This document shows, in pieces, positions 1 through 64,000 of a stretch of DNA of 64,000 nt (the first letter of the stretch is position 1; every line of letters starts with the position of its first letter). The DNA lies in the NCBI GenBank assembly GCA_017993835.1, contig JAGOLX010000003.1, positions 124,001 through 188,000 of the forward strand, read 5' to 3'. The position numbers were made by a program, and so were the translations under genes. This DNA is from Phycisphaerae bacterium. Its GTDB lineage: Bacteria; Planctomycetota; Phycisphaerae; Sedimentisphaerales; Anaerobacaceae. The notes beneath the pieces are model-generated. The model was not told the origin of the DNA. It made no database searches and saw only the letters and a program-made list of their open reading frames with translations.

Positions 1-4023
<4,023 letters not shown>

Positions 4024-5098
4024 TGGGTTCCCCGAAACAGTCCATCGGCGAGGCCACAGGACGCCGCCTGCAGGAAGCCTCTATATCATACGCTATCCGA
4101 GCCGGGAAAGGTGGAAGATCCGTTAATATACACGATAAGCCATACTAATACTAACATGCGAATTGCTTATTCAAAACTTGCCAAGACAGCAGGCGTCGGG
4201 GCCCCTTGCCTGGGGGGGCGACCCGACGCTCCCGTCCTCCCCCGGGCGGGATTCCTCCATCCGCCTGCCCGTGAGGACGCGAGAGAGCACAGGACGCTGT
4301 GCTGGAGCCGCCAGGCGGACGTGCGGTTCGGCAGCGCGTCGGCGCATCGAGGGAACGCCAGCCGTACCCAGGCCCTTACCAGGACAGTAGTTGCCTTGAA
4401 TTGCCAGGGATCTCCGCCCGGCGACGATTGAACGAGCGAAGCGCGAGACAGGGACAAATTGCCCATCTTGCCACTCCAACCTTTCACGCATTACGCATTT
4501 TGACATCCTGCCCTGCGGGAGAATCATCAAAAAAGTCACGGATGGCGCTCTTTTTTCCTTGCCTATCCCGACGCATTCCCGATAATGCGTCCTAAGATGA
4601 TATTGAGGACAGGGTTGCGATGAAGATGGGTCACGGCACAAAGAAGCCATGCACATGCGACAGGTTCGAGAGCCTGGGTGCGAATGGCTTGCGTGAGGTT
4701 CCGGGCATCCGGAATACGAGAGGGTTTGGGGCTGGATCCAGCAAGGGTTCATGGCAGCATTCGTGGTTGTTCTGTGGGATTCTGTGGAATTATTGACCGG
4801 CGTTGTCTTGGTCGGTCCGCGATTTGATAAACAGACAATGTAGCAGCGAATGAATCAGGTACCGTCTGGCGGGTTGCGCGGGGATGGGGCGCCATCCAGA
4901 CACAAGAGTACCCGCAATGTCGGCAGCCAGGATCGAAGATCGAAAAGGCATGCGGCATTGAAAGGAGGTGACGCAAGGGAAGTCGGGATTTCTGAGGAAC
5001 AAACGTTAGCCAGATGGGTATGAGCGCAGCTCGCCTGCGGTGTTCGGTTTGGCCGGAATGAGCAGGCATCTTCACGGATTCGGGTTAGGAGAGAAAAC
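4024..5098. other. Long gene-free region between gltB and the autotransporter gene
   Basis: I see no convincing gene here. Open frames on both strands are short, lack sensible start signals and resemble no family. The gltB-proximal 100 bases are AT-rich (TATATT-like boxes on the minus strand) and probably hold the gltB promoter. Around 4295-4330 the motif GAGCCGC...GCGGTTCGG forms a 7-bp stem and looks like the conserved hairpin upstream of reverse-transcriptase genes in group II introns, but no reverse transcriptase follows, so any intron would be a remnant. A strong SD-like AAAGGAGGTGA near 4960 precedes only a 14-codon frame. The SD for the downstream gene is at about 5088. Confidence 0.5.
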
Positions 5099-8000
5099 AT
5101 GCAAAGGTTTAAGGGAGTGAATCAAGTCATTCGGTTGCGGGCGACACTCGTCGCTCTGCTGGCAATCCTCATGGTGGGGATCTGGCCCGGCGCCGTGGGA
5201 GCGGCCGTCAGCAACACCGAGCCCGATCTGCACGACGGCAACGACGTGTATGGGCTCGAATTGACCGGCGATCCTTCTTATACGAACAACGAGACCGTTT
5301 TCCTTGGGGCCTACGGCGAGACCGACCCCGACCTCTACAGCGACGTCACATTCTACGCGTATGGCGTGTACGCCGACGCGAACATCGTGAACACCGGGGC
5401 CATTGACGTCAACGCGACGGGCGGCAACACGGCCGGAAGCGGTTACAGGGACGCGAGTTTCTGGGTGTACGGCCTCTATGGCGATGGGGACGCCCTCCAA
5501 AACAGCGACGCCATCACGATCCTCGCCCTGGGCGGCACCGCGGACTCGAATACCGCCGACGCTTATGCGAACGTCCATAGCAACGGGATCATCGGCAATG
5601 GCGACGTCAGCAATACCGGGGACATCATCGTCACAAGTACGGCTGATAGCGCTACGGCGTATGACGCCTCCGGCTCCGCCTATGCCGAAGCCTACGCGGA
5701 AGCCGACGGCATTGAGGCCGGCAACAATCTCAACAACACGGGCGATATCACGAGCACGGCCACAGCCGGCGCCGCCCAAGTTGATACCGCCTACTCCGCC
5801 TACGCTTATGCCTGGGCCGACGCCGATGGAATCGATGCCTACGGGGACGTCAACAACACCGGCAATATCACCCTCGCTGCCACAGGCGGAACGGCCGACG
5901 CCAACGCCACCGACAACTACGCCTACGCTGAAGCCGAGGCCTATGCCGAGGCAATTGAGACGGAAGGCAACGTCACCAACACAGGCGACATAGCCGTCAC
6001 GAGCACAGGCGGAACAGCCGGCACCACCTCCGGCTACGGCCAAGCTACAGCCTACGCCGAGGCATACGGGATCTACACAGACGTTGACGTCAACGATGTC
6101 GATGTCAACAACACGGGAACTGTCGCGGTCACAGCCGAGGGCGGTGAGGCCGACGCCGAAACCGACTACGACTACGCCTATGCGTACGCCAATACCGAGG
6201 CCTACGGGATCTTCGCGGATGGCGACTCCGGCGTCAACGACGTGACCGTCGCCAATGCGGGGACTGTCACCGTCGTGGCCACGAGTGGAGCGGCCACCGC
6301 GACCAGTGAAGAGTACTACGCCTATGCCTACGCCGATGCTGAGGCCTACGGAGTTGTCGCTGAGAGTTACTACGGCGACGATCTTACCATCGACAACACC
6401 GCCGATGTCAACGTCGCGGCCGCCGGCGGCACGGCCACCGCGGACGCCAATGAGTACTATGCCTACAGCTATGCCGACGCCGAAGCCTATGGCATCGGGG
6501 CCTACGCTGAGGGCGACGTGAATGCCGTCGCCGTCAGCAACACAGGCGCTGTTGTCGTCACGGCCGCGGGCGGAACGGCCACCGCGGACAGCAACGACTA
6601 CCAGGCCTATGCCGACGCCAACGCCGAGGCCTACGGAATCGGCGCCTATAGCGAAGACGCCAACGTCGTCACCATCAACAACACGGGCGCCATCGCCGTC
6701 ACAGCCATAGGCGGAACGGCCGACGCCAGTGCCATAGACACCGACGATGACGACAGCATCTACGCCTATGCGTATGCCGCAGCCGAGGCCTACGGAATCG
6801 GCGGTTACGAGGACTACGACGAGGGTGTCGTCGACGTCAACAACACCGCGGACATCGTCGTCACGGCCACGGGCGGAACGGCCAACGCCAGTGCCACGAG
6901 CACCAGCGACGAAGAGGACAACTACGCCTACGCCTACGCGTACACCAATCAGGCTGAAGCCGACGCCGAGGCATATGGAATCAGCGCAAGCGGCAGCGTC
7001 AACAATACAGGCGACGTCAACGTCGCGGCCACCGGGGGAACGGCCAGTTCCTCTGCCGATGCCATCGCCGACGCCAATGATGCCGACACCAGTGCTTATG
7101 CAGACGCCTACGCTTATGCGTACGCCTACGGCGCCAACGCCAACGCGTACGCCGTCGGAATCGAGGTCGACGAAGGCGATGTGAACAATGCCGGGGCCAT
7201 CACGGTCGCGGCCACCGGCGGCACGGCTCGTGCCGAGGGCAATGCCAGCGCCAGCGCGTATGCCGACGCCGACGACCCTGACGCCGAGACCAGCTACGCC
7301 AACGCCTACACCGAGGACTATGCCTACACCCATGCCTACGCCTACGCCTCGGCTGAAGCCTATGGAATCTCTACTGAATACTACGACGAGGAAGACCTCG
7401 ACAGCGACGTGAACAACACCGGGGCCATCACCGTCACGGCTACAGGCGGCACGGCAGAGGCGCAAGCCGCGACCTCCACAGATACCCGCGCCGAAGCCTC
7501 CGCTGAAACCGAGGCCTACGCCTACGAGTACGACTACTACAACTACACCTACGCCTACGCCTACGCCACCGCCAACGCCTATGCCACGGGAATTGACACG
7601 GAGTATGGCGACGTCAACAACACCGGAGCGATCACCGTTACCGCTCTGGGCGGCACAGCGGACGCCAACGGGGCCGATGTAGATACTCTCAATTCCAACG
7701 AGGCCACCGTCGACGCGGAGGACACGAGCGCCTACGCCTACGCCTACGACTACGACGATGACTACTACTATTACAATGCCTACGCCCAACTGTACGCCGA
7801 GGCCAGCGCCTATGGCTACGGGATTGACGCCGACGGCGACGTGAACAACACGGGGACTATTACCGTCACCTCAACCGGCGGAACAGCTCTCGCCGACGCG
7901 GCGGATGCCTATGCCGCCAGTGAGGCCCAGGCCACAGCCGACGCCAATACAGCCGGCGACGACAGCGCCTATGCCAATGCCAGCGCCGACACGGGTGCCC

Positions 8001-10777
8001 GCAGCTACGCCTACGCGTATGCCTACGGCGACGCCACCGGCATTAGTGCCGACGGGGACGTCACGAACACAGGTGCGATCACCGCTACCGGCACAGGTGG
8101 AACAGCGGACGCCAATGCCTACAGCGGCGTCTCCGTTTCCGCCAACGCGACAGCCGACGCCAATACCGCGTCCACGGACGGCTACGCCCAGGCCTATGGC
8201 GTGGTCGATTACACTTACGCCGAAGCCGATGCCTACGCGGGCGGCTACGCCACCGGCATCGAGGCCAACGGCGACATTGACAATGCAGGGTTGATCACCG
8301 TGGTGGCCACAGGCGGCGAGGCCAGCACTTACGCCGAAACCAACGTCGAGGCAGAAGCCGCGGCGGACGATGACGCCGACGCCGATGTGGAGGATTACGG
8401 CTACTCCGACGCCTATGCCTATGCCTACGCTTACGGAATCGACGGCGACAGCAACGTCGACAACACAGGCGACGTCAACGTCGTGGCCACAGGCGGCACC
8501 GCCGACGCCACGAGCGATGTCTACGCGGGAGCCTATGCCGACGCCACGGCCGGGGAAGGCGACGCAGAGGTCGACGACACGGGCGCCAACGCCCACGTCT
8601 ACGCCAACGCCGGCGCCTATGCCCAAGCCTGGGGCATCTACGCTGACGACGAGATCATCAACTCCGGGGCGATCACCGTCAGCGCCACAGGCGGCACCGC
8701 CACTGCGAATGCCTCCGTTGTAACCACGGCTGAAGCCTCCGCTCACGCTGAGGCCGACGAGGTTGAGTTCGAGCCTGCAGACGACGGCCCCGAAACCTAT
8801 GCGAGTGCGGAGGTGGACGCCTATGGTTATGCCAATGCGGACGCCGATGCCTATGCCAGCGCCTACGGCCTCTACTCATCCGACAGCGGTGTCACCAACA
8901 CGGCGACTATCACAGTCACGGCCACAGGCGGCACCGCCTATGCCGGCACCTTCGCGGAGGTCTACGGAGAAGCCACTGCCGACGCCAATGACCCGGATGG
9001 CGAGAGCTACGCCGACGCCTATGCCCGTGCGGAGGCTTATTCCTATGCCGATGCCAGCGCCTACGCCTATGGAATCTACTCGGGCGGCGAGGTGGACTAC
9101 CTGCCGTGTGAAACCAGCGATCCCTGGGACGTGAACAACACCGGGGACCTCGTCGTCACAGCGATCGGCGGCGCGGTCGACGGCAACTCCGCAGCGTATG
9201 CACAAGCCTACGCGGACGCGGATCAAGCCACCGACGACGACTGCGATATGGACGGCACGTATCTGGATGCTTCCGCCTACGCCTACGGCATCTACGCCCA
9301 TGGCGACGTCATCAACTCCGGGAGCATCACGGCCACTGCGGAAGGTGGGGAAGGCTTCGGCTCCTATGCCTACGGCATCTACATGGGCGCCAGCGGTCGT
9401 CTGACCAACACCGGAGTCATCCGGCCCGTCGCCGACACGAGAGTCTATGAGGTCTTCGTGGGCTCCGGAACGACCACCCTCGTCGATACGTACAACATGA
9501 CCCTCGATGGCGACCCGACACAGCCGACCTTCGGAATTGCCAACGGCGCGACGCTGCAGTTGAACGACGCGACGCTGACCGTCACCGCAGTCAGCGGGGA
9601 GACCCTCTGGGATCGGCAGTACTACCTCTTCGACAGGCAGGGACCCAATGCCTGGGTGGACGGGAGCTTCGGCGACGTCGAGGCCCTGAACCCCAACACC
9701 ACGGTCACCTACCACGACCAGAACACGTTCAACAGCGAAGATGACGCGGTGTCGCTGGCCTATACCCCGGAAGCCTCCGCAACGACGGCTTCCTCCGCGG
9801 TCGAAAGACAGGCGCTCACCCAAGCCATCGATACCGTTCATGGCCACATAAGCAACCTGTTCATGCAGAACCTCCTGACGTCCCCAGGATCCGATCTGGT
9901 AGTCGATGCGGGCCCGACGCCCGAGACGTTCGCCCTGGCGCGATCGTCCGCCACCAAGTCGGCCGGCGTGTTCTTCGAGCCCTACTACTCCTGGATCGAC
10001 AAGGACGCTGACCCGCTGGGCTATGACGCCGGACTGTGGGGATTCACGGCCGGGTATGCCGCGAACGTCGGGGACAACCTGCTGGGCCTGTACCTGGGCT
10101 ACGGCAACTCCAACATCGACTACACTGGCGACGGCTACGATCACAACAGCGAGGACCAGGATGTCATCATCGGTGGCTTCACCGGCCTGACTCGTTGGGA
10201 CCTGTGGACCCTGCGTTACGGTCTGACCGCCTTCTACGGCGACCATGACTACTCGGGTCTGACCGGTCTGGACCTCGAGGACCGCGAATCCGCCTCCTAC
10301 AACAGCTATGGCACCGCGGTCACCCTCATGGGTGGATACACCATCACCCGAGGCGCTCACGTCTTCCTGCCGGAAGCGGGTCTGAACTGGTACTGGACCC
10401 ACCGCGAGGAGTTCACGAGCGAGGCCTCCGATCCGCTTTGGGACACCGCCTACTCGGGCATGCACCAGCATGACCTCCAGGCGGAAGCGTCTATCCGATG
10501 GCTCAGCACCTTCACCCGCGGCGAGACACAGATCACGCCGTCCGCGGCCATCGGGATTCGCCAGCTCCTGACGGACGACGAGATCACCGTCGAACAGTCG
10601 GTGAACGGCGCCAACCCGGTGGACGTCAAGTGGGAACGGGACCGGACGGCGATGACGCTGTCGGGATCCGTGACGCTGGCCAAGAGCCCGTACGCCTTGT
10701 CGCTCGCTTACGACGGGGAGTACTCCTCAGACGCCGACCGTCACAATCTCTGGCTGCGGTGCAGTTGGTCTTTCTAA
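5099..10777 (+). CDS. Giant repeat-rich autotransporter-like surface protein
   Basis: An 1892-residue predicted outer-membrane protein. Residues 1-36 are a Sec signal peptide (hydrophobic LVALLAILMVGIWPG, likely cut near AVGA). Residues about 96-1445 hold about 25 imperfect repeats: a conserved unit close to VNNTGAITVTATGGTA, then 15-60 residues dominated by Tyr, Ala, Asp and Glu (AYAYAYAEAYGI-like). The units look like successive turns of a beta-helical passenger. Residues about 1622-1892 (from GVFFEPYYSW) have the alternating pattern of an autotransporter barrel and end in LRCSWSF, with the C-terminal Phe typical of outer-membrane barrels. The start follows a good SD (AGGAGAG). A terminator follows the stop. 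The gene stands alone. By analogy it would be a type V secreted adhesin or matrix component; cargo function is unknown. Confidence 0.85.
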   Translation: MQRFKGVNQVIRLRATLVALLAILMVGIWPGAVGAAVSNTEPDLHDGNDVYGLELTGDPSYTNNETVFLGAYGETDPDLYSDVTFYAYGVYADANIVNTGAIDVNATGGNTAGSGYRDASFWVYGLYGDGDALQNSDAITILALGGTADSNTADAYANVHSNGIIGNGDVSNTGDIIVTSTADSATAYDASGSAYAEAYAEADGIEAGNNLNNTGDITSTATAGAAQVDTAYSAYAYAWADADGIDAYGDVNNTGNITLAATGGTADANATDNYAYAEAEAYAEAIETEGNVTNTGDIAVTSTGGTAGTTSGYGQATAYAEAYGIYTDVDVNDVDVNNTGTVAVTAEGGEADAETDYDYAYAYANTEAYGIFADGDSGVNDVTVANAGTVTVVATSGAATATSEEYYAYAYADAEAYGVVAESYYGDDLTIDNTADVNVAAAGGTATADANEYYAYSYADAEAYGIGAYAEGDVNAVAVSNTGAVVVTAAGGTATADSNDYQAYADANAEAYGIGAYSEDANVVTINNTGAIAVTAIGGTADASAIDTDDDDSIYAYAYAAAEAYGIGGYEDYDEGVVDVNNTADIVVTATGGTANASATSTSDEEDNYAYAYAYTNQAEADAEAYGISASGSVNNTGDVNVAATGGTASSSADAIADANDADTSAYADAYAYAYAYGANANAYAVGIEVDEGDVNNAGAITVAATGGTARAEGNASASAYADADDPDAETSYANAYTEDYAYTHAYAYASAEAYGISTEYYDEEDLDSDVNNTGAITVTATGGTAEAQAATSTDTRAEASAETEAYAYEYDYYNYTYAYAYATANAYATGIDTEYGDVNNTGAITVTALGGTADANGADVDTLNSNEATVDAEDTSAYAYAYDYDDDYYYYNAYAQLYAEASAYGYGIDADGDVNNTGTITVTSTGGTALADAADAYAASEAQATADANTAGDDSAYANASADTGARSYAYAYAYGDATGISADGDVTNTGAITATGTGGTADANAYSGVSVSANATADANTASTDGYAQAYGVVDYTYAEADAYAGGYATGIEANGDIDNAGLITVVATGGEASTYAETNVEAEAAADDDADADVEDYGYSDAYAYAYAYGIDGDSNVDNTGDVNVVATGGTADATSDVYAGAYADATAGEGDAEVDDTGANAHVYANAGAYAQAWGIYADDEIINSGAITVSATGGTATANASVVTTAEASAHAEADEVEFEPADDGPETYASAEVDAYGYANADADAYASAYGLYSSDSGVTNTATITVTATGGTAYAGTFAEVYGEATADANDPDGESYADAYARAEAYSYADASAYAYGIYSGGEVDYLPCETSDPWDVNNTGDLVVTAIGGAVDGNSAAYAQAYADADQATDDDCDMDGTYLDASAYAYGIYAHGDVINSGSITATAEGGEGFGSYAYGIYMGASGRLTNTGVIRPVADTRVYEVFVGSGTTTLVDTYNMTLDGDPTQPTFGIANGATLQLNDATLTVTAVSGETLWDRQYYLFDRQGPNAWVDGSFGDVEALNPNTTVTYHDQNTFNSEDDAVSLAYTPEASATTASSAVERQALTQAIDTVHGHISNLFMQNLLTSPGSDLVVDAGPTPETFALARSSATKSAGVFFEPYYSWIDKDADPLGYDAGLWGFTAGYAANVGDNLLGLYLGYGNSNIDYTGDGYDHNSEDQDVIIGGFTGLTRWDLWTLRYGLTAFYGDHDYSGLTGLDLEDRESASYNSYGTAVTLMGGYTITRGAHVFLPEAGLNWYWTHREEFTSEASDPLWDTAYSGMHQHDLQAEASIRWLSTFTRGETQITPSAAIGIRQLLTDDEITVEQSVNGANPVDVKWERDRTAMTLSGSVTLAKSPYALSLAYDGEYSSDADRHNLWLRCSWSF
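5386..9432 (+). repeat. Tandem degenerate repeats encoding the passenger domain
   Basis: About 25 imperfect units of roughly 110-240 bp. Each has a conserved block for NNTGxIxVTATGGTA and a variable block of TAC/TAT-GCC codons for Tyr-Ala dipeptides. Spacing between blocks varies because the Tyr-Ala part expands and contracts. The codon pattern leaves few stops in any frame, so long antisense open frames appear. Confidence 0.85.
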
Positions 10778-10879
10778 GGAGATGATTTGTGCCGGCACGC
10801 ACGACGAGCCGGCTCGCAAGATGAAATAACGCAGGGCTCGTCGTGTGCTCCCCTCCGATGCCGCTGCGTGTCACACACT

Positions 10880-10917
10880 GGGGCTGCAGGACCAACCACC
10901 TGCAGCCCCCTTTCTTT
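10880..10917 (+). terminator. Rho-independent terminator after the autotransporter gene
   Basis: The stem GGGGCTGCAGG pairs perfectly with CCTGCAGCCCC across an 8-base loop and is followed by CTTTCTTT. It lies about 100 bases past the stop codon. A second inverted repeat (ACGACGAGCC / GGCTCGTCGT) lies between, near 10801-10843. Confidence 0.75.
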
Positions 10918-11313
10918 GCGCTCGCCTGCGACCTGGGCCAGGGAAACCAGGACCCCGCCGCGACCCAGGCAACGATCACGACCCAGACTGTTCTGGATAC
11001 CGTTCCCGTCACACGCAAGAGGCTGGAAGGCGGCTATCTCGGGCCGCAGGGCGATTTCTATTCCGTGATGCCCACCGCGGACCGACTCACGGAGACCCAC
11101 GGCGGCGAATGAAGACGTGGTGCATCAGCAGCACATAGGATGGAGAGTCGCCGGAGACCTGGCCGATCCGACGCTGTCTCAGATTGTGGTCTGTCCCAAC
11201 GCGTCCTGCCTGTTGGGATCGCGAAATCTGGCCCCCTGCAAACATGGCGAGCCCCCGGATGGCCGATGTGGCGTATTATGTTTCCAGTCGTCGCTTCGCA
11301 TCTGGGATTCTCC
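10918..11313. other. Gene-free stretch before the GyrI-like gene
   Basis: About 400 bases with no open frame that resembles a gene. Frames on both strands are overlapping and low in quality. Only the promoter at its right edge is recognisable. Confidence 0.4.
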
Positions 11314-11342
11314 TTGCTTTCCCATGCACACGTCGGCATAAT
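11314..11342 (+). promoter_or_regulatory. Sigma-70-type promoter for the GyrI-like gene
   Basis: TTGCTT (-35) and CATAAT (-10) are separated by 17 bases. The predicted start of transcription is near 11349, about 35 bases before the ATG at 11383. Confidence 0.5.
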
Positions 11343-11382
11343 CCTGGGCACAGAGATGACCCACCCTGTAAGGAATGCAGTG

Positions 11383-11889
11383 ATGTTGCAGTTTGACGTA
11401 TTGGAGTATGCGGAGGTCGAGGTGCCGCCTGTGCTGGCGGCGCAGATACCCGGGGTGTGCGGTCCGGATCCAGCCGTCATCAGTCGGGCAATACGAACCG
11501 CCTTCGACGAGTTGATGTCCTTCGTGCGGCAGTACAAGCTGTCCCCGTCCGGCCCGCCACGCACTCTTTACACCGCCCACGGCCCGCAGGGCGTGCGGTT
11601 CACGGTCGCAGTGCCGGTCGCGGCCCCGCCCACGACGACGCGGATGATTGGTCCCGGTTCGGTGAAGCGCCTGGCGCAGACGAAGGCAATGCGGTTCACA
11701 CATCGCGGCCCCTACGCGGAACTGGCGAAAACCTACGGCCAGATCACCGAATTCCTCAAGACCAAGGGCCTGATGACGACCGACGCGGACTGGTCCCACT
11801 ATATGCCCATGTGGGAGGAGTACCTCAACGACCCGCACACCACCCCGCCGGAGGAACTGCGGACGTACATCTACCTGCCAACGACGTAG
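11383..11889 (+). CDS. GyrI-like small-molecule-binding domain protein
   Basis: A 168-residue cytoplasmic protein of the GyrI-like / AraC effector-binding family (SHS2 fold). The evidence is the overall pattern and the C-terminal block MPMWEEYLNDPHTTPPEELR followed by TYIYLPTT, which is characteristic. No DNA-binding domain is attached, so it is a stand-alone binding module. The ATG at 11383 is chosen because AGGA lies 8 bases upstream; an in-frame ATG at 11356 has no clear SD. It is separated by 27 bases from the next gene on the same strand. The ligand is unknown; relatives bind small hydrophobic or cationic compounds or inhibit gyrase. Confidence 0.8.
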   Translation: MLQFDVLEYAEVEVPPVLAAQIPGVCGPDPAVISRAIRTAFDELMSFVRQYKLSPSGPPRTLYTAHGPQGVRFTVAVPVAAPPTTTRMIGPGSVKRLAQTKAMRFTHRGPYAELAKTYGQITEFLKTKGLMTTDADWSHYMPMWEEYLNDPHTTPPEELRTYIYLPTT

Positions 11890-11916
11890 GTACACAGGGC
11901 AGAACTGGAGGCGAGA

Positions 11917-12291
11917 GTGCGACGATTCGCCCGTGTCAGAAGATGCGCCGTTGTCATCGTGGTTGTCAGCTTGGCGATCTATGCCTGTATCGCAACAGTC
12001 ACAGTCGTCTGCTTGAACCTGGAGCGACGATCACGACAGGAGTCTCTCGACCAGCTCGCCCTCGCGAAGCCTGGGGTTCGCCTCGCGGAAATCAGCGACC
12101 GGCTCGGCCCGTTGATGCTTGAGTGTTCCGAGACCGAAGACGTGCTTCACTGGGGGACGATCAAGGACAGGGCCTTCTGCAACGGCAAGAAGCTGCTGCG
12201 GTACTACGCAACCACCCCTCCGTGCCGGGCCATTGATGTGTACACCGATCCAAACGGAACCATCGTTCATGCGACGTGGGTGGGATTGTAA
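11917..12291 (+). CDS. Small single-pass membrane protein, unknown
   Basis: A 124-residue protein with a basic N-terminus (MRRFARVRR), one strongly hydrophobic segment at about residues 10-32 and a roughly 90-residue outer part with several Cys (CSETED, CNGKK, PPCRAID). It starts at GTG with a good SD (GGAGG, 6 bases upstream). The exterior resembles small secreted proteins that read a gene product's folding state only in a general way (DVYTDPNGTIVHATW could be a beta hairpin); I recognise no family. It may be co-transcribed with the GyrI-like gene. Confidence 0.6.
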   Translation: MRRFARVRRCAVVIVVVSLAIYACIATVTVVCLNLERRSRQESLDQLALAKPGVRLAEISDRLGPLMLECSETEDVLHWGTIKDRAFCNGKKLLRYYATTPPCRAIDVYTDPNGTIVHATWVGL

Positions 12292-12549
12292 CGGGTCATC
12301 AGCCGACATGTCGCGGGATCGAGGGTGCGTGCCCTGTTCGACTCGCGCGGTCCACCCCCAAGGCGGTACATCGCGATCCAGGAGTGGGGCGAAATCAACG
12401 GGAGCGTGCCCTGCTTCTCGTCGATCTTCGCCCACCAGGCCGAAAGACAGAGGCCGGAGGCCGCAGGATGGGAGGCTTTCGGCCTCCGACGAGTGTCCCG
12501 CGATCTCCGGCCTGTCGATTTCAGATTCTCAACTGCCGGCAATCCTACA

Positions 12550-14649
12550 TCACCGAACGAACAGCATCTCCGCGTAGGACGGGAGCGGCCAGAGTTTCGC
12601 GTCAACGATTGTCTCCAGCTCGTCCACGGTCTGACGCAGGGCGCCCATCGCCGGCAGCACATCCTCGCGGTAACTCTGCGCGTGTTTGCCGGCGCCGTGC
12701 ACGCCGGCGGCCTTGGCTGTGACCTTCTCCAGGGCCTCGATCTGGCTCTCCATCGTCGTGATCAAGCCGCAGACCCGTTCGAGCAGTTTCCTCTGCGTCT
12801 CCGCGGACACACCGGCGCCGGACACCGCGGTCACCGCCTTGCCCAGCTTGGCCGAGTACTCGCAGCAGACCGGCAGAATCTGACGCTTTGCCATGTTCAG
12901 CATCGTTTGAGCCTCGATGTGGATCTGCTTGCTGTACCCTTCGAGCAGCAGTTCGGCGCGTGCTTCCACCTCGTGCTTGGAGAGAACGCCATGCCGCGTG
13001 AACAGGGCAATGTGCTCCGCCGTGGGGAAGCTCAGGAGCGACTCATACGTCGAGCGGATATTCGGCAGACCTCGCTTCGCAGCCTCGGCCACCCAGTCCT
13101 CGGTGTAGTTGTCCCCGTTGTACACGATTCGCGCGTGCTTGATCGCGATATCCTGCAGGATCTTCTGTGCGGCGCCCTTTGCGTCCTCGGCCTTCTCCAG
13201 GACATCGGCAATTTCGCTCAGCGTGTCGGCCACAATCGTGTTCAGCACGAAGCTCGGGCCGGAGATGGACTGCGAGGAGCCCACCATGCGGAACTCGAAC
13301 TTGTTGCCGGTGAACGCGAACGGCGACGTCCGGTTGCGGTCGGTAGAGTCCTTCGGCAGCGGGGGCAGGATCGAGGAACCCAGCTTGATCGTTCCGCCCT
13401 TCCTGCTGTTTTTGGCAGCGCCCTTGGCCAACTGATCGAAGATGTCGGTCAATTGCTCGCCGAGAAAGACCGACACGATGGCGGGCGGCGCCTCGTTGGC
13501 GCCGAGACGATGCTCGTTGCCCGCATTGGCGACGCTGGCCCGCAGCAGCTTCGAGTACTTGTCGACCGCGCGGACGACGGCACACAGCACGACGAGGAAC
13601 ACCATGTTGTCGTGCGGCGTGTCGCCCGGATCCAGCAGGTTCAAACCGGTGTCCGTGCACATACTCCAGTTGTTGTGCTTGCCGGAGCCGTTGACGCCCG
13701 CGAAGGGCTTTTCGTGCAGCAGACAGACGAACCCGTGTCGGCGGGCCACCTTCTGGAGCGTGTCCATCGTCAACTGGTTATGGTCCGCGGCCACGTTGAT
13801 CGTCGAGAACACCGGCGCCAGCTCGTACTGGGCGGGCGCCACCTCGTTGTGCTGCGTCTTGGCGGTGACCCCGAGTTTCCACAACTCGTTGTTCAGCTCG
13901 TTCATGAACGTCGCGACCCGCTCGTGCAGCGAGCCGAAGTAGTGGTCTTCCAGCTCCTGCCCGCGAGGCGGCTTGGCCCCGAACAACGTCCGCCCGGTCA
14001 GCAGCAGGTCCAGACGCTTGGCATAGAACGCCTGATCGACCAAGAAATACTCCTGCTCGGGTCCCATCGTGGCGGTCACGTGGTTCGTCGTCATATCGCC
14101 CAGGGCCTTCAGGACCCGGACTGCCTGCTTGTTCAGCGCATCCATGGAACGCAACAAAGGCGTTTTCTTATCCAGCGCCTCGCCCGTGTAGGAGCAGAAT
14201 GCACACGGAATGTATAGGGTAATGTTCTTGCCGTCTTCCTTCACGAAGACGGGCGACGTACAGTCCCAGGCGGTGTAGCCGCGGGCCTCGAACGTCGCGC
14301 GGAGGCCGCCGGACGGGAAGGAGGAAGCGTCGGGCTCGCCTCGAATCAGCTCCTTGCCGCTGAACTCCATGATCGTCCGCCCGTCCGCCCTCGGCGAGAT
14401 GAACGCGTCGTGCTTCTCCGCGGTCAAGCCCGTCATTGGCTGGAACCAGTGGCAGAAATGCGTAGCCCCCTTGGCGATCGCCCAGTCCTTCATCGCGTTG
14501 GCGATCACGTCGGCGGTAATCGGGTCGAGCGGCTGCTCGCCGTCCAGGGTCTTCTTGAGGGATTTGAATACATTCTTGGGTAGACACTCCCGCATGGTCA
14601 CTTCATTGAAGACGTTGCGACCGAATTCACCTGTCACACTGCAAGACAT
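12550..14649 (-). CDS. glnN: Glutamine synthetase, type III
   Basis: Converts glutamate and ammonium to glutamine using ATP, in the cytoplasm. It is 699 residues, the usual size of GSIII, and starts MSCSVTGEFGRNVFNEVTM with SD AGGAG 8 bases upstream of ATG. GSIII hallmarks seen include KGATHFCHWFQPMTGLTAEK, FEFRMVGSSQSISGP and NTIVADTLSEIADVLE; the catalytic glutamates of the core are in MGPEQEYFLVD and AKTQHNEVAPAQYELAPVF. It lies downstream of an amtB-glnK relic preceded by a sigma-54 promoter match, and in the same orientation as amtB-glnK and the sigma-54 activator. Regulation by nitrogen status is therefore likely (inference). Nothing is missing from the enzyme. Confidence 0.97.
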   Translation of the reverse strand: MSCSVTGEFGRNVFNEVTMRECLPKNVFKSLKKTLDGEQPLDPITADVIANAMKDWAIAKGATHFCHWFQPMTGLTAEKHDAFISPRADGRTIMEFSGKELIRGEPDASSFPSGGLRATFEARGYTAWDCTSPVFVKEDGKNITLYIPCAFCSYTGEALDKKTPLLRSMDALNKQAVRVLKALGDMTTNHVTATMGPEQEYFLVDQAFYAKRLDLLLTGRTLFGAKPPRGQELEDHYFGSLHERVATFMNELNNELWKLGVTAKTQHNEVAPAQYELAPVFSTINVAADHNQLTMDTLQKVARRHGFVCLLHEKPFAGVNGSGKHNNWSMCTDTGLNLLDPGDTPHDNMVFLVVLCAVVRAVDKYSKLLRASVANAGNEHRLGANEAPPAIVSVFLGEQLTDIFDQLAKGAAKNSRKGGTIKLGSSILPPLPKDSTDRNRTSPFAFTGNKFEFRMVGSSQSISGPSFVLNTIVADTLSEIADVLEKAEDAKGAAQKILQDIAIKHARIVYNGDNYTEDWVAEAAKRGLPNIRSTYESLLSFPTAEHIALFTRHGVLSKHEVEARAELLLEGYSKQIHIEAQTMLNMAKRQILPVCCEYSAKLGKAVTAVSGAGVSAETQRKLLERVCGLITTMESQIEALEKVTAKAAGVHGAGKHAQSYREDVLPAMGALRQTVDELETIVDAKLWPLPSYAEMLFVR

Positions 14650-14919
14650 TGGAAACTCCTCATATCGTAGTCAACTGCGCCACGGTCTTTCCGAATACCA
14701 CATTGGCGAAATAGGGGCAAGGCTTGCGCGAACCGGCTATCCCCAGCAGAATCCGCCGGCCGCAACAAGCCCTACCCACAACCCAATGCCCGCTGCACCC
14801 TGCGGCGCAGCGTACTACAGAATTCCCCATGACGGCCTCCGCCCTTGTCGGGCGAGCCCCGGTGTTTTCCGAGCTTCATTTCTGTTCCCTTTCACGTGCA
14901 TTGGGTTTGAACTACTGAC

Positions 14920-15240
14920 TTATCCGATTGCTTCGCCGCCCCGCTCACCTGTGCGGATGCGGATGCATTCCTGCAAGTCTAGGACGAAGATCTTGCCGTC
15001 GCCGATCTGGCCCGAGCGGGCACCGCCTGTGATCGCCTTGACCGCCTTCTCCACGAACGCCTCGTGGACTGCGATTTCGAGCTTGATCTGAATCCAGAGC
15101 AGGGCGGGATTGCCGCAGAGCAGGCCATCGCCTCCGGCCGCATTGACCGCTTTGGTCGCGAAGATCCCCCCTCGCGATCACGCCCCACTGCCGCATGGAA
15201 CCGCCGATGTCCAGGAGGATTCCGCAACTCGCGGCAACAA
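14920..15240 (-). pseudogene. Relic of a second amtB-glnK pair, fused and frameshifted
   Basis: On the minus strand, 15093-14920 reads [20 protein letters not shown], then [20 protein letters not shown], then [14 protein letters not shown] and a TAA. This is the C-terminal half of a PII protein, close to the intact GlnK 650 bases away. Immediately upstream, about 15168-15094 reads [20 protein letters not shown] followed by PALLW, which resembles the last third of an AmtB transporter. Further upstream the AmtB-like reading ([11 protein letters not shown]) continues in another frame, so a frameshift sits near 15170. The junction removes the AmtB C-terminus and the GlnK N-terminus with its T-loop. 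The order amtB then glnK matches the intact copy. I read it as a decayed paralogue whose promoter may still serve glnN. The PII part is certain; the AmtB part is moderately sure. Confidence 0.7.
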
Positions 15241-15394
15241 GCCCTGGACCACACACCCTGCCCGACCGCACGACATACCGATTCCCAGATGCCATCATTC
15301 CTGTGCCTCCCCGGATCGGGGTCATCTGCCATCTGAACCATCTCCTTGCCCCCACCAGGCGAGCAAGGACGCCAACGAATATAGCAAATGAGAT

Positions 15395-15410
15395 TACAAA
15401 CCGCGTGCCA
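15395..15410 (-). promoter_or_regulatory. Sigma-54 (-24/-12) promoter upstream of the amtB-glnK relic and glnN
   Basis: The minus strand reads TGGCACGCGGTTTGTA. It matches the consensus TGGCACG-N4-TTGCA except for T in place of C in the -12 element, with the GG and G(C/T) dinucleotides correctly spaced. It lies about 150 bases upstream of the relic and 745 bases upstream of glnN. Confidence 0.6.
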
Positions 15411-15632
15411 GACACACCCAAGACGACACAATACACACAAGTGCATTATTTACAACGACTTAAAAATCAAACAGAACTGCCGGCCGCGATCCCGCAAGCC
15501 GACATTCCTGTAGATATTGATGCCAGCAACTACACTTTTGTATGTTTCGCATCAAAAGACGGTATCAGAAACAGCGATCTGGCTTGCCGCACTTGGGTGA
15601 GCGAAACGAACCATCGAGCCACAAACAGAGAT
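15411..15632. other. AT-richer spacer between relic promoter and glnK terminator
   Basis: No gene is visible. The stretch is noticeably more AT-rich than its surroundings, as expected for the upstream activator sites and promoter region of a sigma-54 unit. No clear dyad for the activator could be fixed by eye. Confidence 0.35.
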
Positions 15633-15658
15633 GGGCCCTGTCGTTGGCAACAGGGCCC
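15633..15658 (-). terminator. Stem-loop after amtB-glnK
   Basis: GGGCCCTGT pairs perfectly with ACAGGGCCC around a short loop, 60 bases past the glnK stop. The T-run on the minus strand is poor (ATCTCTGTTTGT), so it may be a weak terminator or an RNA-stabilising hairpin. Confidence 0.5.
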
Positions 15659-15717
15659 TGCTTCTGGCCCGATGAAGGGCACAAGAAGTGATGGTCACGA
15701 GGTAGCGACCCATGATG

Positions 15718-16059
15718 TCAACCGATGGCAGCGCCTCCTCGTTCTCCGGTCCGGATGCGGATGCACTCGGGCAGGTCCAGAACGAAGATCTTGCCGTCGC
15801 CGATCTGGCCGGTCCGAGCGCCCTCGATGATTGCATCAACCGTCCGCTCGACGAAGTTCTCGTTCACCGCGATCTCCAGGCGGACCTTCTTGAGGAGGTT
15901 CACCTCGATCGGGACGCCGCGATACGATTCGTGGTAGCCCTTCTGCTGTCCGCAGCCCAACGAGTTCGTCACCGACATCTTGTAGACCTCGGCTTTGTAC
16001 AGTGCTTGTTTCACGTCGTTGAGCTTGTGCGGCTGAATGTATGCGATGATCAATTTCAT
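15718..16059 (-). CDS. glnK: PII nitrogen regulatory protein (GlnK type)
   Basis: A 113-residue PII signal protein that would bind ATP/ADP and 2-oxoglutarate and block AmtB. It has the T-loop block [20 protein letters not shown] and the family signature [20 protein letters not shown] followed by [17 protein letters not shown] precedes the ATG. It lies 60 bases after amtB in one operon, the usual arrangement. Oddity: aligned by the shared N-terminal spacing with Escherichia coli GlnK, position 51 (the uridylylated Tyr) is Ile (VPI), while Tyr46 is kept. Uridylylation at the normal site is thus not possible, so signalling is probably by ligand binding alone or by another modification. Confidence 0.97.
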
Positions 16060-16119
16060 TTTCGTATCTCCTGAATCGGGCTTGCGACCCGTGGATTCTC
16101 CTGAGTTCTCGTCTTGGCG

Positions 16120-17424
16120 TCACGCGGTCGTGAAGACCTGGAAGCCTGCGTATGCTTCGTTCCCGTGCTCGCCGATATCGAGCCCGCGGAGTTCCTCTTC
16201 CCGCGAGACGCGGATGCCCATGACCGCCTTGAGAACCAACCAGCTCACCGCGGCCGAACCGAAGACGAAGACCGCAACAGAAGCCACGGCCGCCAGTTGC
16301 GCGCCGAGCAGCTTGAAGCCGCCGCCGAAGAACAGGCCGTTGCCCGTGGCGGTGCCGGTGATCTTGTCCTGCGCGAACAGGCCGACCGCGAGGGTCCCGA
16401 ACACACCGTTGGCCAAGTGAACAGATAGCGCACCGACCGGGTCGTCGATCCGCAATCGGTCGAACATCATAACCGCCACCACGACGAGGACGCCCGCAAT
16501 CAGGCCAATGAGGATCGAGCTGCCCACGCCTACGAAGGCGCACGGCGCCGTGATCGCCACCAGGCCGGCGAGGCAGCCGTTGAGGGTCATGCCCAAGTCG
16601 GGTTTGCCCATCAGAATCCACGACGCAGCCGTCGCGCTCATGATCGCCGCCGCGGCGGCCATATTCGTCGTCACCGCGACGTGGCTGATCGCGCCGGGAT
16701 CAGCCGCCATGGTCGAGCCCGGATTGAAGCCGAACCATCCGAACCACAGCACGAATGTGCCGAGCGTCGCCAGCGACAGGTTGTGCCCGGGAATGGCTTT
16801 GATGTCGCCGTTGTCGAACTTGCCGATTCGCGGGCCCAGGATGATCGCGCCCGCGAGGGCCGCCCAGCCGCCCACGCTGTGGACCACCGTCGAACCTGCG
16901 AAGTCGAACATGCCCAGCTTGGCGAGCCAGCCGCCGCCCCAGACCCAGTGCCCCACGACCGGGTAGATAAACATCGCCATGACGAACGAGAACAAGATGA
17001 AGGCGATGTACTTGATTCGCTCTGCGACCGCGCCCGAGACAATGGTCGCTGCGGTACCGCAGAAGACCAGTTGGAAGAAGAATTTCGCCCAGAGCGGCAC
17101 GCCCGTCCAGGAAAGCGCCGAATAGGCGCCTTGGTAGGCGTCGCCCGTGGCGGGAGAGTTGTCGGCGCCGCTGGCGCAGAACAGACCGTCCATGCCGAAC
17201 AGGCCGTTTCCATTGCCGAACATCAGGCCCCAGCCCAAAACCAGGAATCCCAACGACGACACCGCAAAGACCACGAAGTTCTTCGACATGATGTTCACCG
17301 TGTTCTTCGCCCGGGCAAACCCCGACTCCACCGCGGCGAATCCCAGGTTCATGAAGAACACCAGCATCGCGGTGACCAGCACCCACATCGTGTCTACAAT
17401 GACTTTGACATTTGGATCCATCAT
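16120..17424 (-). CDS. amtB: Ammonium transporter
   Basis: A 434-residue Amt/Rh channel of the inner membrane with about 11 membrane segments. Seen motifs: FFMNLGFAAVESGFARAKN near the N-terminus, DFAGSTVVHSVGGWAALAGA (first pore His), FGWFGFNPGST and DDPVGALSVHLANGVFGTLA (second pore His). A cleaved leader is not obvious. Start: two ATG codons (17424 and 17421) follow AAAGGTGG; an in-frame GTG lies at 17430. The next gene is glnK, 60 bases on. The C-terminal tail EEELRGLDIGEHGNEAY is the conserved cytoplasmic region that contacts PII. Expression may come from the sigma-54 promoter ahead of the porin gene upstream or from its own unrecognised promoter. Confidence 0.97.
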   Translation of the reverse strand: MMDPNVKVIVDTMWVLVTAMLVFFMNLGFAAVESGFARAKNTVNIMSKNFVVFAVSSLGFLVLGWGLMFGNGNGLFGMDGLFCASGADNSPATGDAYQGAYSALSWTGVPLWAKFFFQLVFCGTAATIVSGAVAERIKYIAFILFSFVMAMFIYPVVGHWVWGGGWLAKLGMFDFAGSTVVHSVGGWAALAGAIILGPRIGKFDNGDIKAIPGHNLSLATLGTFVLWFGWFGFNPGSTMAADPGAISHVAVTTNMAAAAAIMSATAASWILMGKPDLGMTLNGCLAGLVAITAPCAFVGVGSSILIGLIAGVLVVVAVMMFDRLRIDDPVGALSVHLANGVFGTLAVGLFAQDKITGTATGNGLFFGGGFKLLGAQLAAVASVAVFVFGSAAVSWLVLKAVMGIRVSREEELRGLDIGEHGNEAYAGFQVFTTA

Positions 17425-17430
17425 TTCCAC

Positions 17431-17901
17431 CTTTAATCAGCCAGACCTCGCGCCTACGCGGCGCGGGATATCATCCCCGTTTTCGTCGCTCTCACGCGAG
17501 AGCCCGCACTGCAGAGGGCCGCCCCCCGACGGCCCCGCTCTGCTTACCTTGGGGTCCTGTCGGCCCGAGCCCGGCGGGTCTGCCCCCGCGCAGAAGGCGC
17601 CTTTCGGTGAGCCCCCCTGCCGACCCGCCCGGTCTCACAGCCAACGAACCCCGACACCCTTTCAACTCTGCTGTTCTGCCTCTGTTCATGACCCCGAACC
17701 TGACCTTTCGTATCGTCCCTTTGGTCCCCAGTCACGGTTTCCCGAGCAACTGCCGGCGCAGACTCCCCACGAGCTGCGTAGCCGGCCCGCAGGACCCGCG
17801 CCAGGCAGTTGCGTCACCGTGTGAGTGGTCTTGGTTTTCCCCTGTCCTGACTCGTCTCGGCCGGCGAGCGCCCCAGACTCGCCGGCCAGCACACCCCGGC
17901 G
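17431..17901. other. Gene-free spacer between porin gene and amtB, with a strong hairpin
   Basis: No gene is visible in 470 bases. A perfect 10-bp inverted repeat, GGCCGGCGAG / CTCGCCGGCC (17859-17868 and 17878-17887), sits just after the porin stop codon. It lacks a T-run, so it may attenuate rather than end transcription from the porin into amtB. Confidence 0.45.
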
Positions 17902-18657
17902 TCAGAAGCTGTACGCAGCGCCGACGCCGCACCAGAGATTGTCGCTCTTATCGGTGGCATCACGGATGTCGTCGTCGATCATCACGGAATAGCCGATGCT
18001 CGGCTTGATCGTCAGCGAGCCGAAGCAGAACGGCACGCCCGCCGAGAGCGTCAAGTCGTTGATCGCGCCGTCATCCACCCCGAAGTAGAAGTCGTTGTAA
18101 TTGTCCGTCGCATAGCCCACGCTCGCGCCGAGCGACAGGCCGCAGAAGTCGTGTTCCGTCCACGACGCGATCTTCTCGATCGTGTGCCCGATGGAGAACT
18201 GGATGTAGCTGCCGTCGGCCTCATCGAAATCGTAGAACCACTTCACCGCCGGCGAGAACGGCACGTCCACCGACAACCCGCCGTAGACCTCGCTCGTCGC
18301 GTCCCATGTCGTGTTGGGGAAATCGTAGTAGATCGCGCCGACGGAGTAGGCAAAGGTCTCCTGACCCGGGAACGTGTTGCTGTAATCGACCGCGTAATCG
18401 ACTTCGCTGATCTCCCAATCGTCCACGAGTTCGCCCGTGAGATCGACATTGCCCCAGATGGACCCGGTGAAGCCCTTGTAGCCGGCGCTGACTCCGGGCT
18501 GGAGCACCCAGTCATCGATCACGTTCTGTCCGCGCCAGATGTACTTGCTGAACAGATCGGCGGTCACGCCGAGCGTCGGCCCATCATCGGCCACAGCCAC
18601 AGAAACCGTCCCCACCATCATCGCCGCCACACACCACAAACATCTGCTTCTCAACAT
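17902..18657 (-). CDS. Outer-membrane porin-like beta-barrel protein
   Basis: A 251-residue protein with a signal peptide (MLRSRCLWCVAAMMVGTVSV, cut near AVA) and alternating amphipathic strands. It begins GVTADLFSKYIWRGQNV, resembling the Gcw_chp / TorF family of putative porins, and ends GVGAAYSF with C-terminal Phe. The ATG at 18657 is chosen because it opens the signal peptide and has SD AGGAG 10 bases upstream; longer in-frame starts exist. A perfect sigma-54 promoter lies about 105 bases upstream, and the sigma-54 activator gene is the next upstream on the same strand. By context it may admit a nitrogen source, but no substrate can be read from the sequence. Confidence 0.75.
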   Translation of the reverse strand: MLRSRCLWCVAAMMVGTVSVAVADDGPTLGVTADLFSKYIWRGQNVIDDWVLQPGVSAGYKGFTGSIWGNVDLTGELVDDWEISEVDYAVDYSNTFPGQETFAYSVGAIYYDFPNTTWDATSEVYGGLSVDVPFSPAVKWFYDFDEADGSYIQFSIGHTIEKIASWTEHDFCGLSLGASVGYATDNYNDFYFGVDDGAINDLTLSAGVPFCFGSLTIKPSIGYSVMIDDDIRDATDKSDNLWCGVGAAYSF

Positions 18658-18760
18658 CGTTGCCACGCTCCTATCCACAAGTCGATCCTGCTCCCGCGTG
18701 GACGATACCGTCCACCCGATCAGTCCGGCCCGATCCACCGACCGGGACTACGATACATCC

Positions 18761-18775
18761 GCAAACGGTGTGCCA
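18761..18775 (-). promoter_or_regulatory. Sigma-54 (-24/-12) promoter for the porin gene
   Basis: The minus strand reads TGGCACACCGTTTGC, a full match to TGGCAC-N5-TTGC. The expected transcription start is near 18750, giving a leader of about 90 bases before the porin ATG. Confidence 0.8.
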
Positions 18776-18989
18776 GAACACAACCAACATCATCAGCAAC
18801 GCTCAAGTTCAGGTTCTAAAAGAACTTACAGCATTACCACACGAAGGAGCGACGCACCGTCGTCACATACAAAAACGTGGCAACGGTCCAGCGCAGCGAC
18901 AAATATGTAGTCCCGAAGGCTCTGCGTAGACCTGAATTGCTTCCCCCAAGAAAGCCCCGGCCGACTCCAGCATCGCGGCTACAGGATTC

Positions 18990-20516
18990 TCAGATGTACT
19001 TGGGGTGAATGGCGTACTTCTTGATCTTGTAGCCGAGGATGCGCTCGGTGATGCCCAGCTCCACAGCGGCCTTCCGCTGCTGGCCGCCGCACTTCTTCAG
19101 AGCGTCCACGATGAGCTCGCGCTCCTTGTTCGCGATGATCTCGGTGAACGCGGGTTGGGCGGTGCTGTCGTTCTTGTTGATCATCTGCAAGGAGGGCGGC
19201 AGGTGCTCGCTGCGAATCACGTCGTCCTCGCAGACGAGCACCGCCCGCTCGATGCAGTTCTCGAGCTCACGAATGTTGCCGGGCCAGTGGTATCGGGTGA
19301 GCATGTCGATGGCAGGCGTCGAGATCCGCGTGATCGGCTTGCCGTTCTCTCTCGCGAAGTGCTGCAGGAAATGGTCCGCCAGCAGCATGATGTCGTCCTT
19401 TCGCTCCCGCAGTGGAGGCAGGTAGATCGGAAAGACGTTGATCCGGTAGTACAGATCACTGCGGAAGGCGCCGTCCGTGATCTGCTGTTCGAGGTTCTTG
19501 TGCGTCGCGACGATCACACGGACGTTGGCCTTGATCGTCTCGCTGCCGCCGAGACGCTCGAATTCACGGAACTGGACCACCCGCAGCAGTTTGACCTGGA
19601 GACTCAGGGGGAAGTCGCCGATTTCGTCGAGGAAGATCGTGCCGCCGTGAGCCCGCTCGAACCGTCCGAGCTTTCGCTCGATGGCGCCGGTGAAGGCCCC
19701 CTTCTCGTGCCCGAACAGCTCGCTCTCGAGCAGCGTCTCAGGCAGAGCGGTGCAGTTGACCTTGATGAACGGCTTGTCCGCCCGCAGGCTGTTGTAGTGC
19801 ACCGCGTGGGCGACGAGGTCTTTGCCGGTCCCGCTCTCGCCGCGGATCAGGACGGTCGCGTTGCTGTCGGCCACCTGCTCGATCAGGCGATAGACCTCCT
19901 GCATCGCGTTGCTCGTGCCGACCATGTTGTTCACTGCGAATCGCGTCTTGAGCTCCCGCCGCAGACGAACGTTCTCGTCGCGGAGCATCGCCCGCTCCGA
20001 CTCCACCATCTTGTTGAGCTTGATCGCCTGAGCGACCATCGTCGAGATGATGTTCAGCAACCGCAGGTTCGCATCGAAATCGTCCGCCCGCCCGGCGTGG
20101 CGGTCCACGCTCAGGGCGCCGACCGTCCGCCCCTCCAGCTTGATGGGAACACAGAAAAACGCGACCTTGTGGCCGACGGTCGTGTCCCGCGATTTCGTCC
20201 GGTGCAGGAACCGTGGGTCCTTCGAGATATCCGGGACCACGATGGCTTCGCCCGTCTGGACGACCCGTCCGGTAATCCCCTCGCCCACCTTGTAGCTGCC
20301 CTGGCTCTTCGACCGCTCGCTCAGTCCGTGGGCGACCTTGATGTTGATCGTCTCCGTGTCGAGGTCCAGCAAGGTGATCGTTCCCCGCTGGAGTTTCATG
20401 TGCGTGTCCAGCAGCGTCAGGATGCTCTTGAGGGTCTCTTCCAGGTTCAGCGACTCCGCGAACGCCTTGGCGATATCGCTGAGAAGCTGCACTTCCGTCG
20501 CAAATGTTGCCTTCAT
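18990..20516 (-). CDS. Sigma-54-dependent transcriptional activator, NifA-like (GAF-AAA-Fis)
   Basis: A 508-residue enhancer-binding protein. Residues about 15-170 form a GAF sensor ([20 protein letters not shown]). Residues about 195-430 form the AAA+ ATPase: Walker A GESGTGKD at 226-233, the sigma-54-contacting loop GAFTGA at 273-278, Walker [10 protein letters not shown] at 292-300 and the arginine block [20 protein letters not shown]. Residues about 465-508 are a Fis-type helix-turn-helix ([20 protein letters not shown]). There is no receiver domain, so it senses a ligand or partner through GAF, as NifA does. Its place beside porin, amtB, glnK and glnN, with two sigma-54 promoters in between, suggests it controls nitrogen assimilation. 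No nif genes are seen, so the nifA symbol is not used. Confidence 0.93.
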
Positions 20517-20734
20517 CGTGCCTTATCCACCCGTACCAGAAGCCTTGAGCCTACAATTTTGTAAGCCACCGGAGTAGTCTACGATAGCGCCAACCTGAAG
20601 GCAACGCCAATCTCCACGGAAGGCGATGGCCTGCTAGTGCCGATTTGGCGGCATGAGGGGTGGTTCTTATGCTTTGGAAGGAACTCACGACCCGCTCGAC
20701 TCATGGTCTACCTCACCTGTAGGAGAATCACACA

Positions 20735-21247
20735 ATGAGACTGACAAGAACCATGCGGATAGCCGTCGTGTGCTTGGCTTCACTCTGCCTGTTGGCTTCC
20801 TGTGACACAATGGTCGTGTACCGGCATCCGAGCCCGGGGCCCGGAATAGGGCATGGCCCGCCGGCCCATGCCAACGCCTATGGCTGCCGAAACAAATGGG
20901 TCTGTGGCTACGAGTTGGTCTTCGACGACGCCTGCGGCTTGTACATCGTGGTCGGCATGACCGACTGGTACTACTGCAACGGGTACTTCTACCGCTGGTA
21001 CGGCGACGTCTGGCAGATCAGCCCCCGCGCGGATGTGTGGGAGCCTGCCGGCCACGACAGGCTGCCGCCCGGCCTGAGAATGAAGGCCAGACCTGTGGTT
21101 GCCGGCCCCGGAAGCGACCCCTTCCGACTCAACGGCAATGGCAACAGCGCCGTGAAGCTCAATGGAAACGGCAACAGCCTGGTGAAACTCAACGGCAACT
21201 CAGACGGTCACGGCAACGGCAAGTCCTTCGGCAGAGGCAGAAGATAG
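20735..21247 (+). CDS. Lipoprotein with Asn-Gly repeats, unknown
   Basis: A 170-residue secreted lipoprotein. The N-terminus MRLTRTMRIAVVCLASLCLL ends in the lipobox LLAS-C24. The middle is rich in Tyr and Trp (DWYYCNGYFYRWYGDVW). The tail carries tandem Asn-rich repeats (LNGNGNS three times, then HGNGKSFGRGRR), probably an unstructured spacer. The SD is AGGAGA 9 bases before the ATG. The next gene is 41 bases downstream in the same direction, but a functional link is not evident. No family is recognised with certainty. Confidence 0.7.
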   Translation: MRLTRTMRIAVVCLASLCLLASCDTMVVYRHPSPGPGIGHGPPAHANAYGCRNKWVCGYELVFDDACGLYIVVGMTDWYYCNGYFYRWYGDVWQISPRADVWEPAGHDRLPPGLRMKARPVVAGPGSDPFRLNGNGNSAVKLNGNGNSLVKLNGNSDGHGNGKSFGRGRR

Positions 21248-21288
21248 CCGGCAGCCCGTCCCCAGGTTTGTGGTATGATCGCCGGCAT

Positions 21289-22209
21289 ATGAGTCGGCGA
21301 TTTGCAGAACAGTTGGCACGATGCGAATGCTGCCCGCGGAAGTGCGGCGTCAACCGTATCGAAGGCAGAACCGGGTGGTGCCGGATCGGAGCGGACGCGC
21401 AGGTGTCCTATGCCGGCCTGCACTTCGGCGAAGAGCCCCCGATCTCCGGGACGCGGGGCTCCGGGACCATCTTCTTCGCGGGCTGCAACCTTCGCTGCGT
21501 GTTCTGCCAGAACCACCAGATCAGCCAGGACTTCCAGCCGGGCCAGATGCAGACCCTGACGACGGACGAACTGGCAAGCGAGATGCTGCGCCTCGCGGAG
21601 GCAGGCGCCCACAACGTCAACCTGGTCTCCCCTTCCCACGTGGTCTTCCAGGCGGCTGACGCCATCGTCGCGGCCAGGGGGCGAGGACTGGCCATCCCCA
21701 TCGTGTACAACTCGAATGGATACGATTCCGTGGACTCGCTGCGTCAGATTCGCGGGCTCGTGGACGTCTATCTGCCCGACATCAAGTACCTCTCCAACGA
21801 CCTGGGCCAACGATACTCCGGCGCCGCCGACTACGCCGACATCATCCCTGGGGTGCTGCGCGAGATGCTCGACCAGGTCGGCCACCTGGAACTCGATGGA
21901 GACGGGATCGCGCGTCGCGGCCTGTTGGTCCGTCACCTGGTCCTGCCCGGCTGCGTGGACGACAGTCGCAACTGCCTGGCCTTCCTGGCCGGCCTGTCAC
22001 GGGATACGCACGTCAGCATCATGTCCCAGTACTCCCCCCAGCACCGGGCCGCTGGCTATCCCGAGATCAATCGCACCCTGACTGCCAGCGAGTACGACGA
22101 GGTCACCGACTACGCCATCGAGCTGGCCCTGGAGAACGCCTTCATCCAGGAACTCGACAGCCGTCACCGATACCTCCCCGACTTCGACCTCGACCACCCA
22201 TTCGAGTAA
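21289..22209 (+). CDS. Radical SAM protein, PflX-like (COG1313)
   Basis: A 306-residue cytoplasmic iron-sulfur enzyme related to pyruvate-formate-lyase activating enzymes. The N-terminal Cys-rich block CECCPRKCGVNR is followed by the radical SAM motif CNLRCVFCQN (CxxxCxxC) and the conserved GAHNVNLVSPSHV and DVYLPDIKY. The start is the ATG before SRRFAEQLARCECC; an upstream extension in the same frame overlaps the lipoprotein gene and is not used. Its target is unknown; family members are commonly found as single genes. Confidence 0.9.
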   Translation: MSRRFAEQLARCECCPRKCGVNRIEGRTGWCRIGADAQVSYAGLHFGEEPPISGTRGSGTIFFAGCNLRCVFCQNHQISQDFQPGQMQTLTTDELASEMLRLAEAGAHNVNLVSPSHVVFQAADAIVAARGRGLAIPIVYNSNGYDSVDSLRQIRGLVDVYLPDIKYLSNDLGQRYSGAADYADIIPGVLREMLDQVGHLELDGDGIARRGLLVRHLVLPGCVDDSRNCLAFLAGLSRDTHVSIMSQYSPQHRAAGYPEINRTLTASEYDEVTDYAIELALENAFIQELDSRHRYLPDFDLDHPFE

Positions 22210-22249
22210 TCCCTGCCACAGATGGGGCTATACTCCCCACATAGCACCG

Positions 22250-22277
22250 TGGACAGAAGTACCTCGCATGTTATACT
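22250..22277 (+). promoter_or_regulatory. Promoter of the DAC-like gene
   Basis: TGGACA and TATACT are separated by 16 bases, ending 57 bases before the ATG at 22335. Confidence 0.5.
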
Positions 22278-22334
22278 GGTATTGGCGTGTTCTACGTGCA
22301 GCCAGACGAGGCTTGATTTAAGGGAAAGACAGCG

Positions 22335-23699
22335 ATGCTCAGAGCCAATAGTCCATTGCGCGAGATGCTCGGTAAACCCGGCTGCGATTTCATCGAGCAC
22401 GCTGGGGAGGCAATACAACGGATACTTCCTCATGTGGAAGTGGGCAAATGGAGAGAAAGCGATTGGGCAAGTGGCAATGCAAAATGGGCCAACAAGAGGA
22501 CCGAAATCAGAGTCACTTTCGCCATCGGAGAGAAGGAGAATTCCGCAAGTCGGTCATTGAAAACGTCGGTAAGGCGCCGGTGCATCGGTGGGGCAAAGAC
22601 CAAAGCCAAGCGGACGCTCGACCTCCGAGAGTATGACATTTGTCGACTGATTGCGCTTCGCGCATCTGAGGTAATACACTTGGCGGACTCGTGCGGAAGC
22701 ACGGCATCGATTCAAGCTATCCGAGATGCCTTCGATGAATACGTAGTCGCTCAACACATACAGGCATATCACGAGCTGAACATGTCGGTAAGCGAAGTCC
22801 TCGAAGCTCTTCATATCCTGTCCGAGCAGAGTTACGAGAACAAAGCTCTGACATTCGGTAGCATCCTCGATCCAAACCCGACTGCCGGTGGAACCTCGTC
22901 TCAGTTCCCACGTGACTTTCTCGGATCAAAGAAATACAAGGCTTTGTCAGATGGTTTTCGGACTGCGTACCATATCTCTAACAAGGGGGGAATCCTCAGT
23001 TTCGTCGACCTGGATCGATTCGAAAGAAAAAGCCTGAGCGAAAAGCACTACTACCCGGATTGGGCCGAACCGATGGCCAGAGCGAGTCGCTCAGGCAAGT
23101 GTGGGGTTTCACTGAGTCGCCAGGGTGACATCCTGGTCTTTGATAAGGGAACTCTCCGATTCACCTACCGATACGGGCGGTGGCAGTATTGGAATCATGC
23201 ACATTTGGTGAACATTCTGCGTGACCGGGCTCGGGCACAGAGAGTTCGGCCTGCGATTCTTGGGCGAGTCGTCGGAAGCATTTACCGCGCGGCATTGGAT
23301 GTGTCATTTCGTCGGTGTGGAGGGCTCTTTGTGATCCTGCACAACCGAGAGGACCTCCGCAATATCGTGAAGGTTGGCGACGCAATTGGCGATCAGAAGC
23401 GTAACAAGGCGGACGCGGATTTTGACGCTGTTATTCAACAGCACACCATTCAGTCACTGCCGCGGGCGACTGCTGTTGAACTGGCTTCATTGGATGGTGC
23501 GGTGGTACTAGAGAACTCAGGACGCATCTTGGCCTACGGCGCAGTTCTCCAGCCCAAGAAGGCTGGACGCCTCCAAGGCACGGAAGGAAGTCGGACGAAA
23601 GCTGCGATTGGCGCGTCCAATTACGGGTTGGCCGTGAAGATCAGCGCAGATGGCGAGATCAGCGTCTACCATAAAGGTAGAGCGTTCATACGGATGTGA
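22335..23699 (+). CDS. Orphan protein with C-terminal diadenylate-cyclase-like (DAC/DisA_N) domain
   Basis: A 454-residue soluble protein. Residues about 325-454 match the DAC fold: GGLFVILHNREDLRN, then LASLDGAVVLENSGRILAYG (DGA at 387-389), then GSRTKAAIGAS (419-424) and a final strand KISADGEISVYHKG. DAC enzymes make c-di-AMP using DGA and an RHR motif. Here DGA is intact but RHR is replaced by RTK, so activity or product may differ. The N-terminal 320 residues match nothing I know and may be a sensor, as in the DAC proteins with diverse N-terminal domains described from comparative genomics. The gene is visibly more AT-rich than both neighbours, which suggests acquisition. SD AAGGGAAAG precedes the ATG; a promoter is seen at 22250. 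It is convergent with the GTPase gene. Confidence 0.7.
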   Translation: MLRANSPLREMLGKPGCDFIEHAGEAIQRILPHVEVGKWRESDWASGNAKWANKRTEIRVTFAIGEKENSASRSLKTSVRRRCIGGAKTKAKRTLDLREYDICRLIALRASEVIHLADSCGSTASIQAIRDAFDEYVVAQHIQAYHELNMSVSEVLEALHILSEQSYENKALTFGSILDPNPTAGGTSSQFPRDFLGSKKYKALSDGFRTAYHISNKGGILSFVDLDRFERKSLSEKHYYPDWAEPMARASRSGKCGVSLSRQGDILVFDKGTLRFTYRYGRWQYWNHAHLVNILRDRARAQRVRPAILGRVVGSIYRAALDVSFRRCGGLFVILHNREDLRNIVKVGDAIGDQKRNKADADFDAVIQQHTIQSLPRATAVELASLDGAVVLENSGRILAYGAVLQPKKAGRLQGTEGSRTKAAIGASNYGLAVKISADGEISVYHKGRAFIRM

Positions 23700-23723
23700 A
23701 GCATCGGACTGCATGCAGGCGCG

Positions 23724-24899
23724 TCACACGATTGCCCCTTGGAGGAGTTCATCGAGAGCGGCAGTCACCTCGTCACGGGAGTCCGCTTCGCTGAGCTGTT
23801 GAATGAAGATCCGTTGACGCTCGGTGAACGCTACCGCCGCGTTCAGGGGGAAATCCGCCAGGTCGCACGCTCGGTGGATAGCTCGAACCAAGTCGTCGAG
23901 GCCGGTCCCCCGTTTCGCACTCATCCGAACGACCTGCCGCAGATACGCCGGCAGAACCGACGGATCGAGACGCTGTGGCAGATCGGCCTTGTTGAACACA
24001 CAGACCACCCTCCGACCAACGAGCAAGTCGGCGATAGACACAGGAAGCTGGTCGGCGGACTTGCTCGCGTCCAAGACCAGCAGAATGAGGTCGGCGTGAC
24101 GGAGGGCTTCAACGCTCTTCTGCTGGGCAGTCTGATCGATCTTGCCACAGGCAGCAAGCGAGAGATCCAGGCCGGCGGTGTCGATGACCGTAGCAGCCAG
24201 CGGCGGGATGTGAATCTCCGCGGATACCCAGTCGCGGGTCGTGCCCGGGACCTCCGTGACAATCGCCTTCTCGCGACCGGCCAGCACGTTCAGCAGGGCG
24301 CTCTTGCCCGTGTTGGGCGGGCCGATCAGGACGATGGTGCAGCCGGAGAGGATCAGCTTCGCAGTGTCACTGTTCACCAGGATCTGCCTAGTCTCGTCTG
24401 CGATTCGTTCCAGGGGCGTCGAATCGAGATCGGCCTGCCATTGCCTGACCTTGGCAGCCAAGCCGGCCTCCACCTGGTTGGCGATCAGGCGTGCCCCGTC
24501 GACGGTCTTGACCGTCGTGAGGGCCAGTTTCGCCTCAAGGCTAATGGAATCCTTGGGCTCGCGTTCCCTCAGAACCTGGGCGAGGACTTGCTCCGCTTGC
24601 ATTGGCTGCACGCCGTGGCGCTGGAGCATATCCATGATCCCCTCCATGATCAGGGGGTTGCCGTGACAGTGGATGGCGAACGTGTTCGGGCCCTCGCAGC
24701 CGACCGTCACCTGGTCGACGATTTGCTCGCCCTCGAAGATATCGCCCAGGAGGATCTGGCCGGTCGCCACATCGAAGGGCCTGCCGTCCGCCCGCCGGAA
24801 GATGGCTCGAAGAACTGACCCGGCGGAATCGCCCAGCAGTTGGATCGTGGCGATGGCCCCCACCCCTGGACCGGTCATCACTGCTGCAAAAGCGGACAC
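23724..24899 (-). CDS. MnmE/TrmE-like GTPase lacking the C-terminal CxGK motif
   Basis: A 391-residue GTPase related to MnmE, which modifies wobble uridine in tRNA. The G motifs are present: GPPNTGKS (G1), DTAG (G3), NKAD (G4), SAK (G5). The N-terminal tetrahydrofolate-type domain is diverged but keeps FAIHCHGNPLIMEG. The conserved tail that ends CIGK in MnmE is absent: the protein ends ALDELLQGAIV, roughly 40 residues early, and the usual GEFTKRAFLNGK block is not found. The GTG start at 24899 with SD CGGAG fits the family N-terminus (SAFAAVMTGPGVGAIATIQL). It follows a membrane protein gene with one base between them, and coaX before that. It may have lost the tRNA role. Confidence 0.8.
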   Translation of the reverse strand: MSAFAAVMTGPGVGAIATIQLLGDSAGSVLRAIFRRADGRPFDVATGQILLGDIFEGEQIVDQVTVGCEGPNTFAIHCHGNPLIMEGIMDMLQRHGVQPMQAEQVLAQVLREREPKDSISLEAKLALTTVKTVDGARLIANQVEAGLAAKVRQWQADLDSTPLERIADETRQILVNSDTAKLILSGCTIVLIGPPNTGKSALLNVLAGREKAIVTEVPGTTRDWVSAEIHIPPLAATVIDTAGLDLSLAACGKIDQTAQQKSVEALRHADLILLVLDASKSADQLPVSIADLLVGRRVVCVFNKADLPQRLDPSVLPAYLRQVVRMSAKRGTGLDDLVRAIHRACDLADFPLNAAVAFTERQRIFIQQLSEADSRDEVTAALDELLQGAIV

Positions 24900-24900
24900 G

Positions 24901-25455
24901 TTAATCTCCGAATTGAGGAGACGAATCGTTTGACACGAGACGCAACTTGCGTGCAATCCACTGCACAAAATCGACGAAGTGAATGCCCAATACGATGGGC
25001 GGGACATTGATTAGACCGCCGGACATACAGCCGATGACACCGAGCCCGATCATCCACCCACGAAAATCACTCGGCACCACGGCGAGCGAGAGAGCCGCAA
25101 GAGCACCGGGCAGAAGAGAAACGAGAAGAAGAAAGACCCTCTTCGCTTTCGTCAAATTGGAGTAGAAAGGGGAAAGCAAACCGATGAAGAAAGCAGCATG
25201 AGCCGACCAGAAGATCATAGCCACAAAGCCGCCGGACCAGGCCGTTTGAACCGCCGTCGCGCGTATCGCCTGGGGCGTCCCCAGAGCGTCGATCATCATC
25301 CCGCCGAACAACACGAGACAGAATCCTCCCGCCAACAGGATGGTGGCCCCTATGAGACAGTCCGTCATCCTCTCAAGACGTTTCTGATGCCGCGAGAGAA
25401 ACGCTCCGACTCTCGAAAACAGAGGAACCGCTGCTCCCGGCATAGGGCACCTCAC
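24901..25455 (-). CDS. Membrane protein of unknown function
   Basis: A 184-residue protein with about four hydrophobic segments (LIGATILLAGGFCLVLFGG; FVAMIFWSAHAAFFIGLL; VFLLLVSLLPGALAALSLAV; GWMIGLGVIGCMSGGLI) and a basic cytoplasmic N-terminus. Its GTG start overlaps the coaX stop by four bases (GTGA), a sign of translational coupling, and its stop is directly before the GTPase start. The three genes are thus one operon. No family is recognised. Confidence 0.75.
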   Translation of the reverse strand: MRCPMPGAAVPLFSRVGAFLSRHQKRLERMTDCLIGATILLAGGFCLVLFGGMMIDALGTPQAIRATAVQTAWSGGFVAMIFWSAHAAFFIGLLSPFYSNLTKAKRVFLLLVSLLPGALAALSLAVVPSDFRGWMIGLGVIGCMSGGLINVPPIVLGIHFVDFVQWIARKLRLVSNDSSPQFGD

Positions 25456-26246
25456 ACCATTTCGCTCTTTTCCTCGATGTACTTCATGTAGGCCAGGACG
25501 ATGCCTTTGACCACCAGGTGCGGGACGTAATTGTCCACAAAGGGGCAGTCGTCCTTGATCGTCTCGGCGGCCGAGCCCGTGATGATCGTCTGCGGCCAGC
25601 GTCCGATCTGCTCGGCGTATCGTCGGATGATCTCCTCCATCCCACCAATGATCGAGTAATACAGGCCGCAGTTGATCGCATCCGCGGTGTTCTTGCCGAA
25701 CGGCCCGTCCGGGCGGTGGACAGTGACCTTTGGGAGCTGGGCGGTGTTGTCCTTCAGCGCCTGCGCGCTGATCTCGAAACCCGGGCAGATCACCCCGCCC
25801 AGGAAGACGCCGTGCTCATCGACCAGGTCGATGGTCACCGCAGTGCCAAAGTCGGCGACGACGACCGCGTCTTCGACCACATCATAAGCCGCCGCGGCGG
25901 CGACGATGCGGTCTGTGCCCACCTTCTTCGGCTCGTCAACCCACGTCGAGATCGGCAGCGGAACGTCTTCCCCGATCACGCGGATCTTCTCGCCCAAGTC
26001 CTCGTCCGCAATCTGGCGAACCAGATCGGTCCAAGCCGGCTTGACGCTGCAGACGACGATCACGCCGTCGCGTTTTCGCTCCTTGGAGCTTTCGAGTACT
26101 GGAATCTTCCCCCATGCGCCGACCAAACACTCGCGAAGCTCCTCCTCCGACCGGCCGGCGATGGAGCGGACGAAGTCCTCCTTCCCGTCCAGGAAGAGTC
26201 CGACGCCAATGTTCGTGTTCCCGATATCCACAGCAATTACATTCAC
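25452..26246 (-). CDS. coaX: Type III pantothenate kinase
   Basis: Phosphorylates pantothenate, the first step of coenzyme A synthesis. It is 264 residues, normal for CoaX. Motifs: VIAVDIGNTNIGVGLF (phosphate-binding), DEPKKVGTDRIVAAAAAY, VVVADFGTAVTIDLVD and GGVICPGF. The GTG at 26246 begins exactly at the family start and has AGGA 8 bases upstream; an N-terminal extension to 26519 is possible but unlike the family. It is the first gene of the operon coaX / membrane protein / MnmE-like GTPase and is divergent from the ECF sigma factor. Confidence 0.95.
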   Translation of the reverse strand: MNVIAVDIGNTNIGVGLFLDGKEDFVRSIAGRSEEELRECLVGAWGKIPVLESSKERKRDGVIVVCSVKPAWTDLVRQIADEDLGEKIRVIGEDVPLPISTWVDEPKKVGTDRIVAAAAAYDVVEDAVVVADFGTAVTIDLVDEHGVFLGGVICPGFEISAQALKDNTAQLPKVTVHRPDGPFGKNTADAINCGLYYSIIGGMEEIIRRYAEQIGRWPQTIITGSAAETIKDDCPFVDNYVPHLVVKGIVLAYMKYIEEKSEMV

Positions 26247-26337
26247 AACGATTGTCCTATCTGATTTCCAGCGAGTTGTCAACTTGTCGTCCACGCTTCG
26301 ATCGTCGGTCCTCATGCCCACCGGGTGAGTATTTGTC

Positions 26338-26943
26338 GTGGACAAATCCGCCCCGGCGGCCACTATATCTGTGAGTATGGAGAAACCCGCGGACCCCATA
26401 TTGCACAGGCCGAGCGACGAAGAACTCGTACGAGTCGCACTGGCCGGCGACAGGACGGCATACGGCGTGCTGTATGATCGGTTTGCACCGTTGGTGCGGG
26501 CGGTCTGCCACGACCACACGCACGACCTGGCCGACGCGCAGGACCTGGCCCAGGACGTGTTCCTGCGGGCCTATCAGAAGCTGGGCGAGCTTCGCAAGCC
26601 CGAGAGCTTCGGCTCCTGGATCATCGGCATCGCCCGGCGGCGGTGCTCGGAATGGCGCCGGCAACAGATGCGAGAACAGCGAAGGAATGCCGCCTGTCAG
26701 GCGAATCCACAGACTGTCGGCAACTCCGATCGGCTGGAAGAAGACAGGCAACTGCTCCGATTGGTCTCCATGCTCGGCGAAGACGAACGTCTGGCGCTAC
26801 ACGCGTTCTACCTGCAGGACAAGTCGGCCGAAGAAGCCCGGCGGATCATAGGTCTGTCGCGCAGCGGTTTCTACAAGCTGCTCGACCGCGCTCGCGCGAA
26901 ACTGCGACGGCAGTTGGCATACAACCAGGAGAGAGTCCAATGA
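26338..26943 (+). CDS. ECF-type RNA polymerase sigma factor
   Basis: A 201-residue sigma-70 family protein with region 2 (LVRVALAGDRTAYGVLYDRF, DAQDLAQDVFLRAYQKL) and region 4 (EDERLALHAFYLQDKSAEEA, GLSRSGFYKLLDRARAKLRR). It starts at GTG 26338; an ATG at 26377 is possible. Its stop overlaps the start of the next gene (ATGA), so the two are translationally coupled. It probably transcribes a small regulon, possibly including its own operon, and is held in check by the downstream membrane protein. Confidence 0.9.
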   Translation: MDKSAPAATISVSMEKPADPILHRPSDEELVRVALAGDRTAYGVLYDRFAPLVRAVCHDHTHDLADAQDLAQDVFLRAYQKLGELRKPESFGSWIIGIARRRCSEWRRQQMREQRRNAACQANPQTVGNSDRLEEDRQLLRLVSMLGEDERLALHAFYLQDKSAEEARRIIGLSRSGFYKLLDRARAKLRRQLAYNQERVQ

Positions 26944-28157
26944 GTGCGCAACTGGATGACAACCTCGGCAAGGCATATGAGTCTTTCAAACGGAACCACG
27001 ACGCATTGCGCAACGCACTGATGGCCTCGCTGCCGGAGAGTGCGACGCATTGGAAACGACCCGGCGCGGTCGAGCGACTGTGTCGGGTCGCGGGAGATTT
27101 CACGGTGGACAGCAGAATGACAAAAGCAGCCATAGCGGCGGCGATTCTCATCACCGTCTTGCTTGGCCTGTATTACCTCGGCGGCTCTGTCGACGGCACG
27201 AGCGTCGCCTGGGCGGACGTGCTCAAGAACTTCGAGGCCGCCAGAACCTACATGTACACACGGGAGTTCGAGAAGGGGGATGTGAAGGAGGTGATGGTCG
27301 TCAGAGTCAGGGAGCCGTATCTGTGCCGGCACGACTACATCGAGGGGAATATCGGATGCGACTCAGGCATAATGAACACGCAGACCGGCAAGCAGATCAA
27401 TCTCTACCCTCGCACGAAGTCCGCCACAATCAGCAGTGAAGAGGGCTACAGCGGCCACGAATTTCGCGAGTACAAAGACCTCAAGAGAGATCTTCGCGAT
27501 GGCACCGAGAAGAACCTGGGACGAGCCAGACTGAACGGCCGCGAGACCATCTGTTTCGAGATCGACAAGGCAGATCGGACCATCACAGTCTGGGCGGATC
27601 CGAATACGGCGATGCCTGTTCAGATCGAGACCCTCACGGACGAGAACGGTCAAACGCGAACGCTGATGAGCGACATTCGGTTCGATGTGGAGCTGGATGA
27701 GCAGCTCTTCGAGATTCCCACAGACTACTGCGTCCTGGACCTCGATACGCAACAGTGGACGACGCCATTCGAATTGACGGAAAGACATCTGATCGAGGGG
27801 CTGGCCGTATACCCCAAGTACCTGGATGGGAGGTTCCAGACCCGCTACATGGGCGGCAGACCGCTGACGGACGAAATCGAGAAGAAGTGCGACGCGGAAA
27901 TCGAGAAGATCAGGACCTGGTCGGAGGAGGAAAGCCACAAGAGTGCTCTCGGTTGTGCCTTCATCGAGCAATTGCCCGAGGGCAGTGATTGGCAGTACAT
28001 GGGCGAAGACGTCAAGCTCGGCGATACTGCGAGGGCTGTGTGCTGGTGGAAACCGGCGGGGTCGAGCACGTATCGCGTGGTATACGGCGATCTGAGCATC
28101 CGCGATGTGGCTCCGGAGGATCTGCCGCCAATTCGATGGCTCGGGGAGAGGAAGTGA
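26940..28157 (+). CDS. Membrane-anchored LolA-like protein, putative anti-sigma partner
   Basis: A 405-residue protein. Residues 1-59 are cytoplasmic and soluble; residues about 60-80 (MTKAAIAAAILITVLLGLYY) are a single membrane helix; the outer part (about 85-260) reads like the LolA/MucB beta fold (GRETICFEIDKADRTITVWA, DPNTAMPVQIETLTDENGQT). The overlap with the ECF sigma gene (ATGA) and this topology suggest that it anchors the sigma factor through its cytoplasmic part and senses something outside. No zinc-binding anti-sigma motif (HxxxCxxC) is seen in the cytoplasmic part. An extended 5' frame overlapping the sigma gene is rejected. Confidence 0.75.
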   Translation: MSAQLDDNLGKAYESFKRNHDALRNALMASLPESATHWKRPGAVERLCRVAGDFTVDSRMTKAAIAAAILITVLLGLYYLGGSVDGTSVAWADVLKNFEAARTYMYTREFEKGDVKEVMVVRVREPYLCRHDYIEGNIGCDSGIMNTQTGKQINLYPRTKSATISSEEGYSGHEFREYKDLKRDLRDGTEKNLGRARLNGRETICFEIDKADRTITVWADPNTAMPVQIETLTDENGQTRTLMSDIRFDVELDEQLFEIPTDYCVLDLDTQQWTTPFELTERHLIEGLAVYPKYLDGRFQTRYMGGRPLTDEIEKKCDAEIEKIRTWSEEESHKSALGCAFIEQLPEGSDWQYMGEDVKLGDTARAVCWWKPAGSSTYRVVYGDLSIRDVAPEDLPPIRWLGERK

Positions 28158-28223
28158 GTCGCCACAGTACGGCCGGGCCGCCTCCGGCCCCGCCTTCGGT
28201 TCCCAGGCAACCGCCCCGCGGCG

Positions 28224-29267
<1,044 letters not shown>

Positions 29268-29331
29268 CTACAAAAAAGGGATGGCCAACCGAGACCATCC
29301 CTCGAACATCACACCGACACCCCGGCGTCGA

Positions 29332-29565
29332 TCAGACAATGCTGACCTTACGGCCGTGGAACTGCACCTTTCCCTCGGTCATTGCGAAGAGCGTGTAATC
29401 CCTGCCCATGCCCACGTTCTCGCCGGGGAAGAACTTCGTGCCGCATTGTCTCACGAGGATCGCTCCGGGTTTGGCCGATTGGCCTCCGCACAGTTTCACC
29501 CCGCGATACTGCGGATTGCTGTCGCGACCGTTTCTCGAAGCACCCTGTCCTTTTTTATGTGCCAT
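29332..29565 (-). CDS. rpmA: 50S ribosomal protein L27
   Basis: 77 residues beginning [20 protein letters not shown], the classic L27 start with no cleaved leader, and including [27 protein letters not shown] precedes ATG. It is followed by obgE as in most bacteria, but rplU (L21), which normally precedes it, is not here; a TlpA-like gene lies upstream instead. Confidence 0.97.
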
Positions 29566-29685
29566 GGTTCCGTACCTCTTGCTGTCTGTTACCGAATTCA
29601 GAGCCGCACAAACCGGCAAACCAAGCAGTATAGCTGCCTCGTGCCGCCCTGTCCAGTGTTTCCTCAAAAAATCCTGTCGTTACTC

Positions 29686-30366
29686 CTACTGGGCCTGCAG
29701 GATCGCCTTGGCGTCGGCGGTGGGAACGATCCCCCGGATCGCCAGTTTGATATTGCCCTCGGCGTCGATGAACAGACAACTGGGCACGTAGTCGTCGATC
29801 TCGCTATACGGCGCCACGAGAGAGCCCGTGCTCAGCAGAACGGTATACGTGATCCCCTGCTCGGCAACGAAGCTCTTCACAATGGCGGCGTCCTCTGCAC
29901 AGACCGCGAGAATCGCCAGCTTGTCCTTCGCATAGGCCTCCCTAAGTTCTTTCAGATGCGGGATTTGCAGCTTGCAGGAACCGCCCCAGGTGGCCCAGAA
30001 GGCCAAAACGACGTCTTTGCCACGATAGTCGCTGAGCCTGTGAGTTTGACCGTCGATATCCGCTAGTGCAAAATCCGGCGCCGGTTTGCCCCACGAGTCT
30101 GGAAGCACAGCGTCCCACTTTTGCTTGGAGGCCTCAATGATCGCCTGCAAGCTCGCCTTGGGCCCTCGGAAGAGGTTTGTCGCGGCCTGGATCGGGTCCG
30201 CCGTGGGCGTCTTGACATCCCGGCTGGCAGCCACACTGTTCGGCGATGCAGGCGGGTTTGCCTCGGGCTTCTCCCGCTTGCACCCGTGCAGCACGCTCAG
30301 AACGAGCACGAACGCCAGAAACAGAGCCGTGACCCAGTACAAGCTGTGTTTGTCTCTCATTGACAT
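29686..30366 (-). CDS. TlpA/ResA-like thioredoxin-fold lipoprotein with a single active-site Cys
   Basis: A 226-residue secreted protein. The N-terminal helix ends in a lipobox (SVLHG-C29). After an Ala/Pro-rich linker, the thioredoxin fold (GKPAPDFALADIDGQTHRLS, KDVVLAFWATW) reaches the active site, which reads WGGSC instead of WCxxC: the first Cys is Gly. It therefore cannot run a dithiol-disulfide cycle alone. The cis-Pro region is in IDDYVPSCLFID. The ATG at 30366 has GGGAGG 8 bases upstream. It may act as a chaperone-like or monothiol protein of the cell envelope. Confidence 0.85.
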   Translation of the reverse strand: MSMRDKHSLYWVTALFLAFVLVLSVLHGCKREKPEANPPASPNSVAASRDVKTPTADPIQAATNLFRGPKASLQAIIEASKQKWDAVLPDSWGKPAPDFALADIDGQTHRLSDYRGKDVVLAFWATWGGSCKLQIPHLKELREAYAKDKLAILAVCAEDAAIVKSFVAEQGITYTVLLSTGSLVAPYSEIDDYVPSCLFIDAEGNIKLAIRGIVPTADAKAILQAQ

Positions 30367-30488
30367 ACGCAAAACCTCCCTGGTTTGGGAGCCACAGGGC
30401 GCCCATAAGATATCCGAGGCAGCTACTATACTCCTGTGTCCTCGGGTAGTAAAGGCCCTAGTGGAAATTTCCAGGCCCGCCGACCAGC

Positions 30489-30539
30489 CGCAAGATGGAA
30501 GGAAAGACGGTCCGGACCCTCCTGCCGCGACTGGAGGAT
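30489..30539 (+). pseudogene. Short relic of a blaI-type gene
   Basis: The plus strand encodes RKMEGKTVRTLLPRLED, which closely parallels NRKVAYKTVQTLLRRLEEK, the recognition-helix region of the BlaI protein coded near 32770. At DNA level the stretch from AAGACGGTCCGGAC to CGACTGGAGGA is almost the same as in that gene. No start or remaining domain is seen, so it is a fragment left by rearrangement. Confidence 0.45.
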
Positions 30540-30568
30540 AGCTCTTCCTGCACCGAGTGGCTTCCTTG

Positions 30569-32143
30569 TCAGTTCTGCGGGCTGACTCCGACTCGACCTC
30601 GGATCCCGGCAGTCAGTTGCTCGACCTTCTCCCTGGGCAGGCTCGGGTGAGGGGGCAAATCGAGCGCCTTCTCCGCGAGTCCCAACGCTTCCTGCATGGC
30701 CTCAGGTCGGTGCTTGGAGAGAAACTGCGCAAGCCAGCAGTACACGACGGGATTGGTCGATTCCACGTCCAGCAGCGTGCGGAAATGCCTCTCCGCCTCG
30801 TCCAGGTTCCCGGTCATTTCCAGAATGCGGGCGAGCATGCCGCGAGGCCGCCCTTCCTCGGGACGCAGCTCGACGGCCCGATTCAGCGGGTCAATCGCAG
30901 CGGCGGGTCCCTGCGCCTGTGCCCGGCACGCCGCCAGCATCTGCCAGAGGTTGGCATTTCTCGGTTCCGATTGCGTTGCCTCCTCCAGGATTTCGGTGCA
31001 GCGCAGGAACTCCCTCTGTGCATCCAGCAGGTTCGCCAAGCCGATTGCCACAAGGCCGCGGGACCTTCCGGCCTGCCAGAGAGGCTCTAGAATCTGCTTC
31101 GCCTCGTCCGGCTCACCATTGCCCGAGAGGAATTGCGCGTACACGAGTTGTGTGGAAAGGCTGTTCGGATCCAGTTCCATTGCCCGCCTGTACGACTCAC
31201 GGGCAACGTCCGGCTGGCCCACTCTCTCCGCGGCGTACGCGAGCATCCTGTGCCCATAGCCCAACTCCGAACGGAGACGGATGAACGCTCGCGCCGACTC
31301 CATCGCCAGCTCGTACTTCTGCGGCCGCTGCAGACTCGACGTACGCAGGGCCAGCGAGCACACTTCGCGTGCGTCGGCAGGGCTTTGCAGACGGGTCTGC
31401 GCCCGACGCAGGCGGCCCTTGTCGAATCCATCCCCCAACAGCCCGAGCGCCTGGCTCACCGTGGGCCCTGTGGCTCCTTGTCCGAGAAACCGCTCGAGGT
31501 TCCGCTGAACCGTAGTAATACAGCCGACAACCTCGCCTGTATCCGGCAGTACGATGGCCGATCCGCTCCATCCAGGGCCCACCGCTTCGGCCTTGTTCAG
31601 CACGATGAGCCGAGGGATGCGCCCGCGGACGCCGACATACGCAACCAGCAGGACTTCCCCCTGGGCCTCGAACCCCTCCGGTGAGCTCACCGAATCCCAA
31701 TCCTCCAGCCGGTCGATGACCCTGGACAGTCCGATGACTCGGACTGAATTCGCATCCAGGATGGCATCGGCGCTCGCGAGCGACAGAGAGGGATGTCCCT
31801 TCCAGGGCACTTCCAGCACCGCCAGGTCGAGTTGCTCGTCGCTTGCCAGAATCCGGGCGTCACAGGCCTGCCCAAGACAGGGACTGAAGACCGAGACGAA
31901 CCCTTCGCATCGATGAGCGCCGGTGTTGGAAGACTCGTTGACCAGGTGGTCGCAGGTGATGACGAGCGTGCCATCGCCCACGATGAACCCGTTCCCCGCG
32001 CGTGTCCCACTGAAGTAGCGCGTCGTCACCACAACCAGAGCCGACTGGGGCAGGCCGTCCGCAGGAACAGCCTGCGAACCACAGAACGCACACGCCCCGA
32101 ACACCAGAGCCACAGAGATGACGCTTTTCCAGATACCCTTCAT
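30569..32143 (-). CDS. Secreted trypsin-like serine protease with TPR repeats
   Basis: A 524-residue exported protein with signal peptide (residues 1-28, SVALVFGACAFCGSQAVPAD). Residues about 35-235 look like an HtrA-type trypsin domain: GNGFIVGDGTLVITCDHLVN (His), DEQLDLAVLEVPW (Asp) and GPGWSGSAIVLPDTGEVVG (Ser in a GxSG-like turn). There is no PDZ domain. Residues about 270-500 form several TPR units (DVARESYRRAMELDPNSLST; GNLDEAERHFRTLLDVES), suited to protein docking. Proteolysis is likely but the catalytic geometry is unproven. It stands alone, with 500 bases free upstream. Confidence 0.75.
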   Translation of the reverse strand: MKGIWKSVISVALVFGACAFCGSQAVPADGLPQSALVVVTTRYFSGTRAGNGFIVGDGTLVITCDHLVNESSNTGAHRCEGFVSVFSPCLGQACDARILASDEQLDLAVLEVPWKGHPSLSLASADAILDANSVRVIGLSRVIDRLEDWDSVSSPEGFEAQGEVLLVAYVGVRGRIPRLIVLNKAEAVGPGWSGSAIVLPDTGEVVGCITTVQRNLERFLGQGATGPTVSQALGLLGDGFDKGRLRRAQTRLQSPADAREVCSLALRTSSLQRPQKYELAMESARAFIRLRSELGYGHRMLAYAAERVGQPDVARESYRRAMELDPNSLSTQLVYAQFLSGNGEPDEAKQILEPLWQAGRSRGLVAIGLANLLDAQREFLRCTEILEEATQSEPRNANLWQMLAACRAQAQGPAAAIDPLNRAVELRPEEGRPRGMLARILEMTGNLDEAERHFRTLLDVESTNPVVYCWLAQFLSKHRPEAMQEALGLAEKALDLPPHPSLPREKVEQLTAGIRGRVGVSPQN

Positions 32144-32590
32144 AGCATTGCCTCTCGCAAAAGAACCTGCCTTGTCATCGCCAGTCTACACAGGTCCCCT
32201 GCGACCGGCAAGTCCTTCCGACCCGAGTTGCGATGACGAGAGCAGCCGACGGGAAAAAAATCGGTTCTTCACGGAATTGTGGGGAAGTCGGCACGGCTCT
32301 GAGAGACACGCGATGCGCTCGTTTGTTCTCCACGTGCCTTCATTTGGGGGCGCTGCCCCCAAACCCGCGGCATTTGGCGCATTGAGCCAGCAGCATGAGA
32401 ATGGAGGAAAAGACAGCAAGACAGGCTCTGGTCGAGCGACCGATTCTTCTGCCTCCATGCTGCTGGTCCAGAGCGGGAAATGCCCGCCGCATTGCGGCGG
32501 ATTCCGGAGATATCCGTTTCTTCCTCCCGACAGGCGTCCCCGCAATTCCGTGATGAACCAAAAAATCTCGCGGCCATCGCATTTTCCTTG
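32144..32590. other. Gene-free region between the protease gene and the first blaI
   Basis: Open frames here are overlapping and unlike any family. I see no RNA gene. The protease promoter should lie at the left side. The right edge borders the blaI promoter-operator. Confidence 0.4.
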
Positions 32591-32636
32591 TTGACATGTC
32601 TTACACATGTAGGATATTATATCCTACACATGTAAG
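32591..32636 (+). promoter_or_regulatory. Promoter and double BlaI operator
   Basis: TTGACA at 32591-32596 and TATTAT at 32615-32620 (18-base spacer). Two identical dyads TACACATGTA at 32602-32611 and 32625-32634 match the TACA-NN-TGTA boxes of BlaI/MecI and flank the -10 element, 23 bases centre to centre. The gene starts at 32648, so this is almost surely autoregulation of the blaI-M56 cassette. Confidence 0.85.
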
Positions 32637-32647
32637 AGGAGACAGGC

Positions 32648-33022
32648 ATGAGCAAGAAACAACTACGGGCGATGAGTCCGGCGGAAACGGAAATCCTTCG
32701 GCTGGTTTGGCAATTGGGCGAAGCGACTGTGCAACAGGTGCGCGATGCCCTGCCGGAGAACCGCAAGGTGGCCTACAAAACGGTCCAGACTCTTCTGCGG
32801 CGACTGGAGGAAAAGGGCTATCTGACGCACAAGATCGAAGGCAAGGCCCACGTCTTCTGCCCCGCCGTCAAACGCGAGGCGGTCGTCAAGCGAACGGTCC
32901 TGGACTTCCTCGACCGCCTCTTCGGCGGCGACCCCCGGCCCCTGATGCACTTTCTGGCCCGGGAAGGCCGAATCGATCAAAAGGATATCGAGGAACTGAA
33001 GAAGCTCATCGACGAATCGTAG
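32648..33022 (+). CDS. BlaI/MecI/CopY-family repressor (cassette 1)
   Basis: A 124-residue winged-helix repressor that should bind the TACANNTGTA boxes upstream. It has the family start SPAETEILRLVWQLGEATVQ, recognition helix KTVQTLLRRLEEKGYL, wing HKIEGKAHVFCPAV and C-terminal dimerisation helices. SD AGAGGAGA. The next gene is an M56 metallopeptidase, the partner that inactivates BlaI in the penicillinase systems. No beta-lactamase gene is nearby, so the regulated response is something else. Confidence 0.93.
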   Translation: MSKKQLRAMSPAETEILRLVWQLGEATVQQVRDALPENRKVAYKTVQTLLRRLEEKGYLTHKIEGKAHVFCPAVKREAVVKRTVLDFLDRLFGGDPRPLMHFLAREGRIDQKDIEELKKLIDES

Positions 33023-33054
33023 CAAAGCAGACACTGGCTACGGAGGTGCCGACG

Positions 33055-33123
33055 ATGGATGCCTATCTGAACGAGGTCGTGCGATACCTATTTGCGCAGA
33101 GTTGGTAGATCGCTCTGCTGACC
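33055..33123 (+). other. Original 5' end of the M56 gene, cut off by an in-frame TAG
   Basis: An ATG at 33055 with SD GGAGG opens MDAYLNEVVRYLFAQSW and then reaches TAG at 33106-33108. The frame continues without a break as IALLTVAVAVLTFALRRRSA. In related BlaR1-like proteins this spot normally reads SWQIALL, so the stop looks like a CAG to TAG change. It could be a true nonsense mutation, an assembly error or a site of readthrough. Confidence 0.7.
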
Positions 33124-35325
33124 GTGGCTGTAGCGGTGCTCACCTTCGCCCTGCGGCGCCGCAGCGCCCATGTTCGCTACCTGCTCTGGTTGATCGTTCT
33201 GGCCAAGTGCCTCGTACCACCGCTGTACGTGGTGCCTCTGTACGTCCTGCCTACCGTGGTCCCCGGAGGCACTCCCGATTCGCTGCCCTTGTTGGAGTGG
33301 CTCGCGGCGCATTCCGGGTCTCCACCCCCAGCATCACCCGAGGGGTCCTCTGTCGCAGTCCGCGAATCCGTTCCAACAGATCGAACCATGCAAGCCCGGG
33401 GACGACGTCTGTCCACATGCGGATGGCTGGGGGCCCTCTGGATTGCTGGTGTCGTCACATATCTGACGGTAAACCTGCTCCGTGCTCTGCGAGGCCACCG
33501 TCGGCTTCGAAAGAACCGAAGACTCCTTCCGGATGATATGCGGGCCGATATTACCGAGACGCTGCTGGCCTATGGTCTGAAAAGACATCCGAAGGTCTGG
33601 ATCGTCGAGAACGTAGGGCAACCCTTCGTGTGGGGTTTGCTTCGGGGGAGCATCTACGTCCCGACGAGTCTTCTCTCTATCGGGAGGCATGAGCACCGCC
33701 GAGACGTCCTGGCGCACGAACTGAGTCACATGGTTCGGTTCGACGCGGGCGTCAACGTCCTCCAAGTGGTGGCCCAAGCGGTCTTCTGGTTTCACCCATT
33801 GGTCTGGTGGGCAAACCGCAAGATCCGCGTCGAACGGGAGAAGTGCTGCGATGAGACAGCCATTGCCCGTCTCCACACCCAGGCGAAGGACTACTGCAGC
33901 GCGGTGGTCGAAACACTCGCCAACATGAAGAAATCGCCTCGGCCCGTGCCGTCGTTGGCCATAGCTGGTCCACTCAAAGATATCGAGGAAAGGATTAGAA
34001 CCATGCTGCAACCAGGAAGAGAATTCCGCCGACATGCCGGTCTCAGAATGGCGTTGGCCGTTCTGCTGCTAGCCACGTTCACCGTCCCAACAACCTTGGT
34101 TCTGTGCGCCAAAGGTGGAACAGAACAGGCAACTTCGGTCAGCGACGAAGGGTTGTCACTGGGGTCAGGTGAGAGAACACCTGCCGGAGCATCTGCAGCG
34201 CGTTTGGGCGATCTAATTCGCACCTTCCAGGACCCTAATGTCAACGGACGGAGTATGTTCGGACACTCCGTCACAGTGATCGGGAATGACGTTCTGGTAG
34301 GAGCCCCCATGAACAAGGTCGCATATCTGTTCGACGGCTCGACCGGAAGACTCATGCGAACATTCGTTCCTCCAGATCCGACAAAGGCTGGCCTCTTCGG
34401 ATTCTGCGTGGGCGGGGTCGGACAAGATGTCCTTATTGCGGACTTGGCATACAGGGCGGATCCAAATGGCCAGCCGCCAGGAGAAGCCTACTTGTTCAAC
34501 GGTCATACAGGAGAGCTGCTCCGCACGTTCGCAAATCCGCAGCCCGACAACTACATGCTCTTCGGACGAGCCGTGGCTGGAATGGGTGACGGTCGGGTCA
34601 TTCTCCAAGCGGTATCCAAGGACATGACGACGGATGTCACCTTCCTTCTTGACGCTCCCACCGGCAAAGTGCTGCACGTTTTCCAGCAACCCAAGTCGAA
34701 AAACGTTGGAGGGGACGAGACTTGGGTAACTGCCATTGACGACCAGATATGGATCGGAGCGATGTGTGACGACACCGGCGCCGAGAAGGCGGGCGCCGTG
34801 TATGTGTTCGATGGTGCCACAGGCAAGCCCGTACGTACCTTCCTGAATCCCAATCCGAGCCCCTATGCCCTCTTCGGCAACTGTATTGCCTTCTCCGCCA
34901 ATCGTGTCCTGATCGGTGCCGCTCTAGCAACCATTGATGGAAGACGATCCGGGGCCGTCTATTTGTTCGAACGTGGAACCGGCGAATTGCTTCGGAGTTT
35001 CATGAATCCCTCGCCCAGCGAGGCCGGCAAATATGATAGCACAGGACCGCATGGCGACTACTTCGGACGCTCTGTGGCTTGGGTAGGCAACAGCGTTTTG
35101 ATCGGAACGACATGGGATGACACGGGCGCCAAGGCGGCCGGAGTAGCGTATCTGTTCGACGGTGCAACCGGCAGGTTGCTTCACAAGTTCGCCAATCCCA
35201 ATCCGGTGGAGAACGCTCACTTCGGTGTTCAGGTGGCCGCTCTGGGGAACAACATCCTTGTTGCAGCCCGCGATCTGGGGGGGCGCATGAGCGGCACCGT
35301 CTACTTGTTCAAAGGCACTGACTAA
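33124..35325 (+). CDS. M56 (BlaR1-like) membrane metallopeptidase with FG-GAP-like beta-propeller (cassette 1)
   Basis: A 733-residue frame after the internal TAG; GTG 33124 could restart translation. N-terminal membrane helices (VRYLLWLIVLAKCLVPPLYV) are followed by the cytoplasmic zinc peptidase: HELSH at 198-202, the downstream WFHPLVWWANRKIRVEREKC and the CDE motif. A further membrane helix lies near 310-330 (LRMALAVLLLATFTVPTTLV). Beyond it, residues about 360-733 form seven or so repeats such as YLFDGATGRLLHKFANPNP and FGVQVAALGNNILVAA, an FG-GAP/integrin-like beta-propeller facing outside. This replaces the penicillin-binding sensor of BlaR1. Predicted role: an outside signal activates the peptidase to relieve BlaI repression. 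Confidence 0.8.
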   Translation: MAVAVLTFALRRRSAHVRYLLWLIVLAKCLVPPLYVVPLYVLPTVVPGGTPDSLPLLEWLAAHSGSPPPASPEGSSVAVRESVPTDRTMQARGRRLSTCGWLGALWIAGVVTYLTVNLLRALRGHRRLRKNRRLLPDDMRADITETLLAYGLKRHPKVWIVENVGQPFVWGLLRGSIYVPTSLLSIGRHEHRRDVLAHELSHMVRFDAGVNVLQVVAQAVFWFHPLVWWANRKIRVEREKCCDETAIARLHTQAKDYCSAVVETLANMKKSPRPVPSLAIAGPLKDIEERIRTMLQPGREFRRHAGLRMALAVLLLATFTVPTTLVLCAKGGTEQATSVSDEGLSLGSGERTPAGASAARLGDLIRTFQDPNVNGRSMFGHSVTVIGNDVLVGAPMNKVAYLFDGSTGRLMRTFVPPDPTKAGLFGFCVGGVGQDVLIADLAYRADPNGQPPGEAYLFNGHTGELLRTFANPQPDNYMLFGRAVAGMGDGRVILQAVSKDMTTDVTFLLDAPTGKVLHVFQQPKSKNVGGDETWVTAIDDQIWIGAMCDDTGAEKAGAVYVFDGATGKPVRTFLNPNPSPYALFGNCIAFSANRVLIGAALATIDGRRSGAVYLFERGTGELLRSFMNPSPSEAGKYDSTGPHGDYFGRSVAWVGNSVLIGTTWDDTGAKAAGVAYLFDGATGRLLHKFANPNPVENAHFGVQVAALGNNILVAARDLGGRMSGTVYLFKGTD

Positions 35326-35509
35326 CACTTGTGGCGCCCATCCTTTCTTGGGTACCAGCGACAGAGTGTCCACCAACCGAGGTAAGGAGTCGGCGGGGTC
35401 AACGGACGCCCCGCCGGTGTTTTGTCATTCTCAACATGCGTTTGTATCGCGGGCCACCACCTTTGCCGGGCATCCTGCACATGCCGACCCCAAAGAAAAT
35501 CTTCACCAT

Positions 35510-35558
35510 CTACGGTTTTTACCGTTGACATACTACTGGTTAAGCCGTAGTCTATAGT
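35510..35558 (+). promoter_or_regulatory. Promoter-operator of the second BlaI cassette
   Basis: TTGACA at 35525-35530 with TAGTCT 17 bases on. Inverted repeats: ACGGT-TTTT-ACCGT (35512-35525) next to the -35 box, and CTACGG / CCGTAG (35510-35515 and 35545-35550) around the promoter. They differ from the boxes of cassette 1, so the two repressors probably see different operators. Confidence 0.6.
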
Positions 35559-35606
35559 GTGGATTGGCAAGTGAATTCGTCGTTCCTGTGGATCAGGAGG
35601 TTTTCT

Positions 35607-36002
35607 ATGGCACGACCACGTCAGGAGAATCCGACGCCCGCGGAATTGGAGGTGCTGCGGGTTATCTGGGAGCGAGGGCCAAGCACCGTTCGCGAGGTCA
35701 TGATCTCGCTGCATCAGGATCGCCCGAGGGCCTATACCTCCGTGATGAGCCTGATGAACGTCATGGTGGAGAAAGGTCTGCTCGCCACAGAACCCAAAGG
35801 CCGGGCCTTCCTCTACTCCGCGAAGATCTCCCAGGCCCGGACGCAGTCCGAGATCGTGAAGGACCTGCTCGGGCGAGTATTCGACGGCTCGGCCAGCGCC
35901 CTGGTCACCCACCTGCTCGAGCAGGCCAAGCCGGATGGCGAGGAACTGGACGAAATCCAGAAGACGATTGCTGAGTTCGCACGCAAGAAGGGAGGTGCGT
36001 AA
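35607..36002 (+). CDS. BlaI/MecI/CopY-family repressor (cassette 2)
   Basis: A 131-residue winged-helix repressor: NPTPAELEVLRVIWERGPST, RAYTSVMSLMNVMVEKGLLA (recognition helix), wing EPKGRAFLYSAKISQ, then C-terminal dimer helices. The ATG at 35607 is chosen for SD AGGAGG 6 bases upstream; a longer frame to 35559 overlaps the promoter. Its stop overlaps the start of the next gene (TAATG), so the repressor and peptidase are translationally coupled. Confidence 0.93.
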   Translation: MARPRQENPTPAELEVLRVIWERGPSTVREVMISLHQDRPRAYTSVMSLMNVMVEKGLLATEPKGRAFLYSAKISQARTQSEIVKDLLGRVFDGSASALVTHLLEQAKPDGEELDEIQKTIAEFARKKGGA

Positions 36003-38839
36003 TGTCCGTGGTCGAGTTCTTCTCCCAGCCCGTTTGGCACCGCTTGAGTCTCACCCTGGTCCACTTTCTCTGGCAGGGTCTGGCAGCAGCGATGCTCGCC
36101 TGTGTGTCCGTTCGACTCCTGAGACTCCAGCGAGGCAACCCTCGCTATGCGGCCTACCTCGTGGTGTTTGTCGCGACGGCAGCCTGTCCGCTGATCACGT
36201 TCGCAGTCCTGGATGCGCCCTCGCAGTCTGTCGCCACGCCGGCGAATCCGTCGCCTGTGATCGAATCGGCAACGCCCGACCCCCTTGTCGCTTCCATCAC
36301 CCCGGTGCAGTCACAGGGCGGGAACCCAGTGATTGGCACACCGCTGGCCCACCGCCCTCTCCACGAGAGACTCGACAGCATACTGCAGGCATCGCTGCCA
36401 TGGGCAATGTTGTGTTGGATGGGCGGGGTCCTGGTGTTGAGCGTGCGTTTGCTGCTGGGGTTTATCGGCGTATGCCGATGGCGCCGCAGCGCCGAGCCTC
36501 CGGCAAGCGAGCTTACGACGCGGATCAGAGTGCTGAGCGAAAGACTGGGTATGGCGGGCTTCTCTCGGGTATTCATCTCACAGCGAGCGATGGAGGCGGC
36601 CGCAATGGGCTGCCTGCATCCCATCGTGTTGTTGCCCGCTGCCCTGGCGACCCGGATGCCGCCGGAGATGTTGGAGGCCGTGATCGCTCACGAGTTGGCC
36701 CACATCCGCCGACTCGACTTGTGGGTCAACCTGGCCCAGCGGGTGGTCGAGACACTCTTGTTCTACCACCCGGCGGTCTGGTGGTTGTCTTCCCGCCTGC
36801 GCAGCGAGCGGGAGTTGTGCTGCGACGAACTGGCCGTGAAAGCCACAGGAGAACGACTGACGTATGCGTCAGCCCTGGAGAGTGCAGGGAGAATCCATTT
36901 GGCCTTGACACGGCCCACCCTTGCCCTGCGGTTTGGACAAGACGGAAAGCCCACGCTCAGCCGCGTCCGTCACATCCTGGGCTTTCCCGCCACTCCGCCG
37001 GACTCGCGTGCCTGGCTCGCCGGCGCCATCGTGGTCGCCCTGCTGGCAGTCCTTGCTATACCACCGTTTTCGGCCTGGACCGGGGGAGCCGAGAAGGAAC
37101 CTGCAATCCGCAAAACAGACCAAACACTCGCATTGCCCGCGCCGCTCTCTCAGTTCCCCCGCACACTGAATGGCTGGACCGGCGAGGATCTCCACCTTCC
37201 GGCGGCCGTGCGAGAGTACATGCGAGACAAGGCAACCGACGATTTCATTAACCGGCGCTACGTCAACAGGGCTACGCAGCAATCGGCGGATCTGTACGTG
37301 GCATATTCCTCGTCCCATCCGAGCGGCGTTCTCAGCCAATCCCCACTGCGATGCTTCCCTGCGAACGGGTGGATTTGGGATCAGACGGCCCCCCTGAACA
37401 TTGTCACCTCATCCAATCGCCTGATTCGGGTCGCCGTGCACCGATTTCACCCGCTTTCTTCGCCACCGACCGAGTTGGCCGTGCTGTGCGTCTACATCGT
37501 GGACAACAGAATCGTGACAGAGCAGGACTTGTTGGAACGGTTTGCGGAAGAGACTCCGCAACACCAACTCCGCTATGTGGCCCAGATCGAAATCAGTTCC
37601 TTCCGCGGAGATTCCGTTCGGTCGGCGGCTGGCGCGATGCTCGATGCTCTCCTGGAGACCTTTGCTGTACGCAGTCCTGCCACCGAACCTGGAGCAGATG
37701 ACAGTGGAGGGGAGTCCCAGGAATCAGGCTCTCCACCTCAGACTTTCAACTCCAGCATGGTGTTTGACGTCTTCGCCCAGAAGTCCTTTTCTCATGTTCC
37801 CGACATGGACTCCGGCGAGATGGGGTCCGGCCCAAGGTGGATCGGGCGTACCCCGAGTGCCTCACCGACGGAGATTCCCGCTGGCTGGATATGGTGGGTG
37901 TTGCCGTCAGTTCCGGTGGACAATTGGGACGCGTTGATCGAAGAGATGGATCACAGTGGCGTCCCCGGTTTGAAACTGCCCCTGGCCACCGATTCCGATA
38001 TGGAACATCTCGCAAATCTGGCAAGGCTCAAATATCTGGATCTGATCTCGCCGCGAATTACCGATGTAGGTCTCGCCCACCTCAAGAACCTGTCCGAATT
38101 GCAGTGGCTGACTCTTCAGGCGGGTGCCGGTGTAACCGACGCTGGCTTGGCGAATCTCGCCGGCATGACCAAGCTGAGGATTCTGGTTTTGGGCAACATA
38201 CAGGTCACAGACGCAGGTCTGGCGCATCTCAAAGGCCTGACCGCCTTGCAGGCTCTGTCCGTGCAGGGTGCTCCGATCTCCGATGCGGGTCTAAGGAACC
38301 TCCAGGGTCTGAGCAAGCTGCAATTCCTGGACTTGCTCGGGACCCAGATTACGGACAACGGCGTGGCCCTGCTGACGCATCTGCCCGAATTGCAGGTCCT
38401 GCTGTTGGGCAGCGCCAAGATCACGGGGCCCGGTTTGGCCCATCTCAAGGGCATGCCTCGATTGCGTGGATTGGTCCTGGCAGGCACCCAGGTCACGGAC
38501 GCCAGTCTGGCCTCTCTCGCGGACCTGCCGGGATTGCAGGGATTGACCCTGTCCGGCACGCAAATCACCGATGCAGGCATCGCCCACCTCCAGGGCCTCA
38601 CCGGACTACGAGTTCTGGAACTGGAGAACACCAGGATCACCGACGCGGGTCTCGCATACCTCCAGGGCCTAACCGAATTGACGTGGCTGAACCTGACCAG
38701 CGACAAGATCACGGATGCGGGCCTGGGACAACTCGAGAGCCTCACCGGGTTGAAGCATCTGTCGACACGGGGCAAGCAGATTACGCTCGCCGGTGAACAA
38801 CGGCTCAAGCAGGGTCTTCCAAATCTCACGAGAGACTGA
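36002..38839 (+). CDS. M56 (BlaR1-like) metallopeptidase with EpsI/DUF3485-like and leucine-rich repeat domains (cassette 2)
   Basis: A 945-residue membrane protein. Residues 1-340 form the M56 region: helices near the N-terminus, HELAH at 230-234, LFYHPAVWWLSSRLRSEREL and the CDEL motif, and a helix near 340-358 (WLAGAIVVALLAVLAIPPF). Residues about 378-565 read like the exosortase-associated EpsI domain: LSQFPRTLNGWTGEDLHLP, SADLYVAYSSSHP, SPLRCFPANGW. Residues about 660-945 are about a dozen leucine-rich repeats of the type AGLAHLKGLTALQALSVQGA / ITDAGL. No penicillin-binding domain is present. The fusion suggests a protease relay that reads an envelope or polysaccharide-export signal (inference). 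Confidence 0.85.
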   Translation: MSVVEFFSQPVWHRLSLTLVHFLWQGLAAAMLACVSVRLLRLQRGNPRYAAYLVVFVATAACPLITFAVLDAPSQSVATPANPSPVIESATPDPLVASITPVQSQGGNPVIGTPLAHRPLHERLDSILQASLPWAMLCWMGGVLVLSVRLLLGFIGVCRWRRSAEPPASELTTRIRVLSERLGMAGFSRVFISQRAMEAAAMGCLHPIVLLPAALATRMPPEMLEAVIAHELAHIRRLDLWVNLAQRVVETLLFYHPAVWWLSSRLRSERELCCDELAVKATGERLTYASALESAGRIHLALTRPTLALRFGQDGKPTLSRVRHILGFPATPPDSRAWLAGAIVVALLAVLAIPPFSAWTGGAEKEPAIRKTDQTLALPAPLSQFPRTLNGWTGEDLHLPAAVREYMRDKATDDFINRRYVNRATQQSADLYVAYSSSHPSGVLSQSPLRCFPANGWIWDQTAPLNIVTSSNRLIRVAVHRFHPLSSPPTELAVLCVYIVDNRIVTEQDLLERFAEETPQHQLRYVAQIEISSFRGDSVRSAAGAMLDALLETFAVRSPATEPGADDSGGESQESGSPPQTFNSSMVFDVFAQKSFSHVPDMDSGEMGSGPRWIGRTPSASPTEIPAGWIWWVLPSVPVDNWDALIEEMDHSGVPGLKLPLATDSDMEHLANLARLKYLDLISPRITDVGLAHLKNLSELQWLTLQAGAGVTDAGLANLAGMTKLRILVLGNIQVTDAGLAHLKGLTALQALSVQGAPISDAGLRNLQGLSKLQFLDLLGTQITDNGVALLTHLPELQVLLLGSAKITGPGLAHLKGMPRLRGLVLAGTQVTDASLASLADLPGLQGLTLSGTQITDAGIAHLQGLTGLRVLELENTRITDAGLAYLQGLTELTWLNLTSDKITDAGLGQLESLTGLKHLSTRGKQITLAGEQRLKQGLPNLTRD

Positions 38840-38871
38840 GACTCCATCGACAAGCACAGGACGATGGGAAG

Positions 38872-39357
38872 ATGGAACCCAGCAGTATAGACACACCCAC
38901 AAGATCAGTGCTCAGGCGAATTCACATCGTCGCGACAGCCTGGTTCGTCGCATGTGCCGGATACCTTCTCGCAGATGGGTTGCGCCGAGCGGGGTTCAAC
39001 TGGTGGCTGGTTCTCTCCCTGTCCGGGTACTCCACGAGTATGCTTCTGCTTCTCGTCTGTCTCTACCTGTTCGCTTTCGTTCACGGCATCCGAGGGTTAC
39101 GACGCACCAGAGCCGAGCACCCCGTGACCGGCGCCGGCTACTACATGTTCCTCTACGTGTCGACTCCATTGCTCACCGGCCTGTGCGCCGCTACCGAAAT
39201 CGACAACGCTTCCGGAACAAACGGGCATTTGATTTACATCGCAACGGTAACGTTGAAAGCAACGTTCCTTGCGTGGGTTGTCATCGATCCACTCGTGGGG
39301 TTCATAGAGATACATCTGTCCGCAAGTCGCAGTCACCGGACCATCAGGAAGAAGTGA
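38872..39357 (+). CDS. Four-helix membrane protein, unknown
   Basis: 161 residues with four hydrophobic segments (IVATAWFVACAGYLLADGL; WLVLSLSGYSTSMLLLLVCL; YMFLYVSTPLLTGLCA; TLKATFLAWVVIDPLVGFIE) and a charged basic tail. It lies 32 bases after the second M56 gene in the same direction and could belong to that operon. The start has a weak SD (GGGAAG). I recognise no family. Confidence 0.65.
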   Translation: MEPSSIDTPTRSVLRRIHIVATAWFVACAGYLLADGLRRAGFNWWLVLSLSGYSTSMLLLLVCLYLFAFVHGIRGLRRTRAEHPVTGAGYYMFLYVSTPLLTGLCAATEIDNASGTNGHLIYIATVTLKATFLAWVVIDPLVGFIEIHLSASRSHRTIRKK

Positions 39358-39360
39358 AAC

Positions 39361-39386
39361 GGGCGAGGCTTTCGAGGGCCTCGCCC
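39361..39386. terminator. Stem-loop between convergent genes
   Basis: GGGCGAGGC pairs with GCCTCGCCC around an 8-base loop between the two convergent stop codons. No strong T-run follows on either strand, so rho-independent termination is possible but not certain. Confidence 0.5.
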
Positions 39387-39400
39387 GTGGGTCTGCGTTA

Positions 39401-41068
39401 CTACATGCGCTTGTAGCGAGGGCCGCCGCCGCCTTCGGGGGCGGTCCAGCGGATGTTGTCGAACGGACACTTCCGCTGGCAGGTCTTGCAGTGGAGGCAG
39501 TTCGAGGGGTTGGCCGCCTTGGGCTGGTCGTGGATCTCCTCGTAGACGCCCGCCGGGCAGAACGCGACGCACGGCGCGTTCAAGGTCGGCTTGCACTTCG
39601 TCGTGCAGATCGTCGGATCGACGATCTTGAGGTGCGAGGGCTGCTCCTCGCGGTGTTCAGTGGCCGCGACCGCGGTGAACGTGTCCTTGTCGAAGTTCAT
39701 GTGCGGCTTGAGCCTATATGGGGCACCGGTCATCGCTGCGTAGTCCTTTTCGACGTGGAACTGAGGCAGCCAGCCGCCCAGGACCGAGAACGGCATGCCC
39801 TGCAACGGCCCAAACTTCGCAACCGTCTGTCGGAAGTTCTTGGCCGACTTCATTTCCTTGGCGATGTTCGACTGCTCGACGTTGGCGGTGTACTTGGCCG
39901 CCGCGACGCCGGGGTCATCGAGCGAAGCGACGATGGCCTTGGCCGCCAGCATGCCGGACTCGATGGCGTTGTGCAGACCCTTGATCTTGCACATATTCAC
40001 GAAGCCGGCGCTGTCGCCGAGGATCATGACGTTGCCCTTGCCGATGCTCTGGGTCTCGGGATCTCGCGGGACAGCGTACCAGCCGCCCTCGGGGATCATC
40101 TTGGCGCCGGCCTCGACGACCGTGCCGCCTTCGATGAACTGCTTGACGAACTTGTGCTCCTTGAACCGCACGAGGGCGTCCTGGGCGTTGAAATTGTGAT
40201 ACTTCCAGTCGAGCCCGACGATCATGCCGACCGCGAGGTGGTCCTGCTCGCCGGCGTAGACGATGCCGCCGCCGAACATGCCGGGACCGAGGACCGGCGT
40301 CCAGATCGGGTAACCCATCGCGTGGACGACACGGCCTCGCGTGAACTTGTTGTACTGTTCCGGCGTGACCTTGATGAGTTCCTTGACGCCGATGGAATAG
40401 AGCTGGTGCGATTGACGCTTGAGACCTGCGGATTCGACGAACCGCTCGGTGACAAGCCCGTCGCAGCCTTCCGCCAGGACGATGAACTTCGCCTGGATCG
40501 TCTCGCCCTCGACGTAGTTGGGCTGCTTGTGCCCATCCTTGTCGATGCCCTGGTCGACGAGCTTGACGCCCTCGGCGACCGCGTCGCCGTTGCAGACGAC
40601 GTGATCGGCCGCAAAACCCGTCAGGACCTCGATGCCCATGCTCTTCGCGATCCCGCCGAGCCATTTCGTCAGCCGGCTGATCGAGACGGAGTAGTCGCCA
40701 TGATGAATCATCTGGCCGAAGGCCAGGCCCATCCTGCGAGCCAGCTTGAGCATGGGGAAGATCCCGAACGCCATGTTCTTGCCCAGCAGGAACATGATGT
40801 CGTCCTTGTCGATGACGTTGGCGAGGACCTGCTTGGCCTCGTCTGTGTCGCGCCAGCCGGGCTTGGCCGCGTCGAGCAGCGTGCTCAGCGGCTCCTTCTC
40901 GAGCACGGCCCCGGAGAGGTTGTGATTGCCCAGATCGAGGGACTTGTCGATCACGACGACATCGATCTCGGGCCTGAGCACCTTCAGTTGGATCGCGGTC
41001 GAAAGCCCCGCCGGGCCCGCGCCCACGACCAGGACCGACGCTTTGCTGTATTCACTATGATTCGGCAC
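39401..41068 (-). CDS. Electron-transfer flavoprotein:quinone oxidoreductase (FixC/ETF-QO type, with ferredoxin tail)
   Basis: A 555-residue membrane-associated flavoprotein that passes electrons from ETF to the quinone pool. The FAD motif VLVVGAGPAGLSTAIQLK is at residues about 12-30; GKGNVMILGDSAGFVNMCKI is the second FAD motif. The C-terminal ferredoxin part holds CTTKCKPTLNAPCVAFCPAG and CLHCKTCQRKCPF, followed by the family ending PEGGGGPRYKRM. There are two Cys groups where typical ETF-QO has one cluster, as if FixC and a FixX-like ferredoxin were fused. It lies 50 bases after the ETF gene in one operon. No acyl-CoA dehydrogenase gene is in the window. Confidence 0.92.
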   Translation of the reverse strand: MPNHSEYSKASVLVVGAGPAGLSTAIQLKVLRPEIDVVVIDKSLDLGNHNLSGAVLEKEPLSTLLDAAKPGWRDTDEAKQVLANVIDKDDIMFLLGKNMAFGIFPMLKLARRMGLAFGQMIHHGDYSVSISRLTKWLGGIAKSMGIEVLTGFAADHVVCNGDAVAEGVKLVDQGIDKDGHKQPNYVEGETIQAKFIVLAEGCDGLVTERFVESAGLKRQSHQLYSIGVKELIKVTPEQYNKFTRGRVVHAMGYPIWTPVLGPGMFGGGIVYAGEQDHLAVGMIVGLDWKYHNFNAQDALVRFKEHKFVKQFIEGGTVVEAGAKMIPEGGWYAVPRDPETQSIGKGNVMILGDSAGFVNMCKIKGLHNAIESGMLAAKAIVASLDDPGVAAAKYTANVEQSNIAKEMKSAKNFRQTVAKFGPLQGMPFSVLGGWLPQFHVEKDYAAMTGAPYRLKPHMNFDKDTFTAVAATEHREEQPSHLKIVDPTICTTKCKPTLNAPCVAFCPAGVYEEIHDQPKAANPSNCLHCKTCQRKCPFDNIRWTAPEGGGGPRYKRM

Positions 41069-41117
41069 GTTCTATTTCCTTAAGTTTGATTTATGACTGT
41101 AAGAATCAAACGTCCTC

Positions 41118-43217
41118 TCACGCCTCGTGAAGGGCTTCCACCAGCTTCGGGATCACATCCTCGACGGTCCCGACCATATAGTAGTCGCACTGCTTGAAGA
41201 TCGGGGCGTTCGGGTCGCTGTTGATCGCCACGATCGTCTCGCTGTTCGCGACGCCGATCATGTGCTGGATCGCGCCCGAGATGCCCAGCGCGACGTAGAG
41301 CTTGGGACCGACGGACGTGCCGGTCTGGCCCACCTGGTGGATTCGCTCGACAAAGCCCTGCTCGACCGCAGCGCGGGAGGCGCCCCGCTCGACCTCGGTT
41401 TCGAGCTTGTGGCTCAGGGCACTCGTCAGATGGCCTACGAGCTTCTCGAACCCATCGCGGCTCTGCATGCCCTTGCCGCCGGAGACGATGGCATCCGCGT
41501 GGAGGTTCACCGCGCCGTGTCCCAGTTCCGTCTTGATGATTTCGAGACTGACGTCCGCGTCGGTGATCTCAACCTTGTGATGGACGATCTTGCCCTTGCG
41601 GGAGGGGTCGGCCGGGATGCGTTTCATCACGCCCGGACGGGCAGTTGCCATCTGGCACTTGGAGCTCTTCGTGCGAATCGTCGCCATGACGTTTCCGCCG
41701 AGGGCGGGACGGGTCTGCAGGAGCAGGCCGACCTCGCCCTTTCGCGAGCTGTCGCGGATGTCGAGACCGGTGCAGTCGGCGGTCAGGCCGCAACCGGTGC
41801 GGTAGGAGATCATCGGCGCCAGGCTTCGGCCCTGCGGCGTCGCGGCGTAGAGAACGATCTGCGGCACGTACTTGTCAATCGCATCGGCGATCACCTTGCG
41901 ATAGGCGGTCGGGTCGAACTCGGCGAGCAGCTTGTGCTCGATGGCGTAGACCGTGTCCGCGCCCGCCGCGATCACCTCCTCGGCCATGTGCGCGACGTTC
42001 TCGCCTGCGATGCAGACGCCGACCTTCGTTTCGAGCGAGTCGGCCAGCTCTCGGGCCTTGCCGGTCAGCTCGAACGTCGCAGGATGCACCACGCCGTCGG
42101 CATGCTCCGCGACGACCCACACCTCGCCCTGGAAGGCGGGTTCGGTGGCCTTCATGCCGTTGAGCATGTCCTCGACGGCCTTCAGCGGAATCCTATCGCC
42201 GATCGCAGCCATGATCCGACCCTGGGTCGCTTCATCGATCTGATCGACCTTCTTGATATTGAGGTCTTCAAGGACCTGCGCGAGGAGGTTAAAGTCATCT
42301 TGTTCCTTGGCAGTGGCCTCGAAAGGCCGCTGGAAGAGGCTCTTGCGACGTTTGGGCAGGATGTACTTGCCGTCGTCTTTCTTGCCGCCAGCGGCGCCGC
42401 CGTTGCCGTTGCCCTTCTTGAAGTTCTCAACAACGATCCTGGCCAATTCCTTGGCGTCGGTCAGGTGCTTGCACTTGCGTGTGCTCTTTCCCGGCGGGAA
42501 CACGCGGATCACCGCGGTCTTGGAGCCCTTGGCGCCGATGAGGGGAGCGTTGATGTCCCCGGCCCCCCACTGGATCACGGGAGCCTTGGCCGCGGCGCGC
42601 ATCCCGCTGAACGTCGCGAACAGCGGATACTCGTACTTGGCGACGGTGATGACGGCGGGCAGTTTCTTCGTCGCGACCGTCTGGCTGCCCCCGCTGATGA
42701 TGCGAGTGAATTCGAAACGCTTCTTCGTGTACTGGGCGCCGGTCACATAGGCGATGCAGGGCAATCCCAGCTCCTCCGCGAGCTGCGCCGGGACCTGGGC
42801 GGTGTCGCCGTCGACCGACTGCATGCCCGCTACGACAAAGTAGTCGTCGCCGCAGGCGAGCAGTTCCTTGACGACTCTCCGAATGGCGCAGGCCAGCGGG
42901 TTGGCGGTTGCGACCGTGTCGGCGCCGCCCAGCGCCCGGTCCGTCAGCAGGACGACCTGGTCGGCGATCCGGGCCAGGCTGTAGCGAAGCACGTCCACCG
43001 CCATGGGCGGGCCCATCGTCACCGCGACGATCCGGGCCTTCGCGTCGCCGCTGATCTTCTTCATGTGGCTCGCGAACGCCAGTGCCTGGGCGTCCAGATC
43101 GTTGATCACGTTGGCCAGACGCGACCGGACCAGCGTGCCCGTCTCCGGGTCGAACGCATTGTCCGTGATCTGCGAGACGTCGGGAACCTGTTTGACCAGA
43201 ACAATGTAGTCACTCAT
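41118..43217 (-). CDS. Fused electron-transfer flavoprotein, beta and alpha subunits in one chain
   Basis: A 699-residue protein. Residues 1-265 are ETF beta / FixA (IVLVKQVPDVSQITDNAFDP, AGMQSVDGDTAQVPAQLAEE), residues about 266-335 a Gly/Lys-rich linker (KKGNGNGGAAGGKKDDGKY), and residues about 365-699 ETF alpha / FixB, including the FAD-binding region (APMISYRTGCGLTADCTGLD, RPALGGNVMATI, GQTGTSVGPKLYVALGISGA). The subunits are normally separate, adjacent genes. The next gene is ETF-QO, so the pair forms a full route from ETF to quinone. Whether it bifurcates electrons cannot be settled by eye. Confidence 0.93.
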   Translation of the reverse strand: MSDYIVLVKQVPDVSQITDNAFDPETGTLVRSRLANVINDLDAQALAFASHMKKISGDAKARIVAVTMGPPMAVDVLRYSLARIADQVVLLTDRALGGADTVATANPLACAIRRVVKELLACGDDYFVVAGMQSVDGDTAQVPAQLAEELGLPCIAYVTGAQYTKKRFEFTRIISGGSQTVATKKLPAVITVAKYEYPLFATFSGMRAAAKAPVIQWGAGDINAPLIGAKGSKTAVIRVFPPGKSTRKCKHLTDAKELARIVVENFKKGNGNGGAAGGKKDDGKYILPKRRKSLFQRPFEATAKEQDDFNLLAQVLEDLNIKKVDQIDEATQGRIMAAIGDRIPLKAVEDMLNGMKATEPAFQGEVWVVAEHADGVVHPATFELTGKARELADSLETKVGVCIAGENVAHMAEEVIAAGADTVYAIEHKLLAEFDPTAYRKVIADAIDKYVPQIVLYAATPQGRSLAPMISYRTGCGLTADCTGLDIRDSSRKGEVGLLLQTRPALGGNVMATIRTKSSKCQMATARPGVMKRIPADPSRKGKIVHHKVEITDADVSLEIIKTELGHGAVNLHADAIVSGGKGMQSRDGFEKLVGHLTSALSHKLETEVERGASRAAVEQGFVERIHQVGQTGTSVGPKLYVALGISGAIQHMIGVANSETIVAINSDPNAPIFKQCDYYMVGTVEDVIPKLVEALHEA

Positions 43218-43540
43218 ACGCAGCTCTTCCTATACAGAAACACCCTTCACGGTCGGGGTATATGAGCGAGGAAAGGACGTGCAGCCTCCGCCGCCCCACC
43301 TGCCTACGCAACCTGTCTGTGACTTCCGTACGACCAACGTTCCTAGACCACCACTTGAATCCCAGGCGGTAAATTGCGCATCATAGGGTGGTGTTACGGG
43401 CGTGTCAACCGATTTCGGCTAAAAGCTCGATGCATTGCGATCCGCCGCGACGAAGTGGAAAAACGTCCGCAAATCACTGCCCGGACTGGTATAATGACGT
43501 GGGTACAGGCTGGATTCGTGGATTCTCAGGCGGTGGGCCA
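43218..43540. other. Divergent intergenic region
   Basis: About 320 bases between divergently read genes; no gene, clear promoter box or strong hairpin was picked out by eye. Confidence 0.35.
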
Positions 43541-45499
43541 ATGACAGGACAGGCAGTCGCAAGAGCGTGGCGTTCCCTCCCGGCGGGCGTTGCCTTGGCG
43601 GTCTGCCTTTCTGCGAGCCTCGGGTGGGGCCAGATCTCCCCCCGGTGTGGAACGCTCACCCTTCCCGACCGGGCGACGTTCGACTACTTCTCAGATCGGA
43701 ACAACTTCCCCGGGGCCATGCAGGTACCCGAGGTGAAGTTCACGATCACGGGCGTCGATACGCCGGACCCGCAGTTGTACTTCATGAACACGAAAAACTA
43801 CCCCTACCACTATGATTTCGTCGTCGAGTGCCTCGGCTGGACCATCGATTTGGGCACGTTCGACCGCGAGACCTACTTCGCGGACAACCGCAAGAACCTC
43901 GCCGGCAGCATCATCGCCCACGACTACTACGAACCCAACGACGCAATCCAGGGCATCTACGTGATGGAGTTCTGGCCGACGGACCCAGTTGCCTTCGAAC
44001 TCGTCGAGTTGGCCCACGATCTGATCCTGGCCAACATGCCGTTCGCAAGAGACAGATTCTACTACCATGCGGCGGGCGAGACACAGCGAGCCCTGTACGG
44101 TGCCGAGCGGGAGTCATACGAGGCGTCTTCTATGGCGGTAATCCAGACCGAGGACCTGTACGCCAACGTCAGCTACACGCCGCTGACGCTGGGCGAATCC
44201 TATGGCAGGCTGCGGATCATCGAGGGCACCGAGACGGTGTCCGTCCGGGACATTGTGGTTTATCGGACGCTGCCGAACACGCTGAGCCACGTGGCGGGCA
44301 TTATTACCGAGGTCCCGCAGACGCCGCTGTCACACATCAATCTCAAGGCCAAGCAGAACAGCACACCCAATGCCTACATTCGCGGCGCGACCACGCTCGC
44401 GGAAGTGGTCGCCCTCGCGGGCAGATACGTCCGGTACAGCGTCCAGGCGGAGGGCTACACCCTGGAGGAGGCCACCGTGGAGGACGTGAACGCCTTCTTC
44501 GACTCCATCCGGCCCGTGGAATCGCAGTCGCCTCCGCGGAACCTGGCGGTCACCGCCATTGCCCCCCTGTCCCAGATCGGCTTCGCGAACTCCGATAGTT
44601 TCGGTGCCAAGGCCGCCAACGTCGCGGAACTCGCCAAGTTCCTCCCCGAAGGCATGGTCCCCGACGGTTTCGCGGTCCCGTTCCACTTCTACGACGAGTT
44701 CATGAAGCACAACGGCTTCTACGATCAGGCGACCGAGATGATGGCCGACCCCGCGTTCCAGAGCGATTTCCAGGCCCGCGAAGACGCGCTCGACGCATTC
44801 CGCAAGCGGATCCGCACGGGCGCAATGCCGGACTGGATGCTCGACGCGCTGCAGGCGATGCGCGAGTCGTTCGAGACGGACACGTCCCTGCGGTGCCGAT
44901 CCAGCACCAACAACGAAGACCTGCCCAGCTTCAACGGCGCCGGCCTGTACGACTCGCACACCCACCACCCCGACGAAGGGCACATCGCCAAGAGCATCAG
45001 GCAGGTCTGGGCCAGCCTGTGGACGTACCGTGCGTTCGAGGAGCGGGACTTTTACCGCGTCGATCACTTCCAGACCGCGATGGGCGTGCTCGTACACCCC
45101 AACTACGACGATGAGCAGGCCAACGGCGTCGCCGTTACAAAGAACATCTACGACCCCGAGTGGGAAGGCTACTACGTCAACGTCCAGGTGGGCGAGGACC
45201 TCGTGACCAACCCCGAAGCCTACTCGATCCCGGACGAGTTCCTCGTCGCCGACCTGGCGGGCGTGGAACGCTACGAAATCCAGTACATCCGCCACTCCAA
45301 CCTCGTCCCCGACGGCGGCAACATCCTGACGAAGGCCCAAATCTTCGAGCTGGCCGACAAGATGGCCCTGATCCAGAGCCACTTCCGGACCCTCTACAAG
45401 GTGAGCCGGTGGGACCTGGACTTCGCGATGGACATCGAGTTCAAGATCACCGCCGACGGGCGTCTGAACATCAAGCAGGCCCGCCCGTGGGTCGAGTGA
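43541..45499 (+). CDS. Secreted PEP/pyruvate-binding (PPDK N-terminal, ATP-grasp) domain protein
   Basis: A 652-residue protein with a signal peptide (residues about 1-31, LPAGVALAVCLSASLGWG). Residues about 340-645 match the nucleotide-binding domain of pyruvate phosphate dikinase/PEP synthase: NSDSFGAKAANVAELAKFLP, LRCRSSTNNEDLPSFNGAGL, AMGVLVHPNYDDEQANGVAV and a final IEFKITADGRLNIKQARPWV. The phosphohistidine and PEP-binding domains are not seen. The first 300 residues are a secreted, partly beta region without recognised family. An ATP-grasp kinase-like domain exported from the cytoplasm is unexpected. The ATG 43541 is chosen because it opens the signal peptide. Confidence 0.8.
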   Translation: MTGQAVARAWRSLPAGVALAVCLSASLGWGQISPRCGTLTLPDRATFDYFSDRNNFPGAMQVPEVKFTITGVDTPDPQLYFMNTKNYPYHYDFVVECLGWTIDLGTFDRETYFADNRKNLAGSIIAHDYYEPNDAIQGIYVMEFWPTDPVAFELVELAHDLILANMPFARDRFYYHAAGETQRALYGAERESYEASSMAVIQTEDLYANVSYTPLTLGESYGRLRIIEGTETVSVRDIVVYRTLPNTLSHVAGIITEVPQTPLSHINLKAKQNSTPNAYIRGATTLAEVVALAGRYVRYSVQAEGYTLEEATVEDVNAFFDSIRPVESQSPPRNLAVTAIAPLSQIGFANSDSFGAKAANVAELAKFLPEGMVPDGFAVPFHFYDEFMKHNGFYDQATEMMADPAFQSDFQAREDALDAFRKRIRTGAMPDWMLDALQAMRESFETDTSLRCRSSTNNEDLPSFNGAGLYDSHTHHPDEGHIAKSIRQVWASLWTYRAFEERDFYRVDHFQTAMGVLVHPNYDDEQANGVAVTKNIYDPEWEGYYVNVQVGEDLVTNPEAYSIPDEFLVADLAGVERYEIQYIRHSNLVPDGGNILTKAQIFELADKMALIQSHFRTLYKVSRWDLDFAMDIEFKITADGRLNIKQARPWVE

Positions 45500-45512
45500 C
45501 GCAACGACCTTG

Positions 45513-46616
45513 TCAGATCTTCACCACTGTCCGGTAGCGATGCGTGGGCTGTGGACGGCCTGGGCGAAGACAGCGGAGGTTCGAGATCTCGATTCGCACA
45601 CACCGACCGGCGACCCTGGCCAAGCTCTCGCGCACAACGCACTCCAAGTCCTCCGGCGGCATCTCCACTCGGGCGTTGACGATGAGGTCCGCCTGGTCGG
45701 GCGAGCCATCAATCCGGCCTTGCACAACGGGCTCGCACGCCAGATCCGTCAGGTTGCCCGAGCACTGCCCGCCTGCCGCCGTGAGCAGCAGCTTGACGTG
45801 TCCGATGCGGGCATGCCTCTCGCGGAACCTCGCGTGCAGTTCGTTCAGCAGGTCCCGACACACGGCATCCCATTCGACCTTCTCGGTCCCGGCGGACAAC
45901 TGAATGTCCGCGTTCAGCCAACCCAGGACCGCTTCACCCTCGGCGTAGACGTCGTAGTCCACGTCCGGGATGCGGGAGCCCGCTCGATCTGACGAGAGCA
46001 CCTCGTCGAGCCACGATTCCACGCCTTCGCCGGTCCGAGCGGAAAGAAACCGCACGACCGCCTGGGGGAATCGCTTGGCAATAAGCCGTTCCAGACGGCG
46101 CCGCTCGGCGGGCGACACCGCGTCGATCTTGTTGACGACGAGCAGATCGGCCTCTTCAAGCTGCTTGCAGAAGACGTACGCGGCGCTGGCGTGCAGCGAG
46201 TCCCCGTCGCCGTCCAGAACGCCGAGAAGACGCTGTGGGTCGGCCAGCACCGACAACGGCGACAGCTTGAATTCGCCCTTGAATCGGTCCTTCAACGGCT
46301 GGAGGATCGTCGCCGACAGGTCGGTGCAACTGCCCACCGGCTCGCCGATCAAGACGTCGGCATCGAGGGATTGCAGACCTTGCGCCGCGTCGATCAGGCC
46401 ATTGAAGTTGCAGCAGAAACAACTGCCCGCGACCTCGCGGACCGTCAGGCCCTTCTCCACCAGCAGCTTCGTGTCGACCAGGTCGGGGGCCTGGTCGTTG
46501 GTAATCAGGCCGACGCGCCGACCTCGTTTGGCGAGCAGCTCGGCCGCCCGCCACAGGAGCGTGGTCTTGCCCGCACCAAGAAATCCGCCGACGAATATGA
46601 TCCGCGTTTGACCCAT
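45513..46616 (-). CDS. G3E-family (CobW/COG0523) metal-chaperone-type GTPase
   Basis: A 367-residue cytoplasmic GTPase. G1 is GGFLGAGKTT, the metal-binding CxCC motif is GSCFCCNFNGL, the Walker B-like block is IGEPVGSCTDLSA and G4 is NKID. The C-terminal CobW_C-like part has several charged strands. The family delivers metals or cofactors to enzymes. It is the last gene of an operon (PadR, aquaporin, radical SAM, GTPase), 16 bases after the radical SAM gene, so it may assist that enzyme's metal or cobalamin loading (inference). Confidence 0.88.
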   Translation of the reverse strand: MGQTRIIFVGGFLGAGKTTLLWRAAELLAKRGRRVGLITNDQAPDLVDTKLLVEKGLTVREVAGSCFCCNFNGLIDAAQGLQSLDADVLIGEPVGSCTDLSATILQPLKDRFKGEFKLSPLSVLADPQRLLGVLDGDGDSLHASAAYVFCKQLEEADLLVVNKIDAVSPAERRRLERLIAKRFPQAVVRFLSARTGEGVESWLDEVLSSDRAGSRIPDVDYDVYAEGEAVLGWLNADIQLSAGTEKVEWDAVCRDLLNELHARFRERHARIGHVKLLLTAAGGQCSGNLTDLACEPVVQGRIDGSPDQADLIVNARVEMPPEDLECVVRESLARVAGRCVRIEISNLRCLRPGRPQPTHRYRTVVKI

Positions 46617-46632
46617 GGTGATCCTCCTTGGT

Positions 46633-47727
46633 TCAATCCTGGTGATCTCTCAATGCCACGCTCTTCCCGGGCCCGGTCACGACCCTGTCATACCCTGCTT
46701 CGACCAGCATGTTCCGGCAGTCTGCGGTCGTGATCTCCTGGCTGCGGCGCCAGAGAGCGGAACTGAAACCCTCCTTATCGCCATCCGATTCACCAGCGGA
46801 ATCACTCACGGTCTGCGTGGGCTCACCCGCCTCAGGATACAGGGCATTCGCGCCGCTCATCAGGCCCAGTACGTTCGATTCATGCACCGCGATGCTCCGC
46901 ACCGTGGGCGTCCCCAGGGTGGCCAGGGCAACAACCGCAACGACTTGGGCCAGACGGGCCAGCGGCAGCCGCCCATGATGAAACAACGGAGAGCCCGGCA
47001 CCGGGAATCGCCGCATCATGGCGTGCTGACAGGGGCCCAATTCCATTCCCATGAAGATCTGTTCCACAACCTCCTCGACCGTGTGCTCCGGCCCGATCGG
47101 CTCGCAGGAGTTGTACCAGTCCAGACCCGCCTCCCGAGTCCGCTCAATCGTCCGCAGCCGCTGGGCCGGGGTCAGATGAGTATCCCGACCCTCCCCCAGG
47201 CGACAGACATGGTACGCACCCGTCATGCCGGCGGCCTTGAGCGACTTCAACTGCTGGGCCGAAATGTCGCCGATGTTGGCGAGCAACTCCGTCTCGACGG
47301 GGACGTGCCTTCGCATTTGCGAAACATAGTCGAGGAACCAATCGAAACCGAACCGATGCATCGTCATGATGAAGATGCCGGTCACACCGCCGCGAGAGAA
47401 GGCACTGGCTCTCTGGATCGACTCTTCCATCGACAGGGTCGATTCGCGGATCGTCGTGTGCGGCTTGGCGAACGCACAGAACGCACAGCCCCCATCACAG
47501 GGCGCCATGTGGACCCCGATCTGTCCGAGCATGAGACCCGCGTTGCCGAAGCGCCGCCGGGTGATCGCGTTGGCGGTCGCTCGCAGAACACCCGCCTCCA
47601 GGGAGTCGGATGAGAAACCCAGTAGATACCGGCAGTCCTCCTTGCTCGCGACTTTCCCCGCCATCGCCGCATCCAAAATGCCGCGAAACCGATGCTCCAA
47701 CACATTATCTCCGCACGGAACTACCAT
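46633..47727 (-). CDS. BioB/HydE-like radical SAM protein, unknown substrate
   Basis: A 364-residue enzyme with a radical SAM CxxxCxxC motif in CDGGCAFCAF and BioB-like surroundings (IGVHMAPCDGGCAFCAFAKP, ELLANIGDISAQQLKSLKAA, AYHVCRLGEGRDTHLTPAQR). It is not BioB: its barrel motifs differ and no other biotin gene is nearby. The ATG at 47727 overlaps the aquaporin gene by 23 bases and has a strong SD (GGAGG, 6 bases upstream). The operon context with a PadR regulator, a channel and a metal GTPase suggests a dedicated small-molecule pathway. Confidence 0.85.
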   Translation of the reverse strand: MVVPCGDNVLEHRFRGILDAAMAGKVASKEDCRYLLGFSSDSLEAGVLRATANAITRRRFGNAGLMLGQIGVHMAPCDGGCAFCAFAKPHTTIRESTLSMEESIQRASAFSRGGVTGIFIMTMHRFGFDWFLDYVSQMRRHVPVETELLANIGDISAQQLKSLKAAGMTGAYHVCRLGEGRDTHLTPAQRLRTIERTREAGLDWYNSCEPIGPEHTVEEVVEQIFMGMELGPCQHAMMRRFPVPGSPLFHHGRLPLARLAQVVAVVALATLGTPTVRSIAVHESNVLGLMSGANALYPEAGEPTQTVSDSAGESDGDKEGFSSALWRRSQEITTADCRNMLVEAGYDRVVTGPGKSVALRDHQD

Positions 47728-48601
47728 CGAATTCCTCCACTTGCGATCCAGTCAAGACCTTGTGTGATGGTGCATCGACCTCTCGGGCCCTTCCCGAGCA
47801 GATCACACACCGGTACACAGCCGCGCCTGCGACTGCCCCAAGAATTGGCGAGAGGATGTACACCGTGAAGAAGCCGCCGCGAGGGCCGGGGATGGCGATA
47901 GTGCCCCAACCTGCCAGACACGCAAACAAGCGAGGCCCGAAGTCTCGGGCCGGATTGAAACCCGCCTGCGTCAGCGGTGCGATCACCGAGATGAGGATGG
48001 AGACGGTCAGGCCGATGAAGACAGGCAGCAGTCGCGTCCCGGGGCCGGAGCCGTTTTTGGCATCCGTGACCGCGAACACAAAGAACGCCAGGAAGGCGGT
48101 CCCGATCCCTTCGGCCAGCATCGCCTGCACGAGACGGACCGCATCGTCGGCCCAGTGCAAGCTCGCTACGCTGGCGGGATTCGGGAAGTACTCGCCGTAG
48201 ACCATCGCGGACAGCTCGCTGCCGGGGGCGCCGCGCACAATCCCGTGGGCAGACTCGAACTGAACCAGAATTCCCGAGAACAGCACATGCAGGACCGCAG
48301 CGGCGACGAAGGCTCCGACAAGCTGCGACAGGACGTACGGCAGTGCATGTCGCCAGGGGAACCCGCGGAAAACCGCGAACGACACTGTCATCGCGGGATT
48401 CATGTGGGCGCCGGAAAGGGCCCCGGTCGCGTAGATCGCCAGCGAGATGGCGGCGCCCCAGACGACGGCAACCTGCCAGATGCCCTGCTGGGCGCCGGTT
48501 AGCACCGCGGCGTGGACCGACCCAACCCCGAAGAACACCAGGATGAACGTGCCGATCGCCTCAGCCAGGCACTTTCGCAACAGTGTCGTAGACTCCCTCA
48601 C
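47705..48601 (-). CDS. Aquaporin / glycerol-facilitator family channel
   Basis: A 298-residue inner-membrane channel with six helices and two NPA boxes: GAHMNPAMTVSF and GFNPARDFGPR. The Asp after the second NPA (NPARD) is typical of glycerol-conducting members. The GTG start has SD GGAGGA. It lies 20 bases after the PadR gene and overlaps the radical SAM gene. It may pass a neutral solute such as glycerol, urea or a metalloid acid; which one is not visible. Confidence 0.93.
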   Translation of the reverse strand: MRESTTLLRKCLAEAIGTFILVFFGVGSVHAAVLTGAQQGIWQVAVVWGAAISLAIYATGALSGAHMNPAMTVSFAVFRGFPWRHALPYVLSQLVGAFVAAAVLHVLFSGILVQFESAHGIVRGAPGSELSAMVYGEYFPNPASVASLHWADDAVRLVQAMLAEGIGTAFLAFFVFAVTDAKNGSGPGTRLLPVFIGLTVSILISVIAPLTQAGFNPARDFGPRLFACLAGWGTIAIPGPRGGFFTVYILSPILGAVAGAAVYRCVICSGRAREVDAPSHKVLTGSQVEEFDGSSVRR

Positions 48602-48621
48602 GCTGTCCTCCGCGGATTTCG

Positions 48622-48972
48622 CTACAGTGACTTAAGGAGCATGTCGATGGTCCGACGGTACTCGTCGAGCGTCTGTTTCCACCGCTCCAGGCACGTTTTG
48701 CCCTTGGTCGTCAGGCGGTAGTTGTGCCGGGCCGGCCCGCTCGCAGGGCATTCCCAGTCGGACGCGACGAGTCCCTCCTTCTCCATGACTTGGAGCACCC
48801 GGTAGATCCCGGCATGGTCGGGTGGATGGTCCCCCACGACCGCAAGTCGCTTGAGCTCCTCGATCATCGCATATCCGTGCGATCCGCCTTTGGCCAGCAC
48901 GGACAGGATGGCCGGGCGCAACAACCTGGGCAATGTCTTGCCCGTACACGCACAACCTTTCAGTTCCTGCAT
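48622..48972 (-). CDS. PadR-family transcriptional regulator
   Basis: A 116-residue winged-helix protein: LRPAILSVLAKGGSHGYAMI, AGIYRVLQVMEKEGLVASDW, RHNYRLTTKGKTCLERW. The ATG at 48972 has AGGAG 9 bases upstream and starts MQELKGCACTGKTLPRL; two Cys near the N-terminus could bind metal or sense redox. A GTG start at 49002 is possible. As first gene of the operon it probably represses it. Confidence 0.88.
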   Translation of the reverse strand: MQELKGCACTGKTLPRLLRPAILSVLAKGGSHGYAMIEELKRLAVVGDHPPDHAGIYRVLQVMEKEGLVASDWECPASGPARHNYRLTTKGKTCLERWKQTLDEYRRTIDMLLKSL

Positions 48973-49070
48973 GGGCGTCACTCCTATATGTGTTCTACTC
49001 ACATACCACTCCGACGCAGCCTATGCAAGCAGAAACTCATTCGGTCAGAGGCATGCGTCCCACGTCGGCA

Positions 49071-49221
49071 AATTCGAAGCACGAAACTCGAGATCCGAAA
49101 CAAGCACGAATGACCGAGACCCAGAACCCCAAACGGGTCATCCGAAGGATGGCAGCGTTTCGGTCATTTGGATTTCGAATGTGGGATTTGTTTCGAGTTT
49201 CGGGTTTCGTGCTTCGGATTT
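49071..49221. repeat. Imperfect inverted repeat, extragenic element
   Basis: Two arms of about 45-60 bases face each other: the left arm begins AATTCGAAGCACGAAACTCG at 49071, and the right arm (about 49162-49221), reverse complemented, begins AAATCCGAAGCACGAAACCC. The arms are rich in CGAAAC-like words. Such CGAAA-rich dispersed sequences are seen in other planctomycete genomes (recollection, not checked). The right arm includes the end of the metal-exporter gene. Confidence 0.75.
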
Positions 49222-50177
49222 GTCTTCGCTCCGTGGTCCTGCTGCCCCTGCGAGAGGTAATCCGCCAGCTCGAGCTGGAGGGTGACGTGCTCGATGTCGA
49301 AACGGTCGTGCAGCATGGCCTGGAGATCGCGCAAGGCCGCCCGCCAACAGGCCGGACCGGTGCATTCGGCCTTGAGCCAGATGGTCGCCGTCAGGACGGG
49401 GAAACCCGTGGTCACCGACCAGATGTGCAGATCGTGTACGGCCGCGACGTGCTCGTTCGACTCCAACGCCGCAAGGACGTCGCGGAAATCGAGGTGGGCC
49501 GGCGTCGCGTGGATCAGGATGGCCAGCGTCCGGCGGAGCAGGCCGATGCTGCTCCAGAGGATCAGGCCGCCGATGACCAGACTCACCAGCGGGTCCGCGG
49601 GCATCCAGCCGGTCAGCAGGATCACCAGACCCGCGACGATGGCGCCGACCGAGCCCAGGGCATCGGCGATCATGTGTGTGAACGCGCCTTCCACATTGAT
49701 GTTCGCCTTGCGGCTGTCGGCCAGGACCCAGGCGCTGGCGACGTTCGCCAGCAGGCCCGCGAAGGCGACCAGCAACATGCCCGAGCCCTGAACCTCGGCT
49801 GGGTGCAGGAACCGCTCGACGGCCTCGCGCACGATCAGGCCCACCACGAGGATCAGCGTGGCGCCGTTGACGAAGGCGCCGATGACCTCCGCGCGGAGGT
49901 ATCCGAAGGTCCGTTCCGGCGTCGCGGGACGCCGGGCCAGATGCGCGACGAAGATCGCCAAAGCCAGGGCCAGGGCGTCGGTCAGCATGTGGCCCGCGTC
50001 CGCCAGCAGGGCCAAACTGCCTGTGATCAGGCCGCCGACGATCTCGATGATCAGAAACGCCACAATGATCGCCAGGGCAACCCACAGCCGCCTTCGCGAC
50101 ACCTCGCGGAGGTGCGAACCGTGGTCGTGGTGCTCGTGCGTGTCCTTCTCGTCGTGCGTACTGCCGTCCTGCATCAA
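49164..50177 (-). CDS. Cation diffusion facilitator (CzcD/ZitB-type metal exporter)
   Basis: A 337-residue inner-membrane proton/metal antiporter. Six helices carry the metal sites HxxxD twice: ADAGHMLTDALALA and AFTHMIADALGS. The N-terminus is His-rich (THEHHDHGSH) and the C-terminal cytoplasmic domain (AALESNEHVAAVHDLHIWSV, FDIEHVTLQLE) is typical. The last residues, about 25 after SQGQQDHG, are basic and low complexity (KTNPKHETRNSKQIPHSKSK) because the reading frame runs into an inverted repeat, which probably replaced the native end. Zinc is the most likely substrate. Confidence 0.93.
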   Translation of the reverse strand: MMQDGSTHDEKDTHEHHDHGSHLREVSRRRLWVALAIIVAFLIIEIVGGLITGSLALLADAGHMLTDALALALAIFVAHLARRPATPERTFGYLRAEVIGAFVNGATLILVVGLIVREAVERFLHPAEVQGSGMLLVAFAGLLANVASAWVLADSRKANINVEGAFTHMIADALGSVGAIVAGLVILLTGWMPADPLVSLVIGGLILWSSIGLLRRTLAILIHATPAHLDFRDVLAALESNEHVAAVHDLHIWSVTTGFPVLTATIWLKAECTGPACWRAALRDLQAMLHDRFDIEHVTLQLELADYLSQGQQDHGAKTNPKHETRNSKQIPHSKSK

Positions 50178-50348
50178 TCGACCCCTCGATTGGCTGCCAG
50201 TATAGGACCCGCCGGCACCTGGGTCAACCGCAACGGTCGTTCTTCAATTGCCCGTTTTTTTCCTTGTCGCTGGGGACAGTCAGCGGTCTAATGGGGACCT
50301 TGATGGTATCGGGAGAACCAAACGGATACTGATTTGAGGTGAGTTGCA

Positions 50349-50975
50349 ATGGCAGACCTGAAGGCATTGGCTGATGCGGTGATCCGGGGCGACCAGGCGA
50401 CGGCGGTGAACGTCACGAAGGCGGCCCTCCAGGAAAAAATGGCCCCCAAGCAGATCCTCGACCAGGGCCTGATCGCAGGCATGGACGTGGTGGGCGCCCG
50501 CTTCAAGAACAACGAGATCTACATTCCGGAGGTCCTGATCGCCGCCCGGGCGATGAAGATGGCGATGGAGGTGCTGGAGCCCGAGCTGGCCAAGGCCGGC
50601 GTCAAGCCCATCGGCAAGCTCATCATCGGCACCGTCCAGGGCGACCTGCACGACATCGGCAAGAACCTCGTCGCCATGATGCTCAAGGGCGCCGGGTTCG
50701 AGGTGATCGACCTGGGCGTGGACGTCTCGCCGGACAAGTTCGCCGCCGAGGCCAAGGCCCGGAACGTCAATCTCATCGGCATGAGCGCCCTGCTGACGAC
50801 GACCATGCCCGGCATGGAGAAGACCATCAAGGCCCTCCAGGCGGCCGGCATCAAGGCCAAGATCATGGTGGGCGGCGCCCCGGTGACCCAGAGCTTCGCC
50901 GACCGGATCGGCGCGCACGGCTACTCCCCCGACGCCGCCTCCGCGGTCGATGTCGCCAAGAAACTGGTCGCCTGA
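50349..50975 (+). CDS. Corrinoid (B12)-binding methyltransferase subunit
   Basis: A 208-residue cytoplasmic protein of the MtbC/MttC/MtaC type. The helical cap (residues 1-85) is followed by a B12-binding Rossmann domain with DxHxxG in GDLHDIGKNLV (His is the cobalt ligand), GFEVIDLGVDV, GMSALLTTTMPGM and VGGAPVTQSFAD. SD GAGGTGAG. No methyltransferase or activation protein gene is beside it in the window, so its partner must be elsewhere. A perfect 11-bp hairpin (CTGGTCGCCTG / CAGGCGACCAG, 50964-50992) spans the stop codon. Confidence 0.95.
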   Translation: MADLKALADAVIRGDQATAVNVTKAALQEKMAPKQILDQGLIAGMDVVGARFKNNEIYIPEVLIAARAMKMAMEVLEPELAKAGVKPIGKLIIGTVQGDLHDIGKNLVAMMLKGAGFEVIDLGVDVSPDKFAAEAKARNVNLIGMSALLTTTMPGMEKTIKALQAAGIKAKIMVGGAPVTQSFADRIGAHGYSPDAASAVDVAKKLVA

Positions 50976-51047
50976 TCCTCACAGGCGACCAGCATAGTCA
51001 ACATCAGTCAGCTCCAATGGGCCGGGGGCTCCGTTCTCCCCCGGCCC
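50964..51047 (+). terminator. Two stem-loops after the corrinoid gene
   Basis: The first hairpin (50964-50992) has an 11-bp perfect stem overlapping the stop codon. The second (51019-51047) pairs GGGCCGGGGG with CCCCCGGCCC. Neither is followed by a T-run, so factor-dependent ending or transcript protection is likely. Confidence 0.45.
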
Positions 51048-51189
51048 GTACCGAAGTGTGTGTCTTGTGTTTGTAGTGGGCCCGTGAGGGCCTATCCTTG
51101 CCGTGTGCAGGAGCATCGCAGCCGTGACAGCAGTCACAGGGCACGCTGCCCTACGCTCGGACGACCCGATTGCAGATTCGTACATCGTC

Positions 51190-51285
51190 GATCAGGCGTA
51201 GGCGTAGGGTGGGCTGAGCCCACCATTCCCCCAGAACCGGTCCAGAGAGCGGTGTGCACAGCACACCCTACGTAGCCCGACAGGG
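51190..51285. repeat. Short inverted-repeat element (GTAGGGTG family)
   Basis: GCGTAGGGTGGGCTGAGCCCACC at the left side faces GGTGTGCACAGCACACCCTACG at the right, giving terminal repeats of CGTAGGGTG / CACCCTACG. The same GTAGGGTGTGCT word occurs inside the kinase gene at 55806-55817, so it is a dispersed family. Confidence 0.55.
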
Positions 51286-51304
51286 TCGCGTTTGAAGTCC
51301 GGTG

Positions 51305-52390
51305 CTATGGCTCCGTCGTTGCGGTCTCTTTCTCCCACTCGGCGATGAAGACCTTCAAATCCTCGATGTCCACCTTCCCGTCGCCCCAGGCATATGGCCC
51401 GATGTCGTAGAGCGTGTTGTCCGTGCCCCAGTTGTCGACCAACAGCGCCAAGTCGTTGACATCGACAACGCTGTCGGCGTTGAAGTCCACGATGGGGAGG
51501 ATCGCAGCTTTGTAGGTCCATTGTGTCATATCGCATTTGGGGTCGCACCCGATGTACAGGGCGGAGCCATCGGGACTCATGAAGGGCCCATTCCAGCACG
51601 TTCGGTTGACAGTGGGTCCCAGATTTACCGCCGGCTGCCAGGGAGCAGAGCAGTTGGCCCGTCTGGTTGCATAGCCGTCTCCGTACGCGCCGAATGCCCC
51701 CGGGCGGTCGCTCCCGACGACCATCAATAGCCCATCGGGTGAGAGCGAGCTGGCGCTGTCATTGCCGGTACTGTTCACCGCCGGACCGAGGTTGACCGAG
51801 GCACCCCAGGGATCGTCCGTGTTCGCGCGCTTGCTGACGTAGATGTCCCAACCGCCGTATCCGCCCGGACGGGTCGAAGCGAAGTAGAGCTCCAGGCCAT
51901 CCGGCGACACCACAGGGGCGCTCTCCTGGTCCGAAGTGTTGACCCCCACGCCCAGATTGGTTGGCGCCTCCCAAGGGCTGGTGCGCGTTGCACGCCGGGT
52001 CACATAGATATCTTGGCCGCCGTACCCTCCGTCGCGGGCGGACCAGAAATAGAGCTCAAGACCATCGGCGGTAAGAAAGGGCGAACCATCCTGGCTTGCA
52101 CTGTTGATCGTCGTCCCCAGATTCTCCGGAGGACCCCAGTCGCCCTCTGATGACGCCCGTTTGCACACCCAGAGATCCCCGATCATGAGTGAAACACCGT
52201 ACACTTCCAGCCCATCTGCGGAGAAACAGATGACACAATCGGTCGTTATGTCGAGGAGCGGGAAATCGGATTGGACGTTCACCGGCTCGCCGAAGGTGAA
52301 ATCCGCCCACGCCGGCGGGACGCCCAGACCGGAGAGCAGACCGAGCCCAACCAATGACATCGCTACCATTGGAGCATGAAACACTTTCAT
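51305..52390 (-). CDS. Secreted PD40 beta-propeller protein with dockerin-like tail
   Basis: 361 residues with signal peptide (MKVFHAPMVAMSLVGLGLLS, cut near AWA). Five or so PD40 units follow (SADGLEVYG, TADGLELYFWSARDGGYGGQ, SPDGLELYFASTRPGGYGGW). The C-terminus DFNADSVVDVNDLALLVDNW and GDGKVDIEDLKVFIAEW is a pair of calcium-binding dockerin/EF-hand-like loops, very common in planctomycete secreted proteins. The ATG at 52390 has a GGTGGG/TAGG SD. The propeller part is a clear paralogue of the last 290 residues of the kinase coded just upstream. Confidence 0.85.
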   Translation of the reverse strand: MKVFHAPMVAMSLVGLGLLSGLGVPPAWADFTFGEPVNVQSDFPLLDITTDCVICFSADGLEVYGVSLMIGDLWVCKRASSEGDWGPPENLGTTINSASQDGSPFLTADGLELYFWSARDGGYGGQDIYVTRRATRTSPWEAPTNLGVGVNTSDQESAPVVSPDGLELYFASTRPGGYGGWDIYVSKRANTDDPWGASVNLGPAVNSTGNDSASSLSPDGLLMVVGSDRPGAFGAYGDGYATRRANCSAPWQPAVNLGPTVNRTCWNGPFMSPDGSALYIGCDPKCDMTQWTYKAAILPIVDFNADSVVDVNDLALLVDNWGTDNTLYDIGPYAWGDGKVDIEDLKVFIAEWEKETATTEP

Positions 52391-52613
52391 CCTACACCCA
52401 CCTTTCTGCCCGAAGGCAAGAGACATTACTGGCATCTTGTTTGCAGAGCGTTCCAGCCCATGTAGGGACAAGAACAAACCCTGAACACAGCCGCTTCAGA
52501 ACTCCTCACAGCTTCGCGGCTTCGCTATGCAGATACGGATGCAGTCAATTCCGCCGGACCCGAGCGTATCGACACGGCATCCTATGACGAGTCCATTCGA
52601 GCCCAATGCATTG

Positions 52614-55600
52614 TCATTTCTGGTCCCTCTCTCCTTTCAACGGCTCACCGCCAGGGGCCCTGATGGGGAGGATCGGCGCCTTCCATTGCGTCCAAGTGCC
52701 GCCGGATTCCCGCATGAAGTACAGGGCAGAGCCATCGGCGGGCAGGAAGGGCACCCCATCCGAGCCCGGTCCATTGACAACGGGTCCCAGATTCACCGCC
52801 GGCTCCCAAGGAGCAGAGCGGCTGGCCCGCCGCGCCACCCAGATATCCCAGTCGCCATTCCCTCCCGGGCGGGCGCTCGCGGAGAACAGTAACAGCCCAT
52901 CCTGCGAGGGGCAGGCAAAGGTGTCCCCAGCGGGACTATTCACGGCCGGGCCGAGATTGACGGGGTCACCCCAGGGATCGTCCGGAGTCGCACGCGCGCT
53001 GACATAGAGATCAGTACCGCCGTATCCGGCGGGACGGTTCGAACTGAAGTAGAGCTCCAAGCCATCAAACGACACACGGGGGGTGAAGTCCACATAGGGG
53101 CTGTTTACCTTCGGGCCCAGATTTCTGGCTGGGCCCCAAGGGCTGTTTCGCGTCGCACGTTTGCTCACATAGAGATCGCCATTGCCGGGATCTCCGGGCC
53201 GCAGGGAAAAGACATAGAACTCCAGACCGTCGCCGGAGAGGGAAACGACCTGCTCCATGCTGGCGCTGTTGACAGCGGGCCCGAGATTCTCGGGAGGACC
53301 CCAGTCGTCCTCGACGGAGGCCCGCTTGCAAACCCAGAGATCGTCTTTACCCTGTCCCCCGCCCCGGATCGAATCGAAGTACATCTCCAGCCCATCCGCG
53401 GAGATACAGCCGAGAAAGTCGTTCGCCAGATCGAGGAGAGGAAAAGTAGATTGGAGGTTCACCGGCTCGCCGAAGGTGAAATCCGCCCGCGTCGGCAAAT
53501 CTACCTGCGGCGGGCGTCCGCTCACGACGGCATACCACCGTCTTATGTCAGCGTCAGCCCTTTCCCGGTCGTGCAAGTAGTCGTAGCACCGTGCACGCTC
53601 GGAGTAGGCATAGGCATCCCACGGATCGGCCTCGATGCGACGCGTCTGGGAGGCTACCAGTTTCCGCAAGTGTCGCTCCGCCGTTCGGGCCGGACCCAGT
53701 GCTTCGATGACTGAGACCCCGGGGGCGAGGTCAACCGTCCAGATTTCCGAGTGCTGCGCGCCGAGTTCAAAAACGAGCTTTGTTCCGTCTGGCACCCAGG
53801 AGCCCACCGTGATCGGGCCATCCACTGTCTGGGCCGGTTCCTTGTGATCGAGGCGATAGATCCACAGTCCCGTCCTGTCTCCCAGACCGCCGCTGCCACC
53901 GAGGCACAATTCGTTGCCGTCCGGAGACCAGGCCGCGGCGCCCCAGCCATCGGAGGGCAAAGGCAGGGGCCACTCGGCAACCACGGTCTGCGACGGCAGA
54001 TTTGCGACCTTGAGCGATGTGCCTTGCATGTACGCCACGTGTTGATTGTCCGGCGACACTGATGGATTGTACCCTGGACACGCCATGATCCGCTTGGGCT
54101 CGGCGTTCTCACCCATGAATGAGATCGAATAGAGCGCGCTGTCCACGCGCGAGCGATAATAGACGGAGGTCGAATCCCGGCCCCAGGAGGGCCACACGCC
54201 GCGGGCGAGACAGTGCGGCTCGGCTCCATCGGACTTCATCAGCCAGACCTCTTCATCTGTCCCCAGTGGAGGTTGACCTTGGGGGTCAGCAGCCACGAAT
54301 TCTGGGAAGCGCAGGAACTGGCGGTCCCGGACAAAGGCGATATATCGTCCATCCGGCGACCACTTCGGGTACTTACCGGGGACAATGAGCAGCTCGGTCT
54401 CTCTCGTGGCGGGATCGTAGAGTGCTACCCCGCTACTGCCAATGACCCCCACGCTGAAGGCCAGTCTCTTGCCGTCCGGCGACCATTGGGCACTGAATCC
54501 ATCCGTGGTCACGCGGCGGCCTCTGGCGGAGAGCTCGCGATAGATTTCCTCGGCTTCCACCATCGGTAGAAAGGCCGCTCCCTTTGGCTCGTGCCCGAGC
54601 GGATGCCACGACCGTCCTGCCTCCAGAGTGTCGAACACGTATTTCGTTGCCCAGAACCAGAAGTCGTTCCGCGCGGTGGGCGTACGCCTGACAATCTCGC
54701 GAAACACGGCGTCGGCTTTCTCGTCCTTCCCGACAGCCGTCAGGGCGCAGAAGAGATGGTACTGAAAGACAGGCTGATTGGGCCATCGTTTGATCGCGTC
54801 CGCAGCAGCGGCGATCACCTCCTCATACCGGCCCATCTGCAGGACGGTCTCCAAGCGTTGGGTGGTCAGGTCGAGGTACTGTGCCTCCTCCTGCCCCGAT
54901 AGCGATAGCGCGCGGTCATATTCCGCCATCGCCTCGCGATATCGGCCCAACTCCCGCAGTGCGGTAGCTCGCAGAGAATGACTGACCGGGTCACGATCGC
55001 GCAGGACTTGCATGGCAAACGCCTCTTCGCTCATCGGCCCATATTTCCGGGACGCATAGTACGTGAAGGCACGCAAGCGGCGGGATTCGTAGTGCCTGGA
55101 ATCAAGTTCCAGAGCTCGGTCGAGCGCGGCAAGCTGTTCCTTGACGGTGGGAGCAGTCATGGCACGCAGGAAATAGGCCTCGGCGGTCTCCGGCAGCAAC
55201 TCCTCCGCCTTCCGTCGGTGCTCCTCGATCTCCTGAAGCTTCTCGGCATCCAGCGTTTCATTCTCCCACCGGATGCGGGCCAGCAGTGAGTGGGCGGCCC
55301 CGGCAATCGCCGGCAGGCGGTTGTTCCGCAGACCCTCCAGGATTGCGGCGGCCTTTTGGGACTCACGCTTGTCCGCCAGAATGGTAGCCTGAAGAAGCTG
55401 GGCTTCCGGTCCCACATGCCTGCTGTCCAGAATCGGCCTGATTGTCTCCAGGGCAGCGTCACGCTCGGCCTTGGCATGTTGCTCTCGGGCCTGCGATAAG
55501 ATGCCTCGATGTTTGAAGCCGTCTGCTTCAGCCAGTTGGGCGCGGTCGCGATTCCACATCGACAGAACGACGCCGGCCGCAACTGCGACGACCGCGATTG

Positions 55601-56915
55601 CCAAGGCCAGAACAACCTGGGAACGATGCCTGCGGAGGAACCTCTCCACACGGTATGTCGCGCTCGGGCCTCGGGCCAGGACCGGCTCATGCTCGAGATG
55701 CCGCAGGATGTCTGAGGCCAAGCTGTTCGGCGTCTCGTACCGGCGGGAACGGTCCTTCTCCAGGGCCTTCATCACGATCCAATCCAAGTCGCCGCGGACC
55801 TGCTGGTAGGGTGTGCTACGCACGCCTGTAGCACCCCCGCCCTCGGGGGTGACCCCAGTTCCCCCAGCCGAGGGCGGCTGGGCTACATGAGCGGTCCGAA
55901 TCCGCGTGGACGGTTTCACCGGCTGCTGTTCCCGGATTACTCTCTGCATCTCGGCATAGCCGGCCTTGCGGAGTTCCTCCTCACTAAAGGGCGTTGTGCC
56001 GGTCAGAAGTTCGTAGAGCAGCACGCCCAGCGAGTAGATGTCCGTGCGGGTGTCGATGTCCAGATCGCTCAGTTCCGCCTGTTCCGGACTCATATAGGCA
56101 GGAGTGCCGATGATGTGGGCGTAGCGGGTAAAGAGCGTCTTTTCGGTCAGGCGCTGGTTGGTAGCCTTGGCGATCCCGAAATCGATCACCTTGGGGATGG
56201 GCTTGCCGTCGTGGTGCGTAACCATGACGTTCGAGGGCTTGATATCGCGATGGATAATGCCCTTGGTGTGGGCGTGCTGGACCGCATTGCAGACCTGGAT
56301 GAACAGGCCGAGGCGGTCCTTGGTGCTCAGATTATTCCTATCGCAGTACTCGGTAATTGAGACCCCCTGGACCAGTTCCATGACGAAGTACGGCCGACCG
56401 GTCTCGGTCGCTCCGGCGTCGAGGACCTTGGCGATGTTGGGGTGGTCCATAAGAGCGAGCGCCTGCCTCTCGGCCTCAAATCGGGCGATTACCTGCCTGG
56501 TGTCCATGCCCAGTTTGATGATTTTCAGGGCCACCTTCCGGCGGATGGTTCCTTCGCTATCGCTCAGGACGCCTGTGCTCGCAGGCCCGAACGGCGCGGA
56601 CCGCGTGCTCGGCGCCTGCTCGGCCATATAGACGACCGCCATCCCGCCCTCGCCGATCTTCTCCAGCAGCTTGTACCGCCCGATGACCGTGCCGGGAGCC
56701 TCGGTCACGGCGGCAATCTCGACGTCGCCCACCGGCCCAAGAGGAGATGCATCCAGGAAGCTGACTCCGTCGTGGTGGTAGAGCAGCCTTTGGACCTTCT
56801 CAAGCAGCTCTCGATCCCCGCCGCAAGCCTGAGTCACAAAGGCCTCGCGCCTGGCACGATCCTCAAACTCAATGGCTGCCGTGAAGACTTCTTCTTTTCT
56901 TTGTTCGAGATCCAC
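52614..56915 (-). CDS. Giant Ser/Thr protein kinase with membrane helix, TPR, TolB-like and PD40 domains
   Basis: 1433 residues. The N-terminal 75 residues precede the kinase domain (about 78-400): IGRYKLLEKIGEGGMAVVYM (P-loop), KVALKIIKLG (Lys), GIIHRDIKPSNVMV (catalytic loop), VIDFGIAKA (DFG). A membrane helix is at about 432-452 (VVLALAIAVVAVAAGVVLSM). Outside are TPR-like helices (about 470-750), a TolB-like propeller (about 800-1070: SPDGKRLAFSVGVIGSSGVA, YPKWSPDGRYIAFVRD) and a PD40 unit (about 1145-1425). Two in-frame palindromic inserts break the kinase part (near residues 105 and 360). The ECF sigma gene lies 108 bases upstream, the usual planctomycete sigma/kinase pairing. Confidence 0.93.
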   Translation of the reverse strand: MDLEQRKEEVFTAAIEFEDRARREAFVTQACGGDRELLEKVQRLLYHHDGVSFLDASPLGPVGDVEIAAVTEAPGTVIGRYKLLEKIGEGGMAVVYMAEQAPSTRSAPFGPASTGVLSDSEGTIRRKVALKIIKLGMDTRQVIARFEAERQALALMDHPNIAKVLDAGATETGRPYFVMELVQGVSITEYCDRNNLSTKDRLGLFIQVCNAVQHAHTKGIIHRDIKPSNVMVTHHDGKPIPKVIDFGIAKATNQRLTEKTLFTRYAHIIGTPAYMSPEQAELSDLDIDTRTDIYSLGVLLYELLTGTTPFSEEELRKAGYAEMQRVIREQQPVKPSTRIRTAHVAQPPSAGGTGVTPEGGGATGVRSTPYQQVRGDLDWIVMKALEKDRSRRYETPNSLASDILRHLEHEPVLARGPSATYRVERFLRRHRSQVVLALAIAVVAVAAGVVLSMWNRDRAQLAEADGFKHRGILSQAREQHAKAERDAALETIRPILDSRHVGPEAQLLQATILADKRESQKAAAILEGLRNNRLPAIAGAAHSLLARIRWENETLDAEKLQEIEEHRRKAEELLPETAEAYFLRAMTAPTVKEQLAALDRALELDSRHYESRRLRAFTYYASRKYGPMSEEAFAMQVLRDRDPVSHSLRATALRELGRYREAMAEYDRALSLSGQEEAQYLDLTTQRLETVLQMGRYEEVIAAAADAIKRWPNQPVFQYHLFCALTAVGKDEKADAVFREIVRRTPTARNDFWFWATKYVFDTLEAGRSWHPLGHEPKGAAFLPMVEAEEIYRELSARGRRVTTDGFSAQWSPDGKRLAFSVGVIGSSGVALYDPATRETELLIVPGKYPKWSPDGRYIAFVRDRQFLRFPEFVAADPQGQPPLGTDEEVWLMKSDGAEPHCLARGVWPSWGRDSTSVYYRSRVDSALYSISFMGENAEPKRIMACPGYNPSVSPDNQHVAYMQGTSLKVANLPSQTVVAEWPLPLPSDGWGAAAWSPDGNELCLGGSGGLGDRTGLWIYRLDHKEPAQTVDGPITVGSWVPDGTKLVFELGAQHSEIWTVDLAPGVSVIEALGPARTAERHLRKLVASQTRRIEADPWDAYAYSERARCYDYLHDRERADADIRRWYAVVSGRPPQVDLPTRADFTFGEPVNLQSTFPLLDLANDFLGCISADGLEMYFDSIRGGGQGKDDLWVCKRASVEDDWGPPENLGPAVNSASMEQVVSLSGDGLEFYVFSLRPGDPGNGDLYVSKRATRNSPWGPARNLGPKVNSPYVDFTPRVSFDGLELYFSSNRPAGYGGTDLYVSARATPDDPWGDPVNLGPAVNSPAGDTFACPSQDGLLLFSASARPGGNGDWDIWVARRASRSAPWEPAVNLGPVVNGPGSDGVPFLPADGSALYFMRESGGTWTQWKAPILPIRAPGGEPLKGERDQK
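55808..55887. repeat. In-frame palindromic insert 2 in the kinase gene
   Basis: The stretch holds inverted repeats (GTAGGGTGTGCTACG..., and CAGCCGCCCTCGGCTG-like arms: CAGCCGAGGGCGGCTG at 55865-55880) and encodes PPSAGGTGVTPEGGGATGVR in the segment between kinase lobe and membrane helix. Its left word matches the intergenic element at 51190. Confidence 0.55.
56545..56616. repeat. In-frame palindromic insert 1 in the kinase gene
   Basis: GCCTG-TGCTCG-CAGGC (56571-56586) lies in a stretch encoding APSTRSAPFGPASTGVLSDS between the P-loop strand and the ATP-binding Lys strand (KVALKI). Related kinases have only a few residues here (from memory), so about 20 residues were added without breaking the frame. 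Confidence 0.45.
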
Positions 56916-57023
56916 GACATGGCTCCCAGAATCAGGTCTTTCTATCCTATAGTGCGAGATCCAGGGGCAGAGTGGCCCAGGAGAATGACCGAAATTGTAC
57001 GGAAATTGGAATCGGCAACGGCG

Positions 57024-57578
57024 CTAGCCGATCTCCTGCAGAAGCCAAGCACGGGCATAGGCCCAACAGCGCTTGGCGGTATTGCGAGAGAAGCCCAACA
57101 CCTCCGCCGTCTGCTCAATGGTCAGGCCGGCGAAGTAACGCAGCTTCACCACATCAGCTTTGATCTTGTCTTGCCGCGACAGCTTCTCCAGGGCTTCATC
57201 CAGAGCCAGCAGCCTCGCGGAGAACTCCGGGTCATCGGAGGGCAGAACTACATCGTCGAGATCGACTCTTCCCTGGTCCCCTCCATACTTGAGCTCCTTC
57301 CTGCGGCGGGCCCGTTCGATGAGAATCCGGCGCATCGCCTCCGCCGCGGCCATGAAGAAGTGATTGCGGCTGTTCCAGGAATGTGGTTCATCTCCCACCA
57401 GCCGGAGATAGGCCTCGTGCACGAGCGCGGTCGCCTGCAGTGTCTGCCCCGGCTTCTCATGCGATAGCTTCTGCGCCGCCAACAGCCGGAGTTCCTCATA
57501 GACCAGTGGCAGCAGTTCATCTGTAGCCTTCGTGTCCCCCCGTTCGATGGCGTTCAGGATGCGAGTGACATCGCTCAT
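57024..57578 (-). CDS. ECF-like sigma factor of the planctomycete sigma/kinase type
   Basis: 184 residues: DELLPLVYEELRLLAAQKLS (region 2), QATALVHEAYLRLVGD, FFMAAAEAMRRILIERARRR and region 4 DVVKLRYFAGLTIEQTAEVL, GFSRNTAKRCWAYARAWLLQ. The ATG at 57578 with SD GGGGAGCAG fits the family; a longer frame to 57719 overlaps the divergent gene's promoter. It precedes the kinase gene by 108 bases. A phosphorylation link to the kinase is the usual proposal for such pairs. Confidence 0.9.
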   Translation of the reverse strand: MSDVTRILNAIERGDTKATDELLPLVYEELRLLAAQKLSHEKPGQTLQATALVHEAYLRLVGDEPHSWNSRNHFFMAAAEAMRRILIERARRRKELKYGGDQGRVDLDDVVLPSDDPEFSARLLALDEALEKLSRQDKIKADVVKLRYFAGLTIEQTAEVLGFSRNTAKRCWAYARAWLLQEIG

Positions 57579-57705
57579 ATCTGCTCCCCACGATGCCGGA
57601 TCAATGGCGTCTCCATTCTCCCAGAAACCTGGGCAAACGGCAAGCGAATGCGTCGAATCTGCTTGGCGGTCCGGCGTGTACTGGATAGAATGGACACTTG
57701 GCCAA

Positions 57706-59436
57706 ATGAGAAAGATCAAGAGTCATAACCTGGCGCAATTGCTGATGCAGCTTCGATTCACGCCGGAGGCGAAACGCCGTGCGCAGTTGGAGGCGGCCGA
57801 GAAGCTCTATGGTCTGGTCGACAAGGACAAGCAGTACCCGTATGACTTCGTGTGCTTCCACATCACCGGGTTCCAACCCAAGGGGGAGCAGGAACAGGAG
57901 ATCATCGCCGGGGGCGACCTGCGGAACGACCTGCAGGTCTTCATCACGAAGCTCAGCGGCAAGCTGGCGACACCGATCGCGGAGGCGGGCGAGCGGGTGT
58001 ACACCGTCGAGGAACTGGCCGTCAGGTTCAGCGTCGCGACGAAGACGATAGACCGCTGGCGGGCTCGCGGCCTGTTGCCTCGCAAGTTCGTGTTCGACGA
58101 CGGCGTGCACCGCCTGGGCTTTCTCGAATCGGTCGTCGAGCGGTTCGCCCGCGAGAATCCGGAGCTGGTCGCCTGCGCGAGCCGGTTCCGGCGTCTGACC
58201 GAGACCCAGCATCAGCAGATCATCCGTCAGGCCCGCAGCCTGGCGGCCAAGACCTCCCTGTCGCGCCACCGGATCATCGGCCAGATCGCCGAGAAGCTGG
58301 GCATCGCTCGTGAGACGGTCCGCACCTTGCTGGGACAGTACGAGAAAGAACACCCGAACAAGCCGGTCTTCCGCCGGCCCCTGGGACGCATCCAGCCGGC
58401 AGAGGCAGCGGAGCTGTTTCGCCTCCACCAACAAGGGGTCGGCATCCGCCAGCTCATGGAGCAGTTCGACCGCAGTCGGGCCGCAGTCCATCGGATCATC
58501 AACCAGCGGAGGGCCGCCGCTCTGCTGGCTCGCAAGATCGAATATGTTCCCAGCGACGAGTTCCAGCAGGCAAACGCACGCGAACAGATCCTCGGCACGC
58601 CGCTGGCCGTGGACCGGTCCGAACCCCAGGGCAAAATCGGGCCCTTCGAGCTGCCCGATGAGAACGGGATCGCGGAGGGAACGGATCACGTCTGGGAGCC
58701 CACCCTGCTGCCCGAGTACATGCAGGTGCTGAAGGTCACGCCGGTGCTGAGCCGGGACCGGGAGATCGAGCTGTTTCGTCGGTACAACTACCTCAAGTAT
58801 CTGGTCTCGCAGGAGCGTCACCAGCTCCGGCTGTCCAAGGTCCCGGCCGGGTTGCTGTCGCGACTGGAGGGCTGCCTCGACGAGGCTGAGGAGATCCGCA
58901 CGCTGCTCGTCGAGGCGAATCTCCGTCTCGTGGTCAGCATCGCAGGCAAGCACACCAGCGACGGCCCAAGCTTCTTGGAACTGGTCAGCAAGGGCAATTT
59001 CGCGCTGATCCAGGCGGTCGAGGAGTTCGACTATGCCAAAGGGTTCCGCTTCAGCCGTCGGGCGTCGCTGGACATCGCCAAGGAGTATGCGAAGGTCTCC
59101 GGGCGGAGCACGGAGCTGACTCCCAAGCGAGCGGCCTCTCTCGCCAGCATTCAGCGCGACATGCGGGACACCACCGCCGACGTCCTGGCCATCGAACGGA
59201 CCCGACAGGACCTGGCCGAGGTCATTCGACAGGAACTCGACGAGCGGGAACAATACGTCATCCTCCATCATTTCGGTCTGACCGGCAGTGCGATCCGCAA
59301 GAACACCAAAACCCTCAAGCAGATCGGCGAGGAGCTCGACCTGACGAAGGAGCGAATCCGCCAGATCGAGCTGTCGGCCCTGCAGAAACTCCGCCAGTGC
59401 CTCAGTCGGGAGCAGTTCGAGATGCTCACCGGCTAG
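57706..59436 (+). CDS. Large RNA polymerase sigma factor with N-terminal helix-turn-helix domains
   Basis: A 576-residue sigma-70 family protein. Residues about 100-125 are a MerR-like HTH (YTVEELAVRFSVATKTIDRW). Two further helical repeats follow (RHRIIGQIAEKLGIARETVR; GVGIRQLMEQFDRSRAAVHR). Regions 2-4 of a sigma factor occupy about 340-576: DREIELFRRYNYLKYLVSQE, LLVEANLRLVVSIAGKH, YAKGFRFSRRASLDIAKEYA and DLTKERIRQIELSALQKLRQ. The size and N-terminal DNA-binding modules separate it from housekeeping RpoD; similar long sigma factors occur in planctomycetes (recollection). Divergent from the ECF sigma gene. Confidence 0.88.
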   Translation: MRKIKSHNLAQLLMQLRFTPEAKRRAQLEAAEKLYGLVDKDKQYPYDFVCFHITGFQPKGEQEQEIIAGGDLRNDLQVFITKLSGKLATPIAEAGERVYTVEELAVRFSVATKTIDRWRARGLLPRKFVFDDGVHRLGFLESVVERFARENPELVACASRFRRLTETQHQQIIRQARSLAAKTSLSRHRIIGQIAEKLGIARETVRTLLGQYEKEHPNKPVFRRPLGRIQPAEAAELFRLHQQGVGIRQLMEQFDRSRAAVHRIINQRRAAALLARKIEYVPSDEFQQANAREQILGTPLAVDRSEPQGKIGPFELPDENGIAEGTDHVWEPTLLPEYMQVLKVTPVLSRDREIELFRRYNYLKYLVSQERHQLRLSKVPAGLLSRLEGCLDEAEEIRTLLVEANLRLVVSIAGKHTSDGPSFLELVSKGNFALIQAVEEFDYAKGFRFSRRASLDIAKEYAKVSGRSTELTPKRAASLASIQRDMRDTTADVLAIERTRQDLAEVIRQELDEREQYVILHHFGLTGSAIRKNTKTLKQIGEELDLTKERIRQIELSALQKLRQCLSREQFEMLTG

Positions 59437-59534
59437 GCTTTTGCCTTGATTTCCTCGCGGGCAGACGATACCTTACGGCGCGACATTCAGCGTCTGGACC
59501 TGACTGTTCCCGAAAGTACAGCAAGGAGACACCT

Positions 59535-60347
59535 GTGGAGACAATCGGCTTCATCGGCAGCGGCAACATGGCGGAAGCGTTCATCAACGGCGTCCTGAAG
59601 GCCGGCGTATACAGGCCGGGCAAGGTCTACGTCAGCGACGTCCGAGCGGAACGGATCGAGTATCTGCGAGAGCATTACGGCGTGCGGACCGCGACGGACA
59701 ACGCGGAGCTGGCCTCCAAGGTGGACGTCCTGGTGCTCAGCGTCAAGCCGCAGAACATGAGAGCCGCGCTGGAGAGCATCAAGAACCACATCAACGACGA
59801 CGTGCTGATCATCTCGATTGCCGCCGGGATCAAGACCTCGCTCATCTCCTCCATCCTCGGCGACGTCGCCATCGTGCGGGTCATGCCGAACATGCCCGCT
59901 TGGGTGCGCGAGGCCGCCAGCGTGCTGTACGCCAATGAGAAGGCCCGCAGGAACGTCGAGAAAGCCAGGTTGATCCTGCTGTCCGTCGGTCAGACGGTCA
60001 CCGTGGAGGATGAGGATCTGCTGGATGTCGTGACCGCGGTCAGCGGCTCCGGCCCGGCCTACTTCTTCCTGCTCATGCACGAGATGATCGCCACGGGCAT
60101 CAAGCTGGGCCTGCCCGAGAAGGAGGCCCAGGATCTCGTCCTCCAGACGGCCAAGGGCGCCGCTCTGCTGGCGGAGAAAGCGGCCACGGAAGGCAGCACC
60201 CCCGCACAGCTCAGCGCCCGCGTGGCCACGCCGAACGGCACCACTGAAGCAGCGTTCAAGGTATTTCAGGCTCGAGGATTCAGCGATATGATCGAAGCAG
60301 GACTCGCCCGAGCCGCCGACCGAAGCCGGGAACTGTCCGCCGGTTGA
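59535..60347 (+). CDS. proC: Pyrroline-5-carboxylate reductase
   Basis: 270 residues; reduces P5C to proline with NAD(P)H. Nucleotide motif IGFIGSGNMAEAFINGVLKA near the N-terminus, then VLVLSVKPQNM, IVRVMPNMPAWVREAASVLY and the family signature VSGSGPAYFFLLMHEMIATG. GTG start with SD AAGGAGA. The gene for the opposite enzyme of proline degradation follows 90 bases later. Confidence 0.96.
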   Translation: METIGFIGSGNMAEAFINGVLKAGVYRPGKVYVSDVRAERIEYLREHYGVRTATDNAELASKVDVLVLSVKPQNMRAALESIKNHINDDVLIISIAAGIKTSLISSILGDVAIVRVMPNMPAWVREAASVLYANEKARRNVEKARLILLSVGQTVTVEDEDLLDVVTAVSGSGPAYFFLLMHEMIATGIKLGLPEKEAQDLVLQTAKGAALLAEKAATEGSTPAQLSARVATPNGTTEAAFKVFQARGFSDMIEAGLARAADRSRELSAG

Positions 60348-60387
60348 TCGAGAGACACCCATGAAGCAAGAACAGATACACGACGTC

Positions 60388-60433
60388 GGCTCCCCGGGAC
60401 ACAAGCCCGGGCCGACCCCACTGAGGAGCACCT
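60388..60433 (+). repeat. Palindrome in the 5' region of the P5C dehydrogenase gene
   Basis: CCCGGG-ACACAAG-CCCGGG at 60393-60411, in frame with the downstream gene (would encode SPGHKPGPTP). It sits just before the SD of ATG 60439. It may be one more copy of a small palindromic element, or a translational hairpin. Confidence 0.4.
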
Positions 60434-60438
60434 CGCAG

Positions 60439-62022
60439 ATGACAAAGAGCAGCAAGCAATCGAAGGCCGGCCTGAGTCTGCCGCCCTTTGAGAATGAACG
60501 CGTCTTCCCAGGGATCGACGATCCGAAAGTCCGCGAGGGCTTTCCCCTCGCGATCGCACAAGTCCGCAAACAGCTTGGGAGAACCTATCCTCTGTACATC
60601 GACGGCCGGGAGATCGCGACGCCCAATACCCTGGACTCCGTCAACCCCACCAATCCGAACGAGATCATCGGCACGGTATGCCAGGCAGGTCAGGCCGAAG
60701 CGGAAATGGCTCTCTGTGCGGCCGAGCGGGCCCTGCTGAGCTGGCGGGACGTGGACCCGGTCGAGCGAGCCCGCTACCTCGTCCAGGCGGCGGACGTGGC
60801 CCGTCGCAAGATCTTCGAGTACTCCGCCTGGCAGGTCCTGGAAGAGGGCAAACAGTGGGCACAGGCCTACAACGACCTCGCGGAAGGGATCGACTTCCTG
60901 GAATACTGCGCCAGAGAGATGATCCGCCTGGGCACGCCGCAGGACATGGGCAGCTACAGCACCGAGTCAAATCACTACTTCTATCAGCCCAAAGGCGTCG
61001 CAGTCGTGATCGCGCCCTGGAATTTCCCGTTCGCCATCAGTTGTGGGATGTCCGCCGCTGCGATCGTCGCAGGCAATCCCGTCGTGTACAAGCCCTCCAG
61101 CCAGTCCATCGTCGTCGGGCATCATCTCGTCGAGATCTTCCGCGAGGTCGGCCTGCCCGCGGGCGTCTTCAACTATGTCCCCGGCCCAGGTTCCGCCATC
61201 GGCGATTACCTCGTGGACAGTCCCAAGGTCAGCGTGATCGCCTTCACCGGCTCGATGAACGTCGGCCTGCGCATCATCGAGCGGGCGGGTCGGACGCCCC
61301 AAGGCCAGGACTCCGTCAAGCACGTGGTCTGCGAGATGGGCGGCAAGAACGCCATCCTCCTCGACGACGAATTCGACGAGGACGCCGCGATTCGGGACGT
61401 CCTGTATTCCGCCTTCGGCTATCAAGGCCAGAAGTGCTCCGCCTGTTCGCGTCTGATCGTACACGACAGAGCTTACGACCGATTCGTTCCCCGGCTCGTG
61501 GAGGCCGCGAAGAAGCTGAAGATCGGGCCGGCCGAGGACCCCGCCAACTACATGGGTCCCGTGATCGACGACAAGGCCCAGCGAACGATCCAGCGGTACG
61601 CCGATCTGGCGGCCCAGGAGGGCAGAGTCCTGTACCGAAGCGAGGTCCCCCGGAACGGGTACTACGTCCCGATGACGATCGTCGAAGGGATCACGCCGGA
61701 CCATCGGATCGCCCAGGAGGAGGTGTTCGGCCCGGTGTTGGCCATTATGCGGGCGAAGGACTTCGATCAGGCGCTCCAATGGGCCAACTCGACGCGATTC
61801 GCGCTGACCGGTGCGATCTTCAGCAAGAGTCGCGAGCACCTGGATCGTGCGGTCCGCGAGTTCCGCGTGGGCAACCTGTACCTCAATCGCGGCTGCGTCG
61901 GCGCCCTGGTGAAGGTGCAGCCGTTCGGCGGGTTCAAGATGTCCGGCGGCGGCACGAAGGCCGGCGGGCCGGACTACCTGCTCCACTTCATGGACCCGCG
62001 ATGCGTGACGGCGCAGCCCTAG
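60439..62022 (+). CDS. L-glutamate gamma-semialdehyde (P5C) dehydrogenase
   Basis: 527 residues from the chosen start; oxidises P5C/glutamate semialdehyde to glutamate with NAD. ALDH motifs: VAVVIAPWNFPFAISCGMSA, FTGSMNVGLRIIERAG, CEMGGKNAILLDDEFDEDAA (catalytic Glu) and YQGQKCSACSRLIVHDRAYD (catalytic Cys), with EEVFGPVLAIM later. The ATG at 60439 has SD AGGAGC 9 bases upstream. The frame also opens at ATG 60361, which would add 26 residues encoded partly by a palindrome (CCCGGG-ACACAAG-CCCGGG). No proline dehydrogenase domain is fused. Follows proC. Confidence 0.94.
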   Translation: MTKSSKQSKAGLSLPPFENERVFPGIDDPKVREGFPLAIAQVRKQLGRTYPLYIDGREIATPNTLDSVNPTNPNEIIGTVCQAGQAEAEMALCAAERALLSWRDVDPVERARYLVQAADVARRKIFEYSAWQVLEEGKQWAQAYNDLAEGIDFLEYCAREMIRLGTPQDMGSYSTESNHYFYQPKGVAVVIAPWNFPFAISCGMSAAAIVAGNPVVYKPSSQSIVVGHHLVEIFREVGLPAGVFNYVPGPGSAIGDYLVDSPKVSVIAFTGSMNVGLRIIERAGRTPQGQDSVKHVVCEMGGKNAILLDDEFDEDAAIRDVLYSAFGYQGQKCSACSRLIVHDRAYDRFVPRLVEAAKKLKIGPAEDPANYMGPVIDDKAQRTIQRYADLAAQEGRVLYRSEVPRNGYYVPMTIVEGITPDHRIAQEEVFGPVLAIMRAKDFDQALQWANSTRFALTGAIFSKSREHLDRAVREFRVGNLYLNRGCVGALVKVQPFGGFKMSGGGTKAGGPDYLLHFMDPRCVTAQP

Positions 62023-62105
62023 ACTATCACCCGACTGTGCCGCACAACGGGACTAGAGCCACCGCTAGAACGACGGGCGAAGCAACCGCCAGCGGAGAAT
62101 GAAGG

Positions 62106-62294
62106 TCAACTGCGATCGACAACGATCGCCTTGACCGGACACTCGGCGGCCGCCTGCTCGGCGCTGTCCTCGAGCTTCACGGGAACCTCGTCCACGATCA
62201 CGGTGGCCATCTCGTCGCCCATCTCGAATACCTCCGGGCAGATATCGCAGCAGAACCCGCAGGCCGTGCAGATGTCTCGGATATGCACCTTCAT
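62106..62294 (-). CDS. Small 4Fe-4S ferredoxin
   Basis: 62 residues with CTACGFCCDICP and a distant Cys in AAAECPVKAI, the layout of single-cluster ferredoxins (CxxCxxC...C, plus one extra Cys next to the third). A short acidic strand (MATVIVDEVPVKLEDSAEQA) joins the two parts. SD AAGGAGC. It is convergent with the P5C dehydrogenase gene and could serve radical SAM or ETF enzymes of this genome; no direct partner is beside it. Confidence 0.9.
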   Translation of the reverse strand: MKVHIRDICTACGFCCDICPEVFEMGDEMATVIVDEVPVKLEDSAEQAAAECPVKAIVVDRS

Positions 62295-62423
62295 GCCAAG
62301 CTCCTTTCCACGTCGAGGACAAGGTCTTGGCGCCGGACGGTTCGGCGCGCACCGATGGATTCAATAAGCCATTGCGGCGTCGTTGTCAACGATCTTCGCG
62401 GGTTCTCCGACGCGTCGAAGAAA

Positions 62424-64000
62424 TCAGGAATCGCCCGGTGCGAGACTCGCTTCGGCGGTCCCGCCGTAAACGCCCATGTCAATGCGCATGTTGTCGGCGG
62501 CATCGCCCCAGGGGGTGAGCACGGGCTCGTCGAGCAGATCCGAGGCCGGATCGCCGGCGTCGATGCACGGGCTGGTCACCTCGTCCGACACCCAGGAGAT
62601 CCTGCCGCCGTCCCACCGCCATCCTTGACTCTGGAGGTGGTAGTCGCCGGGCGTCCAGATGTCCCCTGCCCACGCGCCCAGGGAGACGAACAGCGGGTCG
62701 GCGTCTAGATTGCCGTCGCCCGTCCAGCCGCCTTGGACATCCGAGTATGCAACAGTCGCCCGATTGCTCTTGATCTGATCGCCGCCCGGGAGATTGTTGA
62801 AGTAGACGATCGAGTTGGCCACGTTCGGCGACGTGGCATCGATGCCGTGCGCCAAGTTCTCCACAATCGTACAGTTGACGACGGTGGGCTTGCCGCCGTG
62901 GACGCCCTGACCACCGTTGGCGGCGATGAGGCAGTTACATATCGTCGCCTCGGGCTGCTTGGCCGCACGGCCCTCGCCGACCGACGACATCTCGATGCCC
63001 GCAGCGCCGTTGGCGATGACCCGACAGCCGGCGACGGTCGGATTGCACTGGCCGACGAGCCTCAACCCGGCGCCGGTGCTGCCGACCATCGTGCAAAAGG
63101 CAATCGTCGGCGAGGCGTCGTAACAGTACACTCCCTCGTTCCCGCCTGTAACGGTGAACCCGGCCAGGATGCTGTTGGCGTCCTCGTGCCCGGCAAACAC
63201 TACTGTGCCCCCGGGGCTCCGCAGAATGGTCGACGCGACGACCGCGGGATCGTCCGGGTCCGTCGAGCGAATCGTGATGGGCCTGCCCAGGAAGTCCACT
63301 CTCTCGTCGTATCTGCCGGCGGGTGCAATGATCTCGTCGCCGTCCTCCGCGAAGGCGACCGCGTGCTGAAGGTAATCGTATCGGTCACCCGTCCGCGCGT
63401 TGCGCACGCGACCATCGAAAACGGAATAGCCCAGATCGAGAGTCATCGCCTGGATGGGCCCGTACGCGCGGTACAACCAGACCAGAGTCGTTCCATCCAG
63501 AGCCGGCATGACCCCCGTCAACGATGTGGGAAGGTCGATGCTCAGAACGCCGTAGCTGCGCGTGACACACGCCAGCCGGATGCCGCTGCCCGGGACTGAA
63601 CTGTCCGCATAGGCGACCAGCGGTCCGTCGATCGTCGCCTGCTGCTGCATCCCGGACCCTTTGGCGACGACAAACTCCCGGATATTCGCGAGGTTGGACA
63701 GATCGGCGCCGTAGATATCGCCTTTGTCGTTCCGCTGGTCGGTCCAGACCACGAGCCGGCCCCAGATCGCCGGGTCGTATTGGCGAGCGGGATCGTCGCA
63801 AACCGTGACCACCTGGATGTGGTTCAAGTCCGAGAGATCGGCGGCGTAGATGTCCCCCTGGGCCTCCCAGACGACCAGATCGCCGCAGATATCGATCACG
63901 CTGTCCAGGGTCCCGTAGGGACTGTTGACGGGGAAGGGATCGCGCTGTCCGACGTGCGTCGCGATCGTGAAGAAGACGGGTGAACCCAGATTGGACAGAT
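62424..64000 (-). CDS. Secreted-type propeller plus right-handed beta-helix protein, 5' end outside window
   Basis: The frame is open from the window edge to the stop at 62424 (at least 525 residues). The first 180 residues are TolB-like propeller blades (DICGDLVVWEAQGDIYAADL, WGRLVVWTDQRNDKGDIYGA). Residues after about 210 are parallel beta-helix turns with nested Asn/Gly and Cys (GTVVFAGHEDANSILAGFTV, NPTVAGCRVIANGAAGIEMS, KPTVVNCTIVENLAHGIDAT). The end DMRIDMGVYGGTAEASLAPG is typical of planctomycete beta-helix secreted proteins. A signal peptide would be beyond the edge. Function is probably extracellular, possibly polysaccharide-related. Confidence 0.85.
   Translation of the reverse strand, partial: LSNLGSPVFFTIATHVGQRDPFPVNSPYGTLDSVIDICGDLVVWEAQGDIYAADLSDLNHIQVVTVCDDPARQYDPAIWGRLVVWTDQRNDKGDIYGADLSNLANIREFVVAKGSGMQQQATIDGPLVAYADSSVPGSGIRLACVTRSYGVLSIDLPTSLTGVMPALDGTTLVWLYRAYGPIQAMTLDLGYSVFDGRVRNARTGDRYDYLQHAVAFAEDGDEIIAPAGRYDERVDFLGRPITIRSTDPDDPAVVASTILRSPGGTVVFAGHEDANSILAGFTVTGGNEGVYCYDASPTIAFCTMVGSTGAGLRLVGQCNPTVAGCRVIANGAAGIEMSSVGEGRAAKQPEATICNCLIAANGGQGVHGGKPTVVNCTIVENLAHGIDATSPNVANSIVYFNNLPGGDQIKSNRATVAYSDVQGGWTGDGNLDADPLFVSLGAWAGDIWTPGDYHLQSQGWRWDGGRISWVSDEVTSPCIDAGDPASDLLDEPVLTPWGDAADNMRIDMGVYGGTAEASLAPGDS

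Follow-up and report, generated by a model that had tools for sequence, protein, structure and literature searches.

What a BlaI/BlaR1-type switch does when its membrane peptidase lacks the penicillin sensor is the question raised by two neighbouring gene pairs of a planctomycete, since to our knowledge BlaR1-BlaI is known almost exclusively as an antibiotic-resistance switch. The window analysed here is a stretch of 64,000 nucleotides from a Phycisphaerae bacterium (assembly GCA_017993835.1, contig JAGOLX010000003.1, positions 124,001 to 188,000), and all coordinates are counted from its first letter. ORF and profile searches place two BlaI/M56 cassettes in tandem, BlaI1 with an M56-FG-GAP protein (M56-1) followed by BlaI2 with an M56-EpsI-LRR protein (M56-2). 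A sequence-only reading had proposed two repressor/peptidase pairs in a row with replaced penicillin sensors; matches to PF03965 and PF05569 bear out the pairs, and profile matches to FG-GAP_2 on M56-1 and to DUF3485/EpsI and LRRs on M56-2 bear out the replacement. The tandem arrangement is present but nothing special by itself, as the genome has 15 BlaI-M56 pairs: each of its 15 BlaI genes has an M56 gene directly 3' of it. According to domain profiles, a penicillin-binding domain is absent from all 17 M56 proteins of the genome.

The first cassette is laid out as follows.

32591..32637, + strand: promoter and operator 1 (TTGACA at 32591-32596, TATTAT ending at 32620, overlapped by the operator)
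32648..33022, + strand: BlaI1, a 124 aa winged-helix repressor (Penicillinase_R)
33055..35325, + strand: M56-1 frame, a BlaR1-type membrane metallopeptidase with an FG-GAP propeller, starting at ATG 33055
33106..33108, + strand: in-frame amber TAG, codon 18 of M56-1, inside TM1 (W-TAG-I)
33715..33729, + strand: zinc motif HELSH of M56-1, with the ExxxD ligand motif about 37 residues downstream
34210..35322, + strand: FG-GAP beta-propeller of M56-1, predicted extracytoplasmic (PF14312, E 2.6e-29)

BlaI1 matches PF03965 with 113.5 bits (gathering cut-off 22.6, E 8.8e-33) and S. aureus BlaI 1sd4 with E 1.3e-12, while M56-1 matches PF05569 with 138 bits (cut-off 31, E 4.8e-40). Operator 1 reads TCTTACACATGTAGGATAT-T-ATATCCTACACATGTAAGA (32599-32637) and contains two TACA-CA-TGTA boxes 23 bp apart, that is, two TACACATGTA boxes lying over a TTGACA-N18-TATTAT promoter. 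It stands out from dinucleotide shuffles (p<=0.01) and is kept in two orthologous cassettes (L109 and L110); judged from sequence, operator 1 is real.

The peptidase with its FG-GAP domain was correctly recognised from the letters, but the in-frame TAG at 33106 had been missed. Because this codon lies inside TM1, the longest open M56-1 ORF begins at GTG 33124 and is devoid of TM1. Recoding of the TAG, for instance as pyrrolysine, was considered and rejected; since no PylS scores above the cut-off, BlaI1 ends normally at a TAG and two orthologues have a Gln codon (CAA/CAG) at this position, we favour a nonsense mutation or a fault in the assembly. Given the premature TAG, cassette 1 may be broken or inactive in this assembly. 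An AF2 model of M56-1 with the TAG read as Q has four TM helices and a propeller (pLDDT 77.9), and the Foldseek matches of the propeller are WD40 and integrin-alpha propellers.

The second cassette and its surroundings comprise the following features.

35389..35418, + strand: terminator-like hairpin between the cassettes, an 11 bp stem followed by GTTTTGT
35525..35551, + strand: TTGACA element and operator 2 (TACTACTGGTTAAGCCGTAGT, 35531-35551)
35607..36002, + strand: BlaI2, a 131 aa repressor whose TAA overlaps the ATG of M56-2 (TAATG)
36002..38839, + strand: M56-2, 945 aa
37037..37660, + strand: EpsI-like domain of M56-2 (PF11984, 59.9 bits against a cut-off of 26.1, E 3.7e-16)
38872..39357, + strand: a 161 aa predicted membrane protein, 32 bp 3' of M56-2

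The hairpin is suggestive only, because such matches are as numerous in shuffles as in the region, where an Rfam search gave no match. BlaI2 scores 100.6 bits against PF03965 (gathering cut-off 22.6, E 8.7e-29) and M56-2 scores 91.3 bits against PF05569 (cut-off 31, E 8.3e-26). M56-2 is composed of the M56 part (residues 1-345), TM4 (339-357), the EpsI/DUF3485 domain (346-553), an RTFNSS-type linker and LRRs (about 660-945; E 6.8e-21). Its EpsI-like domain shares 38% identity with the genome's own EpsI along 187 aa and was probably derived, as this resemblance suggests, from a stand-alone EpsI. The claim that each cassette has its own operator-like repeats holds for operator 1; for operator 2 it is upheld by orthologue conservation (L111 and L112, a third orthologue lacking a recognisable match) but not as a palindrome, which is no better than in shuffled sequence (p=0.70). 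The full operator 1 occurs once in the genome, at the promoter of cassette 1, and operator 2 occurs only at cassette 2, so that the proposed genome search with both operators returns each at its own promoter and no further targets beyond background. The gene of the 161 aa membrane protein is possibly co-transcribed with M56-2; the protein has no family match and no homologue in the relatives' loci compared. No common output gene 3' of the cassettes is evident in a codon-usage ORF scan, a crude comparison by ORFs and not by products, and no beta-lactamase or PBP gene was seen adjoining them.

The peptidase side of the proposed relay is conserved in relatives. Both M56-1 and M56-2 keep HExxH...ExxxD, and the peptidase motifs are not lost in homologues: with the reference catalytic residues of BlaR1 taken from PMC9834060, the equivalents of H201, E202, H205, D210, E242, D246 and Y261 are invariant in 63 of 63 cassettes, and that of R294 is invariant in alignment A1 of M56 relatives; the columns of S283/F284, at the autocleavage site, are set aside as unreliable, the BlaR1 fragment having been truncated. 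The link with BlaI also holds, 59 of 64 M56 frames in relatives being paired with a BlaI gene, as are M56 genes with all 15 BlaI genes of this genome. Hydropathy, AF2 helices and a positive-inside charge pattern predict four TM segments with an N-out/C-out topology like that of BlaR1, a prediction that applies to M56-1 only with TM1, which is missing from the frame as it stands.

The outer domain behaves quite differently from the catalytic part. Among M56 pairs at least 60% identical, the C-termini are unrelated in 63%, these pairs being phylogenetically non-independent and the sample mostly drawn by similarity to M56-1, and the C-terminal type changes at least 29 times on the M56 tree. FG-GAP is replaced by ankyrin repeats, or EpsI-LRR by CarboxypepD_reg, in orthologues at the locus adjoining the ETF genes. 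Synteny is preserved in both exchanges: in L110 (BlaI 88%, M56 59%, ETF-QO 81%) the C-terminus is ankyrin, and in L111 (BlaI 82%, M56 66%, ETF-QO 86%) it is CarboxypepD_reg. Such domain exchange at orthologous loci strongly supports the earlier suggestion of a modular system with swapped sensors, and its recurrence at the same spot in sister species suggests that customisable cell-surface sensors of this kind form a large family that has been little studied.

We therefore take the cassettes, with reasonable though incomplete confidence, to be proteolytic switches of the BlaR1 type that work from the outside in, carry exchangeable sensors and are governed by private operators that chiefly control their own cassette. 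Computation supplied the gene pairing, the invariance of the catalytic residues, the topology prediction, the BlaI-M56 co-divergence, the decoupled C-termini and the genome-unique operators. Each cassette would be a self-contained BlaI/BlaR1-type switch, in which a BlaI dimer would repress its own cassette's promoter through the private operator. In the M56 protein, four TM helices would be combined with a zinc-protease domain in the cytosol and a C-terminal receptor domain on the extracytoplasmic side, the FG-GAP propeller or the EpsI-like domain with LRRs sitting where the penicillin sensor would be. The protease would be switched on by a ligand bound outside or by a change of conformation there, and active M56 would clip BlaI near its C-terminal dimerisation helix, whereby the operon and any co-transcribed genes would be induced. 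BlaI-M56 would thus be the conserved transducer, and the outer domain would be swapped after TM4 by recombination, even at one locus. We infer the ligand sensing, the BlaI cleavage and the output genes and signals of the cassettes; the earlier suggestion of envelope or matrix signals as input stays a conjecture.

More tentatively, and with somewhat less conviction than doubt, planctomycetes might keep a large, fast-diversifying set of orthogonal proteolytic receptors, each with a fixed BlaI-M56 transducer and a private operator and with an outer domain that recombination replaces in situ, in a manner resembling the exchange of binding repeats in immune-type receptors. Since each circuit would be closed on itself, the receptor operon would be its own main output. 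The outer-domain repertoire of such a set includes FG-GAP, LRR, ankyrin, WD40/PD40, lectin-like domains and captured proteins such as EpsI.

A different view, which we find unlikely, takes the C-terminal domain as product and not as sensor: the cassette would encode a self-regulating surface protein; the M56 half of this protein would gauge the protein's assembly or processing, and BlaI cleavage would set the extent to which the outer domain (propeller, LRR, secretin, redoxin) is displayed or shed. As the window's operators occur only at their own cassettes' promoters, no target other than the operon is seen, and several C-termini in the family look like effectors or structural parts (secretin, redoxin, 3-keto-disaccharide hydrolase, SecDF-P1 head). 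Indeed, C-termini of the ankyrin, secretin and redoxin-like kinds make unusual ligand sensors, which counts against the sensor reading. However, the studied homologue BlaR1 has its sensor at that same position, and binding modules make up many of the C-termini (LRR, ANK, FG-GAP, Laminin_G, CBM9).

The kinship of M56 with M48 proteases such as HtpX could mean that M56 is a general membrane protease merely co-transcribed with BlaI, its simple, uncleaved repressor. This is quite improbable, given that BlaI and M56 identities rise together across 63 cassettes (r=0.955, again from non-independent pairs in a sample mostly drawn by similarity to M56-1), that BlaI and M56 gene counts correlate in 148 planctomycete genomes (r=0.967), and that the BlaI P1' position is kept hydrophobic (Leu in 59 of 63; in S. 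aureus BlaI the bond cleaved there is Asn101-Phe102). We give hardly any credence to ordinary beta-lactam resistance regulation, even though the two families are those of bla/mec regulation: no M56 protein of the genome (0/17) has a penicillin-binding domain, and NCBIfam blaR1_generic scores only 93.6 bits for M56-1 and 52.5 bits for M56-2, far under its cut-off of 400.

The cassettes are a variant of the known BlaI/BlaR1 switch. Like BlaR1-BlaI and MecR1-MecI of Staphylococcus and Bacillus, they have a repressor gene adjoining an M56 protease gene, a gluzincin site, four TM helices, a C-terminal domain outside (here predicted) and an operator overlapping the promoter; the family profile matches BlaR1 8exp with E 2.8e-7. 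Unlike those systems, the window's M56 proteins have FG-GAP or EpsI with LRRs where the penicillin-binding sensor would be, and the genome holds about 15 paralogous pairs with differing operators. CopY/TcrY and mycobacterial BlaI belong to the same Penicillinase_R repressor family, of which a solved structure, 2g9w, was matched; BlaI1 scores 71 bits against CopY_TcrY, under the cut-off of 122. CopY acts through metal binding and is not known to use a partner protease. Our literature search, with subscription journals and preprints mostly outside it, found no prior description of an exchangeable-sensor BlaI-M56 family. Across a phylum, the BlaI-M56 transducer appears to serve as a signalling chassis that is general and can be expanded; the natural outer-domain exchanges at orthologous loci make the signal-carrying part of BlaR1 testable, and the family is a source of natural chimeras from which orthogonal protease-repressor sensors could be built.

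Residues 346-553 of M56-2 share 31-38% identity with nine stand-alone, exosortase-associated EpsI proteins (DUF3485), from which they differ in being fused to M56 and in having lost the Cys and Gly-His kept in all nine (C92S, G101S, H102Q); the score against TIGR02914 is 26.7 bits, below the cut-off of 42.8. The genome also encodes three exosortases and, within a polysaccharide gene cluster, a stand-alone EpsI.

Two repressor-protease pairs, both complete, lie on the forward strand of the window, in agreement with the sequence-only reading, and Pfam profiles match Peptidase_M56 in the frame after each BlaI gene:

32648-33022, +, BlaI1, Penicillinase_R, well over the Pfam cut-off
33055-35325, +, M56-1, ending in FG-GAP_2 repeats
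35607-36002, +, BlaI2, Penicillinase_R, well over the Pfam cut-off
36002-38839, +, M56-2, running on into DUF3485 (EpsI, residues 346-553), then leucine-rich repeats (LRR)

The C-termini are thus those it had proposed, FG-GAP-type in the first peptidase and EpsI plus LRR in the second. The parts belong to the Pfam M56 and Penicillinase_R families; the M56 proteins do not qualify as BlaR1, the penicillin-sensing M56 protease of Staphylococcus, by either its sensor definition or NCBIfam cut-offs.

The BlaI-M56 transducer is conserved and its outer domain is exchanged. BlaI and M56 identities are closely correlated (r=0.955; 63 cassettes, 1953 pairs), and of the 95 pairs whose M56 identity reaches 60% or more, only 37% have any C-terminal similarity, cassette pairs being non-independent in these comparisons. 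On the M56 tree, the 23 C-terminal types require no fewer than 29 changes of type, an undercount because single-linkage clustering of the types joins ankyrin (ANK) and LRR. The 47 M56-1-like proteins end in ankyrin (14), PD40 (8), CarboxypepD_reg (8), secretin (8; PF00263 matched by 8 of the 47), LRR (6) and Laminin_G (4), among others. In close pairs with different domains, for example, M56 identity is 76% between L127 (ankyrin) and L128 (CarboxypepD_reg), and 73% between L120 (LRR) and L146 (ankyrin).

In two congeneric genomes, the locus that holds the window cassettes shows exchange in place. In one (L110; BlaI1 88%, M56-1 59%), the cassette adjoins ETF-QO (81%) and ETF (89%), neighbours as in the window (39401-43217), carries ankyrin repeats where M56-1 has FG-GAP, and is not accompanied by cassette 2; a frameshift of a sort common in draft assemblies separates its M56 and ankyrin parts. 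In the other (L111; BlaI2 82%, M56-2 66%), the cassette is convergent with ETF-QO (86%) and has CarboxypepD_reg in place of EpsI-LRR. The C-terminal halves of the window proteins show no significant similarity to those of L110 and L111 (E 2.4 and 0.61). These exchanges, and C-termini uncoupled from M56, bear out the suggested modularity, with swapped putative sensors. Since csrA lies upstream of the cassette in both L111 and L109, a cassette-1 orthologue whose sequence stops short of the C-terminal domain, a shared chromosomal slot from csrA to the ETF genes may have held one or the other cassette in these sister genomes. Within the genome itself, the LRR modules of M56-2 and of L025, a second M56-LRR gene, share 41% identity across 428 aa. 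The M56 half of L025 is of the M56-1 subfamily, with 50% identity to M56-1 and, in a short stretch, 33% to M56-2.

This genome has 17 M56 matches and 15 BlaI genes, each of the 15 with an M56 gene directly downstream. The C-termini of the 17 comprise WD40/PD40, LRR, FG-GAP, EpsI+LRR, beta-helix with a SecDF-P1 head, secretin/STN, redoxin and unclassified types, with no match to a penicillin-binding domain. The link with BlaI, on which the sequence-only reading had staked itself, extends to other genomes: BlaI is immediately upstream in 59 of 64 M56 frames of relatives (a few of them duplicate loci, two fragments) and at most named loci. Relatives from the named collections are mainly Phycisphaerae/Sedimentisphaerales metagenome assemblies, which makes an uncultured bacterium of that class the probable source of the window. 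M56 and BlaI gene counts correlate across 148 planctomycete genomes (r=0.967; M56 counts in the richest being at least about 14-15 among the matches listed), one genome having 19 BlaI and at least 15 M56 among the matches listed. One M56 gene here (L029, G000:C18:63476) has no BlaI, ends ahead of TM4 and looks truncated; another (L022, G000:C12:26420-) encodes a 3357-aa protein with a SecDF P1 head, HEAT and NosD/beta-helix domains. Secretin, STN or Secretin_N in the C-terminal half of L028 (G000:C111), L138 and L147 is unexpected in a signalling receptor.

Operator-like repeats had been claimed for each cassette. Operator 1 (32599-32637) stands: it consists of two TACACATGTA boxes that form an inverted repeat of 19 bp with 89% complementarity, overlaps a TTGACA-N18-TATTAT promoter at the spacer and the -10 element, and is significant against dinucleotide shuffles (p<=0.01). 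In the shuffle test operator 2 (35531-35551) does not stand out as a palindrome (p=0.70), yet its TACTAC-GGTTA-GC-GTAGT and preceding TTGACA are retained in the orthologue L111 and partly in a second orthologue, L112, with no recognisable match in L113. Inverted repeats, not alike from cassette to cassette, are enriched in the genome's 15 BlaI promoters taken together (Fisher p 3e-7, against p 0.57 for control stretches inside BlaI). Because a genome search located each operator only before its own cassette, each cassette may be read as a private outside-in switch that would regulate itself. Divergently upstream of operator 1 lies a trypsin-like protease with TPR repeats (30569-32143, -).

Searched with a profile of the family, S. 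aureus BlaR1 (8exp) is recovered at E 2.8e-7. The site of BlaR1 comprises HEXXH (201-205) and E242xxxD246, with D210, Y261 and R294 needed or assisting; its N-terminus and sensor lie outside, and it severs the Asn101-Phe102 bond of BlaI (PMC9834060). The peptidase motifs, whose loss in homologues would have told against the relay, are kept: all 63 cassettes have the equivalents of H201, E202, H205, D210, E242, D246 and Y261, and an Arg at the R294 spacing is invariant in eight diverse members. In the alignment column of Phe102, 59/63 BlaI proteins have Leu, a hydrophobic P1'. Proteases of this kind favour hydrophobic P1' residues. The charge pattern about the four TM segments predicts an N-out/C-out topology. 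AlphaFold2 models M56-1, with its TAG read through as Q, as TM helices plus a propeller (pLDDT 77.9) near WD40 and integrin-alpha propellers, and M56-2 with a confident EpsI domain and internalin-like LRR (pLDDT 85). We infer sensing, cleavage and outputs for the cassettes, which would work like BlaR1-BlaI but on a different input. No account of sensor-swapped BlaI-M56 families was found in the literature searched.

Stand-alone EpsI occurs in relatives and in this genome (L117, 6500-7354), in a polysaccharide cluster with a DegT aminotransferase, a flippase-like protein and glycosyltransferases; an exosortase is on the same contig, about 24 kb away, and the genome has three exosortases in all. 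No further M56-EpsI fusion was seen among the matches listed from 61 genomes. The M56-2 copy lacks the Cys and Gly-His present in 9/9 stand-alone proteins, a loss that, judged from sequence, would fit a receptor having given up EpsI's original work.

M56-1 has its natural start at ATG 33055, and codon 18 of the frame is a TAG (33106-33108) that the sequence-only reading overlooked. Orthologues in two same-genus genomes have CAA and CAG there. Since the frame stays open for more than 730 codons beyond, the TAG is probably either an error of assembly or a change that is recent or tolerated. Initiation at GTG 33124, the following start codon, would give a protein without TM1. TAG is the ordinary stop codon of BlaI1, and a profile search of the genome found no pyrrolysyl-tRNA synthetase above cut-off. 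L025 also has an in-frame TAG (5348-5350; G000:C104 about 38349), between two RTFNSK-LRR modules, and the module 3' of it is still open over many codons.
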